A stretch of DNA of 64,000 nucleotides from Tetramitus jugosus (taxonomy: Eukaryota; Heterolobosea; Eutetramitea; Acrasida; Vahlkampfiidae), in the NCBI GenBank assembly GCA_937625935.1, contig OW569367.1, positions 186,001 through 250,000 on the forward strand, read 5' to 3'. Under the pieces are notes generated by a model. The model saw only the letters and a program-made list of their open reading frames with translations, was not told the DNA's origin and did no database searches. Of this stretch, positions 1 through 64,000 are shown piece after piece; positions within the stretch are counted from its first letter, which is position 1, and each line of letters starts with the position of its first letter. Position numbers and translations under genes: made by a program.

Positions 1-1302
1 TCTGACATAGGAGAGCAATTGTTCCACGAGCTCATACAGTTCGTGCCAGCTCTTTTCCAGCAGGATCTGCAACCTGGGAGAGAGCTGCTTCAGCACATAA
101 ATGCTGAGGAGAAGACCATGGAAATAGATTGCTGTTGTGAGATACATCAGGTTGTTAATGATCTCCTTTGGTATGTTGGCAAAACTAATCGTTCTCAAAT
201 AGAGTGTTATGAGTCTATAGTACATGTCTGGGTTTCTCTTGCGCAAGTGTGTGATCAGACCCAAGATATACAACAGTGTCCGCTCTCGGATATCTGATAT
301 TGCACTCAATTGCGAGAGTCTTTGTTTCAGAAATATATCTAGCAACAGAGAATAGTAAAGTACAAATGGTTTGACTTGGTGTTGGAACGCCTTGTGCAGT
401 CGTGCAGAAGCGACAAGTGCAGCCAACGAAAGAGCAGTGAACACCTTTAGAGAGATCTCAACACTGTTCAACACCAGTGTCATATAAAATGGTACAATCG
501 GTAAACTTCTCATCTTTGAAGCAATCAACTGTGATCGGTCCACTGCCTTAAAAGTTCCACTGTACAAATCTTCCTCCTCGGTCTCATTGTTGCCTCTTGT
601 TTTAGTGTCATCTTCGCCCTCTGACCGTTGAGAGGAAAAGAACGACGCCAAACTCAATAAGCTCTTCACCCAGTCCATTGCTATCGTTACCATACCATGG
701 CTATTTACATTCTTCTGTTTTTTCGCTTCTCCCTGCTTGCCACTCTTTTTCTCGTTACTTCCTTGTTCCTCTTCTTCCTGTTCGCTCTCATCTTGCTCCT
801 CCAAAATCATATAGATATCAATCATCGTATGAAAAATGCGTCGCAATATCTCTCGGATACGAAATCGTTTGACTCTTCGATGCAATTCCTTCAAGTGTGA
901 TGTCATGGCAATGGAATCTTCACTTGTGGGATCACTTAGCTTTTGAATCATATTGTGTTGTGCAAATGATCCAATAAACCGATGACTATCAGGAATGGTT
1001 CTATGCTGCCTCAACACCATATCATCGCTCTCATCGCTCCAAATCATCATGTTTTCATGGTTCTTCCTCGTGTTCTTGTCATGAGTTTGTCGTACTCGTT
1101 GTGAGGATACACTACCTGATGGGGTCGACACTGAACACGAAGAAGCAGAGAGCAGAGATTGTGATGATCCTGCCGTCGTCTGATGTCGAATGTTCAGATG
1201 ACCCATGAGGATGAGACACCTCCTGTGAGAGTTCTCCTGTGAGGAAGAAAAACAACATGACGGCATTCGTCTCTTCTTCTCTTCCAGATCTGCATGATAC
1301 AT
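1..1302 (-). CDS. Uncharacterised membrane-like protein, C-terminus cut by window edge
   Basis: On the minus strand an uninterrupted frame starts at the ATG at 1302-1300 (MYHADLEEKKRRMPSC) and runs off the left edge after about 433 codons, so the 3' end is missing. The first 100 residues are Ser/Gln rich. A basic stretch follows (HLKELHRRVKRFRIREILRR), then an acidic/Glu run (EEQDESEQEEEEQ). About residues 270-330 hold a hydrophobic stretch (VPFYMTLVLNSVEISLKVF, then ALSLAALVASA) and FVLYYSLLLDIFL, which could be membrane helices. I do not recognise the family. The frame is real in my view because it stays open for over 1.2 kb, while the plus strand here has only short frames. The neighbouring gene begins only about 80 bases away, and its stop codon faces this gene's start. 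Confidence 0.6.
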   Translation of the reverse strand, partial: MYHADLEEKKRRMPSCCFSSSQENSHRRCLILMGHLNIRHQTTAGSSQSLLSASSCSVSTPSGSVSSQRVRQTHDKNTRKNHENMMIWSDESDDMVLRQHRTIPDSHRFIGSFAQHNMIQKLSDPTSEDSIAMTSHLKELHRRVKRFRIREILRRIFHTMIDIYMILEEQDESEQEEEEQGSNEKKSGKQGEAKKQKNVNSHGMVTIAMDWVKSLLSLASFFSSQRSEGEDDTKTRGNNETEEEDLYSGTFKAVDRSQLIASKMRSLPIVPFYMTLVLNSVEISLKVFTALSLAALVASARLHKAFQHQVKPFVLYYSLLLDIFLKQRLSQLSAISDIRERTLLYILGLITHLRKRNPDMYYRLITLYLRTISFANIPKEIINNLMYLTTAIYFHGLLLSIYVLKQLSPRLQILLEKSWHELYELVEQLLSYVR

Positions 1303-1379
1303 GATGATTGATTTTGTTGTTTTTGTTTTTCGGATTTTTTATTTCCAAAATAATAATTTAGTTGTGTGCTCGTTTGTAT

Positions 1380-2513
1380 TTACAAATCCTTGAATTTGGC
1401 AAGTTCAGTTTTGCTTGGAATGTAGTAGTAGTTACTGGAGAGGCACTTTGAGAACTTCATCACATAGTCACTATGTCCATCCTCGGTCTTTCCAACCATT
1501 CTGTCAAGCATTCGATCAAAATGAGTGACATTGTTGGAATAAGCAATGAACAGAAGACCACTGTCTCCACCTACACTGCCATATGGCATACTCTGTCTAA
1601 CGATTGGTATTCTCTTGAAACCTTCGTCTCTCATACGACGAACATGGGAGGTAAGTGGCATCTCCTTCTCTGACAACTCTTCACTCCAGTCCTTCTTTCT
1701 TCCGATCCAACCCTCTTGTTCTCTCTGTCCTATATTCTTCAATCCCTGAAGATCGTGTTGCCAAACTTGGTGGATGAGGAAACTGCCACCAGTTTGAGGA
1801 ATAACTGCTGCTTCGACTCTTTCTTCCTTTGTGGTTGGATTCTCGGTTCCATCGATGAAACCAGACAAGTCTCTTCCATCTCTGAATTGCCATCCATATC
1901 TATCTTCTATTTTAACAATTGCTTCCTGTGGCAATGCATTGACAAATGCTTGCACCACTTCATAGCATTGAGATCTCGAGTCTGCCTTGACATGAAGAAC
2001 GAGATCAGTGCCTGCATCAGGCATAGATCCAAACTTGCCAACTCGTTTCTCATATGGACCCGTTCCCTTTGGCTCTTGTAAGTTGTACTGTGATGCAATT
2101 TGCTTCCAAAGACGTGTGTCAAATCCAACTGATGCCATCACAACTGGCAATGAATACTCGTCATCCTCGTCCTCTTTTCTATCTTCGCCAGCAATTTTTT
2201 TTGCAATAACCTCCAATTCAGCTGCAGTCTTCAGGACTCGTCTCAGAGTTTCAGCATCGTGTTTCAAGTGAATGGTTGCGACAACACATTGAGGATGATT
2301 TCCTGTCCAAACAGTTGGCTGCACCTTGTCCAGTAGTTTCTGGTCCAACACAGGCTCCTCGGCAAAGAACACTTGATCACTTGTTTTGTTCTGACGATTG
2401 AATAGCTTGGAGTTGCTATGATTGAGTGCTACATAGGCGCCAGATGCGACTGTGAGGGTAGCAGCAGAGTAGGATAAAAACTTGATTCCTCTGGGGTTGA
2501 ATAATCTGTTCAT
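1380..2513 (-). CDS. DyP-type (dye-decolorising) heme peroxidase
   Basis: Single-exon gene, 377 residues, ATG at 2513. It carries the DyP family signature GFIDGTENP at residues 218-226, whose Asp is the distal catalytic residue. The proximal heme-ligand candidate is His290 in SHVRR, and the distal Arg candidate is Arg306 in VRQSMPYG. DyP peroxidases oxidise phenolics and dyes with hydrogen peroxide. Length is typical for the compact YfeX/EfeB-like class. Residues 1-32 are basic then hydrophobic (FLSYSAATLTVASGAYVAL), like a mitochondrial presequence or membrane anchor, which suggests a membrane-associated or organellar enzyme. The family is mainly bacterial and fungal, so an old horizontal origin is possible but not shown. 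It is divergent from the lipase gene at 2810, sharing a 296-base spacer. Confidence 0.93.
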   Translation of the reverse strand: MNRLFNPRGIKFLSYSAATLTVASGAYVALNHSNSKLFNRQNKTSDQVFFAEEPVLDQKLLDKVQPTVWTGNHPQCVVATIHLKHDAETLRRVLKTAAELEVIAKKIAGEDRKEDEDDEYSLPVVMASVGFDTRLWKQIASQYNLQEPKGTGPYEKRVGKFGSMPDAGTDLVLHVKADSRSQCYEVVQAFVNALPQEAIVKIEDRYGWQFRDGRDLSGFIDGTENPTTKEERVEAAVIPQTGGSFLIHQVWQHDLQGLKNIGQREQEGWIGRKKDWSEELSEKEMPLTSHVRRMRDEGFKRIPIVRQSMPYGSVGGDSGLLFIAYSNNVTHFDRMLDRMVGKTEDGHSDYVMKFSKCLSSNYYYIPSKTELAKFKDL

Positions 2514-2693
2514 TCTTGTTGTTGTGATGTGCTTTGTTGCTTGGATTTCTTTCTTTGTTCTCGCAGATCTTCTTTTTATCTCTTGTTATCCCCGGTTGTC
2601 TAGTCCGCTTGCGCACTTATAAATAAGCTTTTTGACTGATTGCGCAGAAAAGTGCATTCGGAATAAATCATTCGGACATTTGTAAGTTTTTTA

Positions 2694-2703
2694 GGCGCCA
2701 AAG
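2694..2703. promoter_or_regulatory. E2F-like GC box GGCGCCAAAG between DyP and lipase genes
   Basis: The sequence GGCGCCAAAG matches the reverse of the E2F/DP core TTTGGCGCC. It lies in the 296-base spacer between the divergent peroxidase and lipase genes. Single occurrence, inferred from motif only. Confidence 0.3.
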
Positions 2704-2809
2704 AATTTCTCCTTTCTCCCAATCCAACTGCTCTGAAGATTCGAATCATACGAGAGAAAGCATGAATATCGGACAACAATCGTGATATCTCTATCAAAAA
2801 CAAATCGTC

Positions 2810-5200
2810 ATGAAGAGATCGTCATCACCATCGTGGATGGGCACTGTGCCCATCATTGTTTACAAAATTCTCGACGCCTACATTTACATGTGCATTGAAT
2901 ATGTGAAAACGTTTCTGCGTGAATGTGTGTTATTGTTGGGTCAATTGGTCCATCTCTTGACCAACATTCTTCTTCACGTGATTCACAAACCTGGTCACTA
3001 TGATGAGAATGTGAGCTACAAACCAAAGCACTTGCCCATTGTGATCACAACAACAACACCGACGAGTTCGACTGCCGTTGGTGTTGCATCGACAAGTGCG
3101 AGTGCAAACACACCGAAAACAACAACAGCATCTCCCATGAGTCATGATGCCAATCATCAACACACGAGTAGTAACAGCAGTCCGATATCTCCCGTCATGC
3201 AAAGAATTCGCTCATTGAGTCAGCTATCGTCTTCTCTCATGAGTCGCAGTTCAAGTTGTTTGAATCTGGGTATGATGAGCTCACCATTCACAAGGAGTCA
3301 ATGCATTAATACTAATACTGATAATAATAACAATAATACGTCTGCGGTGAACAAAAATCAAACATTGTCCATTCGGACAAGAGGAACACACTGTCGACAA
3401 ATCAGTGCACCGACAGTGTTGAACGAGTTTTCAGAGACAACATCAAATAATGGTTTATCACCATCTACCTTCAGGAGGGAAACAACAAAAGATCGATTCA
3501 ATCAAATTTTGGAGCAAGCCGTCTCAATGTCAATGGATAATGACTCGTTGCAGAACACGCAAGAACAGGAATCAGGAGGAGAAACAAATAAGATTAAAAT
3601 TACGATAGATGACTCAAATATAGCGACGGCCGTTGAGGAGGCCTCAGAGAGTAATGAAAGCGATTTCATTGAGAATGAAAGTGACAATTTTGATGAGGAG
3701 GACAATGACGATGATAGTATCTCGATTGATACCTCGGAAAACTCACCGACGATACTGGTTCGATTATTTCGACTATTCCTTTCGATTGTCATGTGGTTCT
3801 CAATGCTGGTTTGGTATATTCCTTCATTGTTTGTTCCCTCGCGTAATCACTCATTTGTGTCTAATGATCGAGTGTATTCACATGAGAAGAAATCTACAGG
3901 ATTGTTGGAGGATTTCTTCATTGCTACGCTGGACTTTACGGACGCAATTGCATGTGCACTGCGATTGCTTATTCGATTTCAGTATGGAAAATGTTGGGAG
4001 CAGATAAAGTATGCATTCGGTTTGTTCCGGCCTGCCTCCTTTATCAGCACTGAGGGCATTGATGATCGGAGCGTGGGTCAGGTCATTATTGATGAAGGAT
4101 TTCCTCATGCTTCATATCCATGTGAAACACAAGATGGATACATTCTCCAGCTCGATCGTATCCCAAATAAGAAGGCTCGTAAGGCAGTGTACTTTCAACA
4201 TGGCATCTTAGACTCTGGATTTGCTTGGGTGGGAAACGGTGTCACTCATTCATTAGCTTTGCGAGCATACGATATGAAGGATGTAGATGTCTACTTGGGC
4301 AATTTCAGAGGATATGGACTCTCTGCTTATCATTTAAAAACCACCGAGGCCTTCAAGAAGAAGGATTATTGGGACTATAGCTTTAACGAGCATGCTTTTT
4401 ATGATGTACGGGCATTTATCGAGACCATTAAATCAATCAAGAAGCAAGAGCTCGGAGATGAAGATTTTAGTATAACTGTTGTGGCTCATTCAATGGGTGC
4501 AGGAACAGTTCTCGCTTACTTGACTCACTCCAAACTGAGCAATCAACCCCACCATCTCTCAAAGGCCATACTGCTTGCTCCAGCGGGCAATCACAACAAA
4601 ATCCCAAGAATATTGAACATTTTATCAAGAGGAGTGCCCTTGGCGAAGCTATTTCTATCTTACTTTGGATTTACGACGAGAACAAACAAGATCCTAGTGG
4701 CAAAACTTGTTCAAGATTTGAACAACCATCCTGCTCTTCGATCTCTGCTCGCTGTGCTTGTTTCCAAATTTATCATCGGTGGACAATCAAGCAACTCTCC
4801 ATTCCAATATGTTCATAATTTAGTCTACCATATATTCCAGGGCACATCAGTCAATGTTGTTCAACACTTTATTCAGATGGTTCGCACAGGCAGATTCCAA
4901 GCATACGACTATGGTAACTCAAAAGAAAATATGAGACATTATGGACAACCAAAGCCCTGGGTATTTCTGGATCACTATCACCAAATAGACCCAATGATTC
5001 CAGTTCATATTGTGTATGGGGATGACGACAAAGTGATACCAAGCGATAATGTCCTTAAACATGCAAGAGAGCTCCTCAAATCTCACGATCCTGACAAAGT
5101 GCGAATCAAAAAATTCACAAACTGTGGCCACTTGGAACTAACATTCGGGTGTGATGTAAGAATTATCAACTATGTTCTGAATTCCATTGGAGGAAACTAG
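2810..5200 (+). CDS. Acid-lipase-family alpha/beta hydrolase with membrane-anchored N-terminus
   Basis: Single exon, 796 residues. The last 400 residues form a lysosomal acid lipase/gastric lipase-type hydrolase. The cap-like start reads FPHASYPCETQDGYILQLDRIP, then YFQHGILDSGFAWV. The nucleophile elbow is AHSMG with Ser561, the acid residue is in YGDDDKVIP (Asp738-740), and His774 is in NCGHLEL. That is a complete triad, so it should hydrolyse sterol esters or triacylglycerols. The N-terminal 400 residues are unusual for the family: a hydrophobic hairpin at about 8-60, a Ser/Thr/Asn-rich linker, a strongly acidic tract (near residues 280-305) and a second hydrophobic segment (VRLFRLFLSIVMWFSMLVWY) at about 315-335. 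This looks like a membrane-tethered lipase similar to yeast Yeh1/Tgl1 in layout. Substrate is not determined. Confidence 0.88.
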   Translation: MKRSSSPSWMGTVPIIVYKILDAYIYMCIEYVKTFLRECVLLLGQLVHLLTNILLHVIHKPGHYDENVSYKPKHLPIVITTTTPTSSTAVGVASTSASANTPKTTTASPMSHDANHQHTSSNSSPISPVMQRIRSLSQLSSSLMSRSSSCLNLGMMSSPFTRSQCINTNTDNNNNNTSAVNKNQTLSIRTRGTHCRQISAPTVLNEFSETTSNNGLSPSTFRRETTKDRFNQILEQAVSMSMDNDSLQNTQEQESGGETNKIKITIDDSNIATAVEEASESNESDFIENESDNFDEEDNDDDSISIDTSENSPTILVRLFRLFLSIVMWFSMLVWYIPSLFVPSRNHSFVSNDRVYSHEKKSTGLLEDFFIATLDFTDAIACALRLLIRFQYGKCWEQIKYAFGLFRPASFISTEGIDDRSVGQVIIDEGFPHASYPCETQDGYILQLDRIPNKKARKAVYFQHGILDSGFAWVGNGVTHSLALRAYDMKDVDVYLGNFRGYGLSAYHLKTTEAFKKKDYWDYSFNEHAFYDVRAFIETIKSIKKQELGDEDFSITVVAHSMGAGTVLAYLTHSKLSNQPHHLSKAILLAPAGNHNKIPRILNILSRGVPLAKLFLSYFGFTTRTNKILVAKLVQDLNNHPALRSLLAVLVSKFIIGGQSSNSPFQYVHNLVYHIFQGTSVNVVQHFIQMVRTGRFQAYDYGNSKENMRHYGQPKPWVFLDHYHQIDPMIPVHIVYGDDDKVIPSDNVLKHARELLKSHDPDKVRIKKFTNCGHLELTFGCDVRIINYVLNSIGGN

Positions 5201-5431
5201 TTAACATTCAAGTGTACAAACCAAATACAAGCCCCTATTTATTCTTGATTGTATTTATTTCTCCGATATTTGTTTCACACAGTGAACCTTCAACAAGTTT
5301 CTTGTGTGTTGCACACTCTCCGTTTCTTGCTTCTGAAAAAATGCGTTTTCTGTGCTCGCCAATCCCCGACATTCAAAAATCAATCCAACACAACAACAAC
5401 AACAACGACAACAACAAAACTTTAACACAAT

Positions 5432-6115
5432 ATGAGGATTAATGAATGTTACATGTGCGGGTGTCCAGTCTACCCCGGACATGGCTCCACTTTTGTCAGA
5501 AATGACTCAAAGGTACCTACCTACTCATCCTTTTTTTACTTTTACTTTGTTTTTTTTTGATACACATGTGAGAAGAACCAACACATGCTAACGTGCTCAT
5601 CTCTTTCTCTACTATTACTATAGATTTTTAGGTATTGCTCCAAAAAGTGTAGAAATCTGTTCAGAAAGAAGGTCAATCCAAGAAGACTGAAATGGAGCAA
5701 GCACTTTAGACGTGCACACGGCAGAGAACTCAACATTGACTCTACCTTTGACTTTGAGAAGCAAAGAAACACTCCAATCAAATACGACAGAGAGCTATAT
5801 TCTGCCACTATCCATGCCATGAAACGAGTGTCTGAAATTCAACAACATAGACAACGTGAATTCTACTTTAAGAGAATGACTGTAAGCTTGAAGAATAGAA
5901 AGATGATGATTAGAAGAAACTTGAAGAAGAATTTGGATTTGGTTGTCGCGCCTGTTGCAAAGGACAGAGCTGCCATCGAAGCAAGATTGGAAGCTGCAGC
6001 AATGGAGAATGTCGATGGACAAAAGATACAGAACCAAACTGCCTCTGTTACGTCAAAGAAGAGAAGAAAGAGCAATGGAGATTCCATGGAGGATGTCACT
6101 GTCGATTCGAATTAA
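5432..6115 (+). CDS. RLP24: Ribosome biogenesis protein RLP24 (L24e family)
   Basis: Two exons: 5432-5512 and 5624-6115, with a 111-base GT-AG intron (gtacct...actatag), giving 190 residues. The protein begins [18 protein letters not shown] and continues [13 protein letters not shown], the zinc-binding L24e signature with four cysteines. It then has the basic RLP24 body and a Lys/Arg-rich tail (KKRRKS). RLP24 is a nucleolar assembly factor of pre-60S particles that is later exchanged for RPL24. The N-terminus and the length (family about 160-200) favour RLP24 over RPL24, because the long basic/coiled C-terminal half after the zinc ribbon is specific to RLP24. The first exon is too short to be noticed as a frame, but the join restores FVRNDSK-IFRYCS exactly as in the family. 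Confidence 0.95.
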
Positions 6116-6285
6116 ATCACCACATTTTTTTACAAATCCATTTTACGAAGCGAACGTTTGCTTTTGTGTGTTGCCTTCTTGTTGCTACAGCATTGCTTTT
6201 TCATTCAAAAAAATGAACAATTGCCAGCAGTGTGTCTTGTCAGAAGACGTAAAAAAACCCTTCAAAATTGCTAGATGAATGATGA

Positions 6286-6664
6286 TTAGTTGCCGTTGGT
6301 GTTGTCAGTGCTTGCAGCAATTGTTGCTGGTGCAGGACCACATGGCTCAATCATTTTCTCAATAAAGTTGTATCTGGTGCGAGCAATGGTTTCATTCTCA
6401 GCAATTGCAAACAAACAAAGTGTTGGATAGTGGCCAATGTAGGACGCATAGCTATCTCTGTGTTGATTCACTGCCCATTCGCTACAATCATACAAAGATG
6501 AAAAAAGAGGTGCCGTTAGTCATGTGTAAAACAAACAGATTACAAATGTGCGAATGATAGTCAACATACAATTTTGAAAGATCAGCATGACCAGTACCCA
6601 CATATTTCGCTTGCAAGTGCTCCACTTGACTATTGATATTGTGTCTCTCGGTTGATGATGACAT
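6286..6664 (-). CDS. SF3B5: Splicing factor 3B subunit 5 (SF3b10)
   Basis: Two exons on the minus strand: 6664-6570 and 6481-6286, with an 89-base intron (gtatgt...ttgtag). The 96-residue product reads from MSSSTERHNINSQVEHLQAK through YVGTGHADLSKFEWAVNQHR, IGHYPTLCLFAIAENE and FIEKMIEPCGP. These are the landmark segments of SF3B5/Rds3-partner protein, a small subunit of the U2 snRNP SF3b complex. Human SF3B5 has 86 residues, so the size fits. The intron falls inside the codon for Phe of SKF|EW. The tail (APATIAASTDNTNGN) is a lineage-specific extension. Confidence 0.96.
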
Positions 6665-6823
6665 TTTTTCTTCGAGCAAAAAGTGGATGTGTGAGAGGAG
6701 TTTTTATGATGAAGGATCAATTGTCCGGTTGAATTTGTTGTCGGCCGACCGTTCATTCCTCCTTTGGATATTTACTTGTACAGTGTCGTTACATGTCCAA
6801 CAACAGTATAACAAATCAGAGGA

Positions 6824-8365
6824 ATGAGCTCGAGTAGTAATAGATCTTTGTCGATAGATGTGAGCTGTGAGGAACCTGTTGTCAAGAGACGGGTGAGCTT
6901 GAGAACACAAGCGTTGATGTGCCACAACAGACTCCAGGTTGAAATGTCTCCGAAGACAGACAAGAACATTGATATTGAAAATATAACAGAGGAAGAGATT
7001 GAGGCAGTGGTCATTGATCAGCTATTGACGCTCCGTCGAGGTCGTTTCATCACAGATATGAACAATAAGCAGATATATTCTTTGGCACAGCACATCATTG
7101 AGAACAGGAAGGATGAAATGCGAACGCTCGGTTCGACAATAGATGACTCATCGATGGAGACAATCATCATCAACGACGATAGTTTGATTGAGAATGGCGA
7201 ATTTGAATCAATAAGAAAATCTGAATACAATGTTATTCTTATTCATTCAATCATAAAGAACGAACTCCGAAAGAGGGCTTATCGATCACCAATTAAGAAT
7301 CACCTTAAGATGCTTCCAGAAAAATTCAAGTTGAGTGCAGGGGCTGATGAGCCAATGGTTCTTTCTGAACAATCCATCAACTATAAGGCTTCAAAGTTCT
7401 CAATCACCTTCAACAACTCAAAGTGGTGTACTGTTGATTGTTGCTCAACTAGTGGGGAAAGAAATAACATGGAGGACAGGTCTGTTGCTTTAGATGATCT
7501 AACTTCGATATTTGGTTTTGAACTGAAAGATACCCACCATGATGAATCTAACTTGACCTTCTTCGGAATATACGACGGACATGGTGGAAACACTTCTTCA
7601 GAGTACGCCAGAACTCATTTACATGCATATTTTATGCGCTCACTGCAACAGAGTATCAGAACAGAAACCTTTTTGGATTTTGAAGATCAAGTACTACTTG
7701 TGAAACAAGCTCTCGCTAGCTCCTTTTCAGAAACAGATAATCAATTTCTCTCTCTAGCGGAAGAGCTAGATTTGAGTTGTGGAACAACGGCTCTTGTAGC
7801 ATTGTTACTAGATCCTTCTATCAACCACAGCAAAAGCTCAGTTCAAGTCCGAAAGCTCATCGTGGCCAATGCCGGGGACTCCCAATGTGTTGTGAGTGTA
7901 CAGGGTAGTGCGATACCAATTAATAGAATACATAGACCAGATGAACCTTCAGAAAAGATTCGTATACAAGAGGCAGGCGGTAAAGTTTTCCACTGGTACG
8001 GTCAAGCGAGAGTCAATGGAATACTGGGTGTTAGCAGAGCTATTGGTGATCGGAAATACAAAGATTTAATAATCAACACACCAGATATTTACGAGTTCGA
8101 CTTGGAGGAGGGACTGAGCGAGTTTGTGATTATGGCTTCTGATGGCTTGTGGGATGTAGTGACACCTCAGGAAGCTGTAGATTTTGTTCATGACAAACGA
8201 AAAGGATCAGAACAGATTATTACCAGTCGAGAACTAGCAAAGAAATTAGTCGATTTAGCGATGCAAAGGAATAGCAAAGACAATGTGTCAGTCATTCTTC
8301 TAATGTTCAAACCGTTCTTACTTGAGCTCTCTGAAGAAGTCCTGAGTAGTCCATTCTTAGAATAA
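6824..8365 (+). CDS. PP2C-type (PPM) Ser/Thr protein phosphatase
   Basis: Single exon, 513 residues, ATG at 6824. The catalytic domain occupies about residues 195-505 with the expected ordered motifs: RNNMEDR (Glu217, Asp218), FFGIYDGHGG (metal-binding Asp251, Gly252), SCGTTALVALL, ANAGDSQCV, GVSRAIGDRKYK, ASDGLWDVV and DNVSVIL. The metal-coordinating acidic residues are present, so it should be an active Mn2+/Mg2+ phosphatase. The N-terminal 190 residues have no recognised domain. They contain EEIEAVVIDQLLTLRRG, which could be a short dimerising or docking helix. Substrates cannot be told from sequence. The next gene begins 42 bases downstream on the same strand. Confidence 0.94.
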   Translation: MSSSSNRSLSIDVSCEEPVVKRRVSLRTQALMCHNRLQVEMSPKTDKNIDIENITEEEIEAVVIDQLLTLRRGRFITDMNNKQIYSLAQHIIENRKDEMRTLGSTIDDSSMETIIINDDSLIENGEFESIRKSEYNVILIHSIIKNELRKRAYRSPIKNHLKMLPEKFKLSAGADEPMVLSEQSINYKASKFSITFNNSKWCTVDCCSTSGERNNMEDRSVALDDLTSIFGFELKDTHHDESNLTFFGIYDGHGGNTSSEYARTHLHAYFMRSLQQSIRTETFLDFEDQVLLVKQALASSFSETDNQFLSLAEELDLSCGTTALVALLLDPSINHSKSSVQVRKLIVANAGDSQCVVSVQGSAIPINRIHRPDEPSEKIRIQEAGGKVFHWYGQARVNGILGVSRAIGDRKYKDLIINTPDIYEFDLEEGLSEFVIMASDGLWDVVTPQEAVDFVHDKRKGSEQIITSRELAKKLVDLAMQRNSKDNVSVILLMFKPFLLELSEEVLSSPFLE

Positions 8366-8391
8366 AACTCAAAAAGTGTTCCACAATTTTC

Positions 8392-8399
8392 TTCCCGCC
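8392..8399. promoter_or_regulatory. E2F-like box TTCCCGCC just before the EEP gene start
   Basis: TTCCCGCC is the consensus half-site of E2F/DP factors and sits 8 bases before the ATG at 8407. It is one of several such boxes in this window. Motif-based inference only. Confidence 0.35.
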
Positions 8400-8406
8400 A
8401 TTCAAA

Positions 8407-9723
8407 ATGCATTCAAAAAGAAGACCTCCTCAGGTGACCCAAAAGCATTTTGACTATAGCTGTCTCGAGGAAATCGAAAGTATTGGACTGGCTGAACACT
8501 TGGCACTCGAGAGAAAAAGGAATGATGAGAAACAGAGGGAAAAGCAACGAGAAAAGATGATGAATGCACGAACAGATGAGTCATCGATGCCAGTCGTCCC
8601 ATTTCTCATGGGAAGAACAATGATCAATGTAATTGAGAGAACAGACAACTCCACTGGTAGTAGCAAGTCAAGCGGTGAACACTTCTCTATTCTCTCTTAT
8701 AACATGTTGTGTCAAATGTATGCCAAGAGAAGGAATTTTCCAGGTATTGATCCGAGTTTTCTCGATTGGAAGTTTAGAAGACATTTGTTGTGGGCAGAGT
8801 TTATGTGCTACGGTGCTGATGTGATATGTTTGCAGGAAATGGATCGATATGAAGAGCATTGGCGCAAACAATTTACAAAAATGCGGTACAGCTCAGTGTA
8901 TAAGAGAAGAACGAGGAGCAAGAGTGATGGATGTGCCGTGTTTTGGCGCGATTCAGTGTTCTCTCTTGTAGAGAGTGACTCTGTGGAGTTTAATGATTTG
9001 GCTGTGTTCAGCAATATGAACAGGGTGGATGAGCAGAGAGCAACAGACAACGTGGCAATTATGGTTGTTTTGAGGCATAAAGCTACTAATCGATTGCTAA
9101 TTGTAGTTAATGTTCATTTGTTTTGGGATCCTAGTTTCCCTGAGATTAAGTTGGAACAATGCTTTTATTTATTACAAAAGTTGCATGAGTACCGATACTC
9201 GATTCAGAACAAACTTATGATCGATGGAGAGGAGATTCCATTTGTTTTATGTGGAGATTTTAACAGTCTGCCTGACTCAGAGGTGTATGAGTTGTTATCC
9301 AAGGGAGACTCTAGCATTGAAAGAACAGAAATTAAGATGAAGGGCTCCCTACGACACATATCAGCATTCCCAGGAATGGCTAAGAAACAAGATGAAGCAA
9401 GCGATTACTGTTGCCCATTCACGAGTAAACGTGTCAAAGTGGATGAATCACCATACAGAGAAAGGATTCACTTTCAACATGATTTAAGAATGCGGAGTGC
9501 GTACTCACTGGCAGATGATACGGGAAAAGAGCCTCCATTTACAAACTACACTGAAAATTTTGTAGGTTGTCTCGATTACATCTGGGTGAGTGATCAATTG
9601 GACACAGACTCTGTATTGCAACTTATTAACGAACAAGATGCTTTGCAGTACGGCTCTCTCCCATCTAAAACCTACCCCTCTGACCACGTATCACTCTTCA
9701 TTAAAGTGACAATCAAGGAATAA
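8407..9723 (+). CDS. CCR4/Angel-like endonuclease-exonuclease-phosphatase family protein
   Basis: Single exon, 438 residues. EEP-fold motifs occur in order: FSILSYNMLCQMYAKR (about 95-110), ADVICLQEMD with catalytic Glu144, DGCAVFWRDS, NVHLFWDP, LCGDFNS with Asp284 and Asn286, CLDYIWVSD, and PSDHVSLF with Asp426 and His427. The full Mg2+-dependent active site is kept. The pattern SYNMLCQMYA and HLFWDPSFPEIKLEQ is typical of the CCR4/nocturnin/Angel deadenylase and 2',3'-cyclic phosphatase group. There is no leucine-rich repeat N-terminus, so it is not a canonical Ccr4. An Angel- or nocturnin-type RNA-processing enzyme is the best reading. The first 70 residues are charged (EKQREKQREKMMN). Confidence 0.9.
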   Translation: MHSKRRPPQVTQKHFDYSCLEEIESIGLAEHLALERKRNDEKQREKQREKMMNARTDESSMPVVPFLMGRTMINVIERTDNSTGSSKSSGEHFSILSYNMLCQMYAKRRNFPGIDPSFLDWKFRRHLLWAEFMCYGADVICLQEMDRYEEHWRKQFTKMRYSSVYKRRTRSKSDGCAVFWRDSVFSLVESDSVEFNDLAVFSNMNRVDEQRATDNVAIMVVLRHKATNRLLIVVNVHLFWDPSFPEIKLEQCFYLLQKLHEYRYSIQNKLMIDGEEIPFVLCGDFNSLPDSEVYELLSKGDSSIERTEIKMKGSLRHISAFPGMAKKQDEASDYCCPFTSKRVKVDESPYRERIHFQHDLRMRSAYSLADDTGKEPPFTNYTENFVGCLDYIWVSDQLDTDSVLQLINEQDALQYGSLPSKTYPSDHVSLFIKVTIKE

Positions 9724-9985
9724 AGCTTAGTCCTTCGTCAAACATCAAACCAAGCTTCCACTTGATTTCATTCGGATCTGAATACAGATCGGTGCCGCAC
9801 ACGGAAGATTTTGTATTGCTGTGGATTTTCGCGCCTTTGTGAGCACGTGTCCAGCAGCGTCACACGGGGCAGCTGGAGGTTTCCAAACGACCAAGGAAAT
9901 TTTTCTTCCTGGAGACTCCCTCAAATCAAACACCACAACACAATAGAAAACACAAACACACACTTGCTGAAAAACAGTCGCCATC

Positions 9986-11500
9986 ATGTCATCCGTCGTC
10001 CCAAAGCTCGTTGGTAATGTATCCCTCTCAGAGGCTGATCCTGAATTGTACAAGATGATCGAACACGAGAAGAGAAGACAATTCAGAGGATTGGAACTCA
10101 TTGCTTCAGAAGTATGTCATCTCTTTTCACACGACGAGTTTTTTTCACACGACTTGTTTTTTGTCAGTTGTTGTTAACACACACAATCTTTTTCTTCTGA
10201 TGATGATGATGATGATGATGGTGCTTTTTTACATGCATAGAACTTTACGAGTCAAGCCGTTTTTGAGTGCTTGGGCAGTTGTTTGACCAACAAGTACAGT
10301 GAAGGTCTCGTAGGTGCTAGATACTATGGTGGTAATGAAGTCATTGATCAAATTGAACAATTGTGCAAGGATCGTTGTTTGAATGCCTTCCGTTTGAACA
10401 AGGACGAATGGGACGTCAACGTTCAACCATACTCTGGTAGTGTTGCCAATTTTGCTGCTTATACTGGTATGTTGAAGCCTCATGACAGAATTATGGGTCT
10501 CGATTTGCCAAGTGGTGGTCACTTGTCTCACGGTTACTACACTGCAAAGAAGAAGATTTCTGCCACTAGCATCTTCTTTGAGTCCTTCCCATACAAGGTC
10601 AACAGTGAAGGTTTCATTGATTATGATGAGATGGAGAAGATTGCACTCGTGTACAAGCCTGCTTTGATCATTGCTGGTGCTAGTGCCTATCCAAGAGATT
10701 GGGACTATGCCAGAATGAGAAAGATTGCCAATGCTTGTGGTGCTCTTTTGATGTGTGATATGGCTCATTACAGTGGTTTGGTTGCTGCACAGGAGCACGC
10801 TGATCCATTCGAGTTTTGTGATGTTGTCACCACGACTACTCACAAGTCATTGAGAGGTCCAAGAGCCGGTCTCATCTTCTCCACCAAGAAGAACAAGTTG
10901 AATGAAGCAATTGACTTTGCAGTGTTCCCTGGTTGCCAAGGTGGCCCACACAACAACCAAATTGCTGCTATCGCTACTCAAATGCGTCAAGTCGCCACTC
11001 CAGAATTCAAGGTGTACATTCAACAAGTCAAGAAGAACATTAAGGCACTCGCCAACTCACTTGTTAACAATGGATACTCATTGGCAACTGGTGGTACTGA
11101 CAATCATTTGATTTTGTGGAATTTGCGCCCTCAAAAGATTACTGGCTCAAAGATGGAAAAGTTTTTCGATGTTGTTCACATTACTGTGAACAAGAATTCT
11201 ATTGCTGGTGATCAAAGCGCCCTTTCACCAAACGGAATTCGTATTGGTGCACCTGCCATGACATCCAGAGGATTGGAGGAGGCTGATTTCGAGCAAATTG
11301 GTCAATTCTTGCACAGAGGTGTTCAAATTGCTCTCAGACTTCAAGCTCAAGCAGTATCTCCAAAGTTGGTAGACTTTTTGGACTTATTGGCAGAAGACAA
11401 GTTGGATGATGAGACCAAGCAATTGAGAGCTGATGTCGAGCAATTCTCAACCAAGTTTGGCATTCCAGGCTTTGATGCAGAGGCAATCCACGACGAATAA
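9986..11500 (+). CDS. SHMT: Serine hydroxymethyltransferase, cytosolic type
   Basis: Two exons, 9986-10111 and 10241-11500, separated by a 129-base intron that contains a run of about eight ATG/GAT triplets; 461 residues. Exon 1 ends RGLELIASE and exon 2 resumes NFTSQAV, reproducing the family signature. Further motifs are [28 protein letters not shown], the PLP-lysine region [14 protein letters not shown] (Lys244) and [14 protein letters not shown]. It converts serine and tetrahydrofolate to glycine and 5,10-methylene-THF. The N-terminus ([14 protein letters not shown]) has no targeting peptide, so cytosol is likely. Codon use is strongly biased (AAG, GGT, CCA), as in a highly expressed gene. 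Confidence 0.97.
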
Positions 11501-11712
11501 ACAATTCTTCGAGTTAGTAAGTAGTTCTCATTTATGGGTTATTCGTGTTACCAATCATATCCCACGATTGATGTAATTCATAAATATACAATCCATTCCA
11601 TCGTTTGAGCAGGTTGACCGTTTGTTTACAGAATGCAGAAAGCAACATAAATAAAATTACCATTAGGTTGTCCTCTCAAATTTCTTGAACATTGACATGC
11701 ATGTCAAGTCTT

Positions 11713-13602
11713 CTATGGACCAGTTTCTTGTTGTCCATGTCCTGCTTCACCATCCATGTTGTCGTCTTGAGCTCTTGAAGTCTCGCTCGACACCTTGTCA
11801 CTATTCACAACATTTTCGTTGGAACTAATGCCAACCTCGTTCGTTGTTGACATTGCAACAGAACTCTGATGCTGTGTTGATGTTGTTGCCTGTGTTTCAG
11901 GCTCTGCACTCTGATCATTTGAGGATGAATCTGCTTGAAGTGCATTCTTGAAGGCCTTATTTAGTGTATCGATTGCATCTCTCTCCAGATTCTTTGTGTC
12001 TTCCTCTTGATGGTTAACCAAGTACCAGAGAGATCTCTTTCGTTGCTCTATTAAAACACAAATGAACAAACACAAACACAGAAATACAATAATCAATGTT
12101 AGCTCCAATAGTTTTGTGGCTCCTATTGCTCTCATTTTCAACATACCAATCGTTAGTTGTTGGTAGGGCCACTAAAGAAAGAAAATGTTAGTTATTGTAT
12201 TCAATAAATACAAGTTAGTTCCAAATAATAAAAATGACTTACTCTTCCCATACCGAGATCATAAAACCGTCTAAGCAAGGATCATCATTCGTTTAGTATT
12301 GAGTGAGTATTCACAAGAGAAAATTGAATCATATAAATAAGAACAAATCATGATAAAATACCTTTTCAGTGTTGATAAGCTGCATTGATATTGTATAAAT
12401 TTGTTTGTGAGAAGCTCGTCATTAGCACACATAAACTTGAACACAAAGAACTAAAATAATGATTGTACGTACGATACGCCAAGTAGGCGAGCAGCAAGTG
12501 GCTGAGGTGCATTGAAATATCGCGCCATTTCCTTGTAGGTCAACTCAATTTTTTTCCCCGCTTTGAATACATTTCCCGCGTTTAAGTTGGTCACAGAGTT
12601 TGGTGTTCTTACACTCAAAGGTGTAGCTGGTGTGTTAGGAGTAAGAGAGCTACTGTTGCATGTATGATTGTTATTGTCTTGATTACTGCTATTGTTATTG
12701 TTGTTCGTTGTGTGTTCATTGCTTCCTCCGTCATTGCAAGAGGTTTTTTCGCTTTGTTGACTAGAGCTACTACTGCTTGTTGTGGATGTCGATGACGAAG
12801 AAGAAGACATGACTGATGATGATAATGACGCAGCACTATGATTCACTGAATGAAAGTAGGAACCAGCTGTGATCGAATGACCACCAGGTGGTACTTGCAA
12901 TTGTCGTGTCCGTTGTTGTTGTTGTTGTTGTTGTGATTCGTCTCGATAGTCATGCCCGTGAGCAATTGATGATGATGATGATGATGATGATACAGAAGAA
13001 GAGGTGGCTACTCCTTGATGGTATGCCTGCTGTTGCTGTTGCTGCTGCTGTTGTTGTGACTGTTGCTGCTTTTTGTACTGATAGGTCGTAATATCCTCCA
13101 TTGTATACAATTGCTGCTGCGGTTGTTGCTGTTGTGGTAGCTGCTGTTGTTGCTGCTGTGATTGTGGCTTACTGTCCCCCGAAGTACTTCGTCGTTTTTG
13201 CTTTTGAGAGGAGGAATCATGATGGTGATGAAACTGGTACTGACGAAACTTTTGCTGCTGTTGTTGTTGCTGCAATGGTGGTGGTGGTTGTTGTTGTGTG
13301 TGATGTGAGCTGCGTTGTTGTTGATGCTGCTGTTGATGCTGTTGTTGATTGCTGGACGGTACGACTTGCAAATTATGATTGTTGGATCGGTGATGGTACG
13401 GTGCAGAAGTGTTGCTGTTGTTCGTACGTGATGATGATGATGATTTACCATCCCCTCTGTTGCTGTTGTTGCTATGGTGATTACCCTCATCACTGTTACT
13501 CTGATTGTGACTCGTACGATCACGACCGTTATTGATGGATGGTGTCTCACCGACGATTGGGGTGATGGTGGGACTGGTGGTATGTGTCCCTTCTTTGCTC
13601 AT
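11713..13602 (-). CDS. Poly-Q/Ser-rich RWP-RK domain protein split by micro-exons
   Basis: My five-exon model on the minus strand is 13602-12473, 12379-12362 (18 nt), 12270-12243 (28 nt), 12171-12147 (25 nt) and 12047-11713. It gives 511 residues, ATG at 13602 (MSKEGTHTTSP). Joining restores a continuous RWP-RK domain near residues 355-405: LTYKEMARYFNAPQPLAARL, LGVSLSTLKRRFYDLGMGRW, then PYQQLTIEQRKRSLWYLVN. All junctions are GT-AG and keep frame. RWP-RK proteins are DNA-binding transcription factors in plants, algae and several amoebae. The N-terminal 340 residues are Gln-, Ser-, His- and Asn-rich low complexity with several Q runs. The C-terminal tail after the domain is acidic and Ser/Thr-rich. 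A start at TTG further upstream (13722) was rejected. Confidence 0.85.
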
Positions 13603-14301
13603 GGGAAGTACGATCAATGAAATCCAAGGTGCGTGATAAATGAAGCGCAGCACAAGTGGATGGATCGTGTGAAAGAAAGCAGTTATTATTGTTTGCTGCT
13701 GGTGGGAGGCTTTGTTTGTCAAGTGGGAGTAAGGTTGTTGTTTTTGTAAACCCCTTGGTCTCTTGGGGCCTATTGTGAATATCTCGTCGTGGCAAGGAGG
13801 GCCGCCAAGCTTGATAACACAAAATGATGTACGAGGGTGGTTTGTTTGTTTTGAAAAGGAAGGACGGACTAGTAGACAGCTTGCGACATCAAGGCGAGCC
13901 GCGAATGTACTCTCTGGTGTTTGGTATACCCAAAAAAAACGGACATTTTATTTGGAAGATAACTCCAAATGAGACAGATGGAAAGTTTCCAGTACTGGAG
14001 CTCATAATGTGATTCACAGTGGATGAATCAATGGATTCATTAGGTTGAAAACAACGAGCTTCAAAGAGATGATATCACCACTGCAGGATAAATACCCATA
14101 TAGCAATGTAAACTTGCGTTAGCCGACATCGAAAGATGAGTTTCGGAGTTTTTTTTTGGCGCCAGATTTTGAGGAACGTTTCTTCAACTTTTTCTGGGAA
14201 AAAAAAAATAACGGAACCGCGACAAAACTTTCGAACAGAAAGCACACAAGCGATTTAACGGCAACAAAAAAGAAACAACAACAATCATACAATCGATAGG
14301 A
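13603..14301. other. Intergenic spacer between RWP-RK and RPA1 genes
   Basis: About 700 bases between two divergently transcribed genes. A 62-codon plus-strand frame with an ATG at 13824 ends at 14012 (it includes FGIPKKNGHFIWKI) but resembles nothing I know and may be chance. Near 14149-14163 is a T-tract followed by GGCGCC. The last 80 bases are A-rich, as expected just upstream of a start codon. Confidence 0.5.
14149..14163 (+). promoter_or_regulatory. T-tract plus GGCGCC (E2F-like) upstream of RPA1
   Basis: Nine T followed by GGCGCC, continuing AGATTTT, is a close match to the E2F/DP site TTTGGCGC. It lies about 140 bases upstream of the RPA1 start codon. RPA1 is a standard E2F target in plants and animals, which supports but does not prove function. 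Confidence 0.45.
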
Positions 14302-16128
14302 ATGTCTCTCACAGCAAACTCAATTCGCCAATTACAGGATCAACACAAGGATGGCTATGAGCCAATCGTACAAATTGTGGAAGCAAAAGACTCTCAAACA
14401 CTCAGAGTGAAATGTTTGATCAGTGATGGCAAAGAAGCATGCCAGTGCGTCATCAACAAGGACCAGAATGCACCCGTCAAAGAATTTTATTGTATTAGAG
14501 TTTTGGACTCTATTCCCAATAGACTAGCAGGAAGACCTACTCCATTGTTGACAATTCTGAGATATGTAGTTGTTGACACGAACCAAAAGGCAGTGATTGG
14601 AACTCCCACTATTCAAGGTGCCAAGTCCTCTTCTCCTAACCAACAATCACCACCTCAACAGCAACAACAACAAAACCAATACAACAACAATGCCCCAAGA
14701 CAACAACAGTACAGAGCAGGCAATCCAAGGTCAGCGCCACAAGAAGCCTCCATCAATATTAGTGATGCTATGCCAATCTCTGATTTGAACCCATACTCAA
14801 ACAAGTGGGTCATCAAGGCTCGTGTCACCTCCAAGGGACAACTCAAAGAATGGAAGAATAAGACAACAGGTAAAGGTGGTGAGTTATTTTCTGTTGATTT
14901 GCTAGATAATCACAAGGGAGAGATTAGAGCAACTGCATATAACAGCACAGCCAAGAAGTTTTATGATTTGATGCAAGAAGGTTGTGTTTACTACATCAGC
15001 AATGGTAAATTGAAGCACGCAAACAAGAAATTCTCCACATTGAACAACGATTATGAAATTACCTTGGAGGAAAGTTCTGTTGTCCAGCCTGCTGACTCGG
15101 ATGACTCTATTCCAGTGGGCAATTTTAACTTTTGCACTATTGAGGAGATTCAACAAAGGGGTGCTAATGAACTTGTTGATATAACAGCGATTGTTGATGA
15201 CCCAGGTAATGTTGAAAACTTTAGAACCAAGAAAGGAAATGAAACTACCAAGAGACTTGTGAAGCTTGTTGATGGTGAGGGTACAACAATGAGAAGCATT
15301 GACTTGACACTGTGGGGCACTCATGCCGACAGTTGCAACTGGCAAAGAGGTGATTGTGTGTGTGTCAAGGGTGTTCGTACTTCTGACTTCCATGGTGTTA
15401 CATTGAACTCTCTTTTCTCCAGTCAATTTATTGTTAATTCCAACGAATTGGATACAAGCATTGCCCTGCAACAATGGTACAATGACCTCATTCAAACTGG
15501 TGCATCTGTCAACCTTGTTCAAGTGTCTAACCAACAATCGAACCAAAACAAGGCATATAGACCAGTCAACTATCTGACTGATATTACAAAGTACGACTTG
15601 GGTGTTCGTCCAGATGGCAAGCCTGATTTTATTCTCGTCAAGGGTACCGTTTCATTCATCAAGGACACTCCTCTATTCTATCCAGCTTGCCCTAATGAGA
15701 ATTGCAAGGGCAAAAAGGTTGAAAAGGATGAGTACGGAAATGATGGTGGTCAATGGTCTTGCTCCAAGTGTCATCAAAAGTATGACAGCCCAACCTACAG
15801 ATACATTGTCAGCATGAAGATTTCAGATATTACCGGAGAACAGTGGGTTACTGCTTTTAATGATTCTGCTGGTGTAATTTTCAGTGGATGCGATGCCAAT
15901 GAATTGGAAGAATTGAAGAACACAGACATGGAGAGTTTCCAACATATTATTCAGGAAGCATTGTTCAAGCAGTACACGATGAAGCTCAGAATTAGCGAGG
16001 AGACAAGACAGGATTCAAGCGATGGAGGTCCAGCAACCAGAATTAAGGTGCAACTGAGCCAAGCTTATCCAATCAGTTATGTTAGTGAATCCAAGCGTTT
16101 GCTCAATTTGATCAGCAAGGTTGCTTAA
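14302..16128 (+). CDS. RPA1: Replication protein A large subunit (RPA70)
   Basis: Single exon, 608 residues. Residues 1-100 match the N-terminal protein-interaction OB fold. A Gln/Asn-rich linker follows (about 110-140), then DBD-A beginning PISDLNPYSNKWVIKARVTS, DBD-B (NFCTIEEIQQRGANELVDIT), and DBD-C with the zinc ribbon Cys463, Cys468, Cys487 and Cys490 (PACPNENC ... SCSKC). RPA1 is the main single-strand DNA-binding protein in replication, repair and recombination. Domain order, zinc ligands and length match the human 616-residue protein. The upstream spacer carries an E2F-like box. Confidence 0.97.
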   Translation: MSLTANSIRQLQDQHKDGYEPIVQIVEAKDSQTLRVKCLISDGKEACQCVINKDQNAPVKEFYCIRVLDSIPNRLAGRPTPLLTILRYVVVDTNQKAVIGTPTIQGAKSSSPNQQSPPQQQQQQNQYNNNAPRQQQYRAGNPRSAPQEASINISDAMPISDLNPYSNKWVIKARVTSKGQLKEWKNKTTGKGGELFSVDLLDNHKGEIRATAYNSTAKKFYDLMQEGCVYYISNGKLKHANKKFSTLNNDYEITLEESSVVQPADSDDSIPVGNFNFCTIEEIQQRGANELVDITAIVDDPGNVENFRTKKGNETTKRLVKLVDGEGTTMRSIDLTLWGTHADSCNWQRGDCVCVKGVRTSDFHGVTLNSLFSSQFIVNSNELDTSIALQQWYNDLIQTGASVNLVQVSNQQSNQNKAYRPVNYLTDITKYDLGVRPDGKPDFILVKGTVSFIKDTPLFYPACPNENCKGKKVEKDEYGNDGGQWSCSKCHQKYDSPTYRYIVSMKISDITGEQWVTAFNDSAGVIFSGCDANELEELKNTDMESFQHIIQEALFKQYTMKLRISEETRQDSSDGGPATRIKVQLSQAYPISYVSESKRLLNLISKVA

Positions 16129-16246
16129 GTGTCAAGCATGTTGAACTTCATTCATGTACAAAAACGAAATAAACTGTCATTATTATTTATGCTCGCTTCA
16201 AAATTTGTAGACAACTCACTCACAGACTGACAGTTTGTGTGAATCC

Positions 16247-16276
16247 TCCCGCCAATTTCCTATCGGGCGGAAATTT
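16247..16276. promoter_or_regulatory. Pair of inverted E2F-like boxes upstream of CCT8
   Basis: TCCCGCCAATTTCC and, 4 bases on, GGGCGGAAATTT form an inverted pair about 110-140 bases before the CCT8 start. Each arm resembles an E2F half-site. No other evidence of function. Confidence 0.35.
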
Positions 16277-16385
16277 CGTTGTAAAGGTCGACTAGGCATT
16301 CTTCAAGCAAAACGACAAGCAAATCAATCAATACATCTTTTCATCACACACAACACAGGAAAGCTGATCACGCACCATCAAAAAC

Positions 16386-18239
16386 ATGTCACTCAACTTT
16401 AAAAGAAATAGAATTGATGAACTCCTAAAGGAGGGAACAAAGCACATCCAAGGTGTCGATGATGCTGTCCTAAGAAATTTGGAAGCTGTTGGAAGTTTGG
16501 CTGATATAACACGAACATCAATGGGTCCAAATGGTACGTCAATCAGTCTTGTTGCTTATTATTATCATATTATTTAATTGATCACATGACTCACACAAAC
16601 AATGCTTTATTTGACACCAACAACAACAGGAATGAACAAAATGGTTGTGAATCATCTTGGCAAGCTTTTCGTTACCCATGACTCTGCTACTATTATGAAG
16701 GAATTGGAAGTGATTCATCCTGCTGCTAAGATTGTAGTGTTAGCTTCTGAGGCTCAAGAACAAGAAGTTGGTGACGGTACCAATCTCGTCTTGAGTTTGG
16801 CTGGCGAATTTTTGCGTCAAGCAGAACAATTGTTGAAGATGGGTCTCCACACGAGCGACATTATCACTGGTTACAACTTGGCTGGTCAAAAAGCTTTGGA
16901 ACTTTTGAATGGTAACGTAGTCATTTTAGGATGATGGTGATGCATTCTTGTTTTTTTGTTGAAATGGAACACAATCACACTCACACACACGCTTTTTTCT
17001 GTCCATTTCTTTGTAGAGTTGGCTGTTGAACAAGTGTCTGACTTGAGAAACAAGGACTCTGTTGCTAGAGCTATGAAGGCTGCCATCTCTTCCAAGTTGT
17101 TTGGATATGAAGATTTGTTGGCTGATTTGATTGCTCAAGCCTGTATCGCTGTTTGTCCAAAGAGTTCATTGAGTTTTAATGTAGATAATATTAGAGTTGC
17201 TAAGATTCCTGGAGGCACATTGTCCGACACATTCATTTTGAATGGTTTTGCTTTGACCAGAGACACCCACGGTACTGTCAAGCACATTAAGGGCGCAAAG
17301 GTTGCTGTCTATGGTTGCTCTATCGATGTTTCCTCCACTGAGACAAAGTCTACTGTTTTGATCAAGAATGCTGACGACTTGTTGAATTATAACGTTTCTG
17401 AAGAGAAGGCTATTGAGACTGAAATCAAATCTATTCATGATTCTGGAGTCAATGTTGTTGTCTCTCAAGGAGGATTTGGAGAAATGGCATTGCATTTCTT
17501 TGAAAGATATGGCATTATGGCTATCAAGTGTCCATCCAAGTTTGAGGTCAGAAGACTTTGCAAGGCTATTGGTGCTACCGCTCTTGTTAACGTGCGTGCT
17601 CCAATTGCAGAAGAAGTTGGTCAATGTGAAACTGTTGACGTTAGAGAAATTGGTGATACCAAGGTTGTTTTGTTCAAGCAATATGAAGATGATGACCATG
17701 CTGGTATTGCAACTATTGTTGTTCGTGGTGCCACCAAGAACGTTATGGATGAAGTTGAAAGAGCTGTTGATGATGGTGTCAATGTTTTCAAGAACTTGAC
17801 AAAGGATCCTCGACTTGTGGCTGGTGCTGGTGCTATGGAAGTTGAACTGTCCAGAAAGTTGATCGCCATTGCTGATGAGACTCCAGGACTTGAGCAATAC
17901 GCTATCCGCAAATACGCTGAAAGTTTCCTCGTTGTTCCAAAGACATTGGCTGAAAGCTCTGGCTTCTCTGCAACTGATGCAGTCTCTAACTTGAATGCTG
18001 CTCATCAAGAAGGAAAGACCAACTTTGGTATTGATATCGACTCTGTAGAAGGTTGTGATGCTGTCGAAAGCAGCATTCTCGACGTTTGGGCAACAAAGTT
18101 CTGGGCAATCAAGCTCTCAACTGATGCTGCATTGACCGTGTTGAGCGTAGATCAAATTATTATGGCCAGACCAGCTGGTGGACCAAAGCCTCCAAAGAAG
18201 ACTGGAGACTGGGATGACCAAGGTGAAACTGTGTATTAA
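16386..18239 (+). CDS. CCT8: Chaperonin TRiC/CCT subunit theta
   Basis: Three exons, 16386-16533, 16630-16911 and 17017-18239, giving 550 residues. Both introns are about 100 bases, GT-AG, and both split a Gly or Glu codon. Exon 1 ends TSMGPNG and exon 2 begins MNKMVVNHLGKLFVTHDSAT, which restores the GPNGMNK nucleotide-binding loop. Further landmarks are HPAAKIVVLASEAQEQEVGD (with the GDGTN motif), NVDNIRVAKI, AVDDGVNVFKNLTKDPRLV and the C-terminal MARPAGGPKPPKKTGDWDD, which is diagnostic for the theta subunit. CCT folds actin and tubulin in the cytosol. It converges with the RPC9 gene 48 bases downstream. Confidence 0.97.
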
Positions 18240-18287
18240 ATAAACTTCTTAAAATTGACATCTGTATTATTCGCTTTATGTAGTTTG

Positions 18288-19090
18288 TTAGATGAGTACG
18301 TGACCAGAGTCCTGAAGCTCCACATTTGGCAACACAATGTCAACCAACGACGGATCAATATCAGATATATCCGATGTATTCGTCGTCCCCACATTCAAAT
18401 CAATCTGTTGTTGATCATTGTGCTGTTGTTGTCCTGTCGAGAGTTCATGATGGTTGTTTTGTTCTTCGCCTCCATTCAGGTTTCTGGCCAGTGTAGAGTT
18501 CACAATTCTCAACAACTCCACTGTTTCTTCCTCTGCGTATCGAGAGATGCAATTGTCAATCAACAAGTGAACTTCGACCAGTGTTTTCGGAGAACAGTTG
18601 ATGAACTGAATTTTTTCACCCAATGTCAATCCAAAGTGCTCCACTCGCATCAAAAACTCTCTAATATCTTCCTCTGTTTGACACTTTAATCTCGGATACT
18701 GTTTGCAATACATGTGCAAGTTGTTTTCCACAGTGACGAGTTCTTGTGGGAATTCGATACGATCCTTGTGTCTCTGTCTTCTCGACAACCTTTTATTTTC
18801 TCTGATTTGACCCATTCGCTCATTAAAGTGCTTATGAATCACTTTTCGTACTTCATGGTTGGTTAACGGGGTACCATTGACTTCCAATCTATATAAATTT
18901 TGTTCAATGTGCACATGTATGTGTAGGTGTAGGTGTAGGTGCATGCATTTTGTCACACAAAATCAATCATTGATGGTCGTGATAACCATGGCAAAATTGA
19001 TTTCAAAAAAAACGTTCATTCTGTTAGCATATTCCATGTGATCACACAAACACACACGTGAGTGATATTCCATCAATCATACATTTCCAT
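18288..19090 (-). CDS. RPC9: RNA polymerase III subunit RPC9 (CRCP-like)
   Basis: Minus strand, two exons: an 8-base coding exon 19090-19083 (ATG GAA AT) and 18888-18288, joined over a 194-base intron; 202 residues starting MEILEVNGTPLTNHEV. The body carries IREFLMRVEHFGLTLGEKIQ and LVEVHLLIDNC, matching the Rpb4-like fold of RPC9/CRCP, which with RPC8 forms the Pol III stalk. Human CRCP has the same opening spacing (ME..., then LSNYEV). The C-terminal 50 residues are Gln/Asn/Asp-rich and acidic, a lineage-specific extension. The intron holds a short GTGTAG repeat. The exon 1 assignment is my model; without it no suitable ATG precedes the conserved region. Confidence 0.85.
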
Positions 19091-19210
19091 TCTTTTTGTC
19101 TTTTGCTCCTCCTTTTTTTTGTTGTTGCTTGTTTGAACTGGCGGTTCAATTGCACAGACGAACCATAATTTTCTTCATCAAAAACTCCTACTCAATAAAA
19201 ACAATCAAAC

Positions 19211-20341
19211 ATGTTGACACAAACAACAGTAACAACAACCGGTAACAATGACCCACGAGTCATTTTATTTTACAAGTACGTGACCATCCATGACCCCCAA
19301 TCCATTGCTCAATGGCAGACACAACTGTGCACAAGCTTAAAGCTAACAGGAAAGATCATTTTGGCATCAGAGGGCATCAATGCTACATTGGCAGGTGATG
19401 ATCGGTCCTCTACCGATGCTTATATACAAGCCATGAAATCTCACGAGTTATTCTGTGATGTTGACTTTAAGGAGTCACCAGGTAGAGGTACCATTGATTT
19501 TGAAGAAAATGGACTTTCGGTGCGAGTGTGTGACGAGATTATCACAACGAGATTTACAAGTGATTTGGAGCAGGTGAGAAGTGCACCTTGTGGCACTCAT
19601 TTGTCACCAGAGGACTTTCATGATGCACTGGTGCGTGAACGATTGGTGTTGACTGAAGATACTAGTGATGCAGGAGCAGTCGTGAATAATGATGTCGATG
19701 GTGGCGGTGCATGCTTGTTGGATGTGAGAAATTTTTACGAGTCAAGAATTGGAAAGTTTGAGAATGCAATTTGTCCTCCGATTCGAGCGTTTAGTCAATT
19801 TGGAGAGTATGTGGATCAAAATTTGGAACAGTTCAAGAATAAGAGAGTGTACATGTATTGTACGGGTGGAATTCGGTGCGAGAGAGCGAGTGCTTACATG
19901 AGGTACAAGGGCATTGAACAAGTGTATCAATTGAAGGGTGGAATTCACAGATATATAGAACAGTTTCCAGAGGGGAAATTCAGAGGAAAGAACTATGTGT
20001 TTGATGAGAGAGGATTCATAAAGTCGAATGATGATGTGATTGCAACGTGTGATGTCTGTAAGGTGACTCCACATGATATTTATCGCTTTTGTTCGAGTGA
20101 GGGATGCCGAACCATTGTCATTGCATGTGACGATTGCTTGGAGAAAAATGAAGGAAAAGCTTACTGCTGTCCAGATTGTGAACAATACGGATGGAAGTAT
20201 ATGAAGGTGCTCAAGCAGAAGGAACATGAAGAACGTATGGAGAAAATGAGGGCATTGAGTCAAGAGAAAAAGAAACAAAGAAAAGCAAACAAGTCCTGCA
20301 ATGCAACAGGCACGATAGGGAAAGTATCAGTTTCATCTTAA
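19211..20341 (+). CDS. TrhO/TSTD2-like rhodanese (tRNA U34 hydroxylase family)
   Basis: Single exon, 376 residues. An N-terminal acylphosphatase-like fold (VILFYKYVTI ... ILASEGINATLAGD) precedes a rhodanese domain whose active loop is YCTGGIRCERA with catalytic Cys217. This arrangement defines the UPF0176/TrhO family, which in bacteria hydroxylates tRNA uridine 34; eukaryotic members include TSTD2. The C-terminal segment is cysteine-rich (CDVCK, CSSEGC, CDDC, CCPDC) and probably binds zinc, as in TSTD2, followed by a basic helix (KMRALSQEKKKQRKA). It converges with the cyclase gene, leaving a gap of only 24 bases. Confidence 0.9.
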   Translation: MLTQTTVTTTGNNDPRVILFYKYVTIHDPQSIAQWQTQLCTSLKLTGKIILASEGINATLAGDDRSSTDAYIQAMKSHELFCDVDFKESPGRGTIDFEENGLSVRVCDEIITTRFTSDLEQVRSAPCGTHLSPEDFHDALVRERLVLTEDTSDAGAVVNNDVDGGGACLLDVRNFYESRIGKFENAICPPIRAFSQFGEYVDQNLEQFKNKRVYMYCTGGIRCERASAYMRYKGIEQVYQLKGGIHRYIEQFPEGKFRGKNYVFDERGFIKSNDDVIATCDVCKVTPHDIYRFCSSEGCRTIVIACDDCLEKNEGKAYCCPDCEQYGWKYMKVLKQKEHEERMEKMRALSQEKKKQRKANKSCNATGTIGKVSVSS

Positions 20342-20365
20342 TCTTACAATAAATAATTATGCCGT

Positions 20366-23285
20366 TTATTTCTCCCACAGAGAAATTACATTTTCAAAAT
20401 TGGGTTGCTGTAATCGCTTGAGCATCTCGAGTGCTGATTTGTCATCTGGTTTTAAGTTCAAGAGACGGTGGAGGGATTCCATTGCCTCGGTTAACAAGCC
20501 TCCTTCTATGTACAGTTTAACTTGGTTTTGGAGTTTGCATATTGCTCGTTGTTCGAGGGAGGATTCATTAGCCATGCAAACCGCCTCATAAATATCCACT
20601 GGAGTTAAAGTTAAGGTTAGAGTTGAATTGTGATACGGAGGAAATACATAAACTGTACTTACAAGGTTGTTTTTTCCCTTTGAGACATACTCTCGAGATC
20701 CATCTACTTAAGATACAATCTTTCACTAGCTCTCTGGTTAGGGGACCTATAAGAACACTAGTGTCATATCTCTCATTGGCATAGGTAAGTCTCGAGGCAA
20801 CATTTACACCGTCACCCACGGCAGTGTAACTCACACGGTTTTGGCATCCAATATTCCCAACGAGACACTCTGACGTGTTTACTCCGATGTTCAACCTTAG
20901 TTGAGGGTATCCCAGCGCTATCCATTTCCTGTTCATTGCAATCAATGAGTTTTGTATCTTCACTGCGGCTCTCACTGCCTTGACCGCATGTTGAGGTACT
21001 GTTATCGGAGCATTGAATAGAGCCATTACTGTGTCTCCCATCTATTGGTTAAATATTGATGAGTAGGTGTTGTTTAATGAAAATAGTGAGAGGGGTGTAC
21101 ATACGAATTTATCAATCATTCCCTGCTCGCTGGATATAGCGTCAGTCAAATCATCCAGTAATATTTGTAAAATTTTCACAATGTTTTCAGGAGAGTTGGA
21201 ATTACAAATCTCTGAAAAGTGGGATATTCGAATAAACATGACAGATATATCTCTATCCTTGACTCCCAACTTTGCAATCTTCTTCTGAATGACCAGTGCT
21301 CGTACAATATCAGCAGGAACATAACTCTCAAAGTTGACTAAAGAATGAAACATTCGTCTCATATCCTTCCACATAAACTCTATTTCATACAAGCCACAGC
21401 TCAATGAATGAAGTTTTAAATTATTAAACTTCATGTTCGTAACTTTCCGAAGTTTCTGGGATATTACTAGTAGAGGTCTTGTGACAATCAAGCCCATAAT
21501 AACAGACAATATGATTATACCACTCATTGCTGGTAGTGATACAATAAGGGCTATTCGTTGTGCTTTGTTCACAGACTCTCTAATCTCAGACCGGAGTGAT
21601 ACAGTTATCATAAACCAGTTGAGATTACTGTCGGGATCAAATCGACTCATCGCAACAATCCAAACGTGATCTACGGAGTCTCGAAACAAGAATTGATCAC
21701 TTCCATTCATATCCAACTTTGATCCAAACTTTTGTGATATGTGTCGAGATGTTTCCTTAATAATAGAGTCTGAATGATTTGTTGCTTTTAACATGGTTCC
21801 ATTTCCAGTCACTGATCCCGAGCTTGAGGCAATGAGAAAGTACGATGCATCGATTACATAGATTCGGGTTGCATGTTCTGTAGTAACAATTGTACTGGAC
21901 AATCCATCTAATGACAGAGTCACCGATGCAACACCAAGGATGTTACTCGAATTGTCATACTGATGATAGGTCATCGCGCCAGTAATAGCCAAAAAAGTAG
22001 GATACGTTTTGGTTAGATAGACTTCTGACCATGTGATACGAGGACTATTTTCCTTGGCATCAATGTACCACTGCCGTTTTGTTGGATAATAATCTTGCAT
22101 TTGAGATATCATTTTACCTGGTCCGGATATACTTGAATTAAATTCGAAGAAAGTGAGGGTTCCATCTCCATCACTTACTGATTGCGTGAAATTTGTTTCA
22201 AACGTACCTCCATTCCAAGGATTTGAAAAGTCATAGTATTGAGACCGAATCTGCGTCGTATACACTCCAACGTAATTGTCCTGTTCATCGGCCATCGAAA
22301 CAATGCTGAATGGAGAATTCTTCAAGAAGCTGTACAATAGGGCAGTCTGTCTCTCTTTGCTCCAATGACCTTCCGGATCTGATATGTTTAGTCCGAACCT
22401 ATCCGAGAATATCAGTTCTTTTGCCATGACATTCAAATTACGCGGACCCAGTGCCATAGCTTCACGAACACAGCCCCGTATCCGTCTCAGAAGAAAGTAT
22501 CGATTGAACGATACAATTTCATCGACAGCCTTCCTTGTTGCATAGTAATTGACTATCCAAACTCCTCCGCCCACGAATAGAGCCACTAGTACGGAACATA
22601 GAACAAAGAGACCAAAAATGGACCATAGGAAACGCAAAGGATACAGCATCTTCATGCAAAATGTTCTCTTTTTCTTTTTCTTTTCCCATTCGATCGAGTA
22701 TAGTCTCTTCCTTCTCGCGATAGCTGTTTGCTCCTGTTCAAGTTGTTGCTTCTCTTGCTGTCCAAAACATCGACTCATTCGCTTCCGCTTCATTTCATTG
22801 ACTGGAGGTTGAATTTCTGTTTCGTTGTGTAGGTTATTCTTCCCGTGGTTGTATACATTATGATTGTGTCCCTTGATATTGTTCGGATAGCTCTCGTTTT
22901 CATTATTAACAATATACTTCATCTCATACGCTGCGCCATTCGCTGAAGAAGAAGGAAGAGGTAAAGAGTATGAGAAGTGAAAAGAGCTCACGTCTTCTTC
23001 TTCCGAATCCTTGCATGGAAGAATGAAGCTGAGGCGATGCGAGTTGAATCGGTCATTCAATTCACGCGTGCGTTGTTGATCACTAGGACTGTCCACAGTA
23101 TTGTTATCATTTTCATTGTTGTCATTGGTTGGACTTTGGCGACGGTTAACTTCAACTTCATCATCCATCGAGTTATCATCAGCTTCATGGACAAAGGAAG
23201 CGACGTTTATGGATGAAGACTCATCACTATCGTCTCGGCATGACAACGATGGAGAGGAATTCTCTGTTCCAGGTGGTGTTGTCAT
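20366..23285 (-). CDS. Membrane class III adenylate/guanylate cyclase-like protein
   Basis: Three exons on the minus strand: 23285-21105, 21041-20663 and 20598-20366; 930 residues. There is a 218-residue cytosolic N-terminus, TM1 at about 219-247, a large Cache-like extracellular region, a second TM (RIALIVSLPAMSGIIILSVI), a HAMP-like linker and a class III cyclase domain from about residue 680. The splice joins restore MIDKFMGDTVMALF and KGKKQPLDIYEAV. Conserved catalytic features seen: Lys and Asp730 in DKFMGD, the Asp of VGDGVNVASRL, and the Asn and Arg of the same helix. However, the first metal-binding Asp is Arg686 (VMFIRISHF instead of F-x-D-I). It may be inactive alone or act as a partner subunit. 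A short helical C-tail has TPR-like character. Confidence 0.88.
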
Positions 23286-23752
23286 GATTGTTGATCATGC
23301 GGTTATGTGTGAACTAGTTGTGTTTTTTGAGCATCACTGTCCTTTACATGATGAGTGTATTTTGGGCAAAGTCGGGATTCAGATGTATTCACCCGAGATC
23401 ACGCACTTGGGACAAATGGAGTTCTTGTCAGATTATGGGAGTTCCTAGTTCCTCCTGAGCTAATCACATGTTCAATTTGGTTTGGTTCAGAGTGAAAAAT
23501 GTTCGCCCTTTAACTAAACCGTGCACTCTGAGAAGTGGCGTGCATGTTTGTGATAGAGGAGAATCATGGTATGTCATGACTGTGGGTGGTGAATGTGGTC
23601 CTATCTGCACAAGCAACAAAATTGATCATGAGGTGTTATGCAATTATCTATTGAAATGATGGCTGTCGCGGTTCAAGAACAAAAATCTAACAGCGCACTC
23701 CTATTGTGGGACAACATCAAAAATTTATTTGCATTCCGATAATTATCGGACC
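23286..23752. other. Spacer between cyclase and WD40 genes
   Basis: About 470 bases. One 63-codon plus-strand frame with an ATG at 23468 ends at 23659 (it includes VMTVGGECGPICTSNK) but has no recognised relative. I treat it as probably non-coding. No repeats or RNA genes were seen. Confidence 0.4.
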
Positions 23753-25969
23753 CTAATGCAATCCCAACAAGTCGTCCAACTTACGACTTATCCGATCGCT
23801 GGGTATGGTGAGTCGAGTCTCAGGTGCTGGTGACTGTGGTGTTCGAGAGTCAGACTTGTTCAATTTGTCATATGGCCGCTTCCAGAAGAATCGATGCCCT
23901 TCAACAAAATATTGATTCGCATACCATACATTGGCCTCAACTTCACTCACAGTTTGATTATCTTCTGCATTTCTTCTTATTATTTTCGATGCTCTTAGAT
24001 CACAATCCTTTACAAATACAGTTCCTTGCATCGCAAAACTTTTCACCTTTGTTCTCTTGAAACACAATTTGTTCATTTGCTTTTCAGCGTTGCTCTTTGG
24101 TGTGAGATGATACAAGTCAAACTTGGACTGTTTCACATTCCAACCCATCAATAGCAAGTCAAAATTACCGTTTCCATCCCTCAAGTCAGTATTCTCCACA
24201 CGACAAATGTTAAATTGCGACATTCCTTCGTAGAGACGCAATTCTGATACTTCTACACCACCATTCAAGTGACAACCACCGTCCTGAGGTATTCTACAAC
24301 TCCATCCGACGACTCTTCGATCTCCCTCGTTGACCCAGAATCTCACGTGCCAATAGGAACCGTCATCGCATGTTACGTTTTGCAACTGATACACTGGAGC
24401 TACATCACTGTACGGATGAACGACCTGTATCAATGTCGCCACTCGAACCACATACAATGCGTTAAACACCTGATCAGAGTCAGAATCGGGATCAAAGAAT
24501 GGATTTGCGTACTTTGCATCATTCAAATTCCAAATACGGACGAATCCGTCAGCGCCACACGTGGCCAACAAGTACTTTTTGACAGAGGAACCAATCACAG
24601 AAATGGAGTGAATCCTTCCTCTGTGATGCGAATTCCTGTGATTGAAGCACTTCCATATCATGCTCACACTCAACTCTTTTGCTTGTTGCGCCGAGGTACT
24701 GCTGGTTCCACTACTGACGCCGCTACTGCTGATGCTGCTTGCGCTGTTACCAATATTTGTTCCACTGCTAATGTTCAAACTGCTTGCACTACTAATGTGA
24801 ATACCAGTGTTATTATTGCTCGACGATGCTCCACTGTTTGCTGCACTAGTTGACGTTGCTGTCACAGTTCCTCCACTCATTGCAGTAGTCGAACCACTCG
24901 TGGCAGTAGCAGCAGAAGAAGTCGAAGTATTCATGTTCGTTGACATTGTTGTGCTTGTTGTCGTTGTCACTGCTGTATCACTCGCGTTCAACGTGTGATT
25001 CTTCAAATGAACACCATTGCTTGCATCTCTCGCCACTTCCAACACTTTGCACCTACCAGTGTTACTACCCAAAAAAATCAGTTTGCCCAATTTTTGTGCA
25101 CATGTAATACTGTCGCCCATATCTGACAAATAAATTGATTTTAGTCGATTCAATTTCACTGTATGAGACCGTGAAGGTACTGATGTTGCTGCTACTGACG
25201 ATGAAGATGACGACGTAGCAGCAAATGGCAAAGATGATGAGGTTGTTTGATGCGCAAGTGTCGGAGAATGATGACTCGATGAGGATGATGATGAAAAGAA
25301 GGCATCATTTTGTGATGTTGATAACGGTGGTGGTGGTGGTGGTGAATGTGATGATAGGGAAGCTAGAGAATGACCTTGATCCACAATCTCCCACAGTGTC
25401 ACTGTGCAGTCATTGGTGGTGATCATGAGCGAATTTCCATCGACAAACGTGCATGTTTGAAACTTGTTGGGCACTGGGATTTTGGTCAGTGCATTGTACA
25501 CGAGTGCATGAGAGGAATCTTCGCCCAAACTCGTTCCATTTTCAAATAGTTTGATCGCTGGAGGAGAAGATGATGATGATGATGATTGGGTGGATGATGA
25601 TGATGATGATGATGGTGGTGATGGTGATGGTGATGAAGGTTTGTGAATTTGTTGGTGATTGATGGGAATGGACCATTTGATGATACTTTGATCCATGGAG
25701 GCACTGTAAAAGACGTGATCAATGGGATCCATCTCTGACAACTTGTTCACGATATTAAAGTGTCTTTTTTTTGATTTTTCATGCATTGCTTTCAAATTCT
25801 TTGCAATTGTTTCTTGATTCTCACTCGCACTATTGTTGTTGTTGTAGTTGTTGTTGTTGTGATGGTCCGTTGTTGATTGATTGTTGTTGTGATGCTGATT
25901 GCGACGGGAGTGAATCATTGGGTCCAATAGTGTCAGGTCGTCTGTCGCTTCAGAGCTTGATTGAAACAT
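23753..25969 (-). CDS. WD40-repeat-like protein with Ser/Thr low-complexity insert
   Basis: Single exon, 738 residues, ATG at 25969. WD-like strands are visible near residue 65-75 (HVFYSASMDQSIIKWSIP) and near residue 475 (LLATCGADGFVRIWNLNDA), with further blade-like segments (VDGNSLMITTNDCTVTLWEI). A propeller is therefore likely. It is interrupted by poly-Ser (150-residue scale) and by a long Thr/Ser/Ala-rich tract at about 335-435. The Asn-rich N-terminus and the C-terminal RLTIPSDRISRKLDDLLGLH are not recognised. Function is unknown; the shape suggests a scaffold. Low-complexity tracts arise from GAT/TGC/CAA triplet runs in the DNA. Confidence 0.7.
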   Translation of the reverse strand: MFQSSSEATDDLTLLDPMIHSRRNQHHNNNQSTTDHHNNNNYNNNNSASENQETIAKNLKAMHEKSKKRHFNIVNKLSEMDPIDHVFYSASMDQSIIKWSIPINHQQIHKPSSPSPSPPSSSSSSSTQSSSSSSSPPAIKLFENGTSLGEDSSHALVYNALTKIPVPNKFQTCTFVDGNSLMITTNDCTVTLWEIVDQGHSLASLSSHSPPPPPPLSTSQNDAFFSSSSSSSHHSPTLAHQTTSSSLPFAATSSSSSSVAATSVPSRSHTVKLNRLKSIYLSDMGDSITCAQKLGKLIFLGSNTGRCKVLEVARDASNGVHLKNHTLNASDTAVTTTTSTTMSTNMNTSTSSAATATSGSTTAMSGGTVTATSTSAANSGASSSNNNTGIHISSASSLNISSGTNIGNSASSISSSGVSSGTSSTSAQQAKELSVSMIWKCFNHRNSHHRGRIHSISVIGSSVKKYLLATCGADGFVRIWNLNDAKYANPFFDPDSDSDQVFNALYVVRVATLIQVVHPYSDVAPVYQLQNVTCDDGSYWHVRFWVNEGDRRVVGWSCRIPQDGGCHLNGGVEVSELRLYEGMSQFNICRVENTDLRDGNGNFDLLLMGWNVKQSKFDLYHLTPKSNAEKQMNKLCFKRTKVKSFAMQGTVFVKDCDLRASKIIRRNAEDNQTVSEVEANVWYANQYFVEGHRFFWKRPYDKLNKSDSRTPQSPAPETRLTIPSDRISRKLDDLLGLH

Positions 25970-26263
25970 TTTTGGTGTAAACGTTCGTGATAGGCAGGAA
26001 TCGTTATTTTTGAAAGTATCAAAACGAGTTGATGATGATTTGGTTTGGTTTCTTTCTGACAGCTCCAGATTTTTTTTGGTTGGGGCAGAGAAGTTTTTGT
26101 AAGTTCATGAGTCGGAGTGGTTGTCTTCGAACTGTCAGTACGGAAGTAACCACTTTTATGGACAACAAAGTTAACATGGTTGACTGAAAGAGCGAGATAT
26201 TTACAGGAATAGAGTCTTTACAGGGTTGGGTGAGTCAGAATCACTTAAGTTTTGCTTCTCCGT

Positions 26264-28894
26264 TCAATACCCATAGCTAGCTCCAATCTTTCTCTTGGCA
26301 ATTTTCTTTGAGACTCTTGGAATCTTTCTTCTCTTTTGAATTTTAGAATATGTGCAACTGGTGTAGGATCTGTCAAAGGTACCCTTTCGTGATATTGTGC
26401 TTCTTCTGATGTTATTACTCTCGACCACACTGGAGCTAGCGTAATTGATATTTTGAATCTGTGCACCAAACTCCAACCAGAGTGGAGCATTCTCTGTTTG
26501 TTGGGATGAAGCCATTGGTTCATGTCGAGTAATTGGGCTTTCAGGTGGTGGGACCTGAGGACTAGTACACGTAATCTCGCTCGTGTTTTGAGCGAGTTGT
26601 TCTACATTACAGGAGAACACTTCATGATTTGGAGCAATAGGAGACACTTCGAGTTCCATCTCTTGTTGAATGCTTTGTGGTACTTCTATCACCTGTGTTT
26701 CCATACAGTCTTCATGCTCTTGGATGTTTGTAATGATTTGTTCAAGTACCATTCTCTCAGGTTCGTCTAATCTTTGCACATTTTCTACTTCATTTGAGAT
26801 TGTTTCCATTGGCTCAACATTTTCAATCATTTCAACACTTGCAGTAGGTATCTCCTCTTGGATCACCTGCTCAGCCACAATAACCTGAGTTTCGTGGTCG
26901 TCACAGGCTAGCATCTCACTGGAAGCACCCATTGGTTGTTCCAGTGCTTGGACTGAGGTAAGCTTGATGCTTGCTTCCAATGGTTCTTCATGCACTTGAG
27001 TTTCTTCCTCATAGTCTGCAAATAACTCTCTTCTTAGAGAATGTTCTTTTGTGCTTGGATCGTCCATGTGAACTGTGTTTCTTGTAGGAGTGTAACTACA
27101 ATACTCTAGATGAAGTTCAACTTCATGTTGGGACTGTCTTCTAGAGGTTGTCTGGTTCACACCTTGTGGAGAGGATCCAATTCCGGACTCGAGTGAATCT
27201 ACTGGTTCTTCAGAGTCTTGCATAGAATCTAACTCAAGATCCATTTCTTCACTGTGTTTTTCTTTTGAGAAAGGTGTCTGAGTTCGTGAGATAGGTGCTG
27301 TGCTTGGAGAGCCAAACACAGTATTAAATGTGACAGTTTTTAGCCCAAGGAGCTCCTGTTTCGCTTTATCAGCAGACTGCTTCCGTTCTGAGCTTCTTGG
27401 AGTCACGAAACGATCAGGAATGTCATTCACTTCGCCGTCACTGAGATTAGAAACTACTGGAGTTGTAGGAGTCATTTCAGAAATATTTTCTTGTGGGGTT
27501 AAGTATGTTGGTGCTGGAGTAAAGATAGGAGCCTTGGTTGTCAGCAAGCGAGATGGTGTCTTCATTGGCGTTTTAGAGGTGTCCTGAGGATTTTCCATCA
27601 GTTCATCACTTGGATCGATGGCTTCTGGTTCCTCTTGTGAAGAAGCCATCTCGTTCGATTCATCTTGTTGTGATTGTGATGTTTCCTCAATAGAGTGTTG
27701 ATCGACAGTTGAGAGCGAAAAATTCATACCAGCAGTTACATTGTCCTGACTTGAGTCGTTTTGGTTGCCAAACATGTCGACATCTGCTTCGTCATCACAA
27801 AAGACAAGAGTCTTTTGTGGGTTACTAGCTCGTTGAGGTCGATTGTTCTCGTTTGGTGAAAAGAGAGAGCGAGAAGGAGAAAGCAGTGCTCTTTTCACAG
27901 TTGATTTAGGGGTTGTTCGCAGACGAATGCTCTCCTTCAATTTCTCTTTTTCTACCTTTCTTACTCTCTTGAATTTGCTATATGTATGGAATATTCTGGA
28001 ATTCATAAAGTAGATATCACAGGATAATGTTCCATCAGCATTTTCTTGGCTCTCTTCAATTCGACTTGCCATAAACTTTCTCAATCCCTCATTCAGAATG
28101 CTCTTAGGTTCAGCATGGAATTCAAACTCTGCCTTTTCGTAAATTTTAACAATTTCCTTATAATTTCCAACCAATTCTTCTGCTTGGGCCCTGCTTGTCC
28201 AGTAGTAGGCACTTCGAGATGCAGGAATAGAAAGATTTGACATGGAGAGCATACCTTGGAACAGCTCTCGAGCTTGCTGTATATCGCCCTCTCTTGCTTT
28301 ATCTAGAGCACATTGGATCAATAGGTTCAAATCCACGCTCTTTGCTTTTACACTTCTTTCTCTAACCTTTGTAGTCTTTGTGATTGACTTGTTATGAGGT
28401 GTTGGAGTGAACCGAATACTTGCCTGTCTCTTGGCAATAAAAGAAGCATCTCCGTTGAGTCTGGCTTGTCTCTCTTTCTCCCAATTGGCCAAGCTTTCAG
28501 ATCTTGACGAAGAAGAGCCAAACACAGAAATGTAGGACGAAGAGGAATCTCTTCTGCTTGGACTCCTCTGAGAAACTTCCTTGTTCGTGGTTGCTTGATC
28601 TGTTGTTGTTGGTCTTGGAGTAGAAGACATGGATTGACGGCTTTGGAATGGAGTCCGAGATATTGTTGGTGTACGGGTTACATGAGCGGATGAGTGACGT
28701 CTTTTGAGGTCAGATCCAGGAGTCTTTGGAGTCTTTGGCGTGTTTTGTATGTTTTGTTGCCTTTGTAGTTGAAATTGTTTCAATCGTTCTCTCATGGTGC
28801 TTGGTTGAGTAGTGGTTGGAGAGGCAGAAGTTCTCTGAGAACCTCCAACAGCTGAACCAGAAGGAGAGGTACGGAAGGGAGTGAATCGAAACAT
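26264..28894 (-). CDS. Ser/Thr-rich protein with CKAP2-like C-terminal helical module (tentative)
   Basis: Single exon, 876 residues. The N-terminus is basic and SP/TP-rich (SSTPRP, TPKTPKTPGSD), typical of a CDK-regulated, microtubule- or chromatin-associated protein. Residues about 190-290 form helices (NLLIQCALDKAREGDIQQAR, then YKEIVKIYEKAEFEFHAEPK) that resemble the TPR-like C-terminal module of cytoskeleton-associated protein CKAP2. The remaining 500 residues are disordered and Glu/Ser-rich. A strongly basic tail closes it (KIQKRRKIPRVSKKIAKRK). I cannot exclude another TPR protein. It shares a 197-base bidirectional promoter, with two E2F-like GGCGGGAA boxes, with AK6. Confidence 0.6.
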   Translation of the reverse strand: MFRFTPFRTSPSGSAVGGSQRTSASPTTTQPSTMRERLKQFQLQRQQNIQNTPKTPKTPGSDLKRRHSSAHVTRTPTISRTPFQSRQSMSSTPRPTTTDQATTNKEVSQRSPSRRDSSSSYISVFGSSSSRSESLANWEKERQARLNGDASFIAKRQASIRFTPTPHNKSITKTTKVRERSVKAKSVDLNLLIQCALDKAREGDIQQARELFQGMLSMSNLSIPASRSAYYWTSRAQAEELVGNYKEIVKIYEKAEFEFHAEPKSILNEGLRKFMASRIEESQENADGTLSCDIYFMNSRIFHTYSKFKRVRKVEKEKLKESIRLRTTPKSTVKRALLSPSRSLFSPNENNRPQRASNPQKTLVFCDDEADVDMFGNQNDSSQDNVTAGMNFSLSTVDQHSIEETSQSQQDESNEMASSQEEPEAIDPSDELMENPQDTSKTPMKTPSRLLTTKAPIFTPAPTYLTPQENISEMTPTTPVVSNLSDGEVNDIPDRFVTPRSSERKQSADKAKQELLGLKTVTFNTVFGSPSTAPISRTQTPFSKEKHSEEMDLELDSMQDSEEPVDSLESGIGSSPQGVNQTTSRRQSQHEVELHLEYCSYTPTRNTVHMDDPSTKEHSLRRELFADYEEETQVHEEPLEASIKLTSVQALEQPMGASSEMLACDDHETQVIVAEQVIQEEIPTASVEMIENVEPMETISNEVENVQRLDEPERMVLEQIITNIQEHEDCMETQVIEVPQSIQQEMELEVSPIAPNHEVFSCNVEQLAQNTSEITCTSPQVPPPESPITRHEPMASSQQTENAPLWLEFGAQIQNINYASSSVVESNNIRRSTISRKGTFDRSYTSCTYSKIQKRRKIPRVSKKIAKRKIGASYGY

Positions 28895-29013
28895 GGCAAT
28901 ATTATGTTGTTTTGATCAAAACGCAAGAGAAGCTTTTTGTTTTGGTGAATGATTTTGTTTTTGGAGCTTTGGAATTGTTCGCAACTTTAATCTCTGAGAT
29001 CAACGACTCCTCG

Positions 29014-29048
29014 TTGGCGGGAAACCGGGCAATATTTTCGGCGGGAAG
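29014..29048. promoter_or_regulatory. Two E2F-like boxes in the bidirectional promoter of the CKAP2-like and AK6 genes
   Basis: TTGGCGGGAAA (29014-29024) and TTTCGGCGGGAAG (29036-29048) match the E2F consensus in the same orientation. They lie in a 197-base spacer between divergent start codons. Two tandem copies make chance less likely, but this is still motif-based. Confidence 0.45.
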
Positions 29049-29091
29049 CGGACAAAACAATACACAAAACCACACCAACACAACAACGAAA

Positions 29092-29664
29092 ATGGCACAA
29101 CAACAAACGAGCAAGGAATGGCGCAAAGTACCCAACATTCTCATCACTGGAACACCGGGCACAGGAAAAACTTGTCTGACTGAAAATTTGTTCAATGAGC
29201 TCTCATCAAAAAACATTGCCTATCAAGTGATCAATGTATCAGAAGCCGCAAAGACCAATGGTTTTGTCGAGTCGGAGAAGGACTCTGCGAGAGACACCTA
29301 TGTGTTAGATGAAGATCGACTACTTGATTGGATGGAAGATGAATTGGGTACTGACAATCGCAAGGGTTTCATTGTCGATTATCATGCAAGTGAGTTGTTC
29401 CCCGAGAGATGGTTCGATTTAGTGATTGTGATGCACGCTGACACGAATCTGTTGTATCAGAGACTTCAGAAGAGAGGATACTCTGAGTCCAAGATTCAAG
29501 AGAATGTCCAATGTGAAATTTTCAATATTTGTGAAGATGAGGCCAGAGGCAGCTATGACGAGAGTATCATTAAAGTTTATCAGAATAATACATTGGACGA
29601 CATGGAGCAAATTACGGATACCGTGGCCACAATGATTGCTCAAGCATTCGCTCAAAGACAATAA
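29092..29664 (+). CDS. AK6: Adenylate kinase 6 (Fap7/hCINAP)
   Basis: Single exon, 190 residues, ATG at 29092. The P-loop GTPGTGKT lies at about residues 22-29. It continues AYQVINVSEAAKTNGF, LDEDRLLDWMEDEL and VDYHASELFPERWFDLVIVM, all family hallmarks. AK6 is a nuclear/nucleolar NMP kinase-ATPase needed for 40S rRNA cleavage, and it binds RPS14. The frame is open another 60 codons upstream but has no ATG there, so I chose the first ATG, which leaves about 20 residues before the P-loop core. Length fits the family (about 170-200). Confidence 0.95.
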   Translation: MAQQQTSKEWRKVPNILITGTPGTGKTCLTENLFNELSSKNIAYQVINVSEAAKTNGFVESEKDSARDTYVLDEDRLLDWMEDELGTDNRKGFIVDYHASELFPERWFDLVIVMHADTNLLYQRLQKRGYSESKIQENVQCEIFNICEDEARGSYDESIIKVYQNNTLDDMEQITDTVATMIAQAFAQRQ

Positions 29665-29810
29665 ACATGTTTACAAAGTATAATTTTTACAATTTTTTTT
29701 TTCATTTTTGTACAGTGAGGTTAGGCAGCCACTAGTGTGCACCCAATGATGAGCACGTGGTCCTTGAAGTGCTTATGTATCAAATGTATATATATAGACA
29801 CACATATAAA

Positions 29811-30499
29811 TTACAGTTCAAAATCAGCCAAATCAGCATCAGAGGCCGAAGCATTAGACAAGGTTTCATCATCTTCTTCCTCCTCGTTAGCCTTCTCTTC
29901 CTCACCACCAAATTTCAAGTCCTCTTCCTTTGCATATCTCTGGCAATAATCTGTCACTTTTCGCTTAAATCTCTCTGGTTCCCTCATCATCAATGCAGCA
30001 GCCTCCCCATTCATTGGATCACTTGGATTCGGATAGGTCAACAACTGTGGCAAGAACACATCAAAAATATTGATCAAATCAAACATTGGTGACCAAGTCT
30101 GATTGATTACATCGAGACAGACGGAACCTGACATTTCATCCACATTCGGATGATAAATTGTGTTACAAAATCCAATCGAAGGTGACTTGTATGGATAGTT
30201 CTCTGGAATGGTGACACGAACTTTCCATGCACCTCCCTCATAGGGTGTATCTTTTGGTCCATGGAACTTTACAAAGAATTCTCTTGGATCATCTCCTTCC
30301 ATTACTACTTTGTAATCACTCATCATGCTAATAGTATGTATAGGTATAGTAGAATAGGATGCATCATAAATTAGAGTCAGCATGCTGTGTGGTATATATC
30401 AAGTCATGACTATTTGTTTTTGGGGTACACTTACAGTTTCATAAGGTCCATCTCTCTTCTCTTGGTGGGAGAGCTAATAAATCTGCCAGGTGATGCCAT
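29811..30499 (-). CDS. UBE2H: Ubiquitin-conjugating enzyme E2 H
   Basis: Two exons, minus strand: 30499-30435 and 30327-29811; 193 residues. Exon 1 reads [20 protein letters not shown] and joins at [10 protein letters not shown]. The UBC fold shows [28 protein letters not shown] and the active-site Cys92 in [13 protein letters not shown], followed by [16 protein letters not shown]. The [13 protein letters not shown] context and the acidic Ser/Asp-rich tail are the signature of UBE2H/Ubc8, the E2 of the GID/CTLH ligase. The adjacent YIF1 gene is divergent. Confidence 0.95.
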
Positions 30500-30790
30500 T
30501 GTTGGTGTAAAATTTTTTTAGCTTGTGTGTATATTGCTGAAGCTATAGGTTGTTGCTGTTGTTGTTGACAGGGAATCAGTCAGTTGTTATTGTTGCTATT
30601 GTTGTGTGTGTTGGTTCAAAAAGAAGCAGCTGCAGGAGTTTTTTGTTTGAATGAATTTCCCCGTGTGGCAGAATCTATTTTTATTCACTATTGTAAAGAA
30701 CTGAAGAAGAGAAATTTTCTCCTCTTCGAACCACGAAACAAAAAAACTGACGACTTTGATTATCTAAATCGATTGACAATAACGACATTA

Positions 30791-31981
30791 ATGATGAATC
30801 GTTCGAGAAACTCTAGTGCCCATAACGACTTGTTTGATGATCTAGGCAACACCACTGGAGGTGGTGGTGATGATTTGAGTTTTTTCAATTCCAACTTTGA
30901 GAGTGTTGCGATGCCACCCATCCACACCACTGATGCAGCACCACAGCAACCCTATTCTACAATGTACACAAACAGCAGCGCAACACATTCATTCTCACCA
31001 CAACCACCTAGTCAATCATCATCAAATCAATACATGGATGGAGGCAATCACATGAACAATAATAGTGGTGGTGGTGGATTCTGGAGCAATGCCAACTTGT
31101 TTGGTGGTGGTGGTGCAAATAATAGTGGAGGGAATCAATTTTTCAATCCGAATGCATTGGCTACTGACATTGTGTTTGGAATGGGAATGGATCAAATGAA
31201 TAAGATGCAACAGAGTACTGCATCGAGGTACTGGGCCTTTTTTGAGAATATGAAAGTGTATTTCAATGTGAACAATACCTATGTTCTCTACAAGTTATTG
31301 TCCATTTTGTTTCCGTTTGTTCGCAGGTGGAGTTCCTCTTCTTCTTCGAATAGTAGTGGTGGTAGTGGTGGTGTGGAGGATGCAACGGATCCTAATTTTG
31401 TTCGTGATTTGAAACAACCAGATCTCTATATTCCATGCATGTTTTTCATCACGTACATTTTGTTGGTGTGTGGTCTCATGGGCACCAAGAATCAATTTAC
31501 CCCAGAGTTGTTGACCAGTATAGCATCCACTGGTTTCATTATTTCATTGATTGAAATTGCGATTGTTAAGCTTGGATTTTATCTATTGTCGGCACCTAGT
31601 TCGGTCAGTATGTTGGACATGACTGCATTCAGTGGTTACAAGTACGTTGGTGTTGTATTGACCATTGTGTCGAGCGCATTGATTGGTTATTGGGCTTATT
31701 TGCCAGTGTGCATCGTTTCGAGTCTAATGATGTCCTTGTTCCTGATAAAGACACTGAGGAGAGTCTGTGTAACACAGGGAGAGTACAACATGAGGCTTCA
31801 ATTGGACAGTATGAGCTCTCAGAGAAGCATATTTATTATTAGTGTTGCCTTGCTTCAGATTCCCATCTTCTTGTTGTTGACCTATCGATACTCGAGAGAT
31901 GAGTACAGCTTGCTGTCCTGGATCATGCAACTGGGAAGTACCAATAAGAATCTCCCACCATCTTTCACAAACAAGCTCTAA
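30791..31981 (+). CDS. YIF1: YIF1-family ER-Golgi membrane protein
   Basis: Single exon, 396 residues, first in-frame ATG at 30791 (MMNRSRNSS). The open frame extends 69 codons further upstream but lacks ATG. A Gly/Asn/Ser-rich cytosolic N-terminus is followed by the YIF1 core: FNVNNTYVLYKLLSILFPFV, LKQPDLYIPCMFFITYILLV and MTAFSGYKYVGVVLTIVSSA, with about five hydrophobic helices. YIF1 forms the Yip1-Yif1 complex for COPII vesicle trafficking. The conserved DLYIP and YKYVG motifs are clear, and the C-terminal extension (SRDEYSLLSWIMQLG) is short. Confidence 0.93.
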   Translation: MMNRSRNSSAHNDLFDDLGNTTGGGGDDLSFFNSNFESVAMPPIHTTDAAPQQPYSTMYTNSSATHSFSPQPPSQSSSNQYMDGGNHMNNNSGGGGFWSNANLFGGGGANNSGGNQFFNPNALATDIVFGMGMDQMNKMQQSTASRYWAFFENMKVYFNVNNTYVLYKLLSILFPFVRRWSSSSSSNSSGGSGGVEDATDPNFVRDLKQPDLYIPCMFFITYILLVCGLMGTKNQFTPELLTSIASTGFIISLIEIAIVKLGFYLLSAPSSVSMLDMTAFSGYKYVGVVLTIVSSALIGYWAYLPVCIVSSLMMSLFLIKTLRRVCVTQGEYNMRLQLDSMSSQRSIFIISVALLQIPIFLLLTYRYSRDEYSLLSWIMQLGSTNKNLPPSFTNKL

Positions 31982-32095
31982 TCCACTGCTATAATAAATC
32001 AAAATTCATTTGTACATTGATCGCGCCTAAAACATTTTACCGTTAACCTGACAAACTAAGAACGTTCGCCAAGAGTCACTAATTATTGAAACAGA

Positions 32096-32780
32096 ATGAG
32101 TACCGAGAAGAAAGGTTCAAGCAGCGATGTAACCGAGGTAGCACTGAACAGTATCTTAAGAGAGCATTATCAGAAGGAGTTGTCTCACCATGTACTGAAT
32201 GAAACCTTTCAGGCACATCCAACGAAAAGTATGATTAATGTAGATGAGAAGTGAAGTGTTGCTCACGTTCTAACTGTTACCATACTTTAGTGTCTCATCT
32301 CGTGTCAGATAAACCCAATAGGAGAGGAAAGCGTTTCTTAGATAAAGATGAAGCTTTGTTAGAATCATTCGCCAAGACTCTCAACAAACAAGATTTGGTT
32401 CACGATAAGACATCAAGTTATCCAATGACAAGCATGAACGCTTCCCTATTGGCGGCTTCAGTCAGGGAACGAGAGAAGGACATGACAGCAAAGGACAAGG
32501 AGTTCCAGGAGTCAATCAAATACGCTTCTCTTCAACCGAAAGGCAGATATTCAAAACCAATGACTGCCGGTCAGGTATGTATTGCAGTCGTGATATGATA
32601 TAGCACCAAGGCTAAACTAACATTTCGCAACCATGAATCCAGGAATATGGATGGTTTGCTGGCGACTTAACTTCTCAATCCAGGTTCTATAAGCCCAAAG
32701 CATCTTGCGAAGAGACAAAGTATGCTGATGCTCTTATTCGCAGCTCCACGATTGGTAATACAAAAAAGGAGGCAAAATAA
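32096..32780 (+). CDS. CFAP144/FAM183-like flagellar protein (tentative)
   Basis: Three exons, 32096-32228, 32291-32574 and 32643-32780, with 62- and 68-base introns; 184 residues, starting MSTEKKGSSSDVTEVALNSI. The last third reads FQESIKYASLQPKGRYSKPM followed by TAGQEYGWFAGDL, which resembles the FAM183/CFAP144 pattern of a Pro-Tyr segment followed by Q-E-x-GW. Those proteins sit inside the doublet microtubules of motile cilia. The match is short, so the family call is tentative, but the gene model itself is solid since the three exons keep frame with GT-AG borders. The gene ends 29 bases from the RNASEH2B stop codon. Confidence 0.6.
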
Positions 32781-32809
32781 ACTTGTAAAATAGATAAATA
32801 AAAGAAGTG

Positions 32810-33871
32810 TTATTCCTCGGGTGCTTTCTTCTTTGGAGAGAAGAATGAAGTGATGCTCTTCATTTTCGATGTGTCCACCTTTTTCAAGCTCGCTAACGAT
32901 CGAGATTCTGTTGCCTTCTTCTTGGCAGGCTTTTCATCCTCCTCAGTTCTCTTTCGTTTTAGAGCAGTAGATGACGATTGACTGACATCAGATTGTGAAT
33001 GAGAAGAAACTGTGGCAAAGCTCAGATCTGCTGGTTTGGGATACAAATATTCAGAGACATCTAGCTTCTCAGCCAACAATTTCATCCATTTGAGTGAAAT
33101 GTTATCAGATAGGACCTTTAACGACTGAACAATGGCCTGTCGCTTCAATTGCTCCTCGGAAACATTTTGTTCACTGGGTTTCTTTAACGATTTTCTAAAT
33201 GTTTTCGTATTCGAATTCTGAGCCATAAAGTCACTATTGTTCATCAAAGCTTGAGCAACAATGTCCGACTTGATCTTTAACCACTTTAGTACTCGTTTCT
33301 CACTGATTCTATAAGCTTTATCACTCGTGCCAGGCAACTCTTTTGATTCACACAAGTTGTGCAAGCAATTAAACTTTCTCAAAAAAGGTCTCATCATATA
33401 AATGAGCTGTTCATTCGATTGAAAGCACTTGTCAATCAAATCATCTTCCTCACAAAACAGTCCAACAACTGGTTGTTGTTGTTGCTTTTCAATAGGAGAT
33501 GTAGTTTCTTCATCTTGATGATCCTGTCGCTTTTCATGTTCGCTCACACGATTGTTGGGATATTGAGCCTTCTCTAACAATGGCAACATGAGGAAAGAAA
33601 TGTCAAAGGGTGTGCAAACGTATAGCTCTCCACCTGATATAACTTGCTCGTGAGCATGGAACCATGAGCCATAGTTTCCCTTCTCGTTGTGGGCAGTTTG
33701 AATTTGAAGGAGTTCTGTTCTTGCACGGTTGACCAGAAATTTACATCCTTGAGAGGAGTACTTTGGATGGGGCAGAGTGATGATTTCTGTTTGGCTCCAT
33801 GAACCACCGATGCTCACATCAAACGCTTCATTGCTTTCCTGTTGAAGAATCAGTACCCGCTTCTTGTTCAT
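32810..33871 (-). CDS. RNASEH2B: Ribonuclease H2 subunit B
   Basis: Single exon, 353 residues, minus strand, ATG at 33871. The N-terminal triple-barrel region (LPHPKYSSQGCKFLVNR, GSWFHAHEQVISGGELYVCT, PFDISFLMLPLLEKA) and the helical part (AYRISEKRVLKWLKIKSDIV) follow human RNASEH2B. The C-terminus carries a PCNA-interacting-like box, MKSITSFFSPKKK, as in human RNASEH2B. RNase H2 removes ribonucleotides from DNA and RNA:DNA hybrids. A Q-run and an acidic linker interrupt the middle. The promoter contains an almost palindromic T8-GGCGCG-A6 E2F-like box next to the start codon. Confidence 0.9.
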   Translation of the reverse strand: MNKKRVLILQQESNEAFDVSIGGSWSQTEIITLPHPKYSSQGCKFLVNRARTELLQIQTAHNEKGNYGSWFHAHEQVISGGELYVCTPFDISFLMLPLLEKAQYPNNRVSEHEKRQDHQDEETTSPIEKQQQQPVVGLFCEEDDLIDKCFQSNEQLIYMMRPFLRKFNCLHNLCESKELPGTSDKAYRISEKRVLKWLKIKSDIVAQALMNNSDFMAQNSNTKTFRKSLKKPSEQNVSEEQLKRQAIVQSLKVLSDNISLKWMKLLAEKLDVSEYLYPKPADLSFATVSSHSQSDVSQSSSTALKRKRTEEDEKPAKKKATESRSLASLKKVDTSKMKSITSFFSPKKKAPEE

Positions 33872-34195
33872 TGTTGGATTTTTTTTGGCGCGAAAAAATC
33901 GGATATTTTTTAACGGCGATGATTACTGGGCTCGCGAAAGGCATTTACGGTTATCGATAGTTTGTCCTGCGAAAATTTATCCTGTTCCTTCTGCTAAATC
34001 CAGGTAAATAAAGGATAATAGGTCTATAGCGGGAGAATGATGGGATAAATGCGAGCTATTATCGCTTTCCCTTAGAGGAAACTCCCTAAGGCAGAAGGAT
34101 GTCGACTGCTAGAAATGGTGCAAGGTACTATCATAAAACCGTTGGATAGAGTCAAATAATTGCTTGTATCCCAAGTATTGGAAGTAAAAACAAAG
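33872..34195. other. Divergent promoter region of RNASEH2B and the myosin-like gene
   Basis: 324 bases between divergent starts. It holds the E2F-like box at 33879-33898 and otherwise AT-rich unique sequence; no small frame of interest was seen. Confidence 0.5.
33879..33898. promoter_or_regulatory. E2F-like element T8-GGCGCG-A6 beside RNASEH2B start
   Basis: Eight T, GGCGCG, six A: a near-palindrome matching TTTGGCGC/GCGCSAAA. It starts 8 bases upstream of the RNASEH2B ATG (minus strand). RNase H2 is S-phase related, which fits E2F control; unproven here. Confidence 0.5.
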
Positions 34196-37100
34196 ATGAA
34201 AAGCAAAGTATGCGAATTCTCCTCAGGAGATAAGGTTTGGTTGTACAACGATAATGATGATGTATTCTTGGGAGTGGTCGAAGAGAGGATTGCAGGCAAG
34301 AATATTAGGTACAGATTAAAAATCAACAAGAACCAGATATGGGTCGATAAGAAAGAACATTTAGTGGATGCCAACCACTACTATGATCAAGGTCAAATCA
34401 TAAGGCATCATAAATGTGAAGAGATAATAGAAAAGAACAAGGGTGGAGATGGACTAAGTGTATACAATAGCGCATTATTACCACATCAAGCTTTAACTTT
34501 GCCTGATGTCTTACTTCACTACTTTTTAGCTGTAAATACCATGAACTACCAAGGAAGAAAGACCTCCACCAAATGTTTTCTAGTCCCATTCAGCCACAAT
34601 TCCTTCCTCCTCAAGTGTCCTCAACTCCCCTTCAGAAAGATGGCAAGCTCCATTTTTTCTGAAAAGATGATAAACCTGACCCGAAATGGAGTTTCCAGGA
34701 GAATACAGTCCGGCATTGATCAAAGTTTAATCTTCCTGGGAGATAATACTAAGAAGACGAGTCAAACATTTCAACAATTTTCAATGATGTTTGTTCTTAG
34801 AGACAACCTAAACTACTTGTCAGTGACCAGGGTGGAACAAATTAAGTCTTGCATCGATGCATCCTTCAACATTATTGGTCTCTTTGGAAGTAAACTAGGA
34901 TTGAAAGACCCAGAGGAGCAACATGTGAAGATACTCACACTTCAATATGTTGGAAAGCAGATCAAAAGAATTCAACTACGAGTACGGGCGTTCGAGGCCC
35001 TTTCTTCCTCTCGATGTTCTCTAAGTGGAACATCGACGAAGCATTCTAATGTACCTTTTGAGATTTTCCATCATATAATCTCCAATCAACAACTTCTTCC
35101 CTTCTGCAACTTGTTTGATGGTATTAACAAGTATCAAGATTTCAAATCACTGCAGCTCCAATACAAGACGATACCTCACAACGAAATTCAAAGGTGGATG
35201 ACTTTGATGAGTATTGCAGAAGCTGATGCCAATGACATTTATAGGACTATATCAGCTTGTTTAATGATGCACAATCTGCATTATGACGAACAAGGACTGC
35301 TTAATATCGACCAAAATCTGAATTCATTGAACATAATCCAAGATCTTCTGAAGTTATCAACTTCCTCTCGGGAAATACTTTGCTCCGTTATGTCGGAACT
35401 GAACTCAAGGAATACGATGATCCAAATTCTGTACTCTGGTGTCCTGACATTCATAGTGGATACTGTGAACATATACCTCGATGAATTGATGCTCTATAAC
35501 ATCGAGGAGGCTTCAGTTAAATTGAACCTAATTCAAGTCCCCGATTGTGTTACCAACGATACAACTAGCTCAACTTGGCAAGGACACTTTTCGTCAGATT
35601 ATGTCGCTTCTGTGCGACAAGTAGCTCTTCAATACGAACACGAGCAGTTCATGAAAGAATGGCAAAGAAACGGAGTCGAAGCGCCGCCTCCTTTGAAACA
35701 CCTTCCTCATGTGGATCACTTTAGTGCCTTGTCAGAAATGGTGGATTTTGATGTATCTAGATTTGAGTCCACATCCTCTATAATTCAGGGAATAATATTT
35801 AGCTACCAAAACATGGAATCTCCCTCTACACTGATGAACAGGAACAGAGATGAATTTTCGCGGATTATTGGTGCATCACATCCAACAATCTTTCATTGTA
35901 TAGATCACGATTTTTGTACCACCAATGATCCTCACCCTAGTCAACCTCAATTCAATCGGTGTCTTAAACAACTAAGACGTACCGGCTTTGAAGACCTATT
36001 AATTCAATTTAGAGAATGGCCAGTTTTCATGATTGATAAGTTTTTATTAAGGAGTTTATTCCCTACTGGTCCAAATTCAATGGAAAATGAATCACCAGAA
36101 GCCCCTACAACCGAAGATGTTTCAATATCGGACATATTTGATCAAGTGGATGCTCCCTCAGCTTTTCTGGCAGGAATCAATAATGTCTATCTGAGTGCTA
36201 ATGTAATTCCTGAGTTGACCAATACTATGGAGTATGACTCGGAAGTGTTGGAGAAGGGAGTACGGTTTATCAACGAAAAATTCTCTCACTTTTGTAGTCC
36301 GTTTTCAGATGATGACAATCCTCATTTGTTAGTGGAGAATAGGACTCCCAACAAGCTTACTCCTACCGTCGATCTGGATGTCAAAGAAGATTTTCGTTCG
36401 GCCCTTGTATTTAAGTTGCTTCATCCATCGAAGTCCGTGATTCGCAGTGAAGATTTAGATTCTGAGTTTGATTTGTCTGATGATGAAGGTGATCAACCAC
36501 TGTTCGAGAACTATCGAACTAACACTTACAAACTAATTACGACAGAAAAACTTCAACGATGCAAGAATCAAATGAGAGATTGCATGATAGGAAACAATTT
36601 GTTTGATCAGTATCGAACAGAAGCTTGTGTGTCTGAAATTGATTACAATGAAGTTCAAGACATTGAGATCATAAAAGAGAAGTTTAATGAAAAGGAAATT
36701 GATCTCGCTCTTGATATGCAAGTAGTGGAGGATGGCTTGTTCTCAATGTAAGTCACTCTTAATATTTTTTTAACTTTAGATATCTAACCATTGAATTTTC
36801 TCAGAGAGTTGTCGCACTTGTTGAAGATTAAATTGATGTCCGTGCTGAAGTCCATAAAGAATGCCGAAATGATAACTGATGATGATGCTACTGACTTTAT
36901 CACGAAGTGTACTCTATTGATTGAAAAACTGATAGAAAGCCCAACAACATTTAGTCCCAAGGTGATCGCGCTCATAGGGGAGATTTCAAAAGCTCTTCTG
37001 ATACTGATTGAACCTAGTGAACTGTACTTCAACAAGCAGATGAAAGTGTTAATCACTAGATCTCGATGTTTGTATCTGTTCTTCGTGAACAAACTCTTTA

Positions 37101-38233
37101 ATGTGTTGCTAAAGCTATTTCGAGTGATAGTGGACACCTACAAGAAAGAGAGAGAAAACAATCAACCGACACTCCACCTTCTCCTGTATACAATAACCAC
37201 CATTATTGAATATTCTACGAACTTCAATGACGAAACAAGGAAATATTTCTGTGTACCTTATCAACACAGAAAAAGATTACTTGTGTGGACTTTGGTCGAG
37301 GCTTTTGGAGCAGTTTTGATCGCCATCCAAGTTCCCGGATTGAATACACCATTATTCCACTTCGTCATTGACAAGCTGCAGTCAGCTATTACAAGCTGCA
37401 TTTCTAGTCATGAATTGGAGTTGAAGCGAGATATAGTTCATCACCAAGGGTTCAAGAATAGGTCTCCTGCTCGAAAGTCAATCACCAAGTTCTTCTACAA
37501 TGTCATTGTTCAAGATGAAACCCTGTCTAAAAAGGAAAAAATTCACAATGAGAATGATGTCCTTTACTCTCGGATTATACAGATCACATGTTTGGCACTT
37601 AAATCAGAGACGAATGAATCGATTCTGGGATGTCTCAGAATGATAACGAAACTACTCTATATTTTCGAAAAACATCCAGATGTCCATCATGTGATCCGAG
37701 AGATGATATGTCAAATACCATTGAGATCATCAGAGTATGCTGTGTACTCACTATCTTTACTACAATCAATAGACAAGTTTATAGAGTTGACAGTCAGTGG
37801 AAGGAAACTTACTCCAATGAACTATGCCACCAATCACGAACTCACCCAAAATATTCAGAAGTTGATTGAGAAATTAGTGGGTAATGACAGAAGGCAAGTG
37901 TTCATTGCTCTGTTCAGACTGTGTAAATCCCACAAGGTTGTATTCCAGAGCGCCAACTCTGACATCATGCTCTTTAATAACAATCTAGTTCAAATACTGA
38001 GCACAGAAAAAGAAACATCAGGATTCATCGATCAACACTGCACATTGATCAAGTCCCTCCAAAAGGAAGAAGTCGAGGACAAGAAAGTTCAAGACTTGAA
38101 CTTTGATTCTCATTTGATTTTCAATTCTGTGCAGTTTGACGAAGAATCAGATCGGATAAGTGAACTGTCAGAGTTACCTAAAGATATGCAAGGGGAAGAT
38201 GAAGGAGATCTCCTTTCCATTGTGTGTTTGTAA
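34196..38233 (+). CDS. Highly divergent myosin-motor-like protein (pseudo-motor)
   Basis: Two exons, 34196-36747 and 36805-38233, joined over a 57-base intron (gtaagt...tctcag) inside the codon for Ile851; 1326 residues. The first 620 residues follow the order of a myosin head: an SH3-like start (GDKVWLYNDNDDVFLGVVEE); QSLIFLGDNTKKTSQTF where GESGAGKT is expected (182-189); FNIIGLFGSKLG like NPILEAFGNAKT; FEIFHHIISN like the FHIFYQLL segment; TISACLMMHNLHY like ILAAVLHLGNI; and HPTIFHCI ... CLKQLRRTGFEDLLIQF like the PHFVRCIKPN ... QLRYSGVLETIRI region. The P-loop, switch I (NxxSSRFG) and switch II (DIxGFE) residues are not kept. ATPase activity is therefore unlikely. The remaining 700 residues are helical with acidic linkers and unrecognised. 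This is inference from motif order; no close relative is known to me. Confidence 0.6.
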
Positions 38234-38306
38234 ATTTTGTTTCGTAAACCGCGTCGAACTTTTTCGATCTTGAAATAAAAACAAGTCAAAAAAGCAAGTA
38301 CAAACA

Positions 38307-39360
38307 ATGGCATCAAATGACAGCAACAAAATGATTGTCTGGAACAATTCCAAAACAATGAATCTTCCCGATATTATGCACAAGAGTATTTTACACTCAC
38401 AATACTTTAAAGATTTGTAGTAAGTGTTCTCTTTTGATTGGTTGGTTTTTGTTTGATTTGCTGACCTGGTATGATCTTTGTTTGCGCGCCTTTTTTCAGC
38501 GAAATTACAGATTACAATGAAGCTGTCCAAGAAATTGTTTCTTCAGTCAATAACTTGTTGCCCACCAAAGGATTGTCGTCAAATCAACCCAGTGAGTCCA
38601 TTTGTCTCCTATACAAGCTGTTCACTCTCAAGTTGACCAGAAGACAGATCGAGGCAATGTTCGAACACAGAAATGTATTCGTCAAGGCACTAGGACTGTT
38701 GTATGTAAGATTTACTGTTTTACCAAAGGAGCAGTGGGAATTTTATCAAAATTTTGTTTGTTCTGAGCTCAAGATTGAATATATGCCCAAGCACGTGATT
38801 ACTCTCGGTGAGTTTGTGATTGGTATTGTACAAGAGCAAAGATTCCTCAAAACTGTCCTATTTCCAAGAATTCCAGGTCATATCTTGACAGAAATCAACT
38901 CACAAATCGATGCTGCATTGAGCAAGGTTCACAAGGGGGATAGATATGACCGACGAAGGTCATCTCCTGACAGAAGAAAGCGACAAAGGTCACGTTCGCC
39001 CGATCGCAGCTACAAGCGTGAAAGAAGTGACTATGAACATGGTCGTTCAAGAGCCAGAGAACGAACTCCATCACCTCCCAGGAGTCCACCGGAGAGCAGG
39101 TTTGGCTTCAAGCCTGTTGTGGATAAGTAAGTAGTTTCGATGTTTCAATGTGCTTTCCACTCAACAAACAATTGTCTAACACACCACACACACTCAGGTC
39201 TCAAGTATACAGTGACCTTCCACAAGTTGAGAATCCCTATGCGACAGAATCGTCCGTGCTACTGGGAGAGACAAGCAGAAGGCTCAATTATTCAACAACT
39301 GCCAAGAAAAAATCACACGACTGGCGCAAGATTTTAGCCGAAGAGGAAGTTGACGAATGA
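38307..39360 (+). CDS. PRPF38A: Pre-mRNA splicing factor PRP38
   Basis: Three exons, 38307-38419, 38500-39126 and 39198-39360; 300 residues. The PRP38 domain spans about residues 14-185: LPDIMHKSILHSQYFKDLY, ICLLYKLFTLKLTRRQIEAM, FVKALGLLYVRFT and LGEFVIGIVQEQRFLKTVLF. An Arg/Ser-rich stretch follows (RRRSSPDRRKRQRSRSPDRS) and a conserved tail with KKKSHDWRKILAEEE. PRP38 is a spliceosome B-complex protein needed for activation. Intron borders are GT-AG and sit in TA|C and AA|G codons. Confidence 0.95.
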
Positions 39361-39446
39361 AAGAATTGGGCATGGTTCGATTTTTTTGGTCATTTTTGAT
39401 GATTGATGATTGATAGGTTGTCAACCAGCTTTATTGGTATTCGGTC

Positions 39447-40868
39447 TTATTTGTATCGCTCATTCATTGTTCTTATCAACTCTGCGCTGTCCTTCTCTCC
39501 TCCCTTCTCATTCGTGTTGGCCATGTGGGTCTCTACACTCTTTACCAATGAATTGTAGTAGGATGTTCCACGATTGGAGCTCACTCGTTCCCATAACCAC
39601 GAAGGAACACCTCCAGTCACCCATCCCAATTCGTAGTATCTTGTTTTCGTATTTCCTTCATTCAATTGCTCAAAGATAGTACAGCCAAATCCTTGTTCTC
39701 TCACTGCTTTTGCCTTGAGTTTCAATTTTGATGTGTCCAAATCCACACTCTTTCTCACAACAATGTATCGCTTGCACTTTGTTCTCACGTTTGTTTCGCT
39801 TGTCAAGGTTGCTGAACCGACAAAATCACGGTCCGATAGCATGGGCACTCTGTATCGGTCATACACAAGAGTACAAGCATACTTGTTGATTTCATTGGAT
39901 GGCACATAACCAATGCTAGCTGATTCAACCAACATCTTATCATTTGCAAGTCTGTACTCTGTTGCCAATGCAGCTTGCATCACAATCTCCACAGGGGCAT
40001 TAATCAGTCCAATACTCTTCAAGAAACGTCCTGGAGCACTATACGTGGAGAATTTGAGCATTTTCTTGCTCGTGTACACTTCGTATTGTCCCTTCTTGTA
40101 CAGAGTCTTGTTCAAAGTGATGCCAGCAATGGTTGAATCCGATGACAATGTCCACTCTTTCAACACCTTGAACTCATCTTCTGAAATGTATGCCGAATTC
40201 TTGTCAAAGACAGACTCTAGGGATGAATCTTCATTGTCCGTGGAAGAACAACTATCCAAATCACTCTGTGTGTTGTTATTGTTGTTAAACGAGTTTTGTA
40301 GTTGCAGTGTAGGTGGTGTTTGTGGTGTCAGTGGTGTTGCTGCTCTATTGGGTGAATCCGTAATTAAATTATTCGAAGAACTACTGTTCCTGTTGTTGGT
40401 GTTGTTGTTGTTGTGATTGAGCTGCTCTTCCATGGGAGACATTGGTGAGAGAGGAGCACAGAGAAACATCATTTGAGATGCGTAGGCAGAGTTGATAAAC
40501 CTTGGCCACACATCTTCCTTGAGTTCCAACAAGACACCAGCACTGCACGAATCAAACAAATTTTTTGGACAGTGACTTCGTGAGCATTGTTCCGTAAATT
40601 GGTTCATGGTGGATGAGCGAGTGACTTGTGAGATGTTGAGCTCATGTCTCGCACATGGTTCAATGTATGTCTTGATCATTTCTTGAGCGGATTCAAAGCG
40701 ATTTGCATGCGATTTCATTCGCTCATACTGCTCGACAGCATCAATGAATGACAATGGGTCTTCATTGTGTGAGACAACGAGGTAGTTGCGAAAGATTTGT
40801 CTGCTTTCTTCATTGTCAATGACGTCTTCTAGTGTTAGGCCTTGCATCTTGTTCATATGTGTGTTCAT
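39447..40868 (-). CDS. RGS domain fused to START lipid-binding domain
   Basis: Single exon, 473 residues, minus strand. Residues about 8-135 fit an RGS domain (LTLEDVIDNEESRQIFRNYL, EDPLSFIDAVEQYE, MIKTYIEPCARHELNI, FDSCSAGVLLELKEDVWPRF), which would speed GTP hydrolysis by G-alpha. A Ser/Asn-rich linker follows, then a START domain of about 210 residues (FSTYSAPGRFLKSIGLINAP, YACTLVYDRYRVPMLSDRDF, YYELGWVTGGVPSWLWERVS). RGS-START pairings coupling G-protein signalling to lipid sensing appear, as far as I know, in amoebae but not animals. Lipid ligand unknown. Confidence 0.85.
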   Translation of the reverse strand: MNTHMNKMQGLTLEDVIDNEESRQIFRNYLVVSHNEDPLSFIDAVEQYERMKSHANRFESAQEMIKTYIEPCARHELNISQVTRSSTMNQFTEQCSRSHCPKNLFDSCSAGVLLELKEDVWPRFINSAYASQMMFLCAPLSPMSPMEEQLNHNNNNTNNRNSSSSNNLITDSPNRAATPLTPQTPPTLQLQNSFNNNNNTQSDLDSCSSTDNEDSSLESVFDKNSAYISEDEFKVLKEWTLSSDSTIAGITLNKTLYKKGQYEVYTSKKMLKFSTYSAPGRFLKSIGLINAPVEIVMQAALATEYRLANDKMLVESASIGYVPSNEINKYACTLVYDRYRVPMLSDRDFVGSATLTSETNVRTKCKRYIVVRKSVDLDTSKLKLKAKAVREQGFGCTIFEQLNEGNTKTRYYELGWVTGGVPSWLWERVSSNRGTSYYNSLVKSVETHMANTNEKGGEKDSAELIRTMNERYK

Positions 40869-41319
40869 AGGTATGTTGTTGTATGTACGTTTATGTTGGT
40901 GTCAGGAGTTTTGTTGTTAAATGTTGTTGTTTGTACAGTGAGGTGTGTTGGTTAGAGGTGGTGTTGATTCGTTTTGTTTTTTGTGTGCACGTAGACAGTT
41001 CGTTCGAGAAAGGTTGTGAGGATAGGACCTTTGCAAGGCTGATTAGGGGGTTGGGTGAATTGGACCCTAGCCACGGGTTACGATACTCGCGCAGGAGAGA
41101 ACTGTGTTGTCGTTTCACCATTCATCGCATGTTACTGAGATCTCCATTATACACGTCAAGTGTCAATCACCAAATGAGAAATCGGACAAACGAAATTGGG
41201 TCTTCAGAAATACGAATGCGAAGTCGGTGAAACAGAAATGGTGCACGAACACAAATTCGACTCGAACTACCGCTAAAAATTAGCTCCGCTACGGAAAAAA
41301 CAAGAAAAAAGCAAAAACA
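40869..41319. other. Divergent spacer between RGS-START and STX18 genes
   Basis: 451 bases, the larger part GT-rich on the plus strand. A 115-codon plus frame begins at 40883 without ATG support of interest and has no recognised similarity. No tRNA or repeat was seen. Confidence 0.4.
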
Positions 41320-42375
41320 ATGTTTCTTGATCGCACATCAGAGCTTCGAACGCTCATACAAAACACTCTGGCAAAGGACAATGTGACGCTGCCATCACCC
41401 TCAGCAAAATCATCATCACCACACAGTATAGGATCAGCCTTTATTAATACAGCAACAGTCATCCGAAACGAAATTTATCACATTTCTTTCCTAGTCGGAG
41501 AAAATGCCAAACACTTTATGAGAACTTGGTCATCGAGTGATCCCAACAACTCTTCTCTATCATCATCTTTTATGCTCTACAACAATAATGATGATGACAA
41601 CAACAACATTGACGATGACTCAAATATCATGAGTTCAATCAACCTCGAATCACAACTCAAACAAGTTTCAGAGCACATTGCCGAGTTGGAAAGTGTGTTG
41701 ACCAATGCCGAAAAACAACAATCTTCCTCTCATGCCAATCATCAATTGGCTCATTATCGTGCCATTCTCATTACACTGTATCATTTGACTCAAACCGTTT
41801 CCAATCAATTCAAATATTTGCGCACATTGGAGGCACAGCGCATCTTGTACGCGAGAAAATTGTTTACAGAAGTTTGGGTGAACAAGGGCGAAAAGCCAAG
41901 TGCAAACGAACAAAAACAATTGTCGCAACTGCAGAATGAGGAACAAGTGAGAGAAGAGGAAGAACGAACAAACACGATTCAGGTTAATCATTTGTCCGAT
42001 CGTCAGATGCTATTGTTAAAGTCGGAGAATAATTGGTTGCAGGAGGAGATTGAACAGTGGTTGCAGGATGCTTTGGATGCGGAGAAGTCAGCAGTGGAGT
42101 TGGGTGAGTTGATTGCGTTGTTTGATCAAAAGGTTTCGGAGCAGGCGGAACAGATTGAGCTCTTGTACGAGAATGCAAAGAATTCGGAGGAGGCAATGAG
42201 TAATGCCAAGGACGAATTGGAGAAGGCGAAAAAGACGAGTCAGGGCAAGGGAGACTCATGGCTGTTGAATATGTTTGGTGGAAAGGTTTTGGCCAACTTG
42301 ATTCGCTATTTTGTATTTTATTTATTGATCGGAGCATCATTCTTTTTGCTCTTTTTGGATTTGATTAGTAAATAG
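41320..42375 (+). CDS. STX18: Syntaxin-18/Ufe1-like ER Qa-SNARE
   Basis: Single exon, 351 residues. The N-terminus (MFLDRTSELRTLIQNTL) matches the syntaxin-18 N-peptide/Habc start. The SNARE motif lies at about residues 235-305 (NNWLQEEIEQWLQDALDAEK, then ELGELIALFDQKVSEQAEQI), with a central Gln, and a C-terminal membrane anchor at about 328-348 (YFVFYLLIGASFFLLFLDL) that ends four residues later. The closing FLLFLD recalls SLLFLD of human STX18. This SNARE mediates Golgi-to-ER fusion with the Dsl1/NRZ tether. A Ser/Asn/Asp-rich loop replaces the usual linker. Confidence 0.85.
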   Translation: MFLDRTSELRTLIQNTLAKDNVTLPSPSAKSSSPHSIGSAFINTATVIRNEIYHISFLVGENAKHFMRTWSSSDPNNSSLSSSFMLYNNNDDDNNNIDDDSNIMSSINLESQLKQVSEHIAELESVLTNAEKQQSSSHANHQLAHYRAILITLYHLTQTVSNQFKYLRTLEAQRILYARKLFTEVWVNKGEKPSANEQKQLSQLQNEEQVREEEERTNTIQVNHLSDRQMLLLKSENNWLQEEIEQWLQDALDAEKSAVELGELIALFDQKVSEQAEQIELLYENAKNSEEAMSNAKDELEKAKKTSQGKGDSWLLNMFGGKVLANLIRYFVFYLLIGASFFLLFLDLISK

Positions 42376-42496
42376 TGCTCATGTGTACATAATATAAGAA
42401 TGTCCAACGTTGTACAGAATCGGTGTTTTCGTCATGCGCTCAAGGATTTATTATTGATGGAGTGTTTATTGTCAACTGGTTGTGATTGATTGGTAG

Positions 42497-45400
42497 TTAG
42501 GGTGCAGCATTCTCTTCATCAAAGTCTTCATATTCATCCTCATTGTCATCCTCTTGTTCATTCCGCTCGTTCATCGAGTCGGATTCTAATACTTGAGTGG
42601 TTTCTGCATCACCATACTCAAATCCCAACCAGTGAGCAAATCCTGATGCTGTTAGCCGATTACCGATGGATGATATATGAACTTCTTCGTTCTGAAGTGT
42701 GGACAAACATTGGAGAATTTCTTGATCAGATATTCTCTCCCCCAATGTATTGAGTTTTTCCAAGAGCTGGTCTCTTCGAATCACTCCAGTGTTTGGCTCA
42801 GCTCCAAGTGTAATGAATGACTGTTCAATGTCTTGTGCCTCAATATCAAACAACGGTCTATGGTTCACATATATTTTGATGAATGTGTCAAAGTCGATGA
42901 AGATATCATCCATGTTGAGTAAGAGAGCTTTTCTCGGTTCATTGGCTTCGCTTGAGCCGTTCGGTGTTTCACCTACGATCATCTTGAGCTCATTAACCAT
43001 GTTGTAGATTTCCCAGTTAGAAGCATAGAAACCAATAGAGCGCATCAAGTTCGGTATTTGGTCCAGAGCAACAACTCCTGTGATCTTTCGTTCCTTGGTA
43101 GTTATCTCTCCCTGGCTCCGAATTTGAGCATAGTAGAACATGTGTTTGATCTCTTGGAAGAACTCTCCTTCCGAGCCTCCTTCAATCTGTTCAACAAACG
43201 AAGAAATATCGGTGGATGTCCGAGAAGCACTTTCGAGGTACTCTCCATTAATTTGCCATTGATTAACTGTGCAGTCAGATCCACCAGCAGTGAACATGAA
43301 TCTTCCATCCGAAGAAATTGCACAAGAACTAATCTCCCCAGAGTGAGCAATCAGTCCCATATACTTGTTTTGATCGCCATTCACTGGAGCATGGATCAGA
43401 CCAACTACTCGCTCATGCGTTGTGTATGCCAAATATTTGACTGATTTGGTATCTCCCCCTTCGTTCGTACCGGTGCTTGGAGGAACAATAAGTAGACGAT
43501 TCAGAGGACCTCCAAATGTTGGCCCTGTTTTTGTCTTTAAACATCTGGTTTCCCGATTAGCATCAGGCGTTAGGAACTCTGTAATTTTGTAGTGATTGTC
43601 AGCGAACAAGAGGGTATCAAATTCACCTGATTCATTGGTGTATCTCTCGGTTATATGGGGTCTGGCCCACAAAAATGAAGTAGGTATAGAGCTTTGGGCA
43701 ACAAGATGAACAGCTTTTAACTTTACACCTTCTGCGATACTGCTGTTCTCCAAGTCATACTCAATGAGTCGTCTATCCTCTCCCACCGACATTAACCGAG
43801 GTATATCGCCAAATGGAACAACTCCAAAGTCTAACCCTGATATAGGCTTCTTGTGCGATTTGAATCGACCAACATATATCCATTCAACTTCTTTGGAAGG
43901 ATTTTGGTCCTTGTTGTCCCATTTGAATATCCCTACAGCGTTATCACTATCTGAGAATCCAATGTACAATGAATCATGAGAGAATTTAAGATCTAGCATC
44001 GCAGCATGGGAAGGACGGAAATGTTGCAGCTCTTCTATTTGCTCGCCATCCAAGATCTTAACAACTCCATTTGTGCAACCAACGACAAGATATTCTCCTT
44101 TCGGGTCAAATGTCATTGTGGACACACTCAGGCTCGGCAGTTCGGTAATTTTAATCACTCGTTTGATGCTATAATCCCACAGGTGAATATGTCCAGAGGC
44201 TCCTGATATTACAAGATAGGGATGTTTAGGATGAGAAGCCAAAGCATGAATAGGCCCTTCCTGACCCAATACAACAAGCTCCCCTCGCAAATTCTTTTGC
44301 CTGTAATCATTGAATGCTTTTGATTCTGCTTTGATGATGAATGCTAAACCTGTAGATACTACAAAGTCTGGACAAGCGAACTCTTCTTGGTTATTTCGGG
44401 TCTTTTGTTTAGATGTTGAAGCGCTACCTGCATCACTTCTATCGAAATCGATGAGAGAATCTTCGTCAGAGACATAAATCCGATTGAAGGAAACGGACGT
44501 TATGGGACCTGCCATAAATTCTTCGAACCATGCTTCTAACCTTAATTGATGATCCAAGAACTTAACGTGCCCATCATCGCCACCAGTCACTATGTAGCCC
44601 TTGACACATGTGACAAAGTTGATAGAAGAATTTGGATGGATCTTCACAACCTTGAATGATTTCTTTTCGTATTCCACATCGGACATCTCATTCAATTTCT
44701 GCCATAGAATTACTTCTCCTTCTTTTGTGCCTGTAGCTGCTAAGCTCGTGTTTGGAACAAAGCAAGTCACTGTAAACTCCCCTACAGCCTGTCGGAAGTC
44801 TCGAGCAGTCACAGAGGGATTATAGTATACAAGTTCATCATCCTCCCAAGACCAGAAACTGATAATTCGAGCACCATTAGTTACTAAGATTCGAGAGTTT
44901 GAGTCATGAAATTTTACCCATGTTTGTGGTAACATTTGATTCACAGAATCCGATATTTCTGCAGCCTCAGTCATATCTTGAGGTTGTGCGTGAGTTGGAG
45001 TCGATGATTGTTGGCTCAATGGGACAATCATAGAATGAATGGGAGAGGAGTCCTCAGACGTCCATGCCCAAATTGACAAAGTTTGTTGTCCATATTCATC
45101 GGGTCGGCTTAGAGTGGAGATGTACATTGAGTCGTGGGAGATATCGACTGACTGGATACCAATCGAGTGAGGTTCAAACACAGTCTTAACAGGTATTCCC
45201 TTTACGCTATCCCAAACAACGAACATATTCTTCACGCCAACATCAGCCGTTACAATCCATCTCTTGTCTGTACTCACACAAGAACATGTAATGGGATGCA
45301 CATGTCCCTGCAGCAATGTCTGTTGCTTCATCTCAATCTTATATATTACACCGATATGTCCACTTACATAAAATATGTCCTTCCTTACTTCGTCACTCAA

Positions 45401-45610
45401 GTTGTGTACACCACCAACAATATCCTTGTTTATTCCAAACACCCACTCAAGCATCACAGCATTCTGAACATCGACAGCTTCTGGATTATCATGTAAATGA
45501 AACTTTGGAAATTGCTCTCCAGATGAACGAACAACATCGCTCGTTTCTAAGTCAACATTACTCATAACGTCATTCTCATTCGTTCCTTGACGATCATCAT
45601 CAGATTCCAT
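42497..45610 (-). CDS. CFAP251: Cilia- and flagella-associated protein 251 (WDR66-like)
   Basis: Single exon, 1037 residues, minus strand, ATG at 45610 (MESDDDRQGTNEND). It opens with LEWVFGINKDIVGGVHNLSD and IFYVSGHIGVIYKIEM, then many WD40 blades (LQGHVHPITCSCVSTDKRWI, HSGEISSCAISSDGRFMFT). The C-terminal 200 residues contain EF-hand-like helices (DIFIDFDTFIKIYVNHRP, then IRRDQLLEKLNTLGERISD). This layout is that of CFAP251/WDR66, part of the calmodulin- and spoke-associated complex at the base of radial spoke 3, consistent with a flagellate stage. The tail is very acidic. An upstream GTG-initiated extension was not adopted. The next gene on the right starts only 157 bases away in the opposite direction. 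Confidence 0.9.
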   Translation of the reverse strand: MESDDDRQGTNENDVMSNVDLETSDVVRSSGEQFPKFHLHDNPEAVDVQNAVMLEWVFGINKDIVGGVHNLSDEVRKDIFYVSGHIGVIYKIEMKQQTLLQGHVHPITCSCVSTDKRWIVTADVGVKNMFVVWDSVKGIPVKTVFEPHSIGIQSVDISHDSMYISTLSRPDEYGQQTLSIWAWTSEDSSPIHSMIVPLSQQSSTPTHAQPQDMTEAAEISDSVNQMLPQTWVKFHDSNSRILVTNGARIISFWSWEDDELVYYNPSVTARDFRQAVGEFTVTCFVPNTSLAATGTKEGEVILWQKLNEMSDVEYEKKSFKVVKIHPNSSINFVTCVKGYIVTGGDDGHVKFLDHQLRLEAWFEEFMAGPITSVSFNRIYVSDEDSLIDFDRSDAGSASTSKQKTRNNQEEFACPDFVVSTGLAFIIKAESKAFNDYRQKNLRGELVVLGQEGPIHALASHPKHPYLVISGASGHIHLWDYSIKRVIKITELPSLSVSTMTFDPKGEYLVVGCTNGVVKILDGEQIEELQHFRPSHAAMLDLKFSHDSLYIGFSDSDNAVGIFKWDNKDQNPSKEVEWIYVGRFKSHKKPISGLDFGVVPFGDIPRLMSVGEDRRLIEYDLENSSIAEGVKLKAVHLVAQSSIPTSFLWARPHITERYTNESGEFDTLLFADNHYKITEFLTPDANRETRCLKTKTGPTFGGPLNRLLIVPPSTGTNEGGDTKSVKYLAYTTHERVVGLIHAPVNGDQNKYMGLIAHSGEISSCAISSDGRFMFTAGGSDCTVNQWQINGEYLESASRTSTDISSFVEQIEGGSEGEFFQEIKHMFYYAQIRSQGEITTKERKITGVVALDQIPNLMRSIGFYASNWEIYNMVNELKMIVGETPNGSSEANEPRKALLLNMDDIFIDFDTFIKIYVNHRPLFDIEAQDIEQSFITLGAEPNTGVIRRDQLLEKLNTLGERISDQEILQCLSTLQNEEVHISSIGNRLTASGFAHWLGFEYGDAETTQVLESDSMNERNEQEDDNEDEYEDFDEENAAP

Positions 45611-45767
45611 TTTACTCTGTGATGCAGTGTTTTGTAAATTTCCCACCCGCCCAACAAACTTACGACGCGGACAAACAATTCAACTCCGCCAAGCGGCAAA
45701 ACAAAAAACTGCATTCGAGCCTCTGAAGAGAAAACTGAACAAACCTAACAGCAATCGCAAAACAACA

Positions 45768-46274
45768 ATGGACGATCCAGACAAGTACGACAATCACCGG
45801 ATTCACAACGGAGAACAAATTCAAGACGCAGACGACAAATTCCTCCAAAAATTTCCACTCCAGAACATTACGGCCGACCACTTTGAACGCATTCCTTACA
45901 TTTCTCCTTCTGCTGACGCATTCCTTCATCAAACCGAGTTCCGAGTAGCCTCGCACATTGCCGATGTGAGATCCACGGTGAAGCTACACCAGTACGCAAT
46001 GGGATTTTCGGCTGTAACCATGGCTGTCATGTATCGAATGAAGAATCCGTTCGCAATGGGAATGTTGTTGCCAATATCGGCGATTGGAACGAGTTGGATG
46101 TATCATTGGTCGTTGGGTTATGGAAATATGTTGAGTCGAGTTGCAATTGAGACGCAAACAATTCTAAAGGAACGTGCTTACTATTTGACAGAGGGTGATA
46201 TTTTGGATATTGAGAAGCAGTTGCTTGTGGCTGAACAAGAAGATAAGGGAGAAGAAACAACAAAAGCACAATAA
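45768..46274 (+). CDS. Small uncharacterised two-helix membrane protein
   Basis: 168 residues, ATG at 45768 (MDDPDKYDNHRIHNGEQI). A hydrophobic hairpin lies at about residues 80-125 (YAMGFSAVTMAVMYRM, then NPFAMGMLLPISAIGTSWMY) and a charged C-terminus follows (TEGDILDIEKQLLVAEQEDK). I do not recognise the family. It could be a mitochondrial or ER membrane protein. The preceding in-frame stretch lacks an ATG. It shares a 157-base promoter with CFAP251. Confidence 0.6.
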   Translation: MDDPDKYDNHRIHNGEQIQDADDKFLQKFPLQNITADHFERIPYISPSADAFLHQTEFRVASHIADVRSTVKLHQYAMGFSAVTMAVMYRMKNPFAMGMLLPISAIGTSWMYHWSLGYGNMLSRVAIETQTILKERAYYLTEGDILDIEKQLLVAEQEDKGEETTKAQ

Positions 46275-46370
46275 GAATATTAATTTTTGATGTATAAAAA
46301 CAAGAGAGAGGATAGGTTGTATAGCTATTTGTAGGGGTGGTTGTTGTGATTCTTTTTTTCCTTCCTGTTT

Positions 46371-47552
46371 TTATTCATGTGTTATCCGATAAGATTGTTT
46401 CTCGAGGCACTCCAATGCTTGATCCAACCGAGCAGACTCAATAATGCAGTAATCGGTCAAGAAGGTGCTGCAGTACAAGATGGGAATCGTTCCATCGAGG
46501 GCTCCAGCAAATCGTGCTGCAATTCCCGTTTCTTCAAATCCCAGAGCTCCCTCATCGATTCGCACAGCTTGCATCGTACATGGTTCATTGTTTTCTTGTT
46601 GATCCTGTCGCAACAAGACTTGAATTTCGTCGCTCGATAATGTCTCATCTCTCAGTATATCTTGAATCAACTCTGCTCTCGCAATCAACATGTGACAATC
46701 GCCAAACGATGTCAAGGACAGAAAAGCGCCCATATATTTTCGCTTGTAAAAGAACAACATGTCCAACAGCGTTCGATTGTGATATTGAAACGAGTGTGGC
46801 GTACAGAAGCGCAACGCCTGCAACACATTATTCTCCAAAACAGTCACATCCATTTGCAATTCTTCATTGAGTACAATCGATTTTGTTTCCTCTTTTTCCG
46901 CGGTAACCACTACAGGATTGCTTTTCTCTTCCACTTGACTTGTCGTCTTATTTTCTCCCTCCTCATTTTCCACATTATTCCCATCATCATTCTCTTCTTC
47001 TTCAGTTTGTTTCTTCTCATCATTCTCCTCTTCATTCTCCACTTCCTGTTCTTCCTGCTGCTGCTGCTGCTGTCTCTCCTTTTCCTCCATCTCCTCACTC
47101 AACCGAGTCAAACATTGCATTGCAAGATCAAACTTGTCTTCTTCGACGAGAATCAACTCCGAGTCATACAAGCTGACATACATGATTGATATGTCACTCT
47201 CAGACAAACAACTAGCCAATTGTTTCACAGTCGTAGCACCTCTAATACCCACTTTTGATGACAATGATGACGACAATTGACAACGAATGGCACGCCACAG
47301 TGTAGAGCACTCAACAAGAGAGGAATTTGTGTTGCCATTGGACCGTGCAAGTGCTTCATATTGATCGAGAACGTCCATGGATCGTTCATCCATGATCAAT
47401 GATACTTCTTCATCGGTTTCAGTGTAACAAATGAAACGATCATTGGGAGGAACGATGAATGCTCGTTCAATGATGACATAGAGGTATTTTAGAATGTCTG
47501 ATCGTTGGAAGGAGGAGATGTAGAGCTTGTGCTCCAGAGGATAAATGTGCAT
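46371..47552 (-). CDS. CASTOR/GATSL-like ACT-domain protein
   Basis: Single exon, 393 residues, minus strand. It starts MHIYPLEHKLYISSFQRSDI, has CYTETDEEVSLIMDE, SDISIMYVSLYDSELILVEE and, near the C-terminus, GALGFEETGIAARFAGALDG followed by TIPILYCSTFLTDYCIIE. These segments match the tandem ACT layout of CASTOR1/2 (GATSL) proteins, the cytosolic arginine sensors that restrain TORC1 through GATOR2 in animals. The middle holds a long acidic Glu/Gln insert (about 155-225) absent from animal members. Whether arginine is bound cannot be told. A sister gene of ACT-only amino-acid sensors is the alternative. Confidence 0.78.
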   Translation of the reverse strand: MHIYPLEHKLYISSFQRSDILKYLYVIIERAFIVPPNDRFICYTETDEEVSLIMDERSMDVLDQYEALARSNGNTNSSLVECSTLWRAIRCQLSSSLSSKVGIRGATTVKQLASCLSESDISIMYVSLYDSELILVEEDKFDLAMQCLTRLSEEMEEKERQQQQQQEEQEVENEEENDEKKQTEEEENDDGNNVENEEGENKTTSQVEEKSNPVVVTAEKEETKSIVLNEELQMDVTVLENNVLQALRFCTPHSFQYHNRTLLDMLFFYKRKYMGAFLSLTSFGDCHMLIARAELIQDILRDETLSSDEIQVLLRQDQQENNEPCTMQAVRIDEGALGFEETGIAARFAGALDGTIPILYCSTFLTDYCIIESARLDQALECLEKQSYRITHE

Positions 47553-47738
47553 TTGGTGGTTCGTGTGTGTTGCTGTTGTTGTTGTTTTGTTGTTAAAGCA
47601 GCTTTTTTTTCTTCTCTTATGGCGAAAAGCTGTGCTTTTTCAATGGATTGGGCGGGGAGAGCAAGTGATTGCAAAACTCCACTTGGGGGAAGAGCTGGTT
47701 CAGATATTGGAAGAGTTTGTTTTAATGTGGGATGAGCT

Positions 47739-49115
47739 TTAAAACTTGTTGGAATATACGACAATGAATGTGATGGCAGTTACCACTGCAATAGACTTGA
47801 CAATCTTGGATAGATCGGATCGAGTCAAGTTAAAGAAAACAACCTTGTTTTCTTCGTGGTGCTCACTCTCAGAGCTGGTGAACGACACGTTCAGACTGGA
47901 ATGGAACAGTGTAACATTGTACAAATAGATGCTCATTCCAATCAACAATGCAGCATAGATCCATAGCTTGTGCAATGTCATTCCAAGAACCAAAACTGCG
48001 AACAGAGTGCTGAGAATGGTTGCCGCAGCAATGCAGTACAAACGAACAATGTTATCTGCATATCTCATGATGGCAGATAACAATAGACCAGCAAAACTCT
48101 GATTCAACAGCACACAAATTGTCCAGAATGTGAATTGAATGAACCATTCTTGACTTTGTCCTGACGATGATGATGAACCACCACTGTAAATGAATTGAGC
48201 AATCATTCCAATGACATTGAACACAATTCCGTACAAGTACAATCTGAAGTTCTGAGCATGCAATGACTCATTCTTTTGCTTTTTGGCATAGAATTCAAAG
48301 GCAACACCTGCCAATGCACTAAACACTGCAGACACAATCATGAGTATCAAACCAAAGAAGGAAGCACCCAATGTCTCTGAATTCGCATCACCACCAGCAT
48401 TAGAGCTCTCCGTAGTCAACAAACAACCCAGAAACAGTAGCGTGATCGATGTCCAATGAACGGGAGTAAAGCTCTTTCTGAACACAATCCATGACAACAA
48501 TGTCGTAGTAATAATCTTCAAATTGGACAATGCTTGAAACGTTGCCGCATCCATATAATTCAACGCAATGAACGAAATTGGATTATTGATACCGTAGATG
48601 AGCGCCGGAGCTACCATGCCCCAATCAATCGGAAAAATTAAACTCCGAAGCAAAGCAACCATCCCGTCCTGTTGGGATGGTTTTATGTGATGATGCGAGT
48701 CAGCACCGTCGGGCAATGAATGTGAGGGATCGCGTACCTGTGAAACGTACAGTAATGAGAAGGAAACAACGAGTTTGATGACCTCTGATAGCATCACCAG
48801 TGCACTCGTATTGAACGGCAACTTTCCATCGTTTGAACGCTTGCACAACTCTGTGAGCACACCGTGCATCGAGTAGGCCACTGTTGCAACAACCACAAGA
48901 ATCATTGTTGAGGAAAAAGAAAGACCACCATTGTTATTACTAGTCGTGCTACCGCTTGGATGACTACTCTTTTCATGTGGTTGCTTGGTGATGAGATGTT
49001 GTTTCTGGGGGTGAACAACAGGAGAATTGGATTCGTCTTCGTCTGTGAGGGATATCTCTGCGTCCTCTTCACTGTGATTGTTACTATTGCTATTTTGGGG
49101 TGGTATAGGTGGCAT
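47739..49115 (-). CDS. SLC35A-type nucleotide-sugar transporter
   Basis: Single exon, 458 residues, minus strand, first ATG at 49115 (MPPIPPQNSNSNN); a TTG-initiated eight-residue extension is not adopted. After an acidic, Ser-rich cytosolic N-terminus come about ten membrane helices of the drug/metabolite transporter fold: MILVVVATVAYSMHGVLTEL, AATFQALSNLKIITTTLLSW and FFGLILMIVSAVFSALAGVA. The segment ALSNLKIITTTLLSWIVFRK is typical of the CMP-sialic acid/UDP-galactose/UDP-GlcNAc group (SLC35A), so it likely imports nucleotide sugars into the Golgi. Substrate not resolved. Confidence 0.9.
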   Translation of the reverse strand: MPPIPPQNSNSNNHSEEDAEISLTDEDESNSPVVHPQKQHLITKQPHEKSSHPSGSTTSNNNGGLSFSSTMILVVVATVAYSMHGVLTELCKRSNDGKLPFNTSALVMLSEVIKLVVSFSLLYVSQVRDPSHSLPDGADSHHHIKPSQQDGMVALLRSLIFPIDWGMVAPALIYGINNPISFIALNYMDAATFQALSNLKIITTTLLSWIVFRKSFTPVHWTSITLLFLGCLLTTESSNAGGDANSETLGASFFGLILMIVSAVFSALAGVAFEFYAKKQKNESLHAQNFRLYLYGIVFNVIGMIAQFIYSGGSSSSSGQSQEWFIQFTFWTICVLLNQSFAGLLLSAIMRYADNIVRLYCIAAATILSTLFAVLVLGMTLHKLWIYAALLIGMSIYLYNVTLFHSSLNVSFTSSESEHHEENKVVFFNLTRSDLSKIVKSIAVVTAITFIVVYSNKF

Positions 49116-49535
49116 GTTACTTGCTTGTGATTCTTGCAAAGTTGTGTGGTTTTGTTGTTCGGGAGAGTTTGGGATGGGAAACTTTTAAAAGGAGTGAAAC
49201 GGGATGCTGAGAAGATTTGGGCGAGTTTTATTTCCGTGAATCAGCGACCAGGAGTTATTGGCGGTAAGTGAACAGAGGTTTTTTGGAGCATGTCATCATG
49301 CCTTTTTGCATACGAAAAGATATCCAAGTCTAAAAAACGACTCTCAACTCTTCCACATGGAACCTATCTGGACCTGTGAATCGACAGATGCTTGCTCACT
49401 CGTAAATCTTCAACCAATGAACTCCGATGCAGAAAAAGCGGAGAAATTTGTCTGAAGAAAAGGAATCATCCAGAATTAGCGATAAAACCGAACAAGAGCC
49501 TGAACCACATAAAAAAACTTGTGAGAGACAAGAAA
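49116..49535. other. Divergent spacer upstream of VPS34, with a 55-codon upstream frame
   Basis: 420 bases between the transporter and VPS34 start codons. An ATG at 49427 opens a 55-codon frame (starts MQKKRRNLSEEKESS) that overlaps the start of VPS34 in another frame and ends at 49594. It may act as an upstream ORF or be chance. Confidence 0.4.
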
Positions 49536-52500
49536 ATGAACAACGACTCCATGAAGAACATCTTCAAAAATGTCTCGGTCGTTCATTCATGTGACTTGGA
49601 TTACTATGTTATGCTCAAAATGTTCGTTTTTGCCCATTAGCTTTTTCAATGGAGTGTTTGTTTGAATGATGATTGAGTATGAACTGACACAAAATGTTTC
49701 TTGTCCATACAGAGGTGATCTGGAAGGGACGATTGAGGATGATAAAAATTTGGATGACATGTTTTGTCTCCATCAATGCATGAAGCAGAACTCTGACTCT
49801 GATCTCAAAAGAAGTGAAACATTGAGATATACAGTGATGAATTTGGTGAAAAATCCTCAATTGCCATCTCCACTCGTATCAAGGTATGTTGTTTGTTCTT
49901 GTCATTTGATATCATGTTGTGTATGTAGTGAAAATGCACTGACACGTTGCCCTACGACTGCCATTTACTTGTTAGTTCTCATGATGACATGTATGTAGAG
50001 TGTGGTTTGTACTTGAATGGCCAATTGTTGTGTCCTGTTCAGTACACAACATATAGCAAATCACAAAACAAGACACTGTGGAGAGAATGGATTGTGTTTC
50101 CTGTTCAATACAGAGATTTGACAGAGAATGCAAAGATTGCAATCACGATATGGGACATTTTTTCACCGAGAAAACCAAAGGTTGTTGGTGGATTTTGTTT
50201 CGATGTGTTTGATCAGAGAGTGAGTCATTTCCCTCGATACAGTGTAGACTATTTACTCAAAATGAGCAATCAAAAATTTAAAGTTTGGAGGAACCAGCGA
50301 CCAGATGTTTCAAACGACAGTGCAACGCCTGGTGAGATTGAGTGGCGCGCAGATGACTTGGATGATATTACAAGAATCGAGCAATTGGTCATAGAACATC
50401 ACAAGAAGGTTGGTGAGGAAGCCGCAGCGTCGAGGAGGAAAGAAAATCATGGTTTGGATCGTAGCGGTGGTGGTGCGAACGGAATTGGCGATTTCAGTCA
50501 AGGAAGATCAAAGATCAATGACGATAGATGGCTCGATCATTTATCGAATATCTCAATCAATAATCAGAAGAGAGAATTATCAGATCTGACGAGAGTGCAG
50601 AGAAAGAGTAGTGCTGGACTGTTTCTCAATGTTGAGTTGTTGAACTTTGAGTACCCTGTAATATATTTTGATGGACATGAGACGAGTAATCGCACCTCGG
50701 CATCAAAGAAACAACAGAAAGATGATACGAAAGAGCGTATGATGCAAACGATATGGTTGGCCGAGAAGACTACTGATTGGAAGATTATTGATCCGGAGAT
50801 GGGTAAGGACAACCCTGCTGCAGTGAAACATCTAAAGTTGACAATGCATTTATCAACGGGATTCTTGGATCGGGATTTAAGGCCAGAAGCCATGGAACAA
50901 AGAATGCTCATCTCTATTATCAACTCCACTCCACTTCAGGAGATTACCCCAGAAGAGAAGACAATTATTTGGAAGTATCGATACTGGTTGTTGAGTAAGA
51001 AGCGAGCACTTACAAAATTCCTTCGTTGTGTCGATTGGGCCGTGATCAAGGAGTCGAGAGAAGCATCTGATTTGATTGTACAATGGGCCGAAATTGATAT
51101 TGTGGATGCTCTTGAACTGTTGAGCAAGTTCTATCAAAATGTGGATATCGTTCGTAATCATGCCGTGCAAGTATTGAGGAGAGCTGACAATGAGCAAATC
51201 TTAAGTGTATTGTTGCAATTGGTTCAAGCACTCCGATACGAGAGGGATATGCGTACTTGTGCACTCACAACGTTTTTGCTTGATCGCTCGTTGGCCAGTT
51301 TCGAGATTGCCAACAATATTAATTGGTACTTAATAACAGAGAGTGAAGATCCACTATTTGGAGTTATATATGCAGCTGTACATAGGCGATTTATTGAACA
51401 CATTAAGAAACAATCGGAGCAGTCGAACACTCAATTCATATTCTTGGACCAAATCTTCAGGCAGCAAACGCTAGTCAAAAACCTGAAGAAACTATGTGGA
51501 GAACTCGACAAGTATTCTCGTGAGATTAAGATCAAAACTTTACGTCAAACTATATCTGATATTGAACAGGCAGATGCATCAAAGGTACCAGCCGCTTGGA
51601 GAGGAATATTAAAGAGCAGTAACGGTACAGATCAGAAGAGAGATTGCCTGCGGTTGCTAATCAATCCTAGTCTCGTTGTGAAGGGTATTAATGCTAATGA
51701 TGCTATTGTGTTCAAAAGTGCCACAAATCCTGTTAGATTGTCATTCCGAACGATGGACAATCAATTGTACAAAGTTATATTTAAGATTGGTGACGATCTT
51801 CGTCAAGATCAGCTCATTATTCAACTCATTACACTTATGGATAAATTATTGAAGAAGGATGGACTGGACTTGAAGCTCACACCATACAAAGTGCTTGCTT
51901 GTGGAAAGAATGAAGGATTTCTAGAGTTTGTCGATGGTAGTAAACCTTTCGAAGCAATTATTCAAAAGAGGAACATTCGAGCATGGCTCGAGAAAAAGAG
52001 CAAAGGAAATAAGCAAACATTTGACATTGCCTGTGACAATTTTGTTCGGAGTTGTGCTGGCTATTGTGTAATCACTTATATTCTTGGCATTGGAGATCGA
52101 CATTTGGAGAATCTTTTGCTGACCGCAGATGGTAAATTGTTCCATATTGATTTTGGATTTATACTGGGAAGAGATCCCAAGCATTTTGCTCCACCAATGA
52201 AGTTGTGCAAGGAAATGGTGGAAGGTATGGGAGGTCGTGAGAGTCCCGGATATACTAGGTTCCTCGAAATGTGTTGCACAGCATACAATATCATGCGCAA
52301 ACATTCTCATTGGATCCTCAACATGTTCATTCTGATGGTTGACGCAGGAATTAAGGATATCGATGAAGGTGTGAAGAACATAGAGCCAGAATCACAACCT
52401 ATGAATGCTACAGACACAGATTTCCTCATGACAAAGATGATGGAAGATGCCCGGAATAAGCTCGGTGATGCACGGCCAGAAAACTTCAAGAACATTATGA

Positions 52501-52643
52501 AGGTGCAAGAGAGACTGAAGCCAGAGCTGAGTGACGAAGAAGCAAACAGATTTATTCAAGAAGTGATCCTAGAAAGTGAACGTGCCTTGTTTGCTCCCAT
52601 TCACGATCTTACCCATCGCTGGGCCCAGTATTGGCGAAATTAG
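49536..52643 (+). CDS. VPS34: Class III phosphatidylinositol 3-kinase Vps34
   Basis: Three exons, 49536-49621, 49713-49883 and 49976-52643; about 974 residues. Exon 1 gives VVHSCDLDYYVMLKI as in human YIYSCDLDINVQLKI, joining IGDLEGTIE. The C2 domain continues (LWREWIVFPVQYRDLTENAK). A helical PIK domain follows (ALTKFLRCVDWAVIKES, ALELLSKFYQNVDIVRNHAV), and a complete lipid kinase domain with LSFRTMDNQLYKVIFKIGDD, the catalytic loop GDRHLENLLL, HIDFGFILGRDPK, and the C-terminal signature HRWAQYWRN. Vps34 makes PI3P for endosomes and autophagy. The first two introns are short GT-AG; intron 1 has a GTTCG donor. The first ATG upstream of the conserved C2 start was chosen. Confidence 0.95.
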
Positions 52644-52725
52644 TTGTAAAAATTGTACTTTGTTTATCCGCTGATCATCCCGCCAAATTATTCATCAAAA
52701 ATTCTTTCAGCTCCTGAAAACAAAA

Positions 52726-52986
52726 ATGTCAACGAGTAATGGAAAGATTGTTGGTCTAGTGTTTGTTGCGGGCCTGGCTGCTGCCGTGTTTGCTGTTTCC
52801 AAACCAGTGTAGTATGTGTTGATCAATAATGAATTGTTTTACTCATTGAGCATGTATGACCGACCATGTTCATTTTCTCACAACGACTCTGTACATTGCA
52901 GCTTCCCAAAGAAATCTGCACCAAAGAGAGAATTTGAAAAGAAGAACAAGGATCCTCAAGACTACAAGGACAAGGAGATATTGTAA
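52726..52986 (+). CDS. Small single-pass membrane protein, 56 residues
   Basis: Two exons, 52726-52811 and 52902-52986, joined over a 90-base intron (gtatgt...ttgcag) within a Tyr codon (TA|C). The product starts MSTSNGKIVGLVFVAGLAAA, has one hydrophobic helix (about 8-25), then FPKKSAPKREFEKKNKDPQD and a charged end. The A-rich leader, spliced frame and helix-plus-basic-tail layout support a real gene. It is too short for a safe family call. An organelle inner-membrane or respiratory-assembly micropeptide is one idea, unsupported by homology. Confidence 0.6.
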
Positions 52987-53088
52987 GAGTTAAATACAAT
53001 GAGAATTTCCCACTCACTTGCATCTCCCGTATTTGAACTGGAAACGTTAGCGTTGTTCGACGGCTTGTAATGATGCTCGGAACAAAGA

Positions 53089-54392
53089 TTATGGCAATAG
53101 AACTCTGCGACCTCGGTTTAAGACACTCATTTGCTTCTCTTTTTCTTCGCGTTCTAATGCCCAAGACTTTCTAGATGATTTGTTTAACTTTCCTGACCGA
53201 CCGAGAGATTTTGTGAGTGGTTTGTTAGGTGGTTGGATGATTGAAATTTCATCTCCTTCGTATTCGATTCGAAAAACAGTCTCTCCTAGTTCGGTGTTCG
53301 GTCCGATGGAACGATATGCATCTGCACTATTCAGAGATGTGTCAGATTGTGATTCATCTTCTCCATCTTCTTGGGTTGTAGTGTTCGTTATTGGTCTGCC
53401 TTCATCGTCCACAGGACAAGAGAACTTGCTGTTCCAGATACTGAGCGACTGACCAACTGAAATACGTTTCCGTTCGTTCTTGTAGAGCTTTTTGTATCTA
53501 TTCAGTTCATTTTGCATCATGTCCATACGATAGTAGAGAAGTTGAAGCGTTTTAGCATGATCTGCCTCTGGTGCAGAAAGGTTCATATCCGATTGCAATG
53601 GACCTGGTTTTGATGTACCTGGTCTAGAGTTGATCCTAGAGTGAGGTTGCGAGCTCGCAGGAGTTATATTCAAATGTTTCAGTGCAGTTAGCACCTCTGC
53701 CATACCCTCTCTTTCCATCGTGCGATCAAATTCTCGCTTTTGGGATTTGGCAGCTAACCAAGCCTGCTGGGCATTCTCTCGAACTCTCTCACTATATTCT
53801 CGATCTAATTCTTGCTTCCAGTTCTCCATCTCTGCAATCATATTCTCTGATTCTAACTGAGATAGTTGAGTCAGTCTCAATAGCTGTGCTGACATTGAGT
53901 TTATAGATGCTCGAAGTGCCTTATTCTCTTCAGCAAAGAATCTGAACACTCTCAGCTCCCCTTCTAATCTCTGGTTCTCACGATCCAAATGGGCATTTTT
54001 ATGTGTCAGCAACATATTCTCATTCTTTAACTCTTCGGTCATTACAAGGAACTCTGTCTGATTCCTGCTCTGTTCTTTGGCGGCAGAGTGTTCTAGTTCG
54101 GAAGTCTTCTTCACCAGTGCTGCGCTCTGTTCCTCTAAGGTTCGTATCAATGATACTTGCTGTACATTTCTTTCTCTTAGTCTAACATGGTCGTCACAAA
54201 GAAATTGATACCTAAATAGTGACAGTGTAAGTGATTCTGGAGCATCACCAAAGAACCAAAGTTGTTGTTTACTTGCTCTTTCACTAGTTCTTTGACTGTT
54301 TGAATCATTCTCTGAGATTGTGTACTACTAGAGTTCTGATCATACAAGGGTATGGGAACAGGAAGGCAAACATCCTCAGCATTCTCTCCCAT
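53089..54392 (-). CDS. Coiled-coil protein, possibly ciliary
   Basis: Minus strand. The long exon encodes LIRTLEEQSAALVKKTSELE followed by heptad-rich coiled coil (residues about 45-190), then a Pro/Ser linker and YKKLYKNERKRISVGQSLSI, and a basic tail. An N-terminal exon with an ATG at 54392 (MGENAEDVCLPVPIPLYDQN) fits ahead of it. The intron I favour is 54272-54160 (gtaaac...gtacag), giving 396 residues, but the exact splice is uncertain. The coiled-coil organisation recalls axonemal or basal-body proteins such as BBOF1/CFAP157; I cannot assign it. Confidence 0.6.
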
Positions 54393-54496
54393 CTTTCTCT
54401 TCTTCTCCTACAACTCTTGATCGTTTAATTGTGGTCTCTATTTTGCCGCTTCCACCACAAAAAAAGTCATCTGAAAACAACCTGAAAAAAACAAAA

Positions 54497-55806
54497 ATGA
54501 TCAACACAACATCAAAGGAGAGCAGCATTGCCTACACATACCTATCAAAGATCCCAGATCTCATCAAAAATGAACAACTCGTTCTCCAATCTCAAACTGA
54601 AAATCATTTCAAGAAATTGATTGCTCTCAAGGAAGAACAAATCAAACAACAAAAGGAACTCGTTTTTTATCACGAAATTATTCTTGAGGTAGTCATCATT
54701 CACATGTTTTCCTTCTTGCTATCATTAGCTAACATGCATGTGATCATTTTTTTGTTTGTTAGTTTGTCAATGATTTTAAAAAGCTTTCGACCATGGTTAG
54801 CTCTCTGGGGAATGATCGTCATCATCGGACTGATCTGCGCGCAGAAATGCTACTCAAGATGAAAAATGAAATTTTTGTCATGGAACAGCGAATGAACAGT
54901 ATGAGAGAAGAGTCGGAGAATGAACAATTTGTTCGTTCCAACTTGTTTAACAGTATTCAAGGCAAGTGCAATTCGTTTTCTGAGAGATTGAGACAGTTGG
55001 TGGATGAGTACTTGTCAAATGAGATGAATGTTGATTCGTTGTTGACAAATGAGGCGGAATTTGAGTCGTCATGGGCGTTAGCGAATGATTATGGATTGAC
55101 AGAATCGTTTTTTGATCGGATATCATGTGAATTGGGTCATCGAATTGTTGCAATCGTTGATACAGTGTCATCCAACAAGTCTATCAATCAAAAGATGATT
55201 CCTGCTCGAATATTCACCTTTTTGAAACAATACATGAGCAAGTTGTTGGACAAGTATGTACAGAGAAGATGTAATGAAATCTTGGGAGAAGCCAGAGCTC
55301 AATTTTCATCTAATGACTGTCTGATGGAGACTCATACTATAATGGCACACGAAGACAACGTAGAAGGATCACTATTTTATTATCATCCATGTGAGATATC
55401 TTCTGCTGCCCAATGGGTTGTAACATATGTTGATGAACTGGTGAGTGAATCGATCAAGATGTCGTCAATGAAACAAACTCTAATTGATCAATCTGATCGA
55501 TACCTGCAATGCATCAAGACTTTATGCCGATTGTACAATGTACTCATACCTTCCAAGTACAGGAATCAAATCGTGCAGAATTCACACATTTGTCAAGTTC
55601 ATTTCAATGATTGCATGTACCTGTGTCAAATTCTAACGAAATACTCTGTCGCTTGCAACTTGCATTTCAAGAATGCCACGGATGATTCTTCCAACAGCAG
55701 TTTCATCGACTGTATTCGTGAGTTACGAGCCACGGGTGAACGAACATACCATCTGCTACCCCAATCAAAGAGAACCACATTATCTCCGTTCATAAACAGC
55801 TCCTAG
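54497..55806 (+). CDS. Coiled-coil protein with ZW10/Dsl1-like C-terminal pattern (tentative)
   Basis: Two exons, 54497-54688 and 54763-55806; 411 residues, ATG at 54497 (MINTTSKESSIAYTYLSKIP). The N-terminal 100 residues are coiled coil. The body contains FTFLKQYMSKLLDKYVQRRC, SAAQWVVTYVDELVSES and HFNDCMYLCQILTKYSVACN. The HFNDCMYLC segment resembles the NNCMYIAHH signature near the end of ZW10, a kinetochore and ER-tether protein, but the whole is about half the usual size, so this remains a weak call. The join across the 74-base intron keeps frame (GT-AG). Confidence 0.5.
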
Positions 55807-55993
55807 CCTCCTGCTTGCCATTCTTGTTTTCTCCGATTGATAATAAAACTCCTCGCACAAATGGGATGAAAGGTGACCACCCGCGCATCTCCCCAATAAC
55901 AGACCTTCAATTTCACACCCCGAACAACGAACATCTCTCCCTTGAAAAAACCAAACACGTACCCTACTACTACCACTACCGTTCAATCACATC

Positions 55994-58693
55994 ATGGGCA
56001 GTGTATTGCCATTGGACTTTCGAAAGAAACACCATAAGGAGTGGTATCTCGCAAAAACGCTCTGTATTTTGCTCATTCTCGTAACTGTTGGTCTCTACTA
56101 TGCAAGTGATCAGTTTTTGGGTAGCTTTACTGGAAATTCATCATCTTTGATAGTTGGTGATGATGCTCTTGGTACGTTGACCTTGAACAATCATTATCAT
56201 ATCAGTGGTGAGCATAGCTTTGATACGATGGAAGCAATTGGAGCACTCGCAGATGTGCAAGGAGGTGATAATGGAACATTTCCTTTTGCAAACTTGACTT
56301 CTTGCGCACCGAAAACCATTCCTTATGTGTATCGTTGTCAATTTGTGAGAAAACACAGTGCATGCGGCGCAAATGTGTACATGAGGATTCAATATTGCAC
56401 GTTTAAGAAGAAATTGGAACCACTTTATTTTATTTTGGCGGTAAGTACCACAAAGTTGGTTGAGTTGTTGTTTGTTTCATTTGGTGAAAAAGCTCACATG
56501 TTTTTTTGGCTCATTTCTGTGTGCGTGTAGATTCTATGGTTGTTGCTCTTGTTTTACTTGTTGGGAGATACTGCTGAAGCATACTTTTCCTCTTCTCTTA
56601 TTAAAATCTCTGGTTATTTGAGATTGAGCCCGAATATCGCTGGTGTGACGTTGTTGGCACTAGGAAATGGTGCACCTGATTTGAGTGCGATCATTGTGGG
56701 TGTTTTGTCAGGTGATACGGATATCGGTGTTGGTGCACCCATTGGTGGTGGTGTTTTTGTTACGACAGGCATGTATTTTCTTTACGAGGAACTATGCTTC
56801 TATAGTTTGAAGTTCTCGCTGTTTTGAGTTGGAGACATGACTAACATGGTTGCACATTTGTTGTTTTGTTTGTTAATTTGTGATTTGTTGTGAAAACTGG
56901 ATGATAGTGGTGTTGGGAGCTGTTATTTTGTTTGCTGATGTGAAAGTGACTCGGAGACCATTCATTCGTGATGTTGTTTTCTATCTCTGCTCCGTTCTCT
57001 GGGTGTTTATATGGTTCTTAACAAACAAGGTTTATATTTGGCAGAGTATCTTGTGCCTTGTATTGTATTTGCTGTATGTGTTGACTGTGGTGTTTGGTAG
57101 AATGATCTATCAAAGACTCAAGGCACGAAGATTAAAGAAGCAAGCGGTGACTGAATTGGAGAAGGCAGAGCAGAAGAAGAGCAGAAGATTAATGAAAAAG
57201 GAAAGAAAACAACAGAAGCAACAAACTGAAAATGCTGACTTGAGTGTTGGATTGTTAGACAATGAAATCGAGCCGGATATACAATCCGAAACGAGCTTAG
57301 TATCTCTTGTGATTAACGAGAACGAGAATTTTGGTAAGGAGATTGATTCGGATAGTGATTCAGATGATGACTCTGAATCTGAAGAAGAGCATTGGGCTGG
57401 TGGACTGTGGCGGCGAAAACCCTCCTTTGTTCAATACGATAGACAATCAAGTGTTGATTTGAAAGACGAGACAACTACAGAAGTACCGGAAATCTCTGAG
57501 ACGCCAGATGAGAATTCGAAACCAAAATTGAATCCTGCAAAGTCGTTCTTTTATGGCCCAAAGATGGGTATTGTCCAGAGAGGTAATGATGACGAAGCAT
57601 TGGTGATCAAAGAATATTTTGATGAAGAGGGAGATGGTATGTGTTTTTATTTTGGTTGTCGGCCATGGAGTATGGCGCTTACATGCATGTTTCTTAATCA
57701 TAAACAGAGAAGAAAAACGAAGAGCTCACAGAAGTGAACGACGATTCCGATGACGAAGTAAAGGAAAATAAGGTGAAGAAATTCTTGGTTGATCTCATTG
57801 ATTCCACAGGTTGGTTCGACATGCCATGGTACGAGAAGATTACCTTTGTTCTCTTTGGTGCCATACTCGCCCTGTTGCGTAATTTGACGATTCCAAAGTC
57901 TGATGACGAAGAATGGAACAAGTACTTTGCTACTCTCATCCCTATCTTCGCTCCAGTTGCTATTTTAGTTGCAATCAACAAAGTTCATATCTTGATTGGC
58001 AAAGTTTTCCCATTAGCTGTGTTGTTGGCACTGATTGGCGCAGTCCTTGGAGTTTTAGTCTTTTTGTCAACAAGAAGATCCAAACCTCCTATTTATCACT
58101 TTGTATGTATTATATTGTTGGATGTACTGTTGTCGCCGTAAGTATTTTATTAACAACCCGTTGTCATTTAGTTGTTTGTCATTTTCGCTTTCGGTATGTC
58201 CATCGTTTGGATTTATATGGTTGCAAATCAACTACTTAGCTTGTTGGAAGCATTGGGAAATGCTTGGGGAATTGACAAATCAGTACTTGCCCTTACTGTT
58301 TTAAGTTGGGGAAATTCCATCGGAGACATGATTAGTGACATTGTGATTGCTAAGCAAGGATTTCCGTCCATGGCCGTTGGAGCATGCCTAGGAGCACCGA
58401 TGCTCAATTTGCTGCTTGGTCTTGGTGTTGCCATGACTTTCACACCGGAGCAGTTATCCAAGAGATGCTTCTCAATGGAAGCTGATGCACCGACTGCTGT
58501 AGCATTCTTATTCCTGTTGGTTTCTCTGCTTAGTACGCTTATTGTGATTCCACTCTCTCGATTTAGGGGCTACAAAGTATATGGTGTATATCTTATGCTT
58601 TTGTATGTTTGTTATCTAGTGTTGGCGGTAACAACTGCACTGAATCCGAAGTTGACCAAGGCCTTCAGTTGGAAACTGGGTCGTGGTTGTTGA
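55994..58693 (+). CDS. Cation/Ca2+ exchanger of the CCX/NCLX (SLC8B1) family
   Basis: Five exons, 55994-56440, 56531-56768, 56908-57636, 57708-58102 and 58172-58693; 776 residues. The two alpha repeats carry LGNGAPDLSA (about 194-203) and WGNSIGDMISD (about 649-659), the ion-binding signature of the CCX/NCLX branch of Na+(K+)/Ca2+ exchangers. About eleven hydrophobic helices surround an acidic, basic-flanked cytosolic loop (about 320-500, with DSDSDDDSESEEE). Intron 2 begins with GC instead of GT (ACAG|GCATGT). The N-terminal region after the first helix is Asn-glycosylation-like (NGTFPFANLTS) and has cysteines, as in plant CCX/NCLX proteins. Location (plasma membrane, vacuole or mitochondria) is not clear. 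Confidence 0.9.
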
Positions 58694-58739
58694 AATTAAA
58701 AGTTTACAATTTCCAAGGATGTAGTTCGGTGAAATAAAA

Positions 58740-58804
58740 CCCATAATAAAAAAATTATGATTTCCCGAGAAGACACCTTAACGCTCCTACATAATCGGGA
58801 CTTA
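58740..58804 (-). ncRNA. Candidate guide-RNA (omega-RNA-like) scaffold at the Fanzor 3' end
   Basis: Immediately after the Fanzor stop codon (minus strand) is a stem with 6-base arms, TCCCGA (58763-58768) and TCGGGA (58795-58800), around a 26-base loop. Next to it lies a second perfect inverted repeat, CATAAT-A6-ATTATG (58742-58759). TnpB and Fanzor proteins use structured RNAs that overlap or follow the 3' end of their own gene, so this placement fits. The assignment rests on position and folding by eye; the true RNA boundaries and guide are unknown, and the second hairpin could be a polyadenylation-region feature of the neighbouring exchanger gene. Confidence 0.4.
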
Positions 58805-60577
58805 CATAGCAGCTTGATGGAGTGAGCCTTGGAGGTGTTCCACCATTTTGATTAATTCTTTTGCGACTCGGACGACAGAGACATTCAACGTTCCATTCCT
58901 GTCTATTCTCTTATGCTTGACTGGCTTCATGTGAGAATGGCAATGATGACATTTCTGACTTGTCATGAACTCGTCGATCATTTTCACTTTGAAGTGCTCA
59001 TTCAACTTTTTCAATAGCTTTCCTTTTGGTGTTGGAGCATGTCCTTTGTAACAATGACCAAAACCAGCATTGCCCATCCCAATTAACATGCTTCTTCCAT
59101 TTGCTCTCTTTCGAAAGTCATTCATAACATTGGCAATCGTCTTATCTCTCATTATATAGCTATCCCAATTCAGTCTCTTCACCTTTGGGGTGCAATAAAA
59201 ATTCAACAAATCATCCTCGACTTTCAATACAGAATTGATGTGTTCAAGGAACAGACCACTTGTTGGTACACCGGCCTGTTTGATTGAGTTTTGGAGTTCA
59301 TCCAAGTTCTTCTCATTCATTTCGTTCCATTCTGCTTTGTATTTCAACAATCGCTTGGAGTTTTTCGAATGGTGGGACAGATGTCTATATGTTTTGTTAG
59401 ACAACTCCCACTTCTTGCCATCTGAATCAACACAACTCACCAACGTAACAATACCCGGGTCAATCCCAACCAAATATTCAGCACCTTCGTTCATACTTGT
59501 TTCCTTCTTTCTCTTCTTTGCTTCTTTCTGGTCCTTGGATTCCTTTGCCTTATTGTTCTTGTGATTGCCAACGAGTTGATGTCTGAGAACAACAGAGGCC
59601 TGAATACCGTCAGTTCTGATTGAGTCGATTTGAATCTTCTTTGTTCCAACATTCAAACACTTGAGATTACACTTCAATTCAGTTGACTCCTCGCCCTTCT
59701 TTTGTCTTCCTTGTTTCTTCTGTTTAAGCATATCAACTAATTCCTTTGTGCCAATCTCCATACACCTGCACTTGAAATGAGACAAAGGAAGTAGTGCAAA
59801 CGATTTCATATTATTGTTGATCAGAAATTGTTGAACATGCCAGTAAAACTTCAGCATGTTATTGGTGTTGTTCTTCACAAATGATTCATCAATTATTTCA
59901 TCAGTTTTAGCATCAACAAGTGTTCGAACCTCTCGGATCAACACAGGAATCGTCTCTATCAACTCTTTTGGAGGCAATTTGATAAAATCGTGGACAGGAG
60001 TGCTAAATGTCAACCTTCTGATAATGTATTCAACAACCCTTCTTTGTTCTGACTTTGGAATAGATGAGTCACTGTGTAGTTGATTCATTCTGACCCTCAG
60101 ATACTTCCTCAGTCTTGGTTCCAATGTGAACTTGAGCATGTTGGAGATGTTGACATTGAGAGACCTGGCAACATAATTGATGGACGTGGCAAAACTCTGA
60201 TAAATCTTTCTGAGTTTGACTACTACATCGTCCATGTTGACAGACTCGTTGATGAGACTTAAGTTATTGTCTCTTGGTTTTGAATTGCGTCCAAACAACA
60301 CAGAACCTAATCTTTGAAGAAACACTTGATCTAATAAAGGGATTTGATAGTCAGACTCCAAGTGCCTCAAAACGAATATGTTTATAAATCTTGTGAGTCG
60401 AAGAGCAATCCTTGTAATCTCCAGAGCTTGAGTCTGTATGATTGGTAACAGAGTTGGATGATGCAACAACAGAGACTTCAGACCGACCTTGACCACGTAA
60501 TGTGATGAGTATTCATTCTTTTTGACAGTCTCTCTCTTTCTCTTTCTCTTGCCGTCCTTCGGCACGCCTCGTGGCAT
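58802..60577 (-). CDS. Fanzor: eukaryotic TnpB-like RNA-guided nuclease
   Basis: Single exon, 591 residues, minus strand, ATG at 60577 (MPRGVPKDGKRKRKRE), which is an evident nuclear localisation signal. RuvC-I is GIDPG with Asp373. The RuvC-II region LIGMGNAGFG (498-507) lacks the usual Glu, but Glu536 in MIDEFMTSQKC occupies the relocated Glu position described for Fanzors. The zinc ribbon keeps only one pair, Cys543/Cys546 (CHHCHSH). RuvC-III would be Asp559 in IDRNGTLN. The N-terminal 360 residues are helical and basic, like the WED/REC part. Fanzors are programmable DNA nucleases guided by omega-RNA and carried by transposons; a Fanzor from Naegleria lovaniensis has been studied experimentally. 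No transposase gene is adjacent. Integrity of the C-terminus is questionable. Confidence 0.9.
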   Translation of the reverse strand: MPRGVPKDGKRKRKRETVKKNEYSSHYVVKVGLKSLLLHHPTLLPIIQTQALEITRIALRLTRFINIFVLRHLESDYQIPLLDQVFLQRLGSVLFGRNSKPRDNNLSLINESVNMDDVVVKLRKIYQSFATSINYVARSLNVNISNMLKFTLEPRLRKYLRVRMNQLHSDSSIPKSEQRRVVEYIIRRLTFSTPVHDFIKLPPKELIETIPVLIREVRTLVDAKTDEIIDESFVKNNTNNMLKFYWHVQQFLINNNMKSFALLPLSHFKCRCMEIGTKELVDMLKQKKQGRQKKGEESTELKCNLKCLNVGTKKIQIDSIRTDGIQASVVLRHQLVGNHKNNKAKESKDQKEAKKRKKETSMNEGAEYLVGIDPGIVTLVSCVDSDGKKWELSNKTYRHLSHHSKNSKRLLKYKAEWNEMNEKNLDELQNSIKQAGVPTSGLFLEHINSVLKVEDDLLNFYCTPKVKRLNWDSYIMRDKTIANVMNDFRKRANGRSMLIGMGNAGFGHCYKGHAPTPKGKLLKKLNEHFKVKMIDEFMTSQKCHHCHSHMKPVKHKRIDRNGTLNVSVVRVAKELIKMVEHLQGSLHQAAM

Positions 60578-60585
60578 AATGTTAT

Positions 60586-60633
60586 TGTATTTGTTGTGTG
60601 GTGTATTTGTTGTGTGTTGTATTTGTTGTGTGA
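60586..60633. repeat. Three tandem 16-bp repeats in the Fanzor leader
   Basis: The unit TGTATTTGTTGTGTG(G/T/A) occurs at 60586-60601, 60602-60617 and 60618-60633, differing only in the last base. It begins nine bases upstream of the Fanzor ATG and reads CACAACAAATACA on the sense strand. Confidence 0.9.
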
Positions 60634-60949
60634 GTTGAATCAAACAGCGAAAAAGACAGCGCTTTTTAAACCGAGGAAGATGGCCGTTGCCGTTGTAAAG
60701 ACAGTCTCAACGGAAATTTTTACAACTGCACCAATTCCGCAGCTTAGAGGAAACTGATACAACATTTATTGTATTTTTTTATAATATATCCACCTATCTA
60801 TCCAATCTTGAACCAAACGAAAGACAACGAAAAACTTTCTCTCTGACACGACAACAACAACAACGAAAAACACAAGTCGCACAACGAACATCAACAACAA
60901 CAACAACAACCAAATCAATCAAAAAAGATGGAGAGTCGACAAGAGGTGT
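60634..60949. other. Promoter-like spacer with an orphan plus-strand start codon
   Basis: An AT-rich region with CAA-repeat leader (ACAACAACAACAAC) of the kind that precedes genes in this genome, ending in AAAAAAG then ATG at 60929. That plus-strand frame (MESRQEVSICSVHC) stops after 35 codons because it runs into the antisense VPS35 piece. It looks like the 5' end of a gene whose body has been replaced. Confidence 0.5.
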
Positions 60950-61597
60950 CTATTTGCAGTGTGCATTGTAGATTCTCTGAGCAAGTTTCAAGTAGGAGAA
61001 TACAAGCGGTACCAATGTGTATTGAATTCTCTTGACACCACCCTGACCAAAGTGCTTTCTGGCTGCGGCCAAAACTTTAAACAATTGATCAGTATCGCTA
61101 TTATCAAACAAATGAACCAATCTGGCAATCAAGTTCTGTTCTTCTTCGAAATCTTCGAGCAATGTTGCAGCTATTGGTGAGTCGTCAGAAGGTGAGAATG
61201 TTGTTTGGTCTTCCTCATCCTTCAACAGTGGACGAATCAAATCAAACAGTTTGTTCACTTGTTCAAATGTTGAAATCTTGTGTCCATTGTCAAGTGCGCA
61301 TCTCACAATGCTCAGTGCAATAAACTTTCTCTGTTCATATCCAAGAGAATGAATAATATCACCATACTTCTCCAACTTCAAAACTGTTAGCACATTGTTG
61401 TATGACTCGAGTGGCACCAACAACAATCGCTTCAACATCTCTACAATTTCATCTGAAGCAAGTGCAGTGCTATTCAATTGACTAGCAATGTTATTAATAA
61501 TCTTGTTGACATAGTCAGTGTTATCAGGATATGTTTGAAGAGCAAGTGTCATCAATGAGATCTGAATACTCAAGTTATCGGACAATTCAACACCTCT
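60950..61597 (-). pseudogene. VPS35: Internal fragment of retromer subunit VPS35
   Basis: An open stretch of about 215 codons without a start ATG, bounded upstream by TAG at 61600 and downstream by TAG at 60950. It follows VPS35 closely over the middle of the protein (human residues about 390-600): LSIQISLMTLALQTYPDNTD, LESYNNVLTVLKLEKYGD, VNKLFDLIRPLLKDEEDQT, FEEEQNLIARLVHLF and ARKHFGQGGVKRIQYTLVPL. Neither the N-terminal nor the C-terminal domain is present on either side, and no convincing splice sites join further exons. It is a truncated duplicate, probably non-functional; the frame itself is still intact, so the event may be recent. Confidence 0.8.
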
Positions 61598-61718
61598 CTA
61601 ATGGTATCAATAGGACAGAATTTGACAAACGTCAGAAAACTCATACTCATCATCAGGTCACCCGCATTCACGATGTCCTTCAGAGTGTTTGTTTTCTGTT
61701 TTTTGCAAGTTTTTTTTG

Positions 61719-62042
61719 ATGAAAAAAATACAAGGAAAAGGCGCCAAAAGAAGACATAACCAACACCAACAATTGGTAAAGTTTGGAGTCAAAAGAAAAG
61801 TAAGAATAACCGATATACATATTGATTTATTTGTGTATCTAGTTGGTTCGTTCCTTGGTGTAGAAGATGTGTTGAATTTGGTATTGACCTGTCGGGATTT
61901 TCGATCTTCGATAGTCAATAATCTATCAACAATAAGGTCTTATATGGACAATTTGTACTCATACTGTTTGGCCGTTTGCAGGTCAGGCTTACCGTGCAAA
62001 TTGCAAAGGAAATTTTTTGTGCCTGTTTTGATTGCTTGTTGA
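61719..62042 (+). CDS. Short F-box-like reading frame
   Basis: 107 codons, ATG at 61719 (MKKIQGKGAKRRHNQHQQ). Residues about 25-65 (VRITDIHIDLFVYLVGSFLG, VEDVLNLVLTCRDFRSSIVN) resemble an F-box, the Skp1-binding motif of SCF ligases: a helix, then DVLNLVLTCRDF. There is no substrate-binding part before the stop. It may be a truncated remnant of a longer F-box gene, since the following 550 bases hold only short broken frames. Confidence 0.45.
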   Translation: MKKIQGKGAKRRHNQHQQLVKFGVKRKVRITDIHIDLFVYLVGSFLGVEDVLNLVLTCRDFRSSIVNNLSTIRSYMDNLYSYCLAVCRSGLPCKLQRKFFVPVLIAC

Positions 62043-62630
62043 ATCAACAAGTACTTGACCGCATCCTAAGCAGAACCATGAGGCAGTATTCATTATAATA
62101 CTCTTGGCTGAGACGGAACCACAGCCGGAACAGAACCATTGATGAGATGTGGCAACCATGATCGTAAGCTTGTGTTTGTGATTGGGTGTCGTGCACCTGT
62201 TTTTTTGGGCAGTCTGGAAAATTTATAGGTAGAGTTCTATTTATACGTTGAGGTCCAACGAACTACATCCTTAAGAACAGAGCATCTATCGTGAATCTGG
62301 GATTTCTCATCACTAGGTGAGCATTCTTTCCCTGCTGGCCATAATTGGCCAGAATCAACATCTCCACTGACTTTGTGCCCAACAGTTCTTATACTTGTTA
62401 TGATAAATCGTTCTGGCTTCCTAAAATTTGGGGCAGCTCGAATTTCGACTTCCCATCATAACAAACTACACCTAGGTACACCACAGATTCGATCTCTCCA
62501 ATGGACTTGAAGTCAGCAGAGACTGTGATCTGAGGGTCTTTGGTCACTGGAAGTTGTTGAGTATAGTTTCTAATTGATTCAACCTTATTAAAAAGATATT
62601 ACAAAAACTCAATGGAGGTATGTCGTCCAT
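62043..62630. other. Gene-poor stretch with decayed coding scraps
   Basis: About 590 bases without an intact gene. It contains a short plus-strand piece (QQVLDRILSRTMRQYSL), a 7-bp-arm hairpin CTGGCCA-TAAT-TGGCCAG at 62335-62352, and a minus-strand coding-like piece at 62398-62595 described separately. Confidence 0.5.
62398..62595 (-). pseudogene. Coding-like fragment of unknown origin
   Basis: Between two stop codons the minus strand encodes about 60 residues of protein-like character (PVTKDPQITVSADFKSIGEI, then ESVVYLGVVCYDGKSKFELP) with no ATG of its own. A 56-base GT-AG intron could link it to an ATG about 60 bases upstream (MDDIPPLSF), which would give a small protein ending QNDLS. I do not recognise it; it may be a remnant exon. 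Confidence 0.3.
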
Positions 62631-64000
62631 TTACGATACTTGCACATTCTTCAGATTCACATTTTTCAAACTTAGCTCTTCCTTCCAATGGTAATCGTAC
62701 TGTTCCTTCCTCACCACTCCCAAGGCAAAACCAGTGTTTGCCTTGCTCTTTCTCTTCTGCTCTCTCTCCTCTCTAATATGATCATACAAATCGCTGAGGA
62801 GACGATTCTTGTCACTCAAAAAATCTTTAGCTTGGGTGTTTAGAGTTTTCATCTCTTTATGTGCCTTCCGTCTCACCCATCGAATGGTTCTATCTGTTTC
62901 CTCTCTGTTTCTTTCGTCATTCTCTAGAATCATTTTCTGTCTTAATAAACTTCGTTTAAACATCTCTACACTTCTCGGCTCTGCTTTCTTCATTTGTCTT
63001 ACTGTTCTTTCCGTACTTCCAAAGAAGAAAGCATTATTTACTCCCGTCTTAGGAAGAAGGTGTTGTGTGCCTGCTTTTGCTAGTTCTACGGGTGGTCGGT
63101 GAAAACGGCTCAATAATGGGCTCATGGTGTATGAATTCCAGAATCTATTGTCAATATTCATATCCTTCACCAAGGGAGTGCTCTTAGAATAGTGATATGT
63201 ATTATCCATGCTTGTTTTGACCCTCGCACGAACTGATGTTGGCTTTCTTTTGCGTGCGGATGGAGCCGTGGTCACTTTTCTGTCGATTAGCGAGAGCGTA
63301 CACTGACGACGTATCATATTGTGCACTGATTGAACACTATAACGAGGACTTTCGATTCTCTGTTGAGTTTCTAAATCCTCTCTAATCCCTTGAAAACTTA
63401 CTGCCGTTTCCCTCACTGCTGAAATCTCATGTTCTTCTTCTATTCTGCTCTTATGATCGGTACCTGCACCTCGAAACAAGTCGGAAAGAGCATGCTTTGA
63501 TGAATCATCTACTGTTTCAATCGATACTATATCGTTATCATCTGCTACGACTTCTGATATTTCTTCGTTTTCCTCTAAAATATCCTTGTGCTTTCGATCT
63601 TTTCGCTGATTATCCCAATGTTTTGGAAAATATTTTAGAATTCCTCTCTCTATCACATTCTTTCTTAACCGTATTCCTGTTAACATTTCAGATATCAATT
63701 CGTAGACTCTCATTTTAAAAGAGCTGGAACTAACTGCTTTAGATCCTGGAAAGTGATGCCTGAATCCCTTTACGATAGAATATGATATTGCATAGTGGTA
63801 ACAATCGAAGAACGCATCCCGATCATCCCTACTCATTTTCCAAAATAAACCTCGAATAGAGTTTGACATTTCATCTACCATTGATGTCAGTGAACTATCT
63901 GACATTGACTGTTGTTGAAAAAATGCACAAAACACGAACCAGAAACAGGTATTCAGTACAGTTCGAGATTCACAATTGTCAAAATACGACTTAAACTTTG
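62631..64000 (-). CDS. FAM227-family (FWWh) protein, N-terminus beyond window
   Basis: The minus-strand frame is open from its stop at 62631 to the right edge, about 456 codons, so the start lies outside. The segment NTCFWFVFCAFF is a variant of the FWWh motif of FAM227A/B, and the next block (DAFFDCYHYAISYSIVKGF, HHFPGSKAVSSSSFKMRVYE, LISEMLTGI) follows the conserved family order. The C-terminal half is basic and disordered, with coiled helix LLRQKMILENDERNREETDR. FAM227 function is poorly known; animal members are testis- or cilia-enriched, which fits other flagellar genes here. Confidence 0.7.
   Translation of the reverse strand, partial: KFKSYFDNCESRTVLNTCFWFVFCAFFQQQSMSDSSLTSMVDEMSNSIRGLFWKMSRDDRDAFFDCYHYAISYSIVKGFRHHFPGSKAVSSSSFKMRVYELISEMLTGIRLRKNVIERGILKYFPKHWDNQRKDRKHKDILEENEEISEVVADDNDIVSIETVDDSSKHALSDLFRGAGTDHKSRIEEEHEISAVRETAVSFQGIREDLETQQRIESPRYSVQSVHNMIRRQCTLSLIDRKVTTAPSARKRKPTSVRARVKTSMDNTYHYSKSTPLVKDMNIDNRFWNSYTMSPLLSRFHRPPVELAKAGTQHLLPKTGVNNAFFFGSTERTVRQMKKAEPRSVEMFKRSLLRQKMILENDERNREETDRTIRWVRRKAHKEMKTLNTQAKDFLSDKNRLLSDLYDHIREEREQKRKSKANTGFALGVVRKEQYDYHWKEELSLKNVNLKNVQVS

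Follow-up and report, generated by a model that had tools for sequence, protein, structure and literature searches.

A recently inserted, probably nuclease-dead Fanzor1 copy in a TTAA-duplicating transposon with Kolobok-like ends in Tetramitus jugosus

What does a gene for a Fanzor, an RNA-guided nuclease, represent when it lies between ordinary genes of the heterolobosean Tetramitus jugosus with no transposase at its side: a working nuclease, a non-autonomous copy or a domesticated one? The gene encodes a protein of 591 residues and lies within C24:186001-250000, the 64-kb stretch of DNA analysed here and called the window, in a genome of 26.35 Mb and 56 contigs. We searched this genome for relatives and read 20 loci of 9,901 bp, that of the window among them. 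We are confident, taking the evidence as a whole, that this is a Fanzor1 copy, inserted recently and nuclease-dead by now, in a non-autonomous, TTAA-duplicating transposon with Kolobok-like ends; the recency of the insertion belongs to this joint judgement.

The resemblance to Fanzors is not due to chance, since the window protein alone matched SpuFz1 among the PDB sequences (E 5.6e-8) and a five-sequence profile that included the window copy reached the same protein at E 1.9e-21. The original prediction of a Fanzor relative is thus confirmed, and the three motifs it named are all present in the translated frame, on the minus strand: GIDPG at residues 371-375, MIDEF at 533-537 and the CxxC knuckle (CHHC) at 543-546. 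Counted along the printed alignments, D373 stands opposite SpuFz1 D383 and E536 opposite E541, so both proposed catalytic residues do align to RuvC residues; the third residue lay outside that comparison. In the SpuFz1 structure, D383, E541, N385 and D606 together coordinate two magnesium ions (PMC10432273). The relocated catalytic Glu of Fanzors stands six residues ahead of the first CxxC (PMC10711439), a spacing present in the window copy as E536-x6-C543. The stretch D373...T539 S540 Q K C543 also supplies the first half of the Fanzor motif of Bao & Jurka 2013, D-X(125,275)-[TS][TS]-X-X-[C4 zinc finger]-X(5,50)-RD. Judged from SpuFz1, the sole Fanzor matched among solved structures, the window protein is of the Fanzor1 type. 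The predicted basic stretch near the N-terminus was also found (GKRKRKR...), and it may act as the nuclear localisation signal that was proposed. A tRNA scan of the 64-kb window gave no hit.

The nearest copies encode 637 aa, whereas the window copy encodes 591 aa: 46 codons including NRDINAAKN are gone, and among 17 frames they are gone in this copy only. The 17-frame counts cover the loci read other than L035, L039 and L040, whose frames are otherwise broken. After the first CxxC, all 16 other full-length frames carry a second cysteine pair (C-x4-C) and the RuvC-III sequence HNRDINAAKN; RuvC-I reads GIDPG in 16 of the 17 frames and GVDPG in that of L028. Since CxxC, C-x4-C and NRD occur together in 16 of 17 frames, the family conforms to the motif of Bao and Jurka, whereas in the window copy its second half, the full C4 zinc finger followed by RD, is deleted. 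In the profile alignment, SpuFz1 D606 stands opposite the Asp that the window copy has lost. The Pfam TNB model (PF07282) scored the window protein at 21.3 bits, below the cut-off of 26.3, and four intact archive relatives (P0001-P0004; 59-75% identity) at 35-38 bits, above it. Among NCBIfam models, TnpB matched P0001 (E 1.7e-8; 34 bits, itself below the model cut-off of 100) and gave no match for the window copy. The original prediction, which missed the deletion of the RuvC-III motif and second cysteine pair, spoke of an RNA-guided nuclease locus; because the RuvC-III Asp and half of the zinc ribbon are deleted, a working nuclease is not supported here, and we consider the copy very probably nuclease-dead by homology. 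Losing the zinc ribbon and RuvC-III could be tolerable for binding; at most this copy could bind DNA, not cut it.

Table 1 Features of the Fanzor locus, in positions of the window.
Feature	Position	Strand	Basis or remark
Predicted guide: the 20 nt that adjoin the right end on the outside, as far as the Na/Ca-exchanger stop codon	58693..58712	(-)	Analogy with known Fanzors
Non-autonomous TTAA-type transposon, 3,562 bp including both flanking tetranucleotides	58713..62274	(-)	Ends, length and DNA in common with 19 other loci read
Right inverted repeat and right tetranucleotide TTGG	58713..58730	(-)	Of 20 loci, the other 19 have TTAA
Predicted omega-RNA scaffold: stop-codon hairpin, then terminal helix of internal TTAAGG with right end CCTTGG	58713..58822	(-)	Folding; CCTTAA in other copies
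Fanzor gene, 591 aa, 46 aa short	58802..60577	(-)	ATG at 60577, stop ends at 58802
Junction of 138-bp in-frame deletion, 1-bp microhomology	58866..58870	(-)	Position calculated from residue 570/571
Basic N-terminal stretch GKRKRKRETVKK, possible nuclear localisation signal	60518..60559	(-)	Sequence; putative function
Captured fragment of host VPS35, upstream of Fanzor	60960..61634	(-)	211-aa frame 60953-61585, Pfam PF03635 E 1.4e-44
TATAAATAG box, putative promoter, some 30 bp in from the left end	62236..62244	(-)	Seen at 11 of the 16 left ends
Left inverted repeat, type A, GGATGTAGTTCG...	62255..62270	(-)	Genome pattern: 19 exact matches, reversed control 0
Left TTAA duplication, C before it	62271..62274	(-)	The 21 other left flanks have A/T there

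The search of the genome with the window Fanzor, one of the checks proposed originally, returned 75 matches. Twenty uninterrupted frames, the window's included, span residue 1 to at least residue 573, and there are fragments besides; a possible 21st long copy lies on C27, where two matches fall in one 649-aa frame. The window protein is 98-99% identical to five other copies, and its overall dS against L025 is 0.019, while the copy on C32 (L042) shows 41 and 47% amino acid identity over its two matches. All 27 places with PF07282 in the genome coincide with places of this family, so the PF07282 search revealed no second Fanzor type. The last 159 bp of the element match wholly or in part at 37 genome places. 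Two of these places, C8:461472 and C4:597967, keep the right end (97% and 96% over 134 nt) and only the last 22-23 Fanzor codons, and resemble the 'ghost' loci of PMC10432273. Two peptide patterns run once against viral contigs picked out 320 stretches, among which no relative was confirmed.

Comparison of the copies and their flanks, along the lines originally proposed, gave inverted repeats, flanking TTAA and a candidate target motif, 5'-WTTAA. The original prediction had missed that the gene lies inside a 3.56-kb element with terminal inverted repeats. The repeats come in two types, A (GGATGTAGTTCG) and B (GGTGGCGGTC), and left and right types agree in 16 of 16 elements. Genome-wide, the B end matched 44 times at up to one mismatch, against 4 for the control pattern. 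With patterns that contain TTAA and allow mismatches, the right repeat was located in all 20 loci and the left in 16; no left repeat was found in this way in L026, L028, L035 and L038. Two-ended elements measure 2.55-4.63 kb, and 15 of the 16 have TTAA on both sides; the 16th is the window copy (TTAA/TTGG), whose right TTGG is, by comparison with the other loci, a mutated TTAA. Among the frames of four elements (L025, L027, L031 and L036) none was recognised as a transposase, and no transposase with the same ends as the Fanzor elements was identified; the earlier reading as a non-autonomous copy without a transposase beside it is supported. Intact copies would then be mobilised by a transposase supplied in trans. 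On C47 and C52, where the type-A right end also occurs, a possible transposase partner was sought; the region has a basic frame of 166 aa that reached the cut-off of no Pfam family, and frames upstream of it look ankyrin-like.

Elements at 14 of the 20 loci also carry a piece of a host gene. The captured VPS35 fragment of the window has 98.1% DNA identity to C22:83229-83909, within a 450-aa frame (C22:83284-83910) that we read as the host VPS35 gene, and its own 211-aa frame has 26 matches in the genome, some of them pieces. The same segment (positions 80 to 760 of L043) occurs in 11 of the 20 loci with 96.8-98.5% DNA identity, its first half alone (80 to 423) in three, and six loci are without VPS35. 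A single capture that then spread would account most simply for this distribution. Relative to the host gene, the 11 full segments have 4-6 synonymous and 1-3 non-synonymous changes; selection on the piece was considered and set aside, the synonymous excess being small and explained by recent capture.

Within the 17 Fanzor frames, near-saturated blocks adjoin near-identical ones. Between L025 and L031, for example, there are 70 synonymous differences in codons 61-300, 5 in codons 301-360 and 3 in codons 361-655; between L025 and L028, 40 fall in codons 301-420 and 15 across all the rest. Seven pairs were compared for overall dN/dS: it is 0.26 in the pair with the window copy, whose members are very close, and 0.16-0.19 in the other six. 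In the last block the 17 frames share 97-100% protein identity, and a copy on C1 with one stop and 60% identity overall is nearly as alike there. These comparisons show the frames to be mosaics whose blocks diverged long ago and are under purifying selection, and recombination or gene conversion between what appear to be long-lived functional lineages explains them. An RNA constraint on the last block is also possible; that Fanzor cuts drive the exchange of blocks is speculation.

The right end, which the Fanzor gene overlaps, is predicted to fold much like an omega-RNA, with the TTAA as part of the closing helix. Folded single-stranded, the last 110 nt give a stop-codon hairpin and a long arm closed by an internal UUAAGG and the terminal CCUUAA, and by this pairing the TTAA duplication would be part of the scaffold. 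The shuffle z-scores over 110 nt are -2.57 for the window, -3.08 for L025, -2.96 for L031, -3.05 for L036 and -3.72 for L042, the C32 copy, which has the same layout in a different sequence with no stop-codon overlap. In folds of 95 and 170 nt some copies close a different helix, and RNAalifold, given 12 sequences, recovered the hairpin, closing helix and a pair of small stems but not the whole arm; L023, L027 and L038 have deletions within the arm. The helix is thus supported by one family and its diverged C32 copy, few independent sequences. A pseudoknot of the internal TTAAGG with the right end was dropped because the 110-nt minimum-energy folds show a plain closing helix. The prediction agrees with known biology, since the scaffolds of Fanzor1 guide RNAs contain the transposon end and the duplication (PMC10711439). 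An intact Fanzor would use this right-end RNA with the first ~15-20 nt outside the element as guide and, after excision, would cut the empty site (TTAA and flank), whose repair would copy the element back.

What such a Fanzor might recognise was sought in 22 left and 37 right flanks, of which the 20 loci contributed 16 and 20, and L042, L044 and smaller extracts, a part of the pattern matches, 6 and 17. The base preceding the left TTAA is A/T in 21 of 22 cases, the exception being the C of the window copy, whereas on the right 22 of 37 flanks have A/T directly after TTAA (Fisher p 0.0024). Within the three bases adjoining TTAA, T makes up 40 of 66 on the left versus 30 of 111 on the mirrored right (permutation p 0.0005). 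Where both flanks are available, in 17 elements, A/T occurs in 16 of 17 on the left versus 9 of 17 on the right. On the element's own side, C precedes the right TTAA (TTGG in the window) in 37 of 37 ends, with search patterns that include that C. A W before TTAA would tell an empty site from a donor, because the duplication and the guide target are also present at the donor's right end. The flanks suggest a target motif 5'-WTTAA that would spare the donor right end with its C.

At a little under even chances, the asymmetry instead arises from a transposase with an orientation preference for the insertion of its two ends. Such a bias could come from any end complex that is asymmetric, there are just 22 left flanks, and the paired test for T over the 17 elements is weak (only p 0.042); on the other hand, TTAA is palindromic, the right flanks are near background (A/T stands ahead of TTAA in 60% of cases in the window), and the biased side is the one on which the target motif lies in known TnpB/Fanzor systems, the left. 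Returning to a Fanzor target, we put forward tentatively, and hold to be rather unlikely in its full form, that the Fanzors of this family tell empty site from donor by one base, 5'-W-TTAA, on the T-rich side, and that cuts repaired from other copies also drive the exchange of modules. GtFz1, for its part, requires each base of TTAA (PMC11423790).

Which superfamily the elements belong to was judged from their ends. With search patterns that include these letters, all 22 left ends have GG and all 37 right ends CC. TTAA is also the target of piggyBac, and the genome has 12 matches to PF13843 above cut-off, but none lies within 50 kb of any end found by the genome-wide patterns, no piggyBac transposase was met between the same repeats among these matches, and the sole piggyBac locus read (L041) seems to have a different repeat. 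Kolobok elements, reported in Naegleria among others, have a TTAA duplication and 5'-RR/YY-3' termini, unlike piggyBac (PMC9587614), and both traits are found in this family. By their ends the elements fit Kolobok better, and we consider it improbable that they are piggyBac-type; as the carrier, piggyBac was judged less likely given these ends and the lack of common repeats. PF20700 and PF05485, which we take to be possible Kolobok markers, gave no match in this genome and none in any control genome. The name Kolobok-like therefore refers to the ends only, as no transposase was recognised and the marker families were without signal even in controls. KolobokP and KolobokE likewise combine a TTAA duplication and RR...YY ends with an extra nuclease (PMC9587614); they carry accessory nucleases, whereas here the carried nuclease is a Fanzor and no transposase was found. 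We found no joint mention of Fanzor and Kolobok in the open-licence literature searched.

A dead RNA-guided DNA-binding regulator has a counterpart in the bacterial TldR family. That the window copy was domesticated into such a regulator, with the 3' end of the adjacent Na/Ca-exchanger gene (Pfam PF01699) as its target, is very improbable: the frame is still open after the deletion, the right-end fold is nearly intact and the guide position reaches the exchanger stop codon about 20 bp away, but the guide is no more than the flank of the insertion, the right TTAA has mutated, the close identity to five other copies leaves little time for selection, and deletions unrelated to the window's in L039, L040, L023, L027 and L038 point to ordinary decay. 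A dead site conserved across relatives with a fixed target, as in TldR, was not seen, the deletion being private among the 17 frames. With no sign of separate selection on this young copy, the domestication once considered for it was rejected.

Among known systems, SpuFz1 of Spizellomyces punctatus (PDB 8gkh) is aligned by the family profile over its C-terminal part, with its three catalytic residues (D383, E541, D606) and a second cysteine pair of the form C-x4-C; it is also multi-copy, with inverted repeats, elements without transposase, a right-end RNA and ghost copies (PMC10432273). It differs in its TAM, CATA versus the TTAA predicted here, sequence similarity is weak, and the counterpart of D606 is missing in the window copy. 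The TAM of GtFz1 of Guillardia theta, given as 5'-TTAAN in PMC10432273 and as 5'-TTAA in PMC11423790 (where one sentence gives the two TAMs in opposite order), equals the duplication flanking these elements. Its loci seem to be without inverted repeats (PMC10432273), whereas repeats and TTAA duplication are clear here, and its third catalytic residue is an Asn (PMC11423790). NlovFz2, a Fanzor2 of Naegleria lovaniensis, is likewise an RNA-guided nuclease of a heterolobosean but has the TAM CCG and is reported without repeats (PMC10432273); it is absent from the four PDB matches of the window protein and the four of the profile. NlovFz2 and the report of Kolobok in Naegleria are consistent with the amoeboflagellate genome of the original prediction, no more. 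Transposon-captured Fanzor1s described earlier also lie in DNA transposons, including chimeric elements with one half in common and the other differing; TTAA-specific elements are not described there, the main text having no occurrence of 'ttaa'. Fanzors carried by inverted-repeat elements with TTAA flanks did not turn up in the open-licence literature searched, PMC10432273, PMC3627910, PMC10711439 and PMC11423790 included.

In summary, the window holds an ordinary dead copy, and a caution: hallmark motifs may persist in a copy after its active site is gone. The family is the unusual part, with Fanzor1 in TTAA-specific Kolobok-like elements, host-gene capture and shuffled blocks. It adds such elements to the described carriers of Fanzor1 and suggests why a Fanzor such as GtFz1 could carry a TTAA motif. 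Because the duplication and guide target are also present at the right end, the question arises how the Fanzor of a target-duplicating transposon spares its own right end; at least 20 long copies with mapped ends make a self-sparing motif directly testable. The mosaic frames show, moreover, that nuclease blocks diverged near synonymous saturation are exchangeable within one frame.

The Fanzor elements have taken up a fragment of the host VPS35 gene, which then multiplied along with them: the fragment, either whole or as its first half only, is present in 14 of the 20 loci read. The element in the window also contains a weak F-box-like frame, on the strand opposite to its own, which is perhaps a second piece captured from the host. 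One copy (locus L035) carries an extra stretch within its Fanzor frame, either an intron or an insertion.

Eleven of 16 elements, with both end types represented, have TATAAATAG no more than 60 bp from the left end, and a promoter may be carried along with this end. Beyond the right ends, the first base of the predicted guide, immediately after TTAA, is almost never C (1/37 flanks) and is G in 14/37.

Features of the Fanzor elements and of other loci
Feature	Location	Strand	Remark
VPS35 fragment	window 60960-61634		host counterpart C22:83229-83909
F-box-like frame	window 61689-62042	+	weak, E 0.037, below cut-off
TATAAATAG (example)	window 62236-62244		left end of element
Extra sequence	L035 7560-7764		~200 bp
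Place with type-A right end and basic protein, without Fanzor	C47:119538-120147		L065
Place with type-A right end and basic protein, without Fanzor	C52:91097-91291
Basic protein, third copy	C1:696987-697358

Twelve piggyBac transposase matches were found in the genome (contigs C7, C34, C18, C30, C40, C5, C49, C39, and C51); scores are identical within the pairs C18/C39 and C18/C30, suggesting that these copies are recent. Both type-A right ends lacking Fanzor adjoin a basic protein, for which no match reached the Pfam cut-off. This could possibly be an autonomous partner, or a captured host gene.
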